Origin: Archaeoglobaceae archaeon
GTDB taxonomy: Archaea > Halobacteriota > Archaeoglobi > Archaeoglobales > Archaeoglobaceae
DNA: 40,470 nt
Direction of reading: 5' to 3'
Assembly (NCBI GenBank): GCA_026986375.1
Contig: JALSOQ010000015.1
Location: 1 to 40,470, forward strand
Part shown: piece by piece, positions 1 to 40,470 of the stretch
Layout: each line of letters begins with the position of its first letter
How positions within the stretch are numbered: position 1 is the first letter of the stretch
Made by a program: the position numbers and the translations under genes
Notes under the pieces: model-generated
The model's database searches: none
What the model saw: the letters and a program-made list of their open reading frames with translations, nothing else
What the model was told of the DNA's origin: nothing

Positions 1-1228
1 CCCCCAAATCTCCCGTGAACAGCCATCCGTCCCTTATCGTTTCTGCGGTCTTTTCGGGCATCTTGTAGTATCCTTTCATCACGTTGTAACCCCTGCACAC
101 TATCTCCCCGACGACACCCTTAGGAACCTCCCTCCCGCTGTCGTCCACTATCTTAACTTCTATGTCCGGCAGAGGCTTCCCTACCGTCCTAACCCTATCC
201 TCTATGCTGTCGTCCAAGCTCGTCATGGTTATTCCCGGAGATGCTTCGGTCAGGCCGTAGGTTATGCATAAATTCGCTCCCATCTCCTTCATAACCGCCC
301 TCATCAGATCTTCTGGACACGGAGCTCCGGCCATTATCCCCGTTCTTAGTGTTGATGTGTCGAACTTCTCCTTCCTGAAAAGCTTGAGTTCTCTGTGGAA
401 CATCGTCGGCGTTCCGTGAATCATCGTGCACCCGTATTTCTGAATCGTCTCTAGAGCCTTTCTCTCGTCGAAAACGAGCAGGGGAGCGATTGCACCTCCG
501 AAGCAGGCCATGAGCGTTATGGACATGACGCATCCGAAGCAGTGGCTGAACGGAACGGGAACAACGAGCTTGTCCTCATGGCTGACCTTCATGTTCTCTC
601 CCTGATCGTATGCGTTCTTTATTATCTGATGCTGACCCAGCATGACTCCCTTCGGAACTCCGGTCGTTCCGGAGGTGTACAGGATTATGCAGACGTCATC
701 GGGATCCACGGATTCAACGTATCTCAGATAATCCTCATCCTTCCTCCAGTCCTTCCCTATTTCGAGCAACTCCTCGAACGTTATTCCGTCGAGCTTTCTC
801 GCCTCATCCTCATCTCCGGCGACGACGTAATGCTCCACCTTCGGAGTCTCTATCTCCTTAAGCATATCAACGAACTTCCACTTGCCCATAGTTCTGTTCG
901 TTATCACCACTTTCGAATCGGAGTGGTTTATTATGTGATCAGCCTCGACTGTCTTATACCAGTGATCCACTGGAACCAGAACAGCTCCGATCATCGGAAC
1001 GCCCCACCAAGCTATGACCCACTCGGGAACGTTCTGCATCCACAGGCTGACCTTGTCCCCTTTCCTTACCCCAAGCTGGAAGAGACCGTATGCGAGTCTG
1101 TTTGCGAGATCGAAAAGCTCCTCGTAAGTTATCTCCCTCCCTTCAAAGAGAACAGCGGGATTTTCCGGATAACTCTCCGCTATTCTTTCGAGCATCTGCC
1201 TGAACGTTTCCCATCCCCTATACGGCAT
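1..1228 (-). CDS. AMP-forming acyl-CoA synthetase (C-terminus cut by window edge)
   Basis: This is an adenylate-forming ligase expected to activate a carboxylic acid with ATP and CoA in the cytoplasm. The translated first 409 residues contain the phosphate-binding loop YTSGTTGVPKG (about 184-194), a TYGLTEASPG motif, and FTGDLG close to the cut end. The C-terminal lid domain with the catalytic lysine lies outside the window. The ATG at 1228 follows a strong ribosome binding site, GGAGGTGA, five bases upstream. The gene sits 32 bases downstream of another ligase on the same strand, so the two may be cotranscribed, although an AT-rich TATA-like stretch (about 1249-1268) could give it its own promoter. 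Substrate cannot be told; the general form resembles FadD-type medium- or long-chain ligases. Confidence 0.92.
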   Translation of the reverse strand, partial: MPYRGWETFRQMLERIAESYPENPAVLFEGREITYEELFDLANRLAYGLFQLGVRKGDKVSLWMQNVPEWVIAWWGVPMIGAVLVPVDHWYKTVEADHIINHSDSKVVITNRTMGKWKFVDMLKEIETPKVEHYVVAGDEDEARKLDGITFEELLEIGKDWRKDEDYLRYVESVDPDDVCIILYTSGTTGVPKGVMLGQHQIIKNAYDQGENMKVSHEDKLVVPVPFSHCFGCVMSITLMACFGGAIAPLLVFDERKALETIQKYGCTMIHGTPTMFHRELKLFRKEKFDTSTLRTGIMAGAPCPEDLMRAVMKEMGANLCITYGLTEASPGITMTSLDDSIEDRVRTVGKPLPDIEVKIVDDSGREVPKGVVGEIVCRGYNVMKGYYKMPEKTAETIRDGWLFTGDLG

Positions 1229-1260
1229 CCCATCACCTCCGATCCGTCACGATAAATAAT

Positions 1261-2994
1261 TTATAAATTGTTCGATTTGAGCTCGGGAAAATCGCTGTAG
1301 AAGAACTCATACTCCCCTCTAATCCCCTTCTTCTTCCTCTCCTCCTCAAGAGCCCTCAACTCCACCCTCCTTATCTTCCCGCTTATCGTCTTCGGCAGTT
1401 CGGGGACGAACTCTATTATCCTCGGAACCTTGAACTTCGCCAAAATCCTCTTACAATGCCTGAATATGTCCAGAGCGAGCTCTCTCGAAGGCTCGTAACC
1501 CGGTTTGAGGACTACGAACGCCTTAACAATCTGCCATCTTATAGGATCCGGACTTCCTACGACCGCCGCCTCAGCAACCGCGGGATGCTCAAGCAACGCG
1601 CTTTCGACCTCAAACGGTCCCACCCTGTAGTCGGAGGTCTTTATGACGTCGTCAGCCCTCCCGACGAACCACCAGTATCCGTCCTCGTCGAAGTATGCCT
1701 TATCTCCGGTGTAATAATAGTCTCCGACGAAAGCGTCCCTGCTCTTGCCGATGTATTTGTGGAAGAGTCCTATCGGCCTCCACCTGCTCATTCTCACGAC
1801 TATGTGTCCCACGACTCCCGGCTTATCGATCTCGTTTCCGTCGTCGTCCAGAAGAGTTATGTCGTACATGAAAGTCGGGACTCCGAAGGATCCGGGCTTT
1901 ATCTTCCCCTTGAACCAAGGGGGGTTTCCTATCATGGCGGTGCTTTCCGTCTGCCCGTAGAAGTCCCTTATCTCAACTCCTGTGTGCTCCTTCCACTTCT
2001 CGAATATCTCTGGATTTAGAGGTTCACCGGCACTCACCACATCCCTCAGGGATTCGAACTTGAGGTCTTTGTAGTCGGTTATCATGAACATCCTCCAAGC
2101 GGTCGGAGGAGCGCAGAACGTGTTTACCCCGTAGGAGTCTATCGCCTCCAGATACTTCCGAGCGTTGAACTTAGTGAAGTGAACTCCCAAAACCGTAGCT
2201 CCGGCCGTTAGAGGTGCGAAGAACGAGCTCCAGGCGAACTTCGCCCAACCCGGTGCGCTTAAGTTGTTGTGGATGTCATCGGGCTTGCAGTTTATTATGC
2301 ACGTTGTTATCAAGTGTCCTATAGGATAGGATGTGGCGGTATGTAGGACTCCTTTGGGCAGACCCGTAGTTCCAGAAGTGAAGAAGCAGAATATAGGATC
2401 TTCAGCCTTGGTTTTGGCTCCTTCGCAGTCCTTCTTCGGTATGTCGTCGAAAGGCTCCCATCCTTTCCTATCACCCACTACTATCTTAACTTTCGGTTCG
2501 GTTTTGAGGACCGAGTCTATCATCTTCGCCGAACTCTCATCCGCTATCACCGCAGAAGGTGGGCAGACTTTAAACCTGTATTCCAAATCCCTCTCCTTAA
2601 GAATGTTCGCAATCGGAACTCCGACGAATCCCCCCTTAACGAACGCGTAATGGGAAAACCACACTTCAGGCAAAAGCGGAAGCATCACGTGAACGTAATC
2701 ACCCTTTCCAACACCGCTCTCCCTCAAAAAGTTGACCAGAGAATTTCCGATTCTCGCGAACTCTTCGTAGCTGAACTTTCTCTCATCCCCATCCTCCAAG
2801 CTTATCCAGTGCAACGCCACCCGATTCGGCCTCTCCTTAAGGTGTATTCCTTCGAAAACCTCTTCAGCCCAGTTGAACTCTTCTATTCTCATCGAATTCA
2901 GTCTTTCGAAGAATTTTCTCATAGGCTCTTCCTTTTCGAAGTCGTCCAAGCTTTGGACTCTCAGGAACTCTTCGAACATATCTGCGACTTTCAT
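1261..2994 (-). CDS. AMP-forming acyl-CoA synthetase, acetyl/medium-chain type
   Basis: A complete ligase of 577 residues. The ATP loop FFTSGTTGLPKG is at about 204-215, followed by the adenine motif DFYGQTES, the hinge region YYTGDKAYFDEDGYWW with GRADDVIK, and the C-terminal motif PKTISGKIRR, whose lysine is the catalytic lid residue. The architecture fits the acetyl-CoA synthetase / medium-chain acyl-CoA (MACS) branch, so small, branched or aromatic acids are candidate substrates; this is inference. I chose the ATG at 2994 over the in-frame TTG just before it. No Shine-Dalgarno is visible, and a TATA-like CTTTTAATAG about 30 bases upstream (3020-3031) suggests a leaderless mRNA. It is divergent from mat and upstream of a second ligase. 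Confidence 0.93.
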   Translation of the reverse strand: MKVADMFEEFLRVQSLDDFEKEEPMRKFFERLNSMRIEEFNWAEEVFEGIHLKERPNRVALHWISLEDGDERKFSYEEFARIGNSLVNFLRESGVGKGDYVHVMLPLLPEVWFSHYAFVKGGFVGVPIANILKERDLEYRFKVCPPSAVIADESSAKMIDSVLKTEPKVKIVVGDRKGWEPFDDIPKKDCEGAKTKAEDPIFCFFTSGTTGLPKGVLHTATSYPIGHLITTCIINCKPDDIHNNLSAPGWAKFAWSSFFAPLTAGATVLGVHFTKFNARKYLEAIDSYGVNTFCAPPTAWRMFMITDYKDLKFESLRDVVSAGEPLNPEIFEKWKEHTGVEIRDFYGQTESTAMIGNPPWFKGKIKPGSFGVPTFMYDITLLDDDGNEIDKPGVVGHIVVRMSRWRPIGLFHKYIGKSRDAFVGDYYYTGDKAYFDEDGYWWFVGRADDVIKTSDYRVGPFEVESALLEHPAVAEAAVVGSPDPIRWQIVKAFVVLKPGYEPSRELALDIFRHCKRILAKFKVPRIIEFVPELPKTISGKIRRVELRALEEERKKKGIRGEYEFFYSDFPELKSNNL

Positions 2995-3072
2995 CAAAAT
3001 TCGGGAAGGTTATGAACTGCTATTAAAAGCTTTGCAAATATTTATATTCATCCCAACGATCGAGAATCCTCT
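2995..3072. promoter_or_regulatory. Divergent promoter region, acyl-CoA ligase / mat
   Basis: This 78-base gap separates two divergent genes. On the plus strand a TATA-like element (AATATTTATATT, about 3036-3047) lies 26 or more bases before the mat ATG. On the minus strand CTTTTAATAG (3020-3031) lies a similar distance from the ligase ATG. Neither start has a convincing Shine-Dalgarno, so both transcripts may be leaderless or nearly so. No operator repeat is evident. Confidence 0.5.
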
Positions 3073-4266
3073 ATGATATACGTAGAAGAGCTCTATCACG
3101 TTCCAGTCGAACGCCAGAAGATAGAGATCGTGGAGAGAAAGGGAATTGGGCATCCTGACAGCTTGGCGGACGGGATTGCCGAAGCTATGAGTCGGGCTTT
3201 GTGCAGGGAATACATAAGGAGGTTCGGAGTCGTTCTCCACCACAACACCGACGAAACCCAGATAGTCGCGGGAAGGGCGAAGCCCACTTTCGGAGGAGGG
3301 GAGTTGATCCAACCTATCTACGTTTTGTTGGTCGGTAGGGCGACGAAAGAATTTGAGGGGGTAAGCGTTCCTGCCGATAGAATAGTTCTGAAGGCCGCTA
3401 AGGATTACGTGAGAAGTGCGATGGCCAACTTGGATCCGGAAACGGACATGATATTCGACGTCAGGATAGGAGAGGGGAGCACCGACTTAAAAGACGTGTT
3501 CGCGAGGAGGAAGGGCGAGATTCCGATGGCCAACGACACATCCTTCGGAATAGGATTCGCTCCTCTCACAGATACGGAAAAGCTCGTTTACAACGTAGAG
3601 AGGAGGATATACGAGGAGTTCAGGAGGCAGGAGAGGGCAGTTGGCGAGGACGTAAAGGTCATGGGATTGAGAGAGGGAGACAGGATAACTCTAACCGTCG
3701 CCTGCGCGTTCGTGGACAGGTATCTTAACGATTTGAGGGAATACATCTCCGTAAAGGAGGAACTGAAGGGATGGATAGAGGACATAGCGAGAGAATACAC
3801 GGAAAAGGAGGTGGCAGTTCACGTAAACACTGCAGACGACTACGAGAGGGAGTGCGTTTATATCACGGTAACGGGAACTTCCGCCGAACAGGGAGACGAT
3901 GGAAGCGTGGGAAGAGGTAACAGATGCAACGGGCTGATTACCCCATGCAGACCCATGAGCATGGAGGCGTCGAGCGGAAAGAATCCGATTAACCACGTAG
4001 GAAAGATATACAACATACTCGCCAACCTGATAGCCAAAGATTGTTACGAGAACATAGAGGGAATAGAAGAGGTTTACGTTAGAATTCTGAGTCAGATAGG
4101 AAAGCCGATAAACGAGCCTCGTGCACTGAGCATTCAGATAATTCCCAAGAAAGGTTACGAGGTCGAGAAGATGGAGAGAAAGGCTAAAGAGATCGCTCAG
4201 GAGTGGCTGGACAACGTTCTCAAGGTTACCGACATGGTAATAGAGGGGAAGATAAGCACGTTCTAA
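3073..4266 (+). CDS. mat: Archaeal S-adenosylmethionine synthetase (methionine adenosyltransferase)
   Basis: This enzyme makes S-adenosylmethionine from methionine and ATP. The 397-residue protein matches the archaeal MAT family in length and motifs: [17 protein letters not shown] near residue 25, HHNTDETQ near 57, and the glycine-rich segment [18 protein letters not shown] followed by [13 protein letters not shown] in the second half. The bacterial-type family has different motifs and is excluded. The ATG at 3073 is 26-30 bases from a TATA box, which fits a leaderless transcript. A T6 run follows the stop directly. Its functional partner adenosylhomocysteinase lies at 11365, in a separate unit. 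Housekeeping gene; identification is firm. Confidence 0.97.
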
Positions 4267-4272
4267 TTTTTT
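4267..4272 (+). terminator. Oligo-T terminator after mat
   Basis: A TTTTTT run immediately after the mat stop codon fits the T-rich terminators of archaea. A weak hairpin (AGTTG/CAACT, about 4279-4298) lies just downstream. Support is only positional. Confidence 0.35.
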
Positions 4273-4314
4273 AATAAAAGTTGTGAGTCCTTTCAACTCT
4301 TTAAGAATAAGCTC

Positions 4315-4342
4315 ACGAAATTTCGTTCCGAAAAATATATAA
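4315..4342 (+). promoter_or_regulatory. Promoter of TRAP operon with 12-base palindrome
   Basis: A purine-rich BRE-like stretch leads into the TATA box AAAATATATAAA (about 4331-4342), about 45 bases before the receptor start, leaving a short leader with a GAGGTG ribosome binding site (4375-4380). Immediately upstream is the perfect palindrome ACGAAATTTCGT at 4315-4326. Its position next to the BRE would suit either a repressor or an activator site; the binding protein is unknown. Confidence 0.55.
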
Positions 4343-4385
4343 ATGTAAGAACTTTTTGGACTCCATACTCCACTGAGGTGATAGC

Positions 4386-5387
4386 GTGAAAAGGTGGCTG
4401 TGTCTTGTAGTGATCTTAGGGTTGATACTGATCGGGTGCTCCCAGAAGCAAGCTACGGAAATTCCAAAGAACGAGAAGGGGAAATACGTCGTCACGATTT
4501 ACACCGGCTCGGGTCCGGGAAGCGTTTACTTCGCTTTAGGATCCATGTATGCCAAGATACTGAACGAGAAGAGCAAGCTCATAGAGGCTAAGGCGGTTAC
4601 GAGCGGGGCGAGCGTTGCAAACGCCAAAGCGATAGGAAAGAAGGAAGCTCTTGTGGCGTTGATTCAGAACGACGTTACCTACTACGCCTGGAACGGACTC
4701 TATCAGTTCAAGGGGCATCCTATAAAAGTAATGAGAGCCATAGGAACGCTTTATCCGGAGGCGGTTCAGATAGTCGTTAGGGCGGACAGCGACATAAGGA
4801 CTCTCCAAGACTTGAAGGGTAAGAGAGTTGTGGTGGGTGCTGCGGGGAGCGGTTGTGCCGCTACTGCGGAGAGAATACTGAAGGCTGCTGGCGTATGGAA
4901 AGACATAGAGCCGATATACCAGACGTTCAGCGAAGCTTCTCAGAGCTTGGTTCTCGGACAGGTGGATGCCGAATTCACAGTTATAGCCTATCCCGCTCCG
5001 GCGATAGAGCAGATAGCCGTAAAGACTCCCGTAAGGCTGATACCGATTCCGGACGATGTTGTAGAGAAGCTCCACAAGGAGGGATACCCGTTCTACGTCA
5101 AGGTGGTCATTCCTAAGGGGACTTACAACGGAATGGATCAGGACGTTCAGACTGTGGCGGTGAGATCTACGTTGGTGGTCCACAAGGATCTGCCGGAAGA
5201 TGTGGTTTACGAGATGACGAAGATCCTATACGAAAACATCGACGAGCTCGCGAAGGCTCATAGAGTTGCCAAGCAGATAGACATTCACAAGGCGTTCGAA
5301 GGTCTGATGATACCGCTCCATCCGGGAGCGGTCAAATACTACGAGGAGCACGGAATAAAGGTTCCCGAAAACTTGATTCCGAAGTGA
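4386..5387 (+). CDS. TAXI-family TRAP transporter solute-binding lipoprotein
   Basis: This is the extracytoplasmic receptor of a TRAP transporter of the TAXI (TRAP-associated extracytoplasmic immunogenic) type, 333 residues. It starts with a lipoprotein signal: basic MKR, a hydrophobic stretch, and the lipobox LIGC with the likely lipidated Cys18. Next come a TAXI-like glycine-rich N-terminus (GSGPGSVYFALGSMYAKI), the conserved LIQNDVTYYAWNG segment and LKGKRVVVGAAGSGCAATA. The GTG start at 4386 is supported by GAGGTG five bases before it. It is followed by a DUF1850 gene and the fused permease, the usual TAXI operon. Ligand unknown; family members bind organic acids such as glutamate or other carboxylates. 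Confidence 0.94.
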   Translation: MKRWLCLVVILGLILIGCSQKQATEIPKNEKGKYVVTIYTGSGPGSVYFALGSMYAKILNEKSKLIEAKAVTSGASVANAKAIGKKEALVALIQNDVTYYAWNGLYQFKGHPIKVMRAIGTLYPEAVQIVVRADSDIRTLQDLKGKRVVVGAAGSGCAATAERILKAAGVWKDIEPIYQTFSEASQSLVLGQVDAEFTVIAYPAPAIEQIAVKTPVRLIPIPDDVVEKLHKEGYPFYVKVVIPKGTYNGMDQDVQTVAVRSTLVVHKDLPEDVVYEMTKILYENIDELAKAHRVAKQIDIHKAFEGLMIPLHPGAVKYYEEHGIKVPENLIPK

Positions 5388-5391
5388 TAGC

Positions 5392-5813
5392 ATGAGGAAA
5401 ATTTTTTTATTTTACTCGTCCTCCTGATCCCGTTCGTTCCCGTAAAATCGCTCGTAATTGAATTCAACGGAAGCGTTCTGTATTTCCCCTTGAACTGCAC
5501 AGTCTCAGTAGAATACGTTCACAGCGTTTCCCTGACGAAGGTTATCGACGTTTACAAAGTGAACGAAAGCGGTATTTACGCTCTGGAGGAGAGGTGGCAG
5601 CAATTCGATGCCGGCCAGCCTTTGGACTTTCAACGCGTTGAAAACGGATACTTCGTGAAGAGGTTGGACGAGTATTTGGGTGAGTCTTGGGAGTATTGGT
5701 TCATTCCCCTCAACGACGCGAAGGTTCGGGTTAACGGAAAGCTCGTGCTTAGAGGTTACGGGGTGTTGAGGTTGGAGGTTAGGGAAGTTCCACTGCTGCT
5801 GAGGGGGTGGTGA
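5392..5813 (+). pseudogene. DUF1850 family protein of TRAP operon, reading frame broken at a T7 run
   Basis: The natural start is the ATG at 5392, four bases after the receptor stop, but that frame ends after MRKIFLFYSSS. The frame one base over continues as a hydrophobic signal segment (FFILLVLLIPFVPV) and then a full DUF1850 domain with VEYVHSVSLTKVIDVY, where the VxYxHSV motif is typical, ending at 5813. Adding one T to the T7 run at 5402-5408 joins both parts into one protein with a good signal peptide. DUF1850 proteins are regular companions of TAXI TRAP genes; their role is not known. The break may be a sequence error, a true mutation, or a site of RNA polymerase slippage. The stop is three bases from the permease start. 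Confidence 0.75.
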
Positions 5814-5816
5814 GCT

Positions 5817-8033
5817 ATGGAATTGGAGAGGGTAAGGGATCTAAGTCCGAAGCTGATGACGGTCATCAAAATAGCCGCGATCCTCATAGGAGTTTACGAA
5901 ATCCTGTTCATATTCAACTTTACCTACTCACTCTATGACCTATTTTCGAGAATCGGGTTGAATATAGACCTCCTAAGGCTGGACTTTCAGGATAAGCAGG
6001 GGGAGGCCTTCGTGCTTGGTATGATACTTGTGATGACCTACCTACTCTATCCGGCGAGGAAGGATGAGAAGGGTTTTCCGTTTTACGACTACGTTCTCGC
6101 GTTTTTGGGTTTGGTTAGCATGCTCTACATGTTCTACAGATTTCCGTCGTATATGATATACTACGATGTCAACATATACGACATCGTATTCGGACTGATC
6201 GCGATAGTCCTCGTCTTGGAAGCTACGAGGAGGAGCGTGGGCTGGATACTTCCGCTCATAGTTGTCTTATTCTTAGCATACGGAATTCAAGACACGGGAT
6301 TCAACCTTCAAAGGTTCGTCCAATACCTATACCTCGATCAAGGACTGTTCGGAATTCCGTTTTACGTGATGACCATATACGTTTTCGCGTTCGTCTTCTT
6401 CGGATCTTTCCTCCTCAAAATAGGTGTCAGCGATTACATAACGCAGTTTATGATATCTCTGTTCGGGCCGAGGAGGGGTGGACCGGCCAAGGCGGCGGTA
6501 GTTTCGAGCGGTCTCATGGGGACGGTAAGCGGTAGTTCGGTTGCCAACGTCCTTACGACCGGAACGTTCACGATTCCCCTAATGAAAAAGGCGGGGTATC
6601 CCGCGGAAGTCGCCGGAGCCATAGAGTCCGTCGCGTCAACCGGAGGACAGCTAATGCCACCCGTAATGGGCGCCGCCGCATTTATAATGGCTCAATTCCT
6701 CGGAGTTCCATACAACAAGATTATCATAGCCGCCGTCATTCCAGCCCTCATATACTACGCCGGAGTTTACATATTCATAGACCTCGAAACCAAGCGTTTG
6801 GGGCTGAAGGGAGTTCCGAGGGATCTACCCTTAGAATACTTCCTGAGAAAGCTGTATCTACTACTACCGGTGGTCGTAATTACGGTTGCACTCGTATGGG
6901 GACTCGCTCCCCACATAGTAGCGATATCCTCTCTGGGCATAGCCATATGGGTCGCATGGATTTCCAAGGACGAGATACCCGGAGATGAAAGGATATACGT
7001 CGCCATAGCTCTGATAACGACGCTGATGATGTTCACGGACGCTAAGTTTTCCGAATACGTTCTTCTCGCATTAGCTCTGGCGATGCTTCCGATGGAGAAG
7101 AGCGAGAAGTTCTGGATGAGCTTGGCTTTCGTCCTATTCGTGGCGATGTGCAAGTTCTTGGGAATAAGGAAGGAAGAAACTCTGCTGATGAGCGGAGTTT
7201 TCGGAATCCTGTTCTCTCTGATCGTAGGTTACCTTTCGAGGAGCGAAGTTGGAAGGAATATGTTCAGAGCCACCTACGAGTCTATGATCGACGCCGGAAC
7301 GACCTGCATCGGCGTCATGCTCGCTGCAGCCTGTGCCGGATTGATTCAGGGAGTTCTGACGATGACCGGACTCGTCACGAGCTTGGGATACAAACTCGTC
7401 GATCTTACTGGAGGAAACCTGATGCTCCTCCTCGTAATGGCGATGGTCTTCAGCCTGATCCTCGGAATGGGAGTTCCGACTACCGCCAACTACGTCATAA
7501 CCTCCCTCGTAGCGGCTCCGGCCGTCTTCAACGCCGTCGCGGGAGTGGGTATATACGGACAGAACGTTCCGGGTTGCGGAGTTGCTGTAGCACTGCTCGC
7601 CGCCCACTTCTTCGTCTTCTACTTCGGAATACTCGCGGACGTAACGCCTCCGGTAGCTCTGGCCGCATACGCCGGATCGGCGATAGCGGGAGGAGATTTC
7701 TGGAAAACCGCTAAGAATGCGGTAAAATACGCTCTTGCCGGTTACATAGGCCCATACATCTACTTCACGCACCCCGAGATGTTCCTCATAACGGTTCAGC
7801 ACTGGGATCTGGCGATGGTTGCGAAAGTCCTCTACTACTTCGTAGCAACGGTCGTCGTGATGTATCTGATAGCGCTGGCGGTTACCGGTAGGGAAATCAT
7901 AAGGAAGGAGGCGAAGGTTCTGCTTGGAATGCTCGGACTCGCGGGAGCTACGTTGCATTACGTTCCCATAGCCTTGGGGTTGGGAGCCATCTTGGGGCTC
8001 AGAGTTTACTCCTCGAAACCTAAAGTTTCTTAA
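5817..8033 (+). CDS. TRAP transporter permease, fused 4TM/12TM
   Basis: This 738-residue integral membrane protein is the permease of the TAXI TRAP system, fusing the small four-helix (DctQ-like) and large twelve-helix (DctM-like) subunits, as is usual for this type. The DctM signature is clear: SGLMGTVSGSSVANVLTTG near residue 230, ESVASTGGQLMPPVMGAAAF, and a second related half with GMGVPTTANYVITSLVAAPA and FGILADVTPPVALAAYAGSA. These two halves carry the inverted-topology elevator domain. Transport is driven by an ion gradient, using substrate delivered by the lipoprotein at 4386. The ATG at 5817 comes three bases after the DUF1850 stop and is preceded by GAGGGGGTGGTGA. Substrate is not evident. 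Confidence 0.95.
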   Translation: MELERVRDLSPKLMTVIKIAAILIGVYEILFIFNFTYSLYDLFSRIGLNIDLLRLDFQDKQGEAFVLGMILVMTYLLYPARKDEKGFPFYDYVLAFLGLVSMLYMFYRFPSYMIYYDVNIYDIVFGLIAIVLVLEATRRSVGWILPLIVVLFLAYGIQDTGFNLQRFVQYLYLDQGLFGIPFYVMTIYVFAFVFFGSFLLKIGVSDYITQFMISLFGPRRGGPAKAAVVSSGLMGTVSGSSVANVLTTGTFTIPLMKKAGYPAEVAGAIESVASTGGQLMPPVMGAAAFIMAQFLGVPYNKIIIAAVIPALIYYAGVYIFIDLETKRLGLKGVPRDLPLEYFLRKLYLLLPVVVITVALVWGLAPHIVAISSLGIAIWVAWISKDEIPGDERIYVAIALITTLMMFTDAKFSEYVLLALALAMLPMEKSEKFWMSLAFVLFVAMCKFLGIRKEETLLMSGVFGILFSLIVGYLSRSEVGRNMFRATYESMIDAGTTCIGVMLAAACAGLIQGVLTMTGLVTSLGYKLVDLTGGNLMLLLVMAMVFSLILGMGVPTTANYVITSLVAAPAVFNAVAGVGIYGQNVPGCGVAVALLAAHFFVFYFGILADVTPPVALAAYAGSAIAGGDFWKTAKNAVKYALAGYIGPYIYFTHPEMFLITVQHWDLAMVAKVLYYFVATVVVMYLIALAVTGREIIRKEAKVLLGMLGLAGATLHYVPIALGLGAILGLRVYSSKPKVS

Positions 8034-8097
8034 ATTTTATGCTAAAATTATAAACGCATCTTAACAAAATTCTTTAACATCCCGCCAATGCGATTGC

Positions 8098-9393
8098 ATG
8101 GACGACGTTTACGCGAGGGCTTTGAGGGTTATTCCCAAGGGAGCCCAGACCGGTTTGAGGAGTGAAATTCATTTCCCGGAACCTTTCGTCCCGGAGAAAG
8201 CATTCGGATGCAAGATATACGCTAACGGAAGGGAGTTTACCGACTACATCCTGGCCTTCGGACCTATAGTCCTCGGACACAACCATCCCGAAGTGAACGA
8301 AGCGGTTAGAGAGCAGATGGAGTGGGGAGTTCTCTTCGGAGTCGGGGTGAGCGAGCTCGAAGTGGAAGTTGCCGAGAGATTGGTGGACTTGATCCCCTCG
8401 GCTGAAAAGGTCGTGTTCGTAAATTCGGGAACGGAGGCGACTTTTCACGCCATAAGACTTTCGAGGGCTTACACGGGAAGGGAGAAGATTGTCAAGTTCG
8501 AGGGCTGTTATCACGGATGGCACGATTACGTCGCTTTCAACGTCCATCCTCCGGAGAATATGATGGGCAAGATCTATCCTCAATCCGAGGGAATCCCGAG
8601 GGCCATTTGGGATCTCGTCAGAATCCTTCCATTCAACGACTGCGAAGCTTTCAAGGAGTTGATGGCGGAACACCACGACGAGATCGCGTGTGTGATATTG
8701 GAACCCATTCCTCACAGCGTTGGAACGATAATTCCGAAGAAGAGGTTTTTGAAAACGCTTAGGAGAGAAACGAAGACATACGGTAGCGTCCTGATCTTCG
8801 ACGAGATCGTCACCGCTTTCAGACACAACATAAGAGGAGTTCAGGAAGAACTCGGCGTAATTCCGGACATAACGACCGTAGGAAAGGCTTTGGGCAACGG
8901 ATATCCGATTTCCGCTGTAGTCGGAAGGGAGGAGATAATGTCCCTCGTTCACGACGGTGTTCTTGTGTCCGGAACGTACAGCGGCAACTTGATCGGATTG
9001 GCTGCTGCCAAGAAGACCTTAGAGATCTTGGAGAGGGACGGGGTTACAGACAGAATCTCGAAGCTCGGAGAGGAGTATAGGAGGGCTTTAAAGGATGTTC
9101 TGGAGGATTTAGGAGTAACCGCGAGGATCGTGGGTTACAAGTCCGTATTCGCGATCCAGTTCGCGGAGGAGGATGTTGTGGATTACTCGTCGGTCGTAAA
9201 TGTGAACGGGGAGATGTATAGGAGGTTCGTTGCGGAGATGAGGAGGAGGGGAATTCTGCTGACTCCTAATCCGATGAAGAGGTGTCATCTCTGCGCGATG
9301 CATAGTGAGGAGGAACTTGAGGAGTTCGTTCACGCATTCGGGGACTCTCTAAAATCGTTAGGATTAGATATATTTACGCCAAAGACGTCCTGA
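8098..9393 (+). CDS. Class III aminotransferase, glutamate-1-semialdehyde aminomutase-like
   Basis: A 431-residue PLP enzyme of the class III aminotransferase / GSA aminomutase group. It has FVNSGTEATFHAIRLSRAYTG (phosphate loop), the KFEGCYHGWHDY motif, LIFDEIVTAFR (pyridine-nitrogen Asp) and the PLP-lysine segment VGKALGNGYPISAVVG. In true HemL the lysine region is normally GKIIGGGLPVGA, so I do not assign heme biosynthesis. It could act on another amino or oxo acid, perhaps one carried by the adjacent TRAP system (inference). A TATA-like AAAATTATAAA at 8044-8053 lies about 50 bases upstream of the ATG. feoB begins six bases after the stop, so the two may be cotranscribed. A different substrate class cannot be excluded. 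Confidence 0.87.
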   Translation: MDDVYARALRVIPKGAQTGLRSEIHFPEPFVPEKAFGCKIYANGREFTDYILAFGPIVLGHNHPEVNEAVREQMEWGVLFGVGVSELEVEVAERLVDLIPSAEKVVFVNSGTEATFHAIRLSRAYTGREKIVKFEGCYHGWHDYVAFNVHPPENMMGKIYPQSEGIPRAIWDLVRILPFNDCEAFKELMAEHHDEIACVILEPIPHSVGTIIPKKRFLKTLRRETKTYGSVLIFDEIVTAFRHNIRGVQEELGVIPDITTVGKALGNGYPISAVVGREEIMSLVHDGVLVSGTYSGNLIGLAAAKKTLEILERDGVTDRISKLGEEYRRALKDVLEDLGVTARIVGYKSVFAIQFAEEDVVDYSSVVNVNGEMYRRFVAEMRRRGILLTPNPMKRCHLCAMHSEEELEEFVHAFGDSLKSLGLDIFTPKTS

Positions 9394-9399
9394 GTTCGG

Positions 9400-11082
9400 A
9401 TGAAAATTGCGATGGTGGGGAATCCCAACGTCGGGAAGACGGCACTTCTGAACGCTCTGACCGGGGGAAAGTTCGAAGTGGGAAACTTTCCCGGAACGAC
9501 TGTCGGAGTGAAGGAAGGTAAGACTAAGATAGACGGCAAGGACGTTCTGTTCGTGGATTTGCCTGGAATATACAGTCTCGAAGCTCACAGCTTGGACGAG
9601 AAGGTTGCAAGGGATTATCTGCTTAAAGAGAGGCCGGACTTAATTTTGAACGTCGTAAACGCTTCGAATTTAGAGAGGAACCTCTATCTAACTCTGCAAC
9701 TCGCTAAGTTCGGGATTCCTATGATTCTCGTTCTGAACATGGTCGATGAGGCGGAAAAGAAGGGAATTAGGATAGATGCAGAGAAGCTATCCAAAATTTT
9801 GGGCGTTCCGGTGGTAAGGACCGTGGCCGTAAAGGGAGTGGGAATTGAGGATCTCAAGAGGGAGATTTTGAAGGGGGGAAGGGTTCCGAAGGTAAGCGCC
9901 AAGGACTTCGTGAAGACGGCCGAAAGGATTGCTAAGGAGGTCGTTAGGGTAGAAAATGAAGGAAAAGACCTTACGGACGTTTTAGATGAAGTTTTCATGG
10001 ACGAGCACTTGGGAATTCCCATATTCATAGCCTTGATGTGGATGATGTTCACGTTCACATTCACCGTAGCATCTCCCCTTACGGATTCCATACATCTCCT
10101 CTTCTCGAATTTGGCCGATTACGTTTCGAGTTTTGGGGGAGTCCTATTCTCTCTGATTGGTGATGGGATAGTTAAGGGAGTTGGAAGCGTTTTGGTCTTC
10201 GTGCCTAACATAGTTTTTCTCTTCCTATCCCTCGCGTTACTCGAACTGAGCGGATACATGCCTCGTGCCGTTTATCTCATGGACGGAATCATGTCGAGGT
10301 TCGGACTAACGGGGAAGTCCGTAATACCGCTTATGATGGGTTTCGGGTGCAACGTTCCGGCTGTTATGGCGACGAGGGCGATAGACGACGATAAGGTTAG
10401 GATAGCTACCATCCTTGTAAATCCCTTCGTTTCCTGCAGTGCGAGGTTGCCGATTTACGTCCTCTTCGCCGGAATATTCTTTCCGAAGTCCGAAGCAACC
10501 GTCATAATGGGTTTATACGTGTTCGGATTGATCGTCGCTCTGATTTCTGCTAAGATCTTTAGAAGGGTTTTGCTCAGGGGAGAGGCGGAGTACGTTATAG
10601 AGCTTCCTCCCTATAGGATACCGAACTTGAGGGACGTCTGGATCCTTACTTGGAATCGAACGAAACACTTCCTTCAGAAAGCGGGAACGGTGATTTTGGG
10701 AATGTCGGTGGTGATATGGTTCGTAACCAACTATCCCGGAAAGGTGAGCTACGCGGAAATGTTCGCAAAATCGATCCAGTCCCTCTTCTCCCCCATGGGA
10801 TGGGACTGGCAGTTCGTTCTGGCGATTTTAATGGGAGTCGTAGCTAAAGAGGTGGTCGTCGAAACTCTCGGAATTCTGAACGTTCCCATTGCGAGAGTTA
10901 TGGATCCCTCCCAAGCTCTGGCTTTCATGGTGTTTTCCCTACTCTACATGCCGTGCGTCGCGACGCTCGCGACGATCAAGGCTGAGGCTGGCTGGAGATG
11001 GGCTCTGTTTTCCGTTCTATACAGCTTCGCTGTAGCTTACGCGATGGCCTTCCTCGTGGGGGTGGTAGCACGCTCGATCTGA
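9400..11082 (+). CDS. feoB: Ferrous iron transporter FeoB
   Basis: FeoB imports Fe(II) across the cytoplasmic membrane. The N-terminal G domain has G1 GNPNVGKT (7-14), the switch region GNFPGTTVG, G3 DLPG (53-56) and G4 NMVD (113-116). After about residue 200 come the membrane segments with Gate motifs, including GFGCNVPAVMATRAI with the conserved cysteine, and NPFVSCSARLPIYVLFAG. At 560 residues it is on the short side for FeoB, but both ends look intact. It starts six bases after the aminotransferase stop and has no FeoA beside it; the only FeoA in the window is at 39289-39534 with a DtxR-type repressor. Iron regulation in trans is plausible, but I see no DtxR-like site directly in front of this gene. 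Confidence 0.95.
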   Translation: MKIAMVGNPNVGKTALLNALTGGKFEVGNFPGTTVGVKEGKTKIDGKDVLFVDLPGIYSLEAHSLDEKVARDYLLKERPDLILNVVNASNLERNLYLTLQLAKFGIPMILVLNMVDEAEKKGIRIDAEKLSKILGVPVVRTVAVKGVGIEDLKREILKGGRVPKVSAKDFVKTAERIAKEVVRVENEGKDLTDVLDEVFMDEHLGIPIFIALMWMMFTFTFTVASPLTDSIHLLFSNLADYVSSFGGVLFSLIGDGIVKGVGSVLVFVPNIVFLFLSLALLELSGYMPRAVYLMDGIMSRFGLTGKSVIPLMMGFGCNVPAVMATRAIDDDKVRIATILVNPFVSCSARLPIYVLFAGIFFPKSEATVIMGLYVFGLIVALISAKIFRRVLLRGEAEYVIELPPYRIPNLRDVWILTWNRTKHFLQKAGTVILGMSVVIWFVTNYPGKVSYAEMFAKSIQSLFSPMGWDWQFVLAILMGVVAKEVVVETLGILNVPIARVMDPSQALAFMVFSLLYMPCVATLATIKAEAGWRWALFSVLYSFAVAYAMAFLVGVVARSI

Positions 11083-11378
11083 TATATGCGACGATCTTCC
11101 TCGCTTTATCCGCACTCGAATTCGGCAGATCCGTAATGAACTCCTTCGTCCTACTCGTCATTTCGGCGACTTTTTTGAAGGGATTTTTCAAGAGAAAGGA
11201 CTCCTACGGATTCGTAGCTTCGATCATGGCGATAGCGTTCGCCTTCCTCTCTACCCTCCTCCTCTTGGAGGGAACGTTCTGCTACGGACTATTCGGATAC
11301 GTCGCTATCCCCGCATTCTTCCGGCACAGAAAGGGTATTTTAAACCGTCATAGTTCCTCGAAACATGGACGTCGATAG
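11079..11378 (+). CDS. Small membrane protein of unknown function (start uncertain)
   Basis: An open frame between feoB and ahcY encodes about 100 residues with three likely hydrophobic segments ([49 protein letters not shown]) and positively charged loops and tail. I recognise no family. Start choice is poor: the codons are CTG at 11079 as given here, ATG at 11136 (which loses the first hydrophobic segment) or ATG at 10998 (an 85-base overlap with feoB). A G-rich stretch, GGGGGTGG, lies upstream of the CTG. The frame also runs 14 bases into ahcY. It could be a real companion of feoB or a chance ORF. Confidence 0.4.
11336..11344 (+). promoter_or_regulatory. TATA box of ahcY, leaderless spacing
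   Basis: TATTTTAAA is centred about 25 bases before the ATG at 11365, which places transcription start at or next to the start codon. No Shine-Dalgarno is present before that ATG, in agreement with a leaderless mRNA. Confidence 0.5.
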
Positions 11379-12591
11379 GGGATACAGGAAGATAGAGTGG
11401 GCGGAAAAGCACATGAAAGTTCTCGCAAAAATTAGGGAGGAGTTCGAAAGAGAGAGACCGCTCGAAGGATTGAGAATAGGGATGGCTCTGCACGTCGAAG
11501 CTAAGACGGCTGTTCTCGTAAAAACACTGATCGCCGGAGGGGCTAATGTAGCGATAACCGGCTGTAATCCCATGAGCACGCAGGACGATGTGGCCGATGC
11601 TTTGAGGGATATGGGCGTCAAGTGCTTCGCGAAGAGGGGGATGAGCAGGGAGGAGTATTACGAAGCTTTAAACAGAGTCATAGACACCAAACCGGACATA
11701 ATAGTCGATGATGGAGCGGATCTGATCTTCCTTCTGCACGGGGAGAGGAGATATTACGCCGACAGAATTTTGGGTGCGAGCGAGGAAACGACGACAGGAG
11801 TGATAAGGCTGAAGGCTATGGAGAGGGAGGGTGTTCTGAGGTTTCCCGTCATAGCGGTAAACGACGCATACACGAAGTTCCTTTTCGACAACAGATACGG
11901 GACGGGACAATCTACGTGGGACGGAATAATGAGAGCTACAAATATCCTCATAGCCGGAAAGACGGTCGTAGTTGCCGGCTACGGCTGGTGCGGAAGGGGA
12001 ATAGCGATGAGAGCTAAAGGATTGGGTGCGAACGTGATAGTTACGGAGGTCGACGAGATAAGGGCGCTTGAGGCTGTTATGGACGGATTTAGGGTTATGC
12101 GGATGGAGGAAGCTGCAAAGATAGGAGACATATTCGTAACCGCAACGGGCAACATAAACGTGATAAGGGAGGAGCACTTCAAGCTGATGAAGGACGGGGC
12201 TATTCTGGCCAACGCCGGTCACTTCAACGTCGAGATTTCGATTCCCGACTTGGAAAAGCTGAGCAAGAATATAAGGCAGATAAGGGATTACGTTACGGAA
12301 TACGACTTGGGAGACAAAAAGCTCTACCTAATAGCGGAAGGAAGATTAGTGAACTTGGTTGCCGGAGACGGACATCCGATAGAAGTTATGGACATGAGCT
12401 TCTCCGATCAGGCTTTGGCGGTGAGATACATAGCGGAAAACTACGAAAAATTGGAGAGGAAGGTTTACAGACTTCCGGAAGAGCTCGACAGGAAGGTCGC
12501 AAGGCTCAAGCTTGAAACTATGGGGATAAAAATAGACGAACTTACGGAGGAGCAGATCAGGTATCTTAGTGACTGGAGACACGGGACTTGA
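11365..12591 (+). CDS. ahcY: Adenosylhomocysteinase
   Basis: This enzyme splits S-adenosylhomocysteine to adenosine and homocysteine, with bound NAD, clearing the product of SAM-dependent methylation. The 408-residue length and motifs fit the archaeal form: [10 protein letters not shown] at the N-terminus, [26 protein letters not shown], the NAD-binding [22 protein letters not shown], and the C-terminal [21 protein letters not shown]. It completes the methyl cycle with mat at 3073. The 3' end overlaps the convergent DUF2202 gene by 26 bases. Promoter spacing suggests a leaderless transcript. Confidence 0.96.
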
Positions 12592-13252
12592 TTATTTCCT
12601 CGAACTCCTTTTCGCTCAAATACTTCGGAACGTATTTTCCACCCATCCTTTCTATCTGAGAGACGAAAGCTCTTAAGTGATTCTCCGATCCTCTCATCAG
12701 ATTTTCGTAAACGAGCCTTATGTCCCTCTTGTTCGTGTGGTTGAGGCACTTCTGGAGATCCACTATGTCCAACTCTTCTATCATCGCTCCTACTTTTAAA
12801 GCGTCTAAGACCGACTTGCTTCCTTCAGCCACCAACTCCTTGTAAAGCTTCGTAAATTTCGGATTCTCGAATTCTCCGAGTCCCTTACCTTCGTTGGGAT
12901 CGGTTAAGTTGTATTTCTCTATCAGCATTTTTACCGCATTCATGTGAGTCTGCTCGCTTTTCGCTATGTTTTCGAAAATCCGAAGGTGCCACTTGTTGTA
13001 GAGGGTAAGATAAACATCGTGAGCGAGCTTCTCTTCCTGCCTCATGTGGATTATGTCTTCCACTTCCTGAGGAGTTAGGTTTCCGGCTTTTATACCCATC
13101 ACTTCGCTCCACATTACGCTACCGTTTCTCGTCATCGGTCCCTTCCCTTTCTGACCGGCGTTACCATGCTGTGTCTGATTTAGCTTAACGTTATTCGTGC
13201 ATCCTGCAAACGCTATGGCCAAAAGCAATACCAAAACCACCAGCCTTTTCAT
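12566..13252 (-). CDS. DUF2202 ferritin-like lipoprotein
   Basis: The mature part (from about residue 60) is a DUF2202 domain, a four-helix ferritin-like family. Conserved acidic/histidine positions are visible in [29 protein letters not shown] and [14 protein letters not shown]; in this fold such residues could bind metal. The protein starts [18 protein letters not shown], a lipoprotein signal with likely lipidated Cys18, so it should be anchored outside the membrane. I chose the ATG at 13252 because it begins the signal peptide; a longer reading from 13309 adds an unlikely 19 residues before it. A TATA-like TTATTTTAAAA (13275-13286) sits at leaderless distance. The biochemical role is unknown. 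The 3' end overlaps ahcY on the opposite strand. Confidence 0.85.
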
Positions 13253-13311
13253 AATTTTTATGTCGTTAAAAATTGTTTTAAAATAATTTTCTGTTCGAAA
13301 ATCAAACATTT

Positions 13312-14088
13312 TTATTGAATCCTGACGTATATTCTCCCCTTAGCCCTCCTTTCCGCGTGATCTCCCGTGTAAACCTTGAAAGTTCCCTCAAAAACCTCCC
13401 CTTCGATTTCGGGATTTTCTACCGTTCCCTCCTCCAAAAATCCGGGCAAAAGATCTTCCACTTCGTTCGCAACTATGACTCCTCCCGTCATTCCCGCACC
13501 AACCCTCGCCTTCGCCTTTTCAAGCACTATAAGACCTCCTTTCATCGAAACTCCCGCGAACTCGTCGGCGGTTCCTTTCACCACTATCTTTCCGTTTCTC
13601 ATGTTAGCTCCCATTTCCTTGCCAACGTTTCCTTCGACCAAAACCGTTCCTCCGCCCATTCCCCTCCATTCTCCTCGATAGCTCGCGCAGAGGTAGTTTC
13701 CGGCATTTCCCCTTACGATTATCTCTCCTCCCTTCATGTTCAACGCCGAGAAATCTCCCACATCTCCCTCCACCACGATTCTGCCACCGCTCATGAAAGC
13801 TCCCAAATACATCCCCGCGTTCCCCTCGACGATTATCTCTCCGCCGTCGAGCTTCCAGCCTATCCTCTTAACCCTACTCATGTCACCCTCGAAAACTATT
13901 CTCGGAACTTCCGACTTCTCAAAGCTTACGTCGAAGAATTCGGAAAGCTTGACCTTCTTATTGCCGTATTGTATAGGAAGGTTCTCTATATCCTCCAACC
14001 TCATCTCCGCAACTACGTTCGGAAGGACTCCTTCTACTTCCAAGCTTATGTCCGGCTTCTCCTTTAGCCTGAGTATTAACTCACGCAT
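13312..14088 (-). CDS. fwdC: Formylmethanofuran dehydrogenase subunit C
   Basis: FwdC is the beta-helix subunit that holds the FwdA/FwdB core of formylmethanofuran dehydrogenase, which interconverts CO2 and formyl-methanofuran. The 258-residue protein shows seven or so consecutive repeats of the GxxGxxxGxxMxxGxIxVxG type between about residues 80 and 205 (for example GNAGMYLGAFMSGGRIVV and GNVGKEMGANMRNGKIVV). This fold is shared with the glutamate synthase alpha C-terminal domain, but the context settles the call. The ATG at 14088 overlaps the end of fwdA by 13 bases and has GGAGTGAG upstream, so translation is probably coupled. It is the last gene of the fwd/hdr operon. Confidence 0.94.
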   Translation of the reverse strand: MRELILRLKEKPDISLEVEGVLPNVVAEMRLEDIENLPIQYGNKKVKLSEFFDVSFEKSEVPRIVFEGDMSRVKRIGWKLDGGEIIVEGNAGMYLGAFMSGGRIVVEGDVGDFSALNMKGGEIIVRGNAGNYLCASYRGEWRGMGGGTVLVEGNVGKEMGANMRNGKIVVKGTADEFAGVSMKGGLIVLEKAKARVGAGMTGGVIVANEVEDLLPGFLEEGTVENPEIEGEVFEGTFKVYTGDHAERRAKGRIYVRIQ

Positions 14089-15752
14089 ATCTTCTCACTC
14101 CTCCTGAGCTCTCTCTCCCTCACGACGTAATTCGAAAGATTTACGGAGTAGTAACGCTTGAAGAAGTAGTTCAGATCCTTCTCTATAATCGATCCGTCCA
14201 CCCTGTTCATCGCATCGACCCAGAACGTCCTGCCGTGCACGACTTTGACGATTTCTCCCTCCCTAACAATAATCTCCCCGCCCTTTATCGTCAGATATGC
14301 CCTGCTGAAAGCTCTCTCTATTAGCTCCGGATTCCTGCTCGGATCGACTTCGTTAGGCTTTATGTCGTAAACCGCTACGTCCGCATCCGCTCCAACACCC
14401 AAATGTCCCTTGTTTGGGAAACCGGCCGACTTGGCGGGGTTGCTCCTCGTCATCATCGCTATCTCGTAGAAGTCCAACTCTCTATCTATCGTCGGCAGAA
14501 CGGTTCTGCGTTCCGTGGACTTATGGACTCTTGCAAGCATCTCCTCCCTCGCCCTTCTGCTCATCAGCCATGCGATAACCTTCGGATAGTTCGTGAACAC
14601 CCCTCCGTTAGGATGATCCGTCGTTAGTATCACCTTCTCCGGCCTTATCAGTAGGGCCAACTCTATCCCAATGGCCCACTGAACGGCGTTGACCAGAACC
14701 TTAGGAGAGTAGATGTAAGGAGTAACGCCCGGAGCGGTTTCGAGCTCCACATCCTTGTTCGCCCACTTCAACCCCGTCAGCTTGTATAGGTCGAACTCCA
14801 TCGGAGCGTCTGCCGTCATCGTCGTCGTATCGCCGAATATCACGTTTCCTGTGTCTATGGTTACGTTATCGTTCGCGTTCACCTCCTTCGCCACCTCGTC
14901 CGCCTTGGATTCGAAAGTCTTCCAGTCCTCTCCGCCGTAGCAGTGGAACTGCAGGTGGGTCACGTGCAACGACTGCCTTCCTTCGAAATCCCTCCCCCTA
15001 ACGAGCTTCAAAGTTTTAATAGTGATCTCGTAATTCCCCGGCTCTCCGAGCATGTTGCAGTGCAGGTGGACGGAATGGGGAAGCTTGAGCTCGTTGCAGA
15101 CGTCCACGAGATTCGTTATTATCTCCTTGGGCGTAACTCCAAAGAAAGGAACCTCCTCGTCTATGTCGTGAACGTTCTTCCTCCACCCCCACGCCTCGGT
15201 TCCTCCGGGGTTGGTAATCTTCACCGCATATCCCTTGGTAGCCCAGAGGAGCCAAGCGACGTAGGCTTTGAGCTCCTCCAACTTCTCCTCGCTTATGAAC
15301 TTCATTACGAACCAGTTGCCGTCGAAAAGGGGGAAGCACGCCTTGTCTATAATCGGAATCTCGTTGAGCTCGTGATGGGTGTGCCTCGCCATTAGAGGGG
15401 GCACCGCAGGCTCTATTGCAGTGGTGTATCCCATAAGAGCGTAATCGTAACCCGTCAGATGGACGGTCGGAACCGAACAACCGCTCCCACTCCTCAGAAT
15501 TCCCCTCTTAGCTACGAGCCTTCTCAAGCTGTCTTCCGGTCTGAAGAGCCTTCCGACGTTCACCTTTCCACCGGCTATGTGGCTGTGGATGTCGAAGCCG
15601 GCCGGCATGACAAGCCTTCCCTTAAGGTCGATCTCCTTCGCAAATCTCACCTTCTCGACGATCTTCCCGTCCTTTATGCATATATCCATCTTTTCCCCGT
15701 TTATCCCGTTAGCGGGATCGTAAACCACGCCGTTTTTAAGGATGAGCTTCAA
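14076..15752 (-). CDS. fwdA: Formylmethanofuran dehydrogenase subunit A
   Basis: FwdA is the amidohydrolase subunit that condenses formate with methanofuran, or hydrolyses formyl-methanofuran. The 558-residue sequence carries the binuclear zinc ligands: His56 and His58 in DIHSHIAGG, Lys178 in [10 protein letters not shown] (the lysine that is carboxylated in the family), His229/His231 in HSVHLHCNM, further histidines in [12 protein letters not shown], and Asp379 in LTTDHPNGG. The TTG start at 15752 overlaps the HdrA stop in a four-base TTGA and is preceded by GGAGGTGA at ideal spacing. All the formyl-transfer chemistry seems intact. The oxidoreductase subunits FwdB and FwdD are not in this window. 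Confidence 0.95.
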
Positions 15753-18109
15753 ACTTTCACCTCCTTCTTGTAAACCTTGAGCGGACTCGGACCCAACTTC
15801 TTTAGTTCCTCTACGAACTCCTTTATGACCCTCGCGAACTTCTCTCCTTCAGGAGCGGAGATCCACTCCAACCTCAGCCTCTCCTTCTCTATTCCCAAAT
15901 CCTCCAGAAGCTTCCACATCTTCTCCACCCTTCTCTTCGCCTTGTAGTTGCCCGTCAGGTAGTGGCAGTCGCCCAAGTGACATCCAGCGACCAGAACTCC
16001 GTCCGCTCCGCTAACGAACGCCTTCAGAATGTATATCGGATCTATCCTCGCGGTGCACATAACCCTGATCGCCCTAACGTTCGGCGGATACTGCATCCTC
16101 GCCAGCCCGGCCGTATCCGCTCCGGCGTAGCTACACCAGTTGCACAGAAAGGCTATTATCTTCGGCTCTATATCCTCGTTCGGCAGGAAAGCGTTCTCTA
16201 TCTGAGCCATTATCTGCCTGTCCGTGAAGTTCCTTATCTGGATGGCTTTCGTCGGACACGAAGCAGCACAAGCTCCACAGCCCGTGCATACTGGCTCCTT
16301 AACGTAGGCGGTTCCGTAAACTATCCCTATCGCGTTGAAGTCGCAAACGTCCTTGCATATCTCGCACCCGAAGCATAGCTCGGATTCCGCCACGTATGCG
16401 GTTATCGGCTCGACTTCTATCTCCCCCTTCGCCATTAGAGTTGCCGCTCTGCTCGCAGCCCCGCTCGCCTGAGCGACGCTCGTCGGTATGTCCTTAGGCC
16501 CCTGACACGCCCCGGCCAAGAAAACTCCGGAAACCATCGTGTCCAGAGGCCTCAGCTTGGCGTGAGCTTCCATGAAGAACCCGTCCGGAGACGTTGCGAG
16601 GCTCAGGATCTTCCTTATCTTTTCAGCATCCTTGCTCGGCTCTATGGCCGGAGCCAAAACGACCATGTCCACGACTACCTCCATTGGCCTTCCGGAAATC
16701 GTGTCCTCGACGAAGACGTGTAGGTTATGTTCAGAATCCTCCACTATCCTGCTCGGCCTTCCCCTTATGAACTTGACTCCCAAACTCCTCGCCCTCGCGT
16801 AGAACTCCTCGTAACCCTTTCCCGGAGTTCTCATGTCCATGTAGAAGACGTAAACTTCAGCATCCGGCATCTTCTCCTTTATCTGCTGCGCATGCTTCAG
16901 CGTGTACATGCAACAGATTCCCGAACAGTAGGGCTTGTGCTTCTCGCTCCTACTTCCGACGCACTGAATGAAAGCGATCCTCTTAGGTGTTTTCCCGTCC
17001 GAGAGCCTTATTATCTTACCTTCGGTCGGCCCGGAAGCGTTGATGAGTCTCTCGAACTCCAACGAAGTTATCACGTTCTTGTAGCGCTTGTATCCGTATT
17101 CCTTCACCTTACTTACATCGTAAACGTCGAATCCCGTTGCGACGATTATCGTTCCGACTTCCACCTCTACTATCTCATCCCTCTGCTCGAAGTCTATGGC
17201 GTTCCTCTCGCAAACCGCAACGCACATCCCGCAACCTATGCAATGTTCGGGATCTATCGTGAACTGCTGAGGAACCGCCTGCGGGAATGGAATGTATATG
17301 GCCTTCCTCATCGCCAGACCGCAGTCGAACTCGTTCGGGACTTCTACTGGACAGAACTTCGCACAGACTCCACAGCCGGTGCAAGCTTCTGTCACGAACC
17401 TCGCCTTCTTCCTAATCTTTACTTTGAAGTTCCCCACGTAACCTTCGACGCTTTCGACTTCTGAATACGTGAAAACGTGTATCCTTTCGTGCTTATAAGC
17501 ATCGACCATTTTCGGCCCGAGAATGCAGATCGAACAGTCCATTGTGGGGAAGGTCTTATCCAGCTGGGCCATGTGCCCTCCTAGGGACGGATTCTTCTCC
17601 ACCAAATAAACTTCGAATCCCATGTCCGCCAAATCCAAAGCGGACTGAATTCCAGCTACTCCTCCCCCTATCACCAGAGCTTTGGGAATGACCTTGACCT
17701 TCTTCTTCTCGAACGGCTCCAGATACCTCGCCTTAGCAACAGCCATTCTCACCAGAGCTTTCGCCTTCTCCGTAGCTTCCCTCGGCTGGTTCATGTGAAC
17801 CCAAGAGCAGTGCTCTCTTATGTTCGCTATTTCGAGCAGGAACGGATTGAGTCCCGCCTCTTCAAGAGTCTTCCTGAACGTAGCTTCGTGCATCCTCGGA
17901 CTGCAACACGCTATGACGATTCTGTCGAGTTCGTGCTCCTTTATCGCCTTCTTTATCTCCTCCTGCCCACTGCTCGAACATACGTATTTGTTGTCGGTAG
18001 CAAAAACTACGTCCTCCAGAGTTTTGGCGTATTCCACGACCTCCTTCACGTTCACCGTTCCCGCTATGTTCTTCCCGCAGTGGCAGACGAAAACTCCAAT
18101 CCTCACCAT
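15749..18109 (-). CDS. hdrA: Heterodisulfide reductase subunit A fused to MvhD
   Basis: HdrA carries the FAD at which electrons bifurcate between ferredoxin and CoM-S-S-CoB. Here it is 786 residues. In order: an N-terminal domain with CHCGKN and [11 protein letters not shown]; a Rossmann FAD site, [14 protein letters not shown] (148-161); the [13 protein letters not shown] segment; ferredoxin motifs at Cys243-253 and Cys290-300; and two more at [11 protein letters not shown] and [11 protein letters not shown] in the last third. From about residue 650 a complete MvhD-like domain follows ([40 protein letters not shown]), the part that normally links a hydrogenase or other donor to HdrA. HdrA-MvhD fusions are known in other archaea. 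The start overlaps the FrhB-like gene by seven bases. Confidence 0.95.
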
Positions 18110-19425
18110 ACCCTACCACCGCTAAGATACCTAACGTTTAAAGCTCCCAACTGCTGAACGGCCTTCTCGAAGCTCTCAAACCTCTTAAGTAACTCCTGCC
18201 TGTTCTTCTCTCCCGTTTCTTTCTTCTTCTCAGCAAACTTCCTGAACTTCTGAACTATCTCCTCTCCCGGATCCCCTATTTTCAAATATCCTTCCCTCGA
18301 AGCCGATTTAACGATCTCCTCTCCGAATTCAGTCCTCGTTATGATCAGATTCCACCCCTCTTCTGCGATGTGGCTGACTGAAACGTCCGCAAACTCGGCA
18401 TAGAAGTCCGTGCAGAGCTTGCAGGCGAGAGGGACCCTCTTCTTGTAGCTACCCCTCGGGCAGAACAATCCGACTATGAGCTTTATCTGCTTCATTCCCA
18501 ATTTTTCGAACTTTCTAAAAGCTAAAACGTTACATGGAACTCCCAAAACTCCTATGGAGCCAAATCCGATCTTCAAAGCCTCCTTTAGCATGGAAACGTT
18601 CGGAACTATCGAGAACTTCTCCGCGCAGTTTATGACTTCATCCTTTTTCGTAGCTAAGATCGGTTTTTCCCCGTCCGTAACTATCGCGCACTCTATTATT
18701 CCCTTATCGAGCGCGTAGGCGAAGAGTGAGGATATTACGCCTCCAAACTTCCCCTTCGCCAGATAAACTCCTATCTCCCCGTTCGGTTCGACGTCCAAAA
18801 AGGACGTCTTTGGGCATCTGACTATGCAGGATGCGCAGTTAACGCAGTCCTTAACCAGAACGGGCCTATCCCTTATCTCTATCGCGTCCTTACCGCAAGA
18901 TGCGACGCACGCCCCGCAGAGAGAGCAGAAGTCGTTCGATATAATCTGCTCCTCAAGAATTCCGAAAACGTTACCCTTCCTCTCGAAAACGCTTATCAGA
19001 TTTCTTATCTCCGCCGGAGTTATTTCCATATCCTCCTCGAATATCCTCCTGAGCAATCCGGTCGTCATGCACTCTCCGACGATCTGAATTTTCCTCAAAA
19101 GCTCGCGATTGATCTCGTATGTGATCTCCACCTTCTTTTCCACTTTTTTTTCTTCTACCTCCTCCCTTACCTCCTCGAATATCGCCTCGGATTTCTCGAA
19201 CTCCCTTACCTCCTTAGCCTCTACTCTCAAAGCTCCGAACGGGCAGAACCTCACGCAGACTCCGCAAACCGGACACTCCTCCAATTCGGCGTATCCGTCC
19301 CTCACCCTTACCTTCACTCCCCCCTTCCCGCCCATCGCCCTTACGTCCAGAGATAGATTTAAGGGACAAACGACCACGCAGTTCCCGCATCCTATGCACT
19401 TCTCCTTCTCGTAAACCAGCCTCAT
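18103..19425 (-). CDS. FrhB/FdhB-like iron-sulfur protein with four ferredoxin motifs
   Basis: Likely an F420-linked electron adaptor. Counting from the ATG at 19425 (440 residues), two ferredoxin motifs lie at Cys10-20 and Cys51-61. A charged linker (about 70-105) with a [11 protein letters not shown] repeat follows, then two more motifs at Cys167-177 and Cys194-204. Residues 229 to about 375 resemble the FrhB/FdhB family: [32 protein letters not shown] and a central [18 protein letters not shown]. Family members bind F420 and FAD, so this protein may accept electrons from F420H2 and pass them to HdrA-MvhD (inference). The start overlaps the polyferredoxin stop as ATGA, with GAGGGTGA upstream. 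Confidence 0.85.
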
Positions 19426-20201
19426 CCTATCACCCTCTTGAAAGCTTCCTCGTGCACCTTCGTCCAAGGGCCTTTAGCCAAGGAGATCACGCTGATCGAC
19501 TTCCTCCTAACCCTTATCGCCTCTACAGCACAAACCTTAACGCACGCCTTGCAGAACAGGCAGACTTCCTCGTTGACCTCTATTTTTCTGTCCTTCGGAA
19601 AAGATATCGCGTTCGTAGGACATATATCCGCACACGCACCGCAAACCTGACACTTCCCCTCATCGACCTCTATCTCGCCAGAAATAGGCTTCTCCACGAG
19701 TATGGCATCCTCTGGACATGCGAGCTTACAGTTCGTGCAGTATATGCAAAGCTTTTCGTTTCTGACTATCAGCTTCTTTCCATCCTCAGTTTCACACTTC
19801 AGAGCCCCTCTCGGACAAGCTATTTCGCAGGACTTACAATCCTCCGGACATTTTGACGTGTCCACGTCGTAAACTACGGAATATCTCGGCGTGCAGTCGA
19901 ATTCCTTTATGCTTCTTCCGTTGGAAACCACGTCTATCGCGTTGAATATGCAAACCTCGCTACAAACACCGCACAGATGACAGTTCTCGACGTCTATAAC
20001 TATGAGGGGAGCCTTACCTTTAACGGACGGAGGGTTAAGCTCTATGCAACCGGAGAGGCAAGCTTCCGCACACATACCACACCCCACGCAAAGATCCGCA
20101 TTGTAAACGAGCCTCCTCTCTTCTATCGGAGTTTTCCTGACTATCGTGAATCCGTTCCCTTCGACTTTCGTCGAGATCGTTAGTCTATTGTCGATTTCCA
20201 A
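19422..20201 (-). CDS. Polyferredoxin with six [4Fe-4S] motifs, FwdF-like
   Basis: A 259-residue electron-transfer protein with six four-cysteine motifs: Cys38-48, 74-84, 118-129 (the variant CPEDCKSCEIACP), 152-162, 184-194 and 214-224. It should carry up to six [4Fe-4S] clusters and act as an electron wire, as FwdF does in formylmethanofuran dehydrogenase; FwdF is usually somewhat larger. The TTG start at 20201 follows GGGAGGTGG and is the first gene of the operon that ends with fwdC. There is no membrane segment, so it is probably cytoplasmic. Assignment to FwdF rather than another polyferredoxin rests on context. Confidence 0.85.
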   Translation of the reverse strand: MEIDNRLTISTKVEGNGFTIVRKTPIEERRLVYNADLCVGCGMCAEACLSGCIELNPPSVKGKAPLIVIDVENCHLCGVCSEVCIFNAIDVVSNGRSIKEFDCTPRYSVVYDVDTSKCPEDCKSCEIACPRGALKCETEDGKKLIVRNEKLCIYCTNCKLACPEDAILVEKPISGEIEVDEGKCQVCGACADICPTNAISFPKDRKIEVNEEVCLFCKACVKVCAVEAIRVRRKSISVISLAKGPWTKVHEEAFKRVIG

Positions 20202-20315
20202 GAAACCACCTCCCCGAACGATTTAAGCCCTTCACGTCCGCTTGCTATGGTTCTCCGTTCAGTATTTAAGGTTTTTGCAAAAACTTCATAATCAATAAAT
20301 GCAAATACATCACGC
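20202..20315. promoter_or_regulatory. Divergent promoter region of the hdr/fwd units with 14-base palindrome
   Basis: The 114 bases between the polyferredoxin and hdrC starts must drive both units. On the minus strand CCTTAAATAC (about 20262-20271) resembles a TATA box, giving a leader of roughly 40 bases and a good ribosome binding site. Plus-strand elements are weaker (AATAAATG around 20295). The perfect palindrome GTTTTTGCAAAAAC is at 20271-20284, directly beside the minus-strand TATA, and could be an operator that controls both directions. Confidence 0.5.
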
Positions 20316-20807
20316 ATGGAATTGGTTATGAACGTTAGTGATATACAGAGGTGCTACCAGTGCGGAACTTGCACGGGTGATTGTCCCGTAGCCTGGGTCA
20401 ACGAGGAGTTCAATCCGAGGAGGATAGTCCTCAGTCTGCAGGTGAACGGGCAGGATTTGGGAAACGAGGCATATTGGCTCTGCGCTATGTGTTTTAAGTG
20501 CTTACGTTGTCCGAGAGACGTTAAGCCCGTCGAAATATTCTCCGAATTGAGAAAGATGGCGATATCGGGCGGAGTGGAAAACGTCGGAACGAAGCTCGTT
20601 AAGGCGTTCGTCGATGTGGTTAAGGAATATGGAAGGTTGGTCGAAACGAAGTTCATGCTCAAGTTTATGGGAATCGAATCGATCAAAATGTTGCCTCCGA
20701 GCATAGCTTTTAAGATGTGGAGAAACGGGAAGGTTTCCATTTCTGCAAAGAAGTCGGAGTGTGCGGAAGAGGTTAGGAAGATTTTCGAGGTGTGCGAGAA
20801 TGCTTAG
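20316..20807 (+). CDS. hdrC: Heterodisulfide reductase subunit C
   Basis: HdrC passes electrons from HdrA to the catalytic HdrB. The 163-residue protein has two cysteine motifs, CYQCGTCTGDCP (Cys13-23) and CAMCFKCLRCP, each for one [4Fe-4S] cluster, in the HdrC/GlpC arrangement. It has no membrane helix, so it is the soluble HdrABC type rather than the membrane HdrDE type. The ATG at 20316 begins the divergent plus-strand unit. hdrB overlaps its last eight bases. Confidence 0.92.
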   Translation: MELVMNVSDIQRCYQCGTCTGDCPVAWVNEEFNPRRIVLSLQVNGQDLGNEAYWLCAMCFKCLRCPRDVKPVEIFSELRKMAISGGVENVGTKLVKAFVDVVKEYGRLVETKFMLKFMGIESIKMLPPSIAFKMWRNGKVSISAKKSECAEEVRKIFEVCENA

Positions 20808-21645
20808 ATACGCCTACCTCCCCGGATGCTCGGCGGAATCGAGTTCGCTGGAATACGACATGTCCACGAGGGCGGTTTGCAAGAAACTCGGTATAGAGCT
20901 CGTCGACATTCCTTTCAACTGTTGCGGAACTCACATAGTGGAGGAGTTCAACGAAAAGGCTTGGCTCGCATTAAACGCGAGGAACTTGGCTCTGGCTGAG
21001 GAATTGGGACTCGACGTGGTTACGATATGTTCGAGTTGCTTCTTCAACATGAAGAAGGCGAAAGCGATGCTTGAGAGGGAGGAGGTAAAATCGGAGGTAA
21101 ACGAAGTCTTGGAAAGGATAGGGAAGAAATACGAGGGGAACGTGGAGGTCAAGCACATCCTCGGAGTCCTCGTCGATGACTACGGTATCGACGGGATAAT
21201 TAGGAACGTGGAGAGACTCGTGGAAGTCAAAGCCTCTCCGTATTACGGATGTCTGATAGTCAGGCCGGAGGAGATCGTTCGATTCGATAACACGGAAGAT
21301 CCCAAGAAAATGGAGAAGCTTTTGGAGAACCTGGGTTGCGAGATCGCGGATAATCCCTTCAAAACGGACTGCTGTGGAGCACCCATAATGCTGATAGACA
21401 AGGAGTCGCACCTGAGGATGGTTAAGAGGATACTCGAAGGGGCTGAAGGGGCAGATTGCATAGTTACGGTCTGTCCTCTCTGCCATTACGCTCTGGATGT
21501 GGGACAAGCGGTCCTCGGAATGCCCGAGATACCGGTTTTGCACGTAACCCAAATCGTGGGTCTGGCTTTGGGGATAGAAGAGAAGGAGCTCGGGCTCGAC
21601 AAGAACATAACTCCGACGGAGAAGTTGTTGGAGAAAGTTATTTAG
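20800..21645 (+). CDS. hdrB: Heterodisulfide reductase subunit B
   Basis: HdrB is the catalytic subunit that reduces or forms the CoM-S-S-CoB heterodisulfide at noncubane [4Fe-4S] clusters. The 281-residue protein has two CCG domains: LPGC near the start, FNCCGTHIVEEF and TICSSCFF in the first half; YYGCLIVRP, DCCGAPIML and TVCPLCHYALD in the second. I chose the ATG at 20800 because MLRYAYLPGC is the standard HdrB N-terminus; a longer GTG-initiated frame from 20761 lies inside hdrC. The eight-base overlap with hdrC suggests coupled translation and equimolar subunits. Confidence 0.94.
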   Translation: MLRYAYLPGCSAESSSLEYDMSTRAVCKKLGIELVDIPFNCCGTHIVEEFNEKAWLALNARNLALAEELGLDVVTICSSCFFNMKKAKAMLEREEVKSEVNEVLERIGKKYEGNVEVKHILGVLVDDYGIDGIIRNVERLVEVKASPYYGCLIVRPEEIVRFDNTEDPKKMEKLLENLGCEIADNPFKTDCCGAPIMLIDKESHLRMVKRILEGAEGADCIVTVCPLCHYALDVGQAVLGMPEIPVLHVTQIVGLALGIEEKELGLDKNITPTEKLLEKVI

Positions 21646-21665
21646 CCTTCGACGTTACTCCCCGC

Positions 21666-22901
21666 ATGGGTAAGATATTCGCGGAAAGAACTCCCGTGGA
21701 TGAAGCTATCAGGCAGATTTCCAGATCCGAAATAAGTAGGGTAGGAAAGGAGAGTGTCGAAATATTCCAAGCCTGCGGGAGGATTCTCGCGGAAGACGTC
21801 ATAGCTAAGTGGGACGTTCCTCACTTCGATAGATCCGCGATGGACGGTTACGCCGTTAGGGCTGAAGACACGTTCGGAGCTTCTCCCACGAATCCCGTGA
21901 TTTTGAGGCTCGTCGGGGAAGTTGATATAGGAGAGAAGCCGTGTTGCATTGAGAGGGGAAAGGCGGTTAGAGTGTCCACGGGATCCGCACTGCCGGAAGG
22001 GGCGAATGCGGTAGTGATGCTCGAATACGCAAAAGAGATCGAGGGAAGCGTGGAGATCTACAGATCAGTGACGCCTTGGGAGAACGTTTCCAAAAGGGGG
22101 GAGGACGTAAGGATGGGTGAGGTGGTTCTCAGGAAGGGTGAGATCCTCCAACCTCAGGATGTGGGGGTTTTAGCGAGCCTCGGCTATTCGGAGGTTGAGG
22201 TCATCAGAAGGCCTAAGGTGGCGGTGATAGCGACGGGAAACGAGCTAATAGAGGTGGGAATGAATCCCGAGGTGGGAAGAGTAGTGAATTCGAATTCTCC
22301 GATGCTCTGCTGTGCGATCAGAGAGATGGGGTGCGAGCCGGTGTATATGGGAATAGTGGAGGACGAATTCGGGAAGCTTAGGGATGCCGTTTCGAAGGCT
22401 CTATCGACAGATGCGGTGATAGTGACGGGCGGGACTTCGGTGGGTAAGAGGGATTTGGTTCCAGAAGTAGTGGAGGAGATGGGGGAGATAATATTTCACG
22501 GAGTTTCGATGAAACCGGGAATGCCGACGGGATTCGGAGTGATAGAGGGAAAGCCCGTCCTCCTCCTACCCGGATTTCCGGTGGCGTGCATCCTTGCCTT
22601 CTACACTTTCTTCCCCGAAATACTCGCAAAGCTCACGGGAGTGAGGGTTGTAGCCAAGAGGGGAGAAAAGGTTAGGGCGAGGCTTTCGAGGAGGATTCCT
22701 TCCCAGCCCGGAGTTCGGACTTTCGCGAGGGTCGTCGTTAGGAACGGAATCGCAAGCCCCGTTAGAACCTCCGGCTCGGGAATACTCACATCGATGGTGA
22801 AGGCGAACGGTATCGTGGTTGTTCCGGAGGAGAAGGAGGGTTTCGAGGAAGGGGAATTGGTTGAAGTCACGCTGATCAGGGATTTGGTCGAAGTCCTCTG
22901 A
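21666..22901 (+). CDS. moeA: Molybdopterin molybdenumtransferase MoeA
   Basis: MoeA inserts molybdate or tungstate into activated molybdopterin. The 411-residue sequence has the family motifs DVPHFDRSAMDGYAVRAED, STGSALPEGANAVVMLEY, IATGNELIE, the central TGGTSVGKRDLVPE nucleotide-binding signature and LLPGFPVACILAFYTF. The ATG at 21666 lies 20 bases past the hdrB stop and has no clear Shine-Dalgarno; the frame is open further upstream within hdrB, but the MoeA-like part starts here. Its position after hdrCB and opposite fwdAC hints at supply of W/Mo cofactor for formylmethanofuran dehydrogenase. The 3' end overlaps the convergent aminotransferase gene by 26 bases. Confidence 0.94.
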   Translation: MGKIFAERTPVDEAIRQISRSEISRVGKESVEIFQACGRILAEDVIAKWDVPHFDRSAMDGYAVRAEDTFGASPTNPVILRLVGEVDIGEKPCCIERGKAVRVSTGSALPEGANAVVMLEYAKEIEGSVEIYRSVTPWENVSKRGEDVRMGEVVLRKGEILQPQDVGVLASLGYSEVEVIRRPKVAVIATGNELIEVGMNPEVGRVVNSNSPMLCCAIREMGCEPVYMGIVEDEFGKLRDAVSKALSTDAVIVTGGTSVGKRDLVPEVVEEMGEIIFHGVSMKPGMPTGFGVIEGKPVLLLPGFPVACILAFYTFFPEILAKLTGVRVVAKRGEKVRARLSRRIPSQPGVRTFARVVVRNGIASPVRTSGSGILTSMVKANGIVVVPEEKEGFEEGELVEVTLIRDLVEVL

Positions 22902-24057
22902 CGAAGTCCTCTATTCTGTCTATAGCCTCTTTGAGCTTTTCCATGCTTACCGCGTAGGCGCACCTTATGTATCCTTCCCCGCAATCTCCGAACGCGTTTC
23001 CCGGGACTACCGCAACTCCCTTCTCCAACAGCAACCTCTCCGCGAATTCCTCACTGCTGAGCCCGTAGTCGGAAATCTTCGGAAAAGCGTAAAAGGCTCC
23101 TTCGGGCTTTCTTATCTCGAAAACCCCGCTCAACCTCTTGACGAAAAGGTTTCTCCTCCTCATGTATTCCGCCCTAACCCTATCGAGCTCCTCGTCGCAA
23201 TTTCTCAAAGCTTCGAGAGCGCCTATTTGAGCCGTAATAGGTGCGCAGAGCATGCAGTATTGATGTATCTTAAGCATGGCCTCCGCTATGTCCTCAGGAG
23301 CTATCACGTAACCTATCCTGAGCCCGGTCATTGCGAACGCCTTAGAAAATCCGTTTAAAACTATCGTCCTCTCTTCCATACCGTTAAGCGATGCTACAGA
23401 TACGTGCTTCCCGGAATAAGTGAGCTCCGAGTATATCTCGTCCGAAACGACGATCATGTCAAATTCTATGGCTAAGTCTGCAATCTCTTCGAGCTCCTTT
23501 TTCGAATAAGTGACTCCCGTTGGATTGTTCGGGTAGTTAAGGATTATCGCCTTCGGTTCGAACTCCTTGGCGTATTTCGAAAGATGATCGTAATTCGGCT
23601 TGAAATCGGGAGTCGTAGGAATAGCCACCGCCTCTCCACCTGCTAAAATCGTCAGGGGCTTGTATGAAACGTATGCTGGTTCTGGAATTAAAACCGCATC
23701 CCCCGGATTCAGTATAGCCCTTAAGGCTAAATCTATGCCCTCGCTCACTCCCGTAGTTACGATGACGTTTTCTGGATCCGGCCTAAATCCGAATTTGGAG
23801 TAGTATTCCGCTATCGCCTCCCTAAGCTCAGGCAAACCGTGGTTGGACGTGTAGGAAGTTATGCCTCTCTCCAGGGAATATATCATCTGCTCCCTGATCC
23901 TCCAAGGGACGGGAAAGTCCGGCTCCCCTACGCCCAAACTTATGACGTCCGGCCTACCGATTACCAAGTCGAAGAACTTCCTGATTCCGGAAGGCTTTAT
24001 CGAATCCACCCTCTCGCTAATCCTACGGGACAAGCGCGAGCCTCCTGTCCTCTTCAT
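22876..24057 (-). CDS. Class I aminotransferase, aspartate/aromatic type
   Basis: A 393-residue fold-type I PLP enzyme close to archaeal aspartate or alanine/aromatic aminotransferases. It contains ISLGVGEPDFPVP, the YPNNPTG loop, VSDEIYSELTYSG, the PLP-lysine motif NGFSKAFAMTGLRIGY and the carboxylate-binding YIRCAYAVS. The substrate cannot be fixed. The ATG at 24057 overlaps the upstream regulator by 35 bases. A TTG at 24033, giving MSRRISERV, has GGAGG seven bases before it and only an 11-base overlap, and I consider it an equally likely true start. Coupling to the Lrp-type gene suggests that the regulator responds to an amino acid this enzyme handles. Confidence 0.9.
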   Translation of the reverse strand: MKRTGGSRLSRRISERVDSIKPSGIRKFFDLVIGRPDVISLGVGEPDFPVPWRIREQMIYSLERGITSYTSNHGLPELREAIAEYYSKFGFRPDPENVIVTTGVSEGIDLALRAILNPGDAVLIPEPAYVSYKPLTILAGGEAVAIPTTPDFKPNYDHLSKYAKEFEPKAIILNYPNNPTGVTYSKKELEEIADLAIEFDMIVVSDEIYSELTYSGKHVSVASLNGMEERTIVLNGFSKAFAMTGLRIGYVIAPEDIAEAMLKIHQYCMLCAPITAQIGALEALRNCDEELDRVRAEYMRRRNLFVKRLSGVFEIRKPEGAFYAFPKISDYGLSSEEFAERLLLEKGVAVVPGNAFGDCGEGYIRCAYAVSMEKLKEAIDRIEDFVRGLRPNP

Positions 24058-24511
24058 CCTTGAAAAGCAAAACGCCTTCCTCCTTGTAACTCCTCAAAAC
24101 GAAGTGGGTGAACGTGTCCCTAACTTCCGGAATCGTCGAAATCTTCTCCGCGACGAAGAAAGCCACATCCTTAAGCGACTTTCCCTTCACCACTATCTGG
24201 AAGTCGTAGTCTCCGCTTATAAGACGGACTGAATGAACCTCCGGATACTTGGCTATCCTCTTCGCTATGTCGTCGTAACCCTTTTCCCTCGTCAAATCAA
24301 CTCTGACGTCTATTATGGCATAAACGAACTCCTCCCCCACCTTCTCCCAATCTATCACGGTCTTATACTTCAGAATCGTCCCGTCCTCCTCCTTCTTCCT
24401 TATAATCCTCTCGACTTCCTTCTCATCCAGCCCCGTCATTTCCGCGATCTCCTTCGGAGTCAATCTTGCGTTCTCTTCGAGTATCTTGAGAACTTCTATA
24501 ACCTTGTCCAT
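24023..24511 (-). CDS. Lrp/AsnC family transcriptional regulator
   Basis: A 162-residue regulator with an N-terminal winged helix-turn-helix (LTPKEIAEMTGLDEKEVERII, about residues 17-37) and a C-terminal RAM ligand domain (VYAIIDVRVD through SVRLISGDYDFQIVVKG). This family binds amino acids and forms dimers or octamers. A TATA-like ATAAATAT at 24534-24542 lies about 26 bases from the ATG, so the mRNA is probably leaderless. The downstream aminotransferase overlaps its end, and autoregulation of this pair is likely. Its specific ligand is unknown. Confidence 0.92.
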   Translation of the reverse strand: MDKVIEVLKILEENARLTPKEIAEMTGLDEKEVERIIRKKEEDGTILKYKTVIDWEKVGEEFVYAIIDVRVDLTREKGYDDIAKRIAKYPEVHSVRLISGDYDFQIVVKGKSLKDVAFFVAEKISTIPEVRDTFTHFVLRSYKEEGVLLFKDEEDRRLALVP

Positions 24512-24575
24512 CGGGCCGGATTTGTCATTGAAGATATTTATTGATTTCCTCAGATAGCCGATCCTTCATCACCGC

Positions 24576-26000
24576 TCAGCGCTCCACGGCCTCATCATCG
24601 GCTCTCAAATATTCTTCGATTAGCCTCACCTTTCTATAGCTGTGATCTATGAAATCCCATGGTAGTTCTCTATCGACGGGTATCTCTTCAAGATACCTTG
24701 TTAAACCTAATCTCTCCGCAATCCTCAGCTTCGGCCTGCCAGACTCTACGAACTGCGACACATCCACATCTCCGCGCGACAGTATAGTCTGAATTGCGAA
24801 CCTCTCAACACCATCTATCGAAACCTCTGCTATTTTTGATAGTTCTTTTTTTATAAATTTAACTCTGTTTTCGAGTATTCTCATTCCCACCCTCACGTCT
24901 CTAAATCCTGTGTACGGTAACCATTGAAAGGGTGTATGGGGTTTGGGGGATAAGGGATTTATGGAAACCGAAACCCTGGGTATTATATCTCTGACCTTTT
25001 TTACGAGCTCCACCAATCCATCTATATCCTCATCCCTCTCTCCCGGAACTCCTATCATGAAGTAGAGCTTTACACTCTTTATCCCCTTTTCCTTCGCTAT
25101 CTCCGTAGCCCTTATAACGTCCTCTTCGCTTATATCCTTTCTTAAAACATTTCTAAGTCTTTCGCTCCCAGCTTCCGGGGCTATCGTAAAGCTCCGGAGT
25201 CCTCCGGCGACGAGTAACTCCATAAGTTCCTCATCTACCGTATCCGCCCTTATGGATGAAGGGGAAACCATGAAGCCCATTTCCACGAGTCCGGCTATTA
25301 GTTCCTTTATCTTCGGATGATCCGAAACCGAAGGAGCTATCAACGCCACCTTCTTAACAACGTTCCTGTAATCTTCCGCCACCTCAAGCAGAAGTCGAAC
25401 GTCCCTCCATCTCGGCGGGGAATATATCTGTCTAACGACGCAAAACCTGCAACGCCTTATGCATCCCCTCCCAACCTCAAGGAGAACGCATCTTCCGTAT
25501 GCACCTTCACCGATTATCTGAGATTTCAAGTGAAAGTCCAGCCTTTTCGGTCTTATCCTCCTAACCCTATCCTCTTCTCCCGTGTATATACCCTCCACAC
25601 CCGTAAGATCTTCCCTGCTTTTAGCCTCCAGTATTCTATCCAGAACGTCACTTCCCTCAACCTCCCCTATGACGAAGGCGTCGAAGAACTTCAGCAACGG
25701 CTTTGGATTCAGCATGCAGCATGGACCACCAGCGACTTTCAGTCCCCTGAATCCGCTCGCCCTTAAAATTCTGACCGCATTAAAATAGTCTTCCTCGTAT
25801 TGCAAGGAAAAGAATGCTATATCGAAATCTTTCAGGTTTCTACCGCTTTCTAAACTCCTTAATCCTCCAAATACATCCGTATAAAATCTCTCGCACACGA
25901 ACTCCTCTTTGGAATTCACGTATGCGTATATGTACTGAAGCCCGATGTTGGCTATCCCCCCGACATATCTGTTAGGATATACGAGTGCCACACTTTTCAT
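24576..26000 (-). CDS. Radical SAM protein with B12-binding-like N-terminal domain
   Basis: The 474-residue protein begins with a B12-binding-like Rossmann domain (SVALVYPNRYVGGIANIGLQY, then LKVAGGPCCMLNP) and continues with a radical SAM core whose cluster motif is GCIRRCRFCVV (CxxxCxxC). TIAPEAGSERLR and YFMIGVPGERDED resemble the TIM-barrel part of archaeal proteins of the MiaB-like/B12 class. Function is unknown; RNA or cofactor modification is possible. I chose the ATG at 26000, preceded by GGAGAAAGGGA, instead of a TTG at 26042. It is divergent from the RNA methyltransferase gene, with which it shares a promoter region. Confidence 0.85.
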   Translation of the reverse strand: MKSVALVYPNRYVGGIANIGLQYIYAYVNSKEEFVCERFYTDVFGGLRSLESGRNLKDFDIAFFSLQYEEDYFNAVRILRASGFRGLKVAGGPCCMLNPKPLLKFFDAFVIGEVEGSDVLDRILEAKSREDLTGVEGIYTGEEDRVRRIRPKRLDFHLKSQIIGEGAYGRCVLLEVGRGCIRRCRFCVVRQIYSPPRWRDVRLLLEVAEDYRNVVKKVALIAPSVSDHPKIKELIAGLVEMGFMVSPSSIRADTVDEELMELLVAGGLRSFTIAPEAGSERLRNVLRKDISEEDVIRATEIAKEKGIKSVKLYFMIGVPGERDEDIDGLVELVKKVRDIIPRVSVSINPLSPKPHTPFQWLPYTGFRDVRVGMRILENRVKFIKKELSKIAEVSIDGVERFAIQTILSRGDVDVSQFVESGRPKLRIAERLGLTRYLEEIPVDRELPWDFIDHSYRKVRLIEEYLRADDEAVER

Positions 26001-26061
26001 TCCCTTTCTCCAAGCTTTTACGAAGGGGTTGTGTTCCTTCAACGTTTCGAGTTCGACAACG

Positions 26062-26073
26062 GTTTATATTAGG
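26062..26073. promoter_or_regulatory. AT-rich element serving as TATA box in both directions
   Basis: GGTTTATATTAG on the plus strand lies about 24 bases before the methyltransferase ATG (26091), giving a leaderless start. The same bases read on the minus strand as CTAATATAAACC, about 65 bases before the radical SAM start, leaving a leader with a ribosome binding site. A single shared element is an inference from spacing. Confidence 0.45.
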
Positions 26074-26090
26074 ATTGCGTAGCGTATTCG

Positions 26091-27050
26091 ATGGTGCTCG
26101 ACTTCCCATCGACGGAGCTCTCGAAGGAGATCGCCAGAAGATACGGATACGACGAATTCATCATCAGAAGGTGGATAGCCTTCTTCGGTGAGAAAGAAAC
26201 CTTAAGACTCGTAGAGGCTATGGAGAGGGGAATTCCAAAGCATATAAGGGTAAATACTCTCAAAATAGATGAAAGAGAGTTGATCGAAAGACTTGAGGAT
26301 AGAGGCTTTTCCCTCGAGAAAACGGAAGTTCCCCTATGCTACAAGGTCGTTAAAGAGCCGTTCTCCATAGGTGCCACCCCCGAATACCTGTTGGGATACT
26401 ACTACGTTATGGAGAAGAGTTCATGCGTTCCCCCCTTAGCTTTAAACCCGAAGCCCGGGGAAACGATTGCAGACTTTGCCTCGTCTCCCGGTGGGAAGAC
26501 AACATTCTTAGCTCAGCTGATGGAAAATAGGGGGGTTATAATAGCCATAGAGGCGAACGAGGAGAGAATTCAGCCTCTAATAGACAACATCCACAGGATG
26601 GGTATGTTAAATACGGTAGTGCTTAGGATGAACGCCGTAAAATTCAAGAACTTGGGAATAAAGGTAGATAAAATCCTTATAGACGCCCCTTGTAGCGGGG
26701 AGGGTGTAATACATAAGGACAAGTCGAGGAAAACGGACAGAGGAGCGAGGGATATAGAGTTCTGCTCGGCACTTCAGAGAGAACTACTCGAATCCGCGAT
26801 AGAAAGCCTGAAACCGGGAGGAGTTCTGGTATATTCGACGTGTTCCTTGACTCCGGAGGAGAACGAGCTGAACGTTCAGTGGGTTCTGGATAACTTCGAA
26901 GTCGAGCTCGAAGATATCCCGTGGGGTGATCCAGCACTGACGGAAATTCCCGGAGTAGAGCTAAGTGATGAAATAAGAAAATGTAGGCGTTTCTATCCTC
27001 ACAAGCACGAAACTTCGGGATTTTTCGTGGCGAAAATTGTGAAGGTTTAA
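26091..27050 (+). CDS. NOL1/NOP2/Sun family RNA cytosine-C5 methyltransferase
   Basis: A SAM-dependent enzyme of 319 residues that methylates C5 of cytosine in tRNA or rRNA. It has the N1-domain motif SSCVPPLALNPKPGE, the SAM-binding motif I DFASSPGGKT, motif IV DAPCSGEG with Cys201, and motif VI YSTCSLTPEENE with the catalytic Cys251, ending with HETSGFFVAKI. Motif I usually reads DxxAAPGGKT; here two serines replace the alanines, a mild change. The target RNA cannot be told. The ATG is at leaderless distance from a TATA box, and the stop overlaps the convergent gene at 27047 by four bases. Confidence 0.93.
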   Translation: MVLDFPSTELSKEIARRYGYDEFIIRRWIAFFGEKETLRLVEAMERGIPKHIRVNTLKIDERELIERLEDRGFSLEKTEVPLCYKVVKEPFSIGATPEYLLGYYYVMEKSSCVPPLALNPKPGETIADFASSPGGKTTFLAQLMENRGVIIAIEANEERIQPLIDNIHRMGMLNTVVLRMNAVKFKNLGIKVDKILIDAPCSGEGVIHKDKSRKTDRGARDIEFCSALQRELLESAIESLKPGGVLVYSTCSLTPEENELNVQWVLDNFEVELEDIPWGDPALTEIPGVELSDEIRKCRRFYPHKHETSGFFVAKIVKV

Positions 27051-27322
27051 AGGATGTGCTCGAGTAAATCTCCAAAGATCGTTCCCACAATGAAGGGAAT
27101 GGCGACCATAAGAACAGCAATTACGAATGCTATCACGGACACACCCATCACGAACACGCCCAATATCCCAGGCAGAAGAAACATCGCAACGAATCCAAAA
27201 ACGATTCCAAGCAGAACTCCTATTCCTATAGCCTTCTTCAGCATTTCGATTCTGTTCTCCTTGCCCGGATGGAGAAATCCGTAGACGACTCCAAGAATGA
27301 AAAATAAGGTGGGCAGTAACAT
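27047..27322 (-). CDS. Small integral membrane protein of unknown function
   Basis: A 91-residue protein with about three transmembrane segments: an N-terminal one (LLPTLFFILGVVYGFL), then two or more long hydrophobic stretches rich in Val, Ile, Phe and Gly. I do not recognise the family. Its ATG at 27322 follows the pilin-like gene's stop by two bases, so the pair is surely cotranscribed, and a role near the pilin-like protein or simple cohabitation is possible. The end overlaps the methyltransferase gene by four bases. Confidence 0.7.
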   Translation of the reverse strand: MLLPTLFFILGVVYGFLHPGKENRIEMLKKAIGIGVLLGIVFGFVAMFLLPGILGVFVMGVSVIAFVIAVLMVAIPFIVGTIFGDLLEHIL

Positions 27323-27324
27323 GG

Positions 27325-27780
27325 TTACTCTTCACGCGCTATGAGGACGCTGTCGAATAGAATCTGACCGGTCGGCTTATACTTGATTATAACTCTCACC
27401 TTACTTCCATCCTGAAGATTGGCATTATTCAGCGTGCTGTTATTTCCTTTGATAACTAAGATCGATCCTTCAATTTTTATCGTGCAATTATTTGTGCCGT
27501 TTTTCAACGTTACCGGGTTCCCGTTTTGCGGATACACTGTTACTTCGAGATCGCTTGGGTTTTTCAAAACGTTCGCCTCAGATCCGGCGATCGTGAAAGT
27601 CATCGTCCAATTTGACTTATTTAATATCAGCTCTCCGTTAGCAAGTTGAATGTCCAGAGGTTTCTTGGGAGCTTTAAATCCTCCCAAGAATCCCATGACT
27701 ATTGCCGCGATAACTATCGTCGCCGCGACCATCAAAATTACGCCCACTACCGGAGAAACACCCTTCTTATCCTTTAACAT
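27325..27780 (-). CDS. Archaeal type IV pilin-like protein
   Basis: The N-terminus is a class III (prepilin) signal: short, charged MLKDKKG followed by VSPVVGVILMVAATIVIAAIVMGFLGGF. This is the archaeal pilin N-terminal (DUF1628/PF07790) motif, with cleavage expected after Gly7 by an EppA/PibD-like peptidase. The rest (about 115 residues) is beta-rich with several NxT/NxS sites that could be glycosylated. I chose the ATG at 27780, with AAGGTGGT upstream; the in-frame GTG at 27795 would add five residues. It should be exported and anchored by its hydrophobic helix. Whether it forms filaments is unknown. Confidence 0.82.
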   Translation of the reverse strand: MLKDKKGVSPVVGVILMVAATIVIAAIVMGFLGGFKAPKKPLDIQLANGELILNKSNWTMTFTIAGSEANVLKNPSDLEVTVYPQNGNPVTLKNGTNNCTIKIEGSILVIKGNNSTLNNANLQDGSKVRVIIKYKPTGQILFDSVLIAREE

Positions 27781-27815
27781 GTCTACCACCTTCACAAACG
27801 AATGCTTGAAAATTA

Positions 27816-27830
27816 CATTTAAAAATATAT
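27816..27830 (-). promoter_or_regulatory. TATA region of the pilin-like gene
   Basis: ATATATTTTTAAATG lies about 40 bases upstream of the pilin start, with a short leader containing the ribosome binding site. It sits directly downstream of tRNA-Leu, whose T-rich end region (a CGTTAAAACG hairpin and T5) may also stop tRNA transcription. Confidence 0.45.
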
Positions 27831-27843
27831 CGTTTTAACGAAG

Positions 27844-27928
27844 TGCGGGGGGTGGGATTTGAACCCACGAACCCCTGCGGGAGGGGATCTTGAGTCCCCC
27901 GCCTTTGGCCTGGCTCGGCAACCCCCGC
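27844..27928 (-). tRNA. tRNA-Leu (anticodon CAA)
   Basis: An 85-base type II tRNA. The acceptor stem GCGGGGG pairs with CCCCCGC and is followed by discriminator A; CCA is not encoded. The D arm reads GCCGAGCCAGGCCAAAGGC. The anticodon stem GGGGA/TCCCC encloses the loop CTCAAGA, so the anticodon is CAA and it reads UUG. A long variable arm (TCCCGCAGGGGTTC region) and the T arm GTGGG-TTCAAAT-CCCAC complete it. No intron is seen. The promoter overlaps the end of pncB. Confidence 0.96.
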
Positions 27929-27950
27929 TCACATTTTTTTGGGCACGGGC

Positions 27951-27962
27951 ATCATTTAAGCC
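27951..27962 (-). promoter_or_regulatory. TATA box of tRNA-Leu
   Basis: GGCTTAAATGAT lies about 23-34 bases before the mature tRNA 5' end. It overlaps the last codons of pncB, so the tRNA may also receive read-through transcription from that gene. Confidence 0.45.
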
Positions 27963-29116
27963 TTGTGGTCGCTCAAGAAATCCTCCTCAATTCCCAACTC
28001 CCTTATTATCTTCATCTGCTTTAGAGCCAATGCCCTCGCCTCTTCAAGATCGGTATCTATCAGAATCCTTCCGTTCTCCATGACCTTTCTCAAAAGCGGT
28101 TCCTTACCTTCGGGAGCTTCATCTCCGAAAAGCTTGATTTCGTCCTCCAATTTATTCCAGTCCCTGTAAATCTGCTTCATTCCTCCCCTCTTTCCCCTCT
28201 TAGCCACGAACTTTCCCTCTCTCTCCACTATGTCCATCGCGAAGTCCATCGGCCTCGCCCCGGCTATCGATGTTCCGACTCCGAAAGCGTCGACGACATC
28301 CCTCAGCTCCAAAATATCCCTAACGCTTATCCCACCGCTTACGAATATCTTAACGTCCTTTCTCCCCCTTATGTCGAGCTCCCACCTGACTTCCTCGACG
28401 ATCTTCCTGAAGTTTCCTCTGCGCGATGATGGTGTGTCCAGTCTGACCCCATCCACCCTCCTCACGTTCTCTATCGCTAAGACGGCTTCGGTCTTCTCGT
28501 CGTAATATGTATCTATCAGCATCGTCCTCGGAACCTCCTCGTCCACGACTTCATCGAAGGCCCTCCAAGCCCTCACCTGATCTCCAAAGCATATTATAAG
28601 AGCGTGGGGCATCGTTCCCATGCTCTTTATTCCAAGATACTTCTCGGCGGAGTAGTTGCTCACGCCGTCCACTCCACCTATGTAAGCCGATCTCTCTATT
28701 ACAGCGGCCAAAGCTGGGTGCATCCTCCTCGTTCCGAAAGAGAAGACCTTCTTATCTCCGGCCGCGAGCTTGAACTTGAAAGCCTGAGTCGCCACCGCGG
28801 AAGAGTGGCATAGGAATCCCAACAAAGTTGTCTCGAACCTCGCGAAGTCCAAATACCTCCCCACTATCGTCAAAACGGGCTCGTGAGGATAGAAAAGACA
28901 ACCTTCGGGCATAGCGTAGATATCGACGGGTTTTCCCTCCATAAGTCTAAGGACGTCGCTGAGTCCAGCAAATATTCCCCAGCTCGACGTCGTTACTTCT
29001 GCAACGACTTTAGGATTTATCCCCTTCGCTTTCAGAATCTTTTCCGTCCATATGAAGTATTTGTCGGTCACCACACCGTTCCTTATGTCCTCCTCGCTAA
29101 CTATAAGGAATCTCAT
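27956..29116 (-). CDS. pncB: Nicotinate phosphoribosyltransferase
   Basis: This enzyme of NAD salvage converts nicotinate and PRPP to nicotinate mononucleotide. The 386-residue protein is the archaeal form; clear family segments are FSFGTRRMHPALAAVIERSAY, GVSNYSAEKYLGIKSMGTMPHALI, the phosphoribosyl-handling FVSGGISVRDI and GVGTSIAGARPMDFAMD. The ATG at 29116 overlaps the MazG-like stop as ATGA, so the two are coupled. This fits a nucleotide-related role for both. Confidence 0.94.
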   Translation of the reverse strand: MRFLIVSEEDIRNGVVTDKYFIWTEKILKAKGINPKVVAEVTTSSWGIFAGLSDVLRLMEGKPVDIYAMPEGCLFYPHEPVLTIVGRYLDFARFETTLLGFLCHSSAVATQAFKFKLAAGDKKVFSFGTRRMHPALAAVIERSAYIGGVDGVSNYSAEKYLGIKSMGTMPHALIICFGDQVRAWRAFDEVVDEEVPRTMLIDTYYDEKTEAVLAIENVRRVDGVRLDTPSSRRGNFRKIVEEVRWELDIRGRKDVKIFVSGGISVRDILELRDVVDAFGVGTSIAGARPMDFAMDIVEREGKFVAKRGKRGGMKQIYRDWNKLEDEIKLFGDEAPEGKEPLLRKVMENGRILIDTDLEEARALALKQMKIIRELGIEEDFLSDHKA

Positions 29117-29403
29117 GCGTCATCACACTCGCACGGCTTCTTGCCACACTTGACGCAGTAACCGGGGTATTTCTTTTTCGCTTCCTCCTCCAAATCTATT
29201 CCGTATAGGTTCGCCAGACTCACGAGCCAAGCTAAGACGTCGGCCATCTCCTCCCCTATCGCCTTTACATCGTTCTTTCTCACCGCCTCGGCGAGCTCCC
29301 CTACCTCTTCGACTATCCAGAGCATGGTCTTCTCCCTTCCCCTCTTAACATCCCTGTCCAAATAGAGTTCTCCGATAAGCCTTTGGAATTCCCTTATGTG
29401 CAT
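29113..29403 (-). CDS. MazG-like nucleotide pyrophosphohydrolase
   Basis: A 96-residue protein with the all-alpha NTP pyrophosphatase pattern: EEVGELAEAV followed by GEEMADVLAWLVSLAN, giving the acidic ExxE...ExxD Mg site. It may remove abnormal nucleotides. The C-terminus has a small cysteine-rich tail, CVKCGKKPCEC, probably a zinc site, unusual for minimal MazG proteins. A TATA-like TTTTAAATAATGG at about 29425-29438 suits a leaderless start at 29403. pncB follows with a four-base overlap. Confidence 0.88.
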   Translation of the reverse strand: MHIREFQRLIGELYLDRDVKRGREKTMLWIVEEVGELAEAVRKNDVKAIGEEMADVLAWLVSLANLYGIDLEEEAKKKYPGYCVKCGKKPCECDDA

Positions 29404-29451
29404 GCGAAAAATGATTACGAACCATTATTTAAAATTTGATGGAGAAAAAAA

Positions 29452-29676
29452 TCAATCTTTGTGAATTCTTTCGGCCAGTCTCTTTAGCATAGACTTTGGA
29501 AGACAGTTCTCGCAGACTGGAATGACGGTTACGTAGTTCTTATACAGTCCCCTAACCCAAGTTCCGATGTATCTTATGTCGTTCAGACAGACGGGACTCT
29601 TACAGAGGGAACACCTCCTCCAAGTGATCCCCTCTTCTTCCTCCTTAAGTTCCTTCCCGCACGTAACACACTTCAT
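29452..29676 (-). CDS. Small zinc-ribbon protein of unknown function
   Basis: A 74-residue basic protein with CxxC knuckles at Cys3/Cys6 (CVTCGKE), CSLCKSPVC, and CENC near the end, so it probably binds two zinc ions. I do not recognise the family. GAGGTGG overlaps the stop of the upstream CBS gene and precedes the ATG by a few bases, so translation is likely coupled. It might bind nucleic acid or another protein. Confidence 0.75.
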   Translation of the reverse strand: MKCVTCGKELKEEEEGITWRRCSLCKSPVCLNDIRYIGTWVRGLYKNYVTVIPVCENCLPKSMLKRLAERIHKD

Positions 29677-29687
29677 TTCAAACCACC

Positions 29688-30068
29688 TCAGAAGTTAAGA
29701 GGAGCTTGAGCGATCGCCTTCGCAAGATCGGAGGCCGTAAGAATACCCACTACCTCATCGTTCTCCATAACGACGAGCCTCTTTATTTTCATGTCCGCCA
29801 TAATCCTCGCGGCCTCTCTTAGACTATAATCGGGAGACACGGTTATTAGCGGTGATGATGTGTATTTTCCAACTTCGTCGTCCAAGCTACCTTCGAGTAG
29901 AACCTTGGAGACTAGATCTCTTTCCGTAAATATCCCGTATGGTTTTCCTTCCTTCGTAACCAAAACACTACCGATCTTCTTTTCACCCATTATCCTGCAA
30001 ACTTCTCTGACGGGAGTTCTGTAATCCACCATGACCAAGTCTTTAACCATCGCATCTCCAACTTTCAT
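29688..30068 (-). CDS. Two-CBS-domain protein
   Basis: A 126-residue protein made of a tandem pair of CBS motifs (about 5-60 and 68-122). It shows the typical EVCRIMGEKKIGSVLVTKEGKPYGIFTERDLV and EAARIMADMKIKRLVVMENDEVVGILTASDL patterns. Such Bateman modules bind adenosine nucleotides or SAM and regulate a partner. The partner is not evident; the zinc-ribbon gene directly downstream is the only close neighbour. A TATA-like TTAAATACG lies about 25 bases upstream, so it is probably leaderless. Confidence 0.9.
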   Translation of the reverse strand: MKVGDAMVKDLVMVDYRTPVREVCRIMGEKKIGSVLVTKEGKPYGIFTERDLVSKVLLEGSLDDEVGKYTSSPLITVSPDYSLREAARIMADMKIKRLVVMENDEVVGILTASDLAKAIAQAPLNF

Positions 30069-30122
30069 ATTTCATCCTTAATCTACATCGTATTTAAGCT
30101 TTACCAAATTATATAAAAAAGA

Positions 30123-31769
30123 TCATATCAGCTCTCCGCAGTCGAAAACGTCCGTCAAGTCGAGTTCAAATCCAGCCACCGGATTCACGAGCTCGAATTT
30201 TTCGAGAACCTCGGGGTGTATCTCTCCGAAAACCCCTATCTTCCTTCCGTTCACGATTATATCCGCCCTTCTACCCTCCATAAAGGCGGGATCTTCACTT
30301 TCCTCTGCTTCCCACTCTAAGTCGAGCTCTCTCATAACTGCCTGCACTACACTCCTTATCTCAGCAAAGTTCGCTTTGGAATGGGTTATGCATGCGGCCA
30401 ACCTCAGCCTGTTCTTCATCTCAACCACAACATCTCCAACCTCGAATATCCTCTGAGGCATCGGATGATGCTTGTTTTGGGAGAGAACCTCCAAAAGCTT
30501 CGGAAGTATGTCAGTTCTGACTATCGTATGTTCTTCGGTCAGGGGATGCATTAAGGGAACGTAGTGTTTCCAAGGCTCGGGCCTCCTCCTCCGCATGTAA
30601 TCGTATTGAACCTTCTCGCTCGTAAGGGTGAACGTTATAACCTCCAAGAACCCCAAGCCGACCATGATCTCCTTGACAACATCCCTCAAGTCGTTCCAAG
30701 GATGGGTGGATCCTATTCCAACGGTCTTAGGATATTCGGGCTTTATCCTGTCGTATCCGTATCCTATCGCTATATCCTCTATGATGTCCCACTCGTGCAT
30801 TATGTCCGCCCTGTAAGGAGGGACCAAAACTTCGATGTAGTCCTCCTTAACCTCTACTCCGAACCTCATTCTCTCCAGAGATATCTTAATTTCGTCGTCG
30901 CTCGGCTTGAATCCGAGCAATCCGTATATCTCCGATTTGGAAACCCTCATCTTCTTCGGGCTTAGATTGGGAGTTACTTCGGTTCTGTCAGGATACACGA
31001 CTTCAACCGATTCCACCCTTCCCCCTCTATCCGCGAGCATCGTTGCGAGGATGTTCAAAGCCTTGTCCACGTTCTCGTCGAATCCCGTAACGTCTATGAA
31101 CAGATCCCTCGTCTCCTCCGTAACTCTCGTCTTCTCAGAGTTTATTATCGGCGGAAAAGATATTGCATCCCCCTTAGCATCGACTATCATAGGATATCTG
31201 TCCTTCCCTTCCAATATGAAAGCGAACTGTCTTCCTTTGGGATGCTCTCTGAGTATCTCCTCAACCGTCATAACCCTGTCGAAATCGAGCGGGACGAAGG
31301 AGAAAGTCGAATCTACCGCCTTATATGTCAGCGGAAATTCGATTTTGCTGAGATCGTGCACGCCTATCGCCATCTTCCTCCTGTTCCTTCCTATGGTCCA
31401 ATGAAGATCCTCCTGAACCTCCATGAGCGATCTGATAACCTCATCGCTCATCTCCAGTCCCCTAACAACGCATCCGGCAATCCTCGGCCTGACCTCCAGC
31501 ACGGAATCGTCGACGAATATCTTCCAATCCCCTTTTTTGACCTCGTAATGCTTGTATCCTCTCTCTATATCCAAAAACCCTCTCAAAGCTCTTGCAACAC
31601 CCTCTACACTGTATAGGTCTGGCCTGTTGGGGAAAAATTCCACGTCTATGTGATCCTCTTCAACCCTCTCTATGTCGCATCCGAGCATCGGAAGCTTTTC
31701 GAGTATCGTATTTCTGTCCACGCCCACGAGCCTTTCGAGTTCGTCCCAGTGCAGAGTGACCACTGGCAT
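30123..31769 (-). CDS. pheT: Phenylalanyl-tRNA synthetase beta subunit, archaeal type
   Basis: A 548-residue subunit of the (alpha-beta)2 enzyme that charges tRNA-Phe. Length and motifs fit the archaeal/eukaryotic beta form, about 550 residues without the bacterial N-terminal EMAP-like domain. Visible segments are VEFFPNRPDLYSVEGVARAL (near 45-65), the B3/B4 editing region with AIGVHDLSKI, the B5 segment, and HPLTEEHTIVRTDILPKLLEVLSQN in the catalytic-like domain. pheS is not next to it. A TATA-like AACTTTTATTC lies about 20-30 bases before the ATG, indicating a leaderless mRNA. Confidence 0.95.
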   Translation of the reverse strand: MPVVTLHWDELERLVGVDRNTILEKLPMLGCDIERVEEDHIDVEFFPNRPDLYSVEGVARALRGFLDIERGYKHYEVKKGDWKIFVDDSVLEVRPRIAGCVVRGLEMSDEVIRSLMEVQEDLHWTIGRNRRKMAIGVHDLSKIEFPLTYKAVDSTFSFVPLDFDRVMTVEEILREHPKGRQFAFILEGKDRYPMIVDAKGDAISFPPIINSEKTRVTEETRDLFIDVTGFDENVDKALNILATMLADRGGRVESVEVVYPDRTEVTPNLSPKKMRVSKSEIYGLLGFKPSDDEIKISLERMRFGVEVKEDYIEVLVPPYRADIMHEWDIIEDIAIGYGYDRIKPEYPKTVGIGSTHPWNDLRDVVKEIMVGLGFLEVITFTLTSEKVQYDYMRRRRPEPWKHYVPLMHPLTEEHTIVRTDILPKLLEVLSQNKHHPMPQRIFEVGDVVVEMKNRLRLAACITHSKANFAEIRSVVQAVMRELDLEWEAEESEDPAFMEGRRADIIVNGRKIGVFGEIHPEVLEKFELVNPVAGFELDLTDVFDCGELI

Positions 31770-31827
31770 CGCGAATCGTTCAAGTTTAGAGAATAAAAGT
31801 TTTTAGCAAAGTCGGCAACGTTCGGGC

Positions 31828-32233
31828 ATGTATCCCCTCGCGCACATCGGTATAGCTCTTCTCCTAGGAAAAATTCTTCAAAAACGTTTGAAGCTCAAAG
31901 ACTTTCGTCTCATCGCTTTTGCCAGATTTGATCGACAAACCGCTTACGATTGTTGGTATAGGTCTGGGAAGGTTCGTCGCCCACTCCCTTTTATTCACCA
32001 CAGTTACATTTACAGTGAGCAGGGATTTGGGATTCGGATGCACGATGCATCTGATCCTCGACAGAATTTGGGAAGAGCCAAAAGTTCTTTTCTTTCCATT
32101 CTTAGGAATGCTCCCTTCCATACACCACACGATATACGATTTCCTCAGGATTCTGCTCACGAACAGAACCGTCCAAGCTTGGGAGTTGATAGGGCTGATC
32201 TGCTTGGCTATTCACAGCAGGGTTAAATCCTAA
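31828..32233 (+). pseudogene. YdjM/DUF457-like membrane hydrolase, frameshifted
   Basis: The first part starts MYPLAHIGIALLLGKILQKR in one frame, and the rest runs in the next frame as SLLPDLIDKPLTIVGIGLGRFVAHSLLF through HLILDRIWEEP to the stop at 32233. Together they form one protein of about 134 residues of the YdjM-like (PF04307) type, whose histidines and aspartates in HIG, PDLIDKP, RFVAH and HLILDR would hold metal. The shift lies between 31890 and 31915; removing one T from TTT at 31903-31905 restores KDFVSSLLPDL. Either a true mutation or a sequence error. It is divergent from pheT and its end overlaps 32230 by four bases. Confidence 0.72.
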
Positions 32234-32739
32234 TCTTTTATCGAATAAATCTCGACGTTCATACTCTTCGCTTCCCGCAAAACGTCCTCCCTAACGTCAC
32301 CCAAAACTCCGAAAACTATTCTAATTCTCCTTCCCGTCGTTATCGGGGAAGAAGTTATTTCGTTCCACAGCTTTCTTATCTTCCTGAGCTTCTTCAGCAT
32401 TCTCCTTTGATCGGTCTCGATTTCTAAGAAAATTATTTCTTCGTCCTTTATTATTACCGCATCTGGCCTGTAGCCGATCTTCGATATTCCGGTATGCTCT
32501 GCTTCGAGGTAGCAGGTTCCGCCATCCTTCGTGAGCTCTTCTACAAGCCTTACTTTTGCACGGTAGTGGTCGAATCCCTCCGAACCCTTCTTCCTTAGGC
32601 TCTCAACCTCTTTTACCGAAATCTTCAACTCCTCGATCGCCCTTTCTACCGACTTCAACTTTACAGCTTCCTTTACCCTTTCCAACCTCGCGATTATTTC
32701 TTCGATCTCCTTCCTCACTTCCCCAAGATCTCCCTGCAT
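32230..32739 (-). CDS. Unknown coiled-coil protein overlapping mutS, possible nuclease-like domain
   Basis: The 169-residue protein has a long charged N-terminal helix (about 1-60, heptad-like Leu/Ile/Val spacing) and a C-terminal alpha/beta part. There, YRPDAVIIKDEEIIFLEIETD has the layout of a PD-(D/E)xK-like core, but with ExE where lysine is usual (BamHI has such an ExE). This is only a pattern reading. The gene overlaps the end of mutS by 25 bases from the ATG at 32739; a GTG at 32718 would give the classical four-base GTGA overlap and is a good alternative start. Translation is coupled to mutS, so a role in mismatch processing is possible but unproven. Confidence 0.7.
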   Translation of the reverse strand: MQGDLGEVRKEIEEIIARLERVKEAVKLKSVERAIEELKISVKEVESLRKKGSEGFDHYRAKVRLVEELTKDGGTCYLEAEHTGISKIGYRPDAVIIKDEEIIFLEIETDQRRMLKKLRKIRKLWNEITSSPITTGRRIRIVFGVLGDVREDVLREAKSMNVEIYSIKD

Positions 32740-35189
32740 CTTCTCACTATCCTGTCGAGCTCCACCAAAGCCTGAATAGGCGTAAGGTTGACGACGTCGA
32801 TTTTGGAAACATCCTCAAGGAACCTCTCCACATCCTCGTCGATTTCAGAAACGTCCGTTTCAAGCAACTCAAAAGCCCTATCTATAACCTCCCTCGGCAG
32901 ATCCGCCATGCTCGCAACCTTTATCCCGTAGCTCTCCTTACTCGCACCCCTCCTTATCTTCCTGTCAAACTCAATCTTGCCGTTTTCTTCCTTTATACCG
33001 AAGTGGTAGTTCTTAACCCCATTGAGCTCGTTCTCCAAACTCGAAAGCTCGTGATAGTGTGTCGCGAAGAGGGTTTTGGCTCCTATCCTTTCGTGTATGA
33101 ACTCCACTATCGCCCTCGCCAGACAAAGCCCGTCCTTGGTGCTCGTGCTCTTTCCGACCTCATCGAGCAGTATCAGGCTTCTCTTGGTCGCGTTCCTCAG
33201 TATTTTGGCTATCTCGTCCATCTCAACCATGAACGTGCTGTATCCTCTCGTTATGTCGTCTATCGCCCCGATTCTCGTGAAGATTCTATCCACAACTCCG
33301 ATAACCGCGTAGCTTGCCGGAACGAAGCTTCCGATCTGGGCCATTATGGTTATCAAAGCCACCTGCCTAAGGTAGGTCGATTTTCCGGCCATGTTCGGGC
33401 CGGTTATTATCAAAATTCTACTTCCTTCGTCGAGGGTGACATCGTTCGGAACGAACTTCGTCGCCAGCTCGACGGTCGGATGCCTGCCGTCCCTTATTAT
33501 TATCGCGTATCCGTCGTTCACCTTCGGACGGGTGTAGTTGTAAAGAACCGCCACTTCCGCCAAGCTTGCAATAACGTCGAGCTCCGCTATTCTGTTGGCG
33601 CACTCCCTAATTCTATCCGAATGCCTCGCAACCTCATTTCTAACGCTTTCGAATATCTCGTATTCGAGCGACTTTATCCTCTCTTCACAAGCCAAAATCT
33701 TCTCCTCCCTCTCCTCAAGCTCCGGAATCGTATATCTTTCCGCATTAACGAGCGTCTGCTTCCTCTTGTAGTGCTTCGGAACTAACCTAACCTTCGACTT
33801 GGGAACCTCTATGTAGTAGCCGAAAACGGTGTTGTATCCCACTTTAAGGCTGTCTATTCCCGTCTTCCTCCTCTCCCTCTCCTCAATCATTCTTATGAAG
33901 CTCTCGTGCTCCTCTTTAATTCTCCTAAGTCTATCGAGTTCCTCGCTGAACCCCTCCTTTATTATCCCCCCTTCCTTAACGGTTAAAGGTGGATTATCGA
34001 CTATCGCGGATTCTATCAGCCTGCAGACGTCCTCAAGCGTATCCAGTCCGCCGACTATTCTCTGCAACATTCTGGATGAGAACCTGAACTCCCTTATCTT
34101 CGAAACCGCCCTTAAGGAGTTCTTCAACGCCACCAAATCCCTCGCGTTCGCGGATCTGAAGTCTATCCTGCTCACTATCCTCTCCAAATCGTAAACATTT
34201 CTCAGAATCTCCCTTATCGTCTGCCTGAGAAAAGATTTCTCCTTAAGCTCCTCTACCGCATCGAGCCTCTCCTCTATTTCGTTCACGTCCAGCAGAGGTC
34301 TCTGAAGCCATCTCTTCAGCATCCTACTCCCCATGGCCGTCACGGTTCTGTCCAGAACCTCTATCAGCGTCCCCCTCCTGCTCCCGTCCACGACGTTCTT
34401 GAATATCTCCAAATTTCTGAGCGTCGTCGTGTCCAAGACCATGTAATCCTGAGTCCTATACTTCCGAATTCTGAAGTGCAAGGCTTTAGATATCAGAGCG
34501 TCCTTCACGTAGCTCAAAACCGCCCCACATGCCCTAATCGACGCTCTATTTAGATCCTTGGCTTCAGAAATCGACTCCAAAAGCTTTAAGGCGTTTTTTA
34601 AATCGAACTTATCGCTCTCCACCCTGTTCACGGCCTTGACTATCTTCTTAAGCTCCTCCGCAAAATCCTCATCGAAATCCTCCGGAATTATGCACTCGAC
34701 CGGATTGAACTTCAGAATCTCCGCAATAACCTCATCCTTAGTTTTAACCGTCGTTGTGAAGAACTCCCCGGTCGAAACGTCCAAGAACGCTATTCCGAAT
34801 TCTTCGTCTTCAACCAGAGCCATGAGGTAGTTGTTCTCCTTGGTCAGAAGCTCCTCCTCTATCAGAGTTCCGGGAGTTATTACCCTTATTACCTCCCTCC
34901 TGACCAAACCCTTCGCCTTCGACGGATCTTCAACCTGCTCGCATATGGCGACCTTGTAACCCTTCTCGATCAGCCTCTTTATGTATGGATAAACGGCGTG
35001 ATGCGGAACTCCCGCCATCAGGTGCCTCTTGTCCCTCGAAGTCAGAACTATTCCCAGTTCCTTCGAAGCAATCTTGGCGTCTTCGTCGAAGAGCTCGTAG
35101 AAGTCCCCGACCCTAAAGAAGAGTAACGCGTCCTTGAACCTCTCCTTTATTCTGTAATACTGTTCCATCATCGGAGTCAGCTTGCCCAT
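32715..35189 (-). CDS. mutS: DNA mismatch repair protein MutS (MutS1 type)
   Basis: An 824-residue mismatch-binding ATPase. The N-terminal mismatch-recognition domain has FFRVGDFYELF with the FxE motif (Phe30-Tyr31-Glu32), characteristic of MutS1. Connector, lever and clamp domains follow. The ABC ATPase has Walker A GPNMAGKST, TRGYSTFMVEM, Walker B LILLDEVGKSTSTKDG and ATHYHEL. The last shows GKSTST where most MutS have GRGTST. A TATA box (about 35214-35225) sits at leaderless distance from the ATG. No MutL is in the window; the next gene is the unknown protein at 32230. MutS1 is uncommon among hyperthermophilic archaea. Confidence 0.95.
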   Translation of the reverse strand: MGKLTPMMEQYYRIKERFKDALLFFRVGDFYELFDEDAKIASKELGIVLTSRDKRHLMAGVPHHAVYPYIKRLIEKGYKVAICEQVEDPSKAKGLVRREVIRVITPGTLIEEELLTKENNYLMALVEDEEFGIAFLDVSTGEFFTTTVKTKDEVIAEILKFNPVECIIPEDFDEDFAEELKKIVKAVNRVESDKFDLKNALKLLESISEAKDLNRASIRACGAVLSYVKDALISKALHFRIRKYRTQDYMVLDTTTLRNLEIFKNVVDGSRRGTLIEVLDRTVTAMGSRMLKRWLQRPLLDVNEIEERLDAVEELKEKSFLRQTIREILRNVYDLERIVSRIDFRSANARDLVALKNSLRAVSKIREFRFSSRMLQRIVGGLDTLEDVCRLIESAIVDNPPLTVKEGGIIKEGFSEELDRLRRIKEEHESFIRMIEERERRKTGIDSLKVGYNTVFGYYIEVPKSKVRLVPKHYKRKQTLVNAERYTIPELEEREEKILACEERIKSLEYEIFESVRNEVARHSDRIRECANRIAELDVIASLAEVAVLYNYTRPKVNDGYAIIIRDGRHPTVELATKFVPNDVTLDEGSRILIITGPNMAGKSTYLRQVALITIMAQIGSFVPASYAVIGVVDRIFTRIGAIDDITRGYSTFMVEMDEIAKILRNATKRSLILLDEVGKSTSTKDGLCLARAIVEFIHERIGAKTLFATHYHELSSLENELNGVKNYHFGIKEENGKIEFDRKIRRGASKESYGIKVASMADLPREVIDRAFELLETDVSEIDEDVERFLEDVSKIDVVNLTPIQALVELDRIVRRCREILGK

Positions 35190-35267
35190 TCAAACGGAGC
35201 GTTTGGACTACGACTATATAAATGCTCGTGGCGAAAATCAATATTAATTAAAGCCGAATTTTTAAAC
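35190..35267. promoter_or_regulatory. Divergent promoter region, mutS / DUF134 gene
   Basis: On the minus strand GCATTTATATAGTC (about 35212-35225) is the mutS TATA box. On the plus strand AATATTAATTAAAG (35240-35253) lies about 20 bases before the DUF134 GTG. Both spacings point to leaderless transcripts. No operator repeat is obvious. Confidence 0.45.
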
Positions 35268-35669
35268 GTGCCCCGAAGGAAGAAGTGGAGATGGGTTTAC
35301 GTCGAACTTCCGAAGGAGATCGATGGGGAGATAGAACTGTCTTTGGACGAACTCGAAGCTATAAGGCTGGCGGACGTGGAGGGGCTCAGCCAGATAGAAG
35401 CGGCCAAGCTGATGGGAATTAGCCAGCCCACCTTCCATCGAATTCTCAAGGAGGCGAGAAGGAAGGTCGGAAAGGCTCTTATAGAGGGACTGAGAATTAG
35501 GGTCGTCGGAGGTGATCACATTATGAGGAAGTTCAGGTGTTTCGACTGCGGACACGAGTGGGAGGAGCCGTTCGGAACGGGAAGGCCGGAAGCATGTCCC
35601 AAGTGCGGTAGTCCCAACTTCCATAGGGTGGATGCGGGGAGGAGAAGGGGACGTTGCTGGAGGGAGTAG
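35268..35669 (+). CDS. DUF134 family predicted DNA-binding protein
   Basis: A 133-residue protein of the DUF134 (PF02001) family, with the conserved beginning PRRKKWRWV and a helix-turn-helix LSQIEAAKLMGISQPTFHRILKEARRKVG (about 40-68). Its C-terminal zinc-ribbon part has CFDCGHEW and ACPKCGSPNF followed by the basic RRRGRC. These are predicted regulators with sigma-like HTHs; their targets are not generally known. The GTG at 35268 is supported by the family N-terminus and by TATA spacing. Confidence 0.9.
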   Translation: MPRRKKWRWVYVELPKEIDGEIELSLDELEAIRLADVEGLSQIEAAKLMGISQPTFHRILKEARRKVGKALIEGLRIRVVGGDHIMRKFRCFDCGHEWEEPFGTGRPEACPKCGSPNFHRVDAGRRRGRCWRE

Positions 35670-35699
35670 TCTTTAAATATCCATCACCGATGTTTTGGT

Positions 35700-36518
35700 A
35701 TGTTCGAAAGAATACTGTTCGCCACGGATTTTTCGGAGGCTAATTTAAAGATCTTGGATTTCTTACCGGAATTTAGGGAGATAGGAACTGAGGAAGTAAT
35801 TGTAGTCAGAGTGATTAATCTCAACAGAGTCATCGGAGTTGCGGGAGGAGTTAACGTCGAGGAATACGTTGAGGAGTGCAGAAGGGAGGCCGAAATCAAG
35901 CTGTCGGAAGTGGTCAGTAGAGTGAAGAAGTTGGGTTTCAGGGCGAAGCCTTTTCTACCCATCCCCGCAGGAGATCCGGTCGTAGAGATAGTGAAGGCGG
36001 CGAAGGAGAGCGGGTCGAAGCTAATTTTAATGGGTTCGAGGGGAAGGGGTCTGCTGAAGGAAATCCTATTGGGTAGCGTTTCTGAAGGTGTGGTTAGGAA
36101 GTCAGACCTGCCCGTTATGGTAATAAAGCACAAGACGCACGTGAAGAGGCTTTTCGACAGAATAGTCTACGCCCACGACTTGAGGGAGCATTCGGAAGTC
36201 GCTATGAAATATATTAGGTTCATAGCCGAAAGGGTTGGAAGTGAAATTATCCTCGTTCACGTGGTTGAGAAGGGAGAGAAGCTCGTCGAAGAGAAGTTGA
36301 AAGCAATTGAAGAGGAGTTGGGAGGTCTGAACTTCAGAACTGTGGTAAGATACGGAACCCCCCACAAGGAAATTCTGAAGGTCTGCGAAGAAGTGGATGC
36401 TACATCCGTGTTCATCGGAGGGGGACATCCGGAAACCGTAGCCGAGAAGCTGTTAGGAAGCACTGCGGATGCGGTTTTGAGGCATTCGAAGGTTCCCGTT
36501 TTCGTCGCCAAGTCTTAA
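35700..36518 (+). CDS. Universal stress protein, tandem UspA domains
   Basis: A 272-residue protein with two Usp domains. The first (about 1-142) starts FERILFATDFSEAN and ends in the ATP-binding signature LILMGSRGRGLLKEILLGSVSEGVV (G2xG9GS type). The second (about 150-272) starts DRIVYAHDLREHSE and has a partial signature, SVFIGGGHPETVAEKLLGSTADAVL. The first domain probably binds ATP; the second looks less complete. TTTAAATAT at 35672-35680 lies about 25 bases from the ATG, so the mRNA is probably leaderless. Role unspecific. Confidence 0.92.
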   Translation: MFERILFATDFSEANLKILDFLPEFREIGTEEVIVVRVINLNRVIGVAGGVNVEEYVEECRREAEIKLSEVVSRVKKLGFRAKPFLPIPAGDPVVEIVKAAKESGSKLILMGSRGRGLLKEILLGSVSEGVVRKSDLPVMVIKHKTHVKRLFDRIVYAHDLREHSEVAMKYIRFIAERVGSEIILVHVVEKGEKLVEEKLKAIEEELGGLNFRTVVRYGTPHKEILKVCEEVDATSVFIGGGHPETVAEKLLGSTADAVLRHSKVPVFVAKS

Positions 36519-36550
36519 CATTTTTATTTCCATTATTCTTAAGTCGGTGG

Positions 36551-38848
36551 ATGACCGTAAAACAGCTTCTGGACGAAGTTGAGAAGGCGACGGCTATCGC
36601 AGTAGAAAACAGGCACAGGTTTTTGGTGATGATATGTTCGGAAAACTTAGAGGACAGGATTTTCAGACTTGCCAAAAGAGTTTACAGGAGGTATTCGAAG
36701 GTTAAGGGTGAAGATGAGGGAGAGATGCTTATTGCGGGAAGATCATCTTTTCTGGAAAGGGCAAAGAAGTTTTTCTCCGGCAAATTCGTTCACTATAAGG
36801 AATCACCTTCCGTTTTGGGCGAAACTTACTCTTCCCTGCTCATAGACTTTACCGAAGGATTTCATCCCAACGATTTGGGAATAATAGTCGAAACTATAGC
36901 GGAGGGGGGAATAATAATCGCAATCTCCCCACCCGTTCACGCTTGGAACAACCTGATAAGCAAGTGGCACGAAGAACTTGTAAGTGAGCCTTACAGCGTC
37001 GAAGATGTCGTTCCCCGGTTTTACAGACGTTTCATAAGGAGGACACTTCAAGCTGAAGGGATAATAGTGTTCGACGCGGATAGAAGAGAAGTGATCAAAA
37101 GATACGAGTTCAGGAAGGTGGAGGAGTCGAGAGAGGAAATAAAGATACCGGAGGAGGAGAGAGAGATAAGCAAAAAGCTCTACAAGCTCTGTGCCACTCA
37201 GGATCAGGTGAGGGTTCTGGAGATCTTCGAGCACTTCTTCGACAGGAAGAGGGAGAGGAAGGCGGTAGTCATTACGGCGGACAGGGGAAGGGGTAAGTCC
37301 GCGGTTTTGGGAATAGTAACTCCCTACCTCATCTGGAGGATGTATAAGGTTCTCAAGAGGCCGGTAAGGATAATGGTCGTCGCCCCGACTCCTTATGCGG
37401 TTCAGACGTTCTTCAAGTTCCTTAAGAAGGGACTCGTCAGATACGGGATAAAGTTCAAAGTTAAGGAGTCGAACGGGATTACTACGGTGGTGAATTCGAA
37501 GTTCGCGAGGGTGGAATACGTCGTTCCGAGGAGGGCGATGGTGGAGAAGGATCTGGCGGACATAGTGATAGTGGACGAAGCCGCCGGAATAGACGTTCCC
37601 GTTCTTTGGAAGATAAGCGAGGGCGTGAAGTTCATGGTATTCTCAACGACGATCCACGGATACGAGGGGACTGGAAGGGGTTTCAGCATAAGGTTTCTTA
37701 AGAGGCTTGAGAGGGACGAGACAGTCGAGATAGAGAAGATCCACATGACGGAACCGATAAGATACGGAAAGGGAGATCCGATAGAGAAGTGGCTATACGA
37801 CGTCCTTCTTTTAGACGCACAGCCTGCCGAACTTAACGAGGAGGACGTTAGGGCGATAAGGGAGGGCAAGCTCGAATTCGAGTTCTTGGACAAGGACGAG
37901 CTGTTTTCGAACGAGAAGCTTCTCAGGGAGTTCTTCGGAATATACGTCTTGGCCCATTACAGGAACAGACCATCCGACATAGTAATTCTGGCGGACATGC
38001 CCAACCATCTGGCGTTCAGGGTTTCCGTGAACGGGAAGACCGTGTGCTCTCTGCACGTTGCGGTGGAGGGGAGAATAGACGATGAAACTATAAAGAAGAT
38101 GGCGGAAGGTTACAAGCCGAGAGGACAGGTTATTCCGGATCTAATATTGAAACACTACTGGGACTACGATTTTCCGAAGCTCGTCGGATTGAGGGTGGTC
38201 AGAATCGCCACGCATCCTTCCGTAATGAACATGGGAATAGGGAGTTTCGCTCTGCAGAGGATGGTCGAGTGGGCTAAAAAGGAGGAGATGGACTGGGTTG
38301 GTTCGGGGTTCGGAGTCAGTCCCGAGCTCATGAGGTTCTGGGTAAGGAACGGTTTCAGTCCGATCCACATAACCCCGCAGAGGAACGAGGTTTCGGGAGA
38401 GCACACTCTCGTAGTGATAAGGCCGTTGAAGCCCCACATACAAAGCAGGATAGAGGAGATAAACGCCGACTTCACGAGGAGGCTCATAGAGTATTTGAGC
38501 GACGAGCTCAGCGATTTGGAAACCGAAACGGCCGTAGGTTTGCTCAGGAGTTTGATGAGGGACGCGAACGTTCCAAAGCCGGAGTTCGGTAAGGTGGAGA
38601 GGAAGAGGTTGAAGAAGTATTTCCACGGGATGAGCCTTTACGAATACGTGTCCGATGTTATAAGGCCTTTGGTCAGATACTACTATTCGAGAACTGACAG
38701 AATCGACTTGAGCGATGAGGAGGAGAGGCTCGTTGTCGGCAAGTGCCTACAGCTCAGGCAGTGGAGGGACTTGGGAGAGGGGTTCAAAGTTTACAAAGCC
38801 CTGCTAAAAGCTTTGAAGAAGATTTGGGAGTGGTTTGAAGAAAAATAG
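36551..38848 (+). CDS. tmcA: tRNA(Met) cytidine acetyltransferase TmcA
   Basis: TmcA/Nat10-type enzyme, 765 residues, that uses acetyl-CoA and ATP to form N4-acetylcytidine in RNA; archaeal members can modify tRNA and rRNA and help heat tolerance. Order: an N-terminal DUF1726-like domain, then a helicase/ATPase module with Walker A TADRGRGKSAVLG (near 240-250) and IVDEAAGIDVPVLWKI, a GNAT acetyltransferase domain with LRVVRIATHPSVMNMGIGSFALQRM (near 550), and a C-terminal tRNA-binding region. The ATG at 36551 follows GGTGG closely. Length and order match the family. Confidence 0.94.
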   Translation: MTVKQLLDEVEKATAIAVENRHRFLVMICSENLEDRIFRLAKRVYRRYSKVKGEDEGEMLIAGRSSFLERAKKFFSGKFVHYKESPSVLGETYSSLLIDFTEGFHPNDLGIIVETIAEGGIIIAISPPVHAWNNLISKWHEELVSEPYSVEDVVPRFYRRFIRRTLQAEGIIVFDADRREVIKRYEFRKVEESREEIKIPEEEREISKKLYKLCATQDQVRVLEIFEHFFDRKRERKAVVITADRGRGKSAVLGIVTPYLIWRMYKVLKRPVRIMVVAPTPYAVQTFFKFLKKGLVRYGIKFKVKESNGITTVVNSKFARVEYVVPRRAMVEKDLADIVIVDEAAGIDVPVLWKISEGVKFMVFSTTIHGYEGTGRGFSIRFLKRLERDETVEIEKIHMTEPIRYGKGDPIEKWLYDVLLLDAQPAELNEEDVRAIREGKLEFEFLDKDELFSNEKLLREFFGIYVLAHYRNRPSDIVILADMPNHLAFRVSVNGKTVCSLHVAVEGRIDDETIKKMAEGYKPRGQVIPDLILKHYWDYDFPKLVGLRVVRIATHPSVMNMGIGSFALQRMVEWAKKEEMDWVGSGFGVSPELMRFWVRNGFSPIHITPQRNEVSGEHTLVVIRPLKPHIQSRIEEINADFTRRLIEYLSDELSDLETETAVGLLRSLMRDANVPKPEFGKVERKRLKKYFHGMSLYEYVSDVIRPLVRYYYSRTDRIDLSDEEERLVVGKCLQLRQWRDLGEGFKVYKALLKALKKIWEWFEEK

Positions 38849-38849
38849 A

Positions 38850-39308
38850 TCACTTGACGATGCACTTATCCTTAAGGCATGGGTGGATTCCAGACTTGCA
38901 GTATTCCATGAAGTGCTCCAACCACTTGGGATCGAACGGACAATCTTCAACGAACCTTACGAACTTCTTTAGCTGATTCACGGTTTCAGGGTGTAGAACG
39001 TGCTCTATTGTGCACGCGTCCTCCTCCGCTATCTCTTTCGGAACTCCTATCATCATCAGGAATTTGACGAGAACGTTCCTCCTTTCCCTAACGCTTTTCG
39101 CGATCTCTACTCCTTTATCGGTCAAAGCGACGTATAACCGCTTTTTGTGAATTACGTATCCGTCCTTAGCCAGTTTCTCGAGCATTTCCGAAACTGTAGC
39201 TGGCTTAACGCCGAGCTTCTTCGCTATCTCCTTTACCCTCGTAAACCCCTTTCCACAGCTAAGCTCGTAAATTGCTTCCAAATAATCCTCAGTCCTTCTG
39301 CTCAACAT
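38850..39308 (-). CDS. DtxR-family metal-dependent repressor
   Basis: A 152-residue iron or manganese repressor. The winged helix is at about 20-60 (TRVKEIAKKLGVKPATVSEMLEKLAKDGYV). Metal-site positions look mixed: Asp8 and Glu11 as in MntR, Cys99-Glu102-His103 as in IdeR/DtxR, and Asn78 where a His is usual (RRNVLVKFL). The C-terminal tail holds Cys123, 137, 144 and 149. It overlaps feoA by 20 bases, so the two are coexpressed. A. fulgidus MDR1 is a known relative that represses its own operon when metal is present, and the operator upstream of feoA supports the same here. Confidence 0.92.
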   Translation of the reverse strand: MLSRRTEDYLEAIYELSCGKGFTRVKEIAKKLGVKPATVSEMLEKLAKDGYVIHKKRLYVALTDKGVEIAKSVRERRNVLVKFLMMIGVPKEIAEEDACTIEHVLHPETVNQLKKFVRFVEDCPFDPKWLEHFMEYCKSGIHPCLKDKCIVK

Positions 39309-39534
39309 GGACGATCACCTTCATCGCGAGTCCCCTTCCCAAAACGAACTTGGATCCGTTAACGGATATCAGAACGGCTCCACCCCTCCTCCCCATAACC
39401 TTCACCCTCTTTCCCGGAACAATACCCAAAGCCAAGAGCTTGGATACCGCACCTCTGCCTCCGACTATATCTAAAACTATACCCTCCTCACCCACTCTTA
39501 GATATACCAATGGAACCCTCGAATTTAGGGTCAT
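39289..39534 (-). CDS. feoA: FeoA-like SH3 domain protein
   Basis: An 81-residue protein of the FeoA family: a small beta-barrel with LRVGEEGIVLDIVGGRGAVSKLLALGIVPGKRVKVMGRRGGAVLI and the conserved LGIVPG turn. FeoA supports FeoB-dependent ferrous iron uptake. It is expressed with the DtxR-type repressor and lies about 28 kb from feoB at 9400. The ATG at 39534 lies about 25 bases from the TATA box, and the operator is in between, giving tight metal control. It is also possible that it acts as an adaptor of the repressor. Confidence 0.9.
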   Translation of the reverse strand: MTLNSRVPLVYLRVGEEGIVLDIVGGRGAVSKLLALGIVPGKRVKVMGRRGGAVLISVNGSKFVLGRGLAMKVIVHVEQKD

Positions 39535-39539
39535 CGAAA

Positions 39540-39564
39540 TTAGGATAGCCTAAATATATTTAAG
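39540..39564 (-). promoter_or_regulatory. feoA promoter with DtxR-like operator
   Basis: The minus strand shows TTAAATATATTTA (39551-39564) as TATA box. Just downstream, between it and the ATG, is TTAGGATAGCCTAA (39540-39553 on the plus strand), an inverted repeat with a single mismatched pair. It resembles the TTAGG...CCTAA core of DtxR/IdeR operators. Binding there would block the TATA or the start site. An extra half-site-like TTTAGGG lies at 39524-39530, inside the start of feoA. Confidence 0.65.
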
Positions 39565-39576
39565 CTTTTCGGATTA

Positions 39577-39599
39577 CCTAAAAACGGACGTGTAACAAC
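39577..39599 (+). repeat. Probable left terminal inverted repeat of IS6-like element
   Basis: CCTAAAAACGG followed by TGTAACAAC at 39577-39599 resembles CCTAAAAACAG...TGTCAAC at 40233-40254, which is the outer end of the other element copy. These would be the two terminal repeats, both read inward. The match is imperfect, so the exact boundary is uncertain. It lies about 13 bases upstream of the feoA TATA box. Confidence 0.5.
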
Positions 39600-39638
39600 A
39601 ATTGAAACTGATAAAAGTCTTAGGAATGATTAAGGGTT

Positions 39639-40238
39639 ATGAAGTCGATTAGGGAGGTTGTGAAGGAGCTAAAGGTATTTGAAAGGAACGAGGTTCCGCT
39701 TGAAATCAAAATTCTTGGCATAGCCACGTATATACAGACTTCATCGGTGAGGAGACTGCGAAAATTCTCTCAGAAATTCACTCAGTCTCTCACAACGCAG
39801 TTCACAAATGGATAAAGAATTTTGAGGAGAGATTGCCGATAGTAACTGAGAAGAAGCCAAGAAAAGTTGTAGCAATCGATGAGACGGTAGTCAAAGCTAA
39901 TGGACAAAATTATTACGTCTATGCGGCGATAGATGTAGAGAGAAATGAGTTAATCCTGATGAGAGTTTATCCTTCGAGAAACTATTTGACTGCTAAACTC
40001 TTTATAGCAGAAGTCCTGAAATACTGCGAAAATAAACCTAAATTCGTCATAGATAAAGCCCCTTGGCTTGTTAAAGCCCTTGAAAGCTTAGATTTGGAAT
40101 ACGAATGCCAGCCCTTTCGGAATCAGAAGTAAAATCGAATCCGTATTCACCTCCTTCAAACAAAGAGTTAAATTGTTCTTCCGCTCAATCACAGCTAAAA
40201 ATCCCATCAAAAATATGATTATGTTGACACATCCCTAA
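39639..40238 (+). pseudogene. IS6-family (IS240-like) DDE transposase, two frameshifts
   Basis: Three frames must be joined. The ATG at 39639 reads MKSIREVVKELKVFERNEVP, with IKILGIATYIQ; a shift near 39730-39745 leads to FIGEETAKILSEIHSVSHNAVHKWI (a helix-turn-helix) and the DDE core VVAIDETVVKANGQNYYVYAAID, then FVIDKAPWLVKALESL. A second shift near 40115 leads to FGIRSKIESVFTSFKQRVK. The catalytic residues DE, D and E are all present, but the frame is not, so it is inactive as sequenced. Removing one T at 40115-40117 repairs the second shift. The element is AT-rich relative to its neighbours. Confidence 0.8.
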
Positions 40239-40336
40239 AAACAGTTCTGTCAACTTAACCACCTCAAGTGATTGTAATAGAGTATGAAGAGTTTGCAGAA
40301 GAGGTTCCAGTTTTTGATGGGATTTTTAGCTGTGAT
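40188..40336. repeat. Inverted repeat formed by the two IS copies
   Basis: Twenty-six bases at 40188-40213 are identical to the reverse complement of 40311-40336; both encode the transposase segment ITAKNPIKN. Nested inside is GTTGACA (40223-40229) with TGTCAAC (40248-40254). The arrangement arises because two elements face one another in opposite orientation. Confidence 0.85.
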
Positions 40337-40470
40337 GGATGCAGAAGAATATTCTGATTCTCTGTTTGAGTGAAGAGAAGACAGATTCGACCAAGCTTCT
40401 TTTACCGAAAGGGCTGGCATTCGTATTCCAAATCTAAGCTTTCAAGGGCTTTAACAAGCCAAGGGGCTTT
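40232..40470 (-). mobile_element. IS6-like insertion sequence, copy 2 (inverted, runs off the window)
   Basis: Reading on the minus strand from the right edge, the sequence gives the transposase C-terminus: KAPWLVKALESLDLEYECQ, then FGKRSLVESVFSSLKQR, then ITAKNPIKNWNLFCK and YYNHLRWLS before a stop near 40257. At least two frame changes are needed (near 40403 and 40345). The first 66 bases (40405-40470) are the exact reverse complement of 40055-40120. The right end repeat is about 40232-40254. Confidence 0.72.

Follow-up and report, generated by a model that had tools for sequence, protein, structure and literature searches.

The gene directly behind mutS in the analysed stretch of DNA (the window; 40,470 nucleotides of a contig from an Archaeoglobaceae archaeon) is best read as encoding a dedicated endonuclease subunit of MutS1 with a PD-(D/E)xK fold, which would incise DNA in place of MutL or MutH; we put this reading at roughly two chances in three. 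The incision made elsewhere by MutL or MutH most likely falls to this protein, here called the partner, for which we infer both catalysis and mismatch dependence; in some heat-loving archaea that have MutS but no MutL, it would probably supply the cutting enzyme that had been missing, within a mismatch-repair pair not described before. A sequence-only reading had suggested that the gene could encode a nuclease or nicking partner of MutS, and this suggestion was borne out on every point that could be computed. Two of the results below, the natural MutS-nuclease fusions and the invariant set of D93, E106, E108 and K117, go beyond it. The features are collected in Table 1.

Table 1. Position of the partner gene, of mutS1 and of their predicted parts in the window.
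Feature	Position	Strand	Basis
MutS-associated protein, predicted PD-(D/E)xK (ExE variant), 169 aa, ATG start	32230..32739	-	Translation, orthologues, fold, active-site pattern
mutS1, 824 aa, domains I-V complete, obligate partner	32715..35189	-	Pfam MutS_I to MutS_V; TIGR01070
Overlap of mutS end and partner start, 25 nt	32715..32739	-	Overlap kept in 9/9 genomes
N-terminal helical hairpin (residues 1-47), a candidate for docking to MutS or for dimerisation	32599..32739	-	AlphaFold2; docking presumed
Predicted nuclease core, residues 54-169	32233..32580	-	Invariant residues (11/11 sequences); AlphaFold2 element order
Core residues D93, E106, E108, K117; also E54	32461-32463 (D93), 32422-32424 (E106), 32416-32418 (E108), 32389-32391 (K117)	-	

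The open reading frame that had been described as overlapping mutS was confirmed at the position and with the overlap listed. A whole-genome search of 99 relatives recovered orthologues sharing 38-64% identity at the same place behind mutS in eight other genomes, and all nine carriers are Archaeoglobaceae, among them the cultivated type strains Archaeoglobus profundus AV18 (G025) and Ferroglobus placidus (G014). In every one of the nine the partner starts within the last codons of mutS, the overlap being 25 nt in the genus of the window and 22 nt in two other genera. The orthologues behind mutS, together with dN/dS values of 0.05-0.14 that indicate purifying selection, rule out a chance open reading frame. 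The genes flanking the pair vary among the three genera and the pair itself is kept.

Several features of the surroundings were also recorded. The window copy of the partner ends about 8-11 residues before those of close relatives, whose tail is RLL-like (window 32221-32232). On the plus strand between pheT and the partner (31828-32233) there is what appears to be a single membrane-protein gene divided between two frames, with MYPLAHIGIALLLGK... in the first and ...LTIVGIGLGRFVAHSLLF... in the second; it may be a broken gene or reflect an error in sequencing, and its end overlaps the stop of the partner by 4 nt. In genome G003 (L049 8550-10046) the pair is immediately followed by an OLD-like ATPase gene and one small gene; its sister genome G002 (L048) has neither at this place.

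An AlphaFold2 model of the partner (mean pLDDT 82, from the 11-sequence alignment) begins with two helices at residues 2-26 and 29-47, in line with the coiled-coil start noted earlier. The remainder is predicted as a helix (56-69), strands (75-77, 94-97 and 101-108), a helix (111-129), a strand (138-146), a helix (151-159) and a strand (162-167), which gives the alpha-beta-beta-beta-alpha-beta order of the PD-(D/E)xK core. D93 is placed just ahead of the second strand and E106 and E108 on the third, again as in that core. Foldseek comparison with the PDB returned mostly nucleases of the PD-(D/E)xK superfamily (at modest E-values, 5e-4 to 2e-2; TM ~0.4), including R2 endonuclease, Cdn1/Card1/Can2, the nickase Nt.BspD6I, EndoMS, Hjc, Bax1 and AF1548, and the matches in a viral library were of the same sort; in our reading, the TM values are partly due to the helical hairpin, which these structures lack. 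The model and the structural matches thus agree with the restriction-like fold for which a check had been set beforehand, and the partner very probably has this fold, as judged from the prediction. Profile matches to Pfam were below the curated cut-offs, both for PDDEXK_10 (best E 1.7e-4, seven of 11 members) and for the AHJR-like REase family (nine of 11 members), and no nuclease was found when the PDB was searched by sequence, with either the protein or the profile. A weak match in genome G067 turned out to be the nuclease at the C-terminal end of a helicase subunit from a restriction system, and it supports the fold only loosely.

Conservation was examined in an alignment which is shallow, comprising 11 sequences (nine split proteins and the domains of the two fusions described below) that reach down to 30% identity. 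The YRPDAVIIKDEEIIFLEIETD block, to which the sequence-only reading had drawn attention, is present at residues 90-110, and the ExE variant of the PD-(D/E)xK core that it had proposed was upheld by the alignment, where D93, E106, E108 and K117 are invariant in 11/11 sequences; D110, within the same block, is not conserved in the fusions. Also invariant in all 11 are L19, A34, E54, H58, L65, E79, S86, G89, R91, P92, P132 and E163. Among the 30 acidic gap-free columns only six are invariant, and these include E54, D93, E106 and E108. The conserved motif has the form D ... ExE; the canonical lysine is absent and K117, invariant, lies in the next helix. Nuclease activity is less certain because the third catalytic position is Glu and not Lys, although BamHI is a working enzyme with ExE, and it is likely that the partner is an active nuclease.

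The MutS protein next to it is a MutS1 with nothing missing. All five Pfam domains, I to V, are matched, and the score against the mutS1 equivalog TIGR01070 is 977 bits (cut-off 641.7), so that both the domains and the curated score place it in MutS1; it is also the only MutS_V protein of the genome. Its other neighbours in the window are the housekeeping genes pheT, nicotinate phosphoribosyltransferase and tmcA. As observations on related proteins, MutS proteins that are partnered by MutL in several archaeal families have, beyond domain V, a YTQ(L/M)xLxD motif that looks similar to a clamp-binding motif and is not present in MutS of the partner-carrying lineage. Many Archaeoglobaceae without MutS1 (for example G005, G007, G026 and G027) have an open reading frame of about 550 aa with a weak MutS_V match, a MutS-like ATPase without domain I. 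Neither the genus of the window nor that of A. profundus has this ATPase, while G014 and G024 have both proteins.

MutL had been noted as missing from the window, and the same holds for the whole genome (99.94% complete), in which there was no match to PF01119 and none above cut-off to PF08676. No MutL was found in the 55 Archaeoglobaceae genomes of the 99-genome search, and MutL_C gave no match above cut-off in any of the ten that have a full-length MutS. NucS/EndoMS was found in one MutS carrier (G003) and was not found in the window genome or in the eight remaining carriers. Neither of the known routes for mismatch incision was thus found in the window genome. MutS was present in 19/19 MutL genomes of the 99-genome search. 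Across 393 genomes of the phylum, MutS outside the Archaeoglobaceae is nearly always accompanied by MutL; 286 of these genomes gave a match to MutL and 296 a match to MutS domain I. Comparison of the two lists from the 393 genomes left G126, G354 and nine genomes of family f7 as non-Archaeoglobaceae with MutS and without MutL, most of them incomplete. No such partner or nuclease gene was recognised beside MutS in G126 (L080) and G354 (L081), both of which are rather complete.

With full-length MutS defined by a MutS_V match at E < 1e-30, ten of the 55 Archaeoglobaceae genomes carry one (G000, the window genome, to G004, G014, G015, G024, G025 and G032). The partner lies directly behind mutS in nine of these ten and in none of the 45 others. 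The tenth is G032 (72% complete), where the contig of 4666 bases breaks off within mutS, the MutS match reaching to base 4661, and the assembly therefore does not include the gene that follows. Co-occurrence with mutS in archaea lacking MutL, a check that had also been set beforehand, therefore held with no exception wherever it could be checked. The odds of this distribution would be about 1.6e-9 if the genomes were independent, which they are not as all carriers come from a few lineages, and the figure is illustrative.

A profile built from the nine partner proteins revealed the same domain at the C-terminal end of two MutS reading frames, which come from another family of the phylum and measure, from stop to stop, 1133 aa in G170 and 1054 aa in G322. 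These were the only strong fusion matches among the 58 genomes of their class, a weak profile match in G182 being a separate small protein. The fusions lack the TPxxAL-type motif otherwise present at the MutS C-terminus and have the domain in its place, with helices of the partner type between MutS and nuclease in the AlphaFold2 model. The modelled domain of the G322 fusion (pLDDT 84) has the same element order as the partner; it gave no significant Foldseek match in the PDB. G170 has no match to MutL, and G322 (79% complete, 6% contaminated) has MutL as well as the fusion. Each of the two also has a canonical mutS alongside the fusion, a broken remnant with stops in G170 (L077, G170:C67) and a second, frame-broken gene in G322 (L076, G322:C7).

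Phylogenetic analysis of 30 MutS proteins united the MutS of both fusions and the ten Archaeoglobaceae MutS in one clade (100/99), which is apart from the MutL-partnered MutS, and the canonical MutS from the fusions' own family is placed elsewhere. The fusions and the tree together indicate that MutS and nuclease belong to a single lineage which occurs in both split and fused form, and the partnership is almost certainly dedicated to MutS.

Incision in known MutL systems is carried out by MutL or MutH. The MutL of Methanosaeta, for example, nicks DNA (PMC7690668). In the proposed pair, a mismatch would be recognised by MutS, which has the full mismatch-recognition and ATPase domains, and the co-translated partner would be held close to the C-terminus of MutS by its N-terminal helical hairpin. 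This point of attachment is suggested by the fusions, which are joined there, and from it follows the hairpin's candidate role in docking or dimerisation. Homology of the hairpin to the C-terminal helix-turn-helix of MutS was also considered and is unsupported, the profile comparison giving 1% probability over 10 columns. MutS bound to a mismatch would then position the nuclease, and the DNA would be cut nearby by a putative metal site of D93, E106 and E108 (plus E54 and K117). Such a cut would replace the MutL/MutH incision of other organisms and the EndoMS/NucS incision of many archaea, and it is rather probable that the partner makes the mismatch incision in place of MutL. We infer in the same way the physical complex and a role in the repair of replication errors; since a MutS dimer would bear two nuclease domains, the product could be either a nick or a double-strand break.

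Other readings of the pair were weighed against this one. The nuclease could be active and bound to MutS and yet serve anti-recombination or the resolution of branched intermediates instead of replication-error repair. The junction resolvase Hjc is among the Foldseek neighbours, and the reliance of hyperthermophiles on recombination has been stressed in a review (PMC4471258). Activity in recombination has been reported for MutS2-Smr (PMC12292046). A role of this kind has been proposed for that protein, and it has also come under discussion for plant MSH1. The MutS concerned is, however, a MutS1 complete with domain I, which serves mismatch recognition, and not of the MutS2 type, and we regard this role as unlikely. 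Slightly less probable again is a domain that is catalytically dead, or nearly so, and instead binds DNA for MutS or plays a structural part in it, for instance as a replacement for its C-terminal oligomerisation part. ExE in place of ExK, the weak profile scores and the position of the domain in the fusions, where the TPxxAL-type motif is missing, would all suit such a domain, but D93, E106, E108, E54 and K117 are invariant down to 30% identity and most acidic positions vary.

Two further explanations fare much worse. The pair could be a device for defence or genome policing, directed at foreign DNA and not at the cell's own mismatches, as PD-(D/E)xK domains are common in defence and MutS has faint similarities to LmuB and PtuA in PADLOC. 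Yet the PADLOC defence families gave no convincing match, the MutS score is that of a mutS1 and the window neighbours are housekeeping genes. Nor was any relative of the partner found in collections of plasmids, phages and viral contigs, and a defensive role is very improbable. That the gene is an unrelated neighbour, beside mutS by chance or by common inheritance, is the least credible of all; the carriers are confined to a few lineages and their counts are not independent, but the overlap is conserved, the pair is kept amid changing neighbourhoods, co-occurrence with MutS is strict and two fusions exist, so that this explanation is strongly disfavoured. The preferred reading remains a nuclease subunit that incises for MutS1.

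Some archaea lack both MutS-MutL and NucS/EndoMS, from which reviews have inferred undiscovered mismatch repair (PMC5290159; PMC7690668), and the absence of MutSL in hyperthermophilic archaea has been called an open puzzle in one review (PMC4471258). A concrete candidate for this missing repair is offered here by a MutS equipped with a restriction-type nuclease of its own. On balance we favour a third archaeal mismatch-repair route, consisting of MutS1 with its own PD-(D/E)xK nuclease, split or fused, and using neither MutL nor NucS; if this is true, MutL can be bypassed by a nuclease attached directly to MutS. As the pair is present in cultivated type strains (A. profundus AV18 and Ferroglobus placidus), a two-protein biochemical test would be straightforward.

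A MutS-PD-(D/E)xK pair in archaea was not found in a literature search of openly accessible journal papers, and MutS goes unmentioned in the published genome description of Archaeoglobus profundus, although the pair is present there (G025). Among known systems, MutH is the PD-(D/E)xK nicking enzyme of mismatch repair and shares this type of nuclease with the partner; it acts through MutL and GATC methylation, whereas the window genome is without MutL, and the MutH family profiles of Pfam and NCBIfam did not match the partner. EndoMS/NucS is likewise a PD-(D/E)xK nuclease for archaeal mismatches, and EndoMS is among the fold matches of the partner, but NucS itself recognises mismatches without MutS; NucS_C (PF01939) had no match to the partner at E<5 and none in the window genome (G000). 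The MutL domains (GHKL ATPase/DNA_mis_repair and MutL_C) also had no match in the partner.

The closer parallels are MutS proteins that bear a nuclease of their own. MutS7, or octocoral mtMutS, has a C-terminal HNH endonuclease and has been proposed to be self-contained (PMC3166940), and plant-type MSH1 has a C-terminal GIY-YIG domain that is thought to cut at mismatches (PMC12292046). Both resemble the present pair in linking a C-terminal nuclease to MutS. They differ in their folds, HNH and GIY-YIG as opposed to PD-(D/E)xK, in that the MutS7 nuclease is fused to MutS and the nuclease here is in most cases encoded by an overlapping gene of its own, and in their range, which is epsilonproteobacteria, giant viruses and octocoral mitochondria for MutS7 and eukaryotic organelles, some viruses and gammaproteobacteria for MSH1. 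Neither the partner nor the fusions had a Pfam match to HNH or GIY-YIG, which sets them apart from both families. For a restriction-like domain joined to a MutS1, the nearest precedent in the literature is a single sequence from Cyanophora, with a faint Mrr_cat-like C-terminal extension whose activity is doubted by its authors because catalytic residues are missing (PMC12292046). That protein is of an unrelated lineage and the similarity is weak, whereas here the residues are conserved in 11 sequences, and the archaeal pair would, if the reading is true, be the PD-(D/E)xK counterpart of HNH-MutS7 and GIY-YIG-MSH1.
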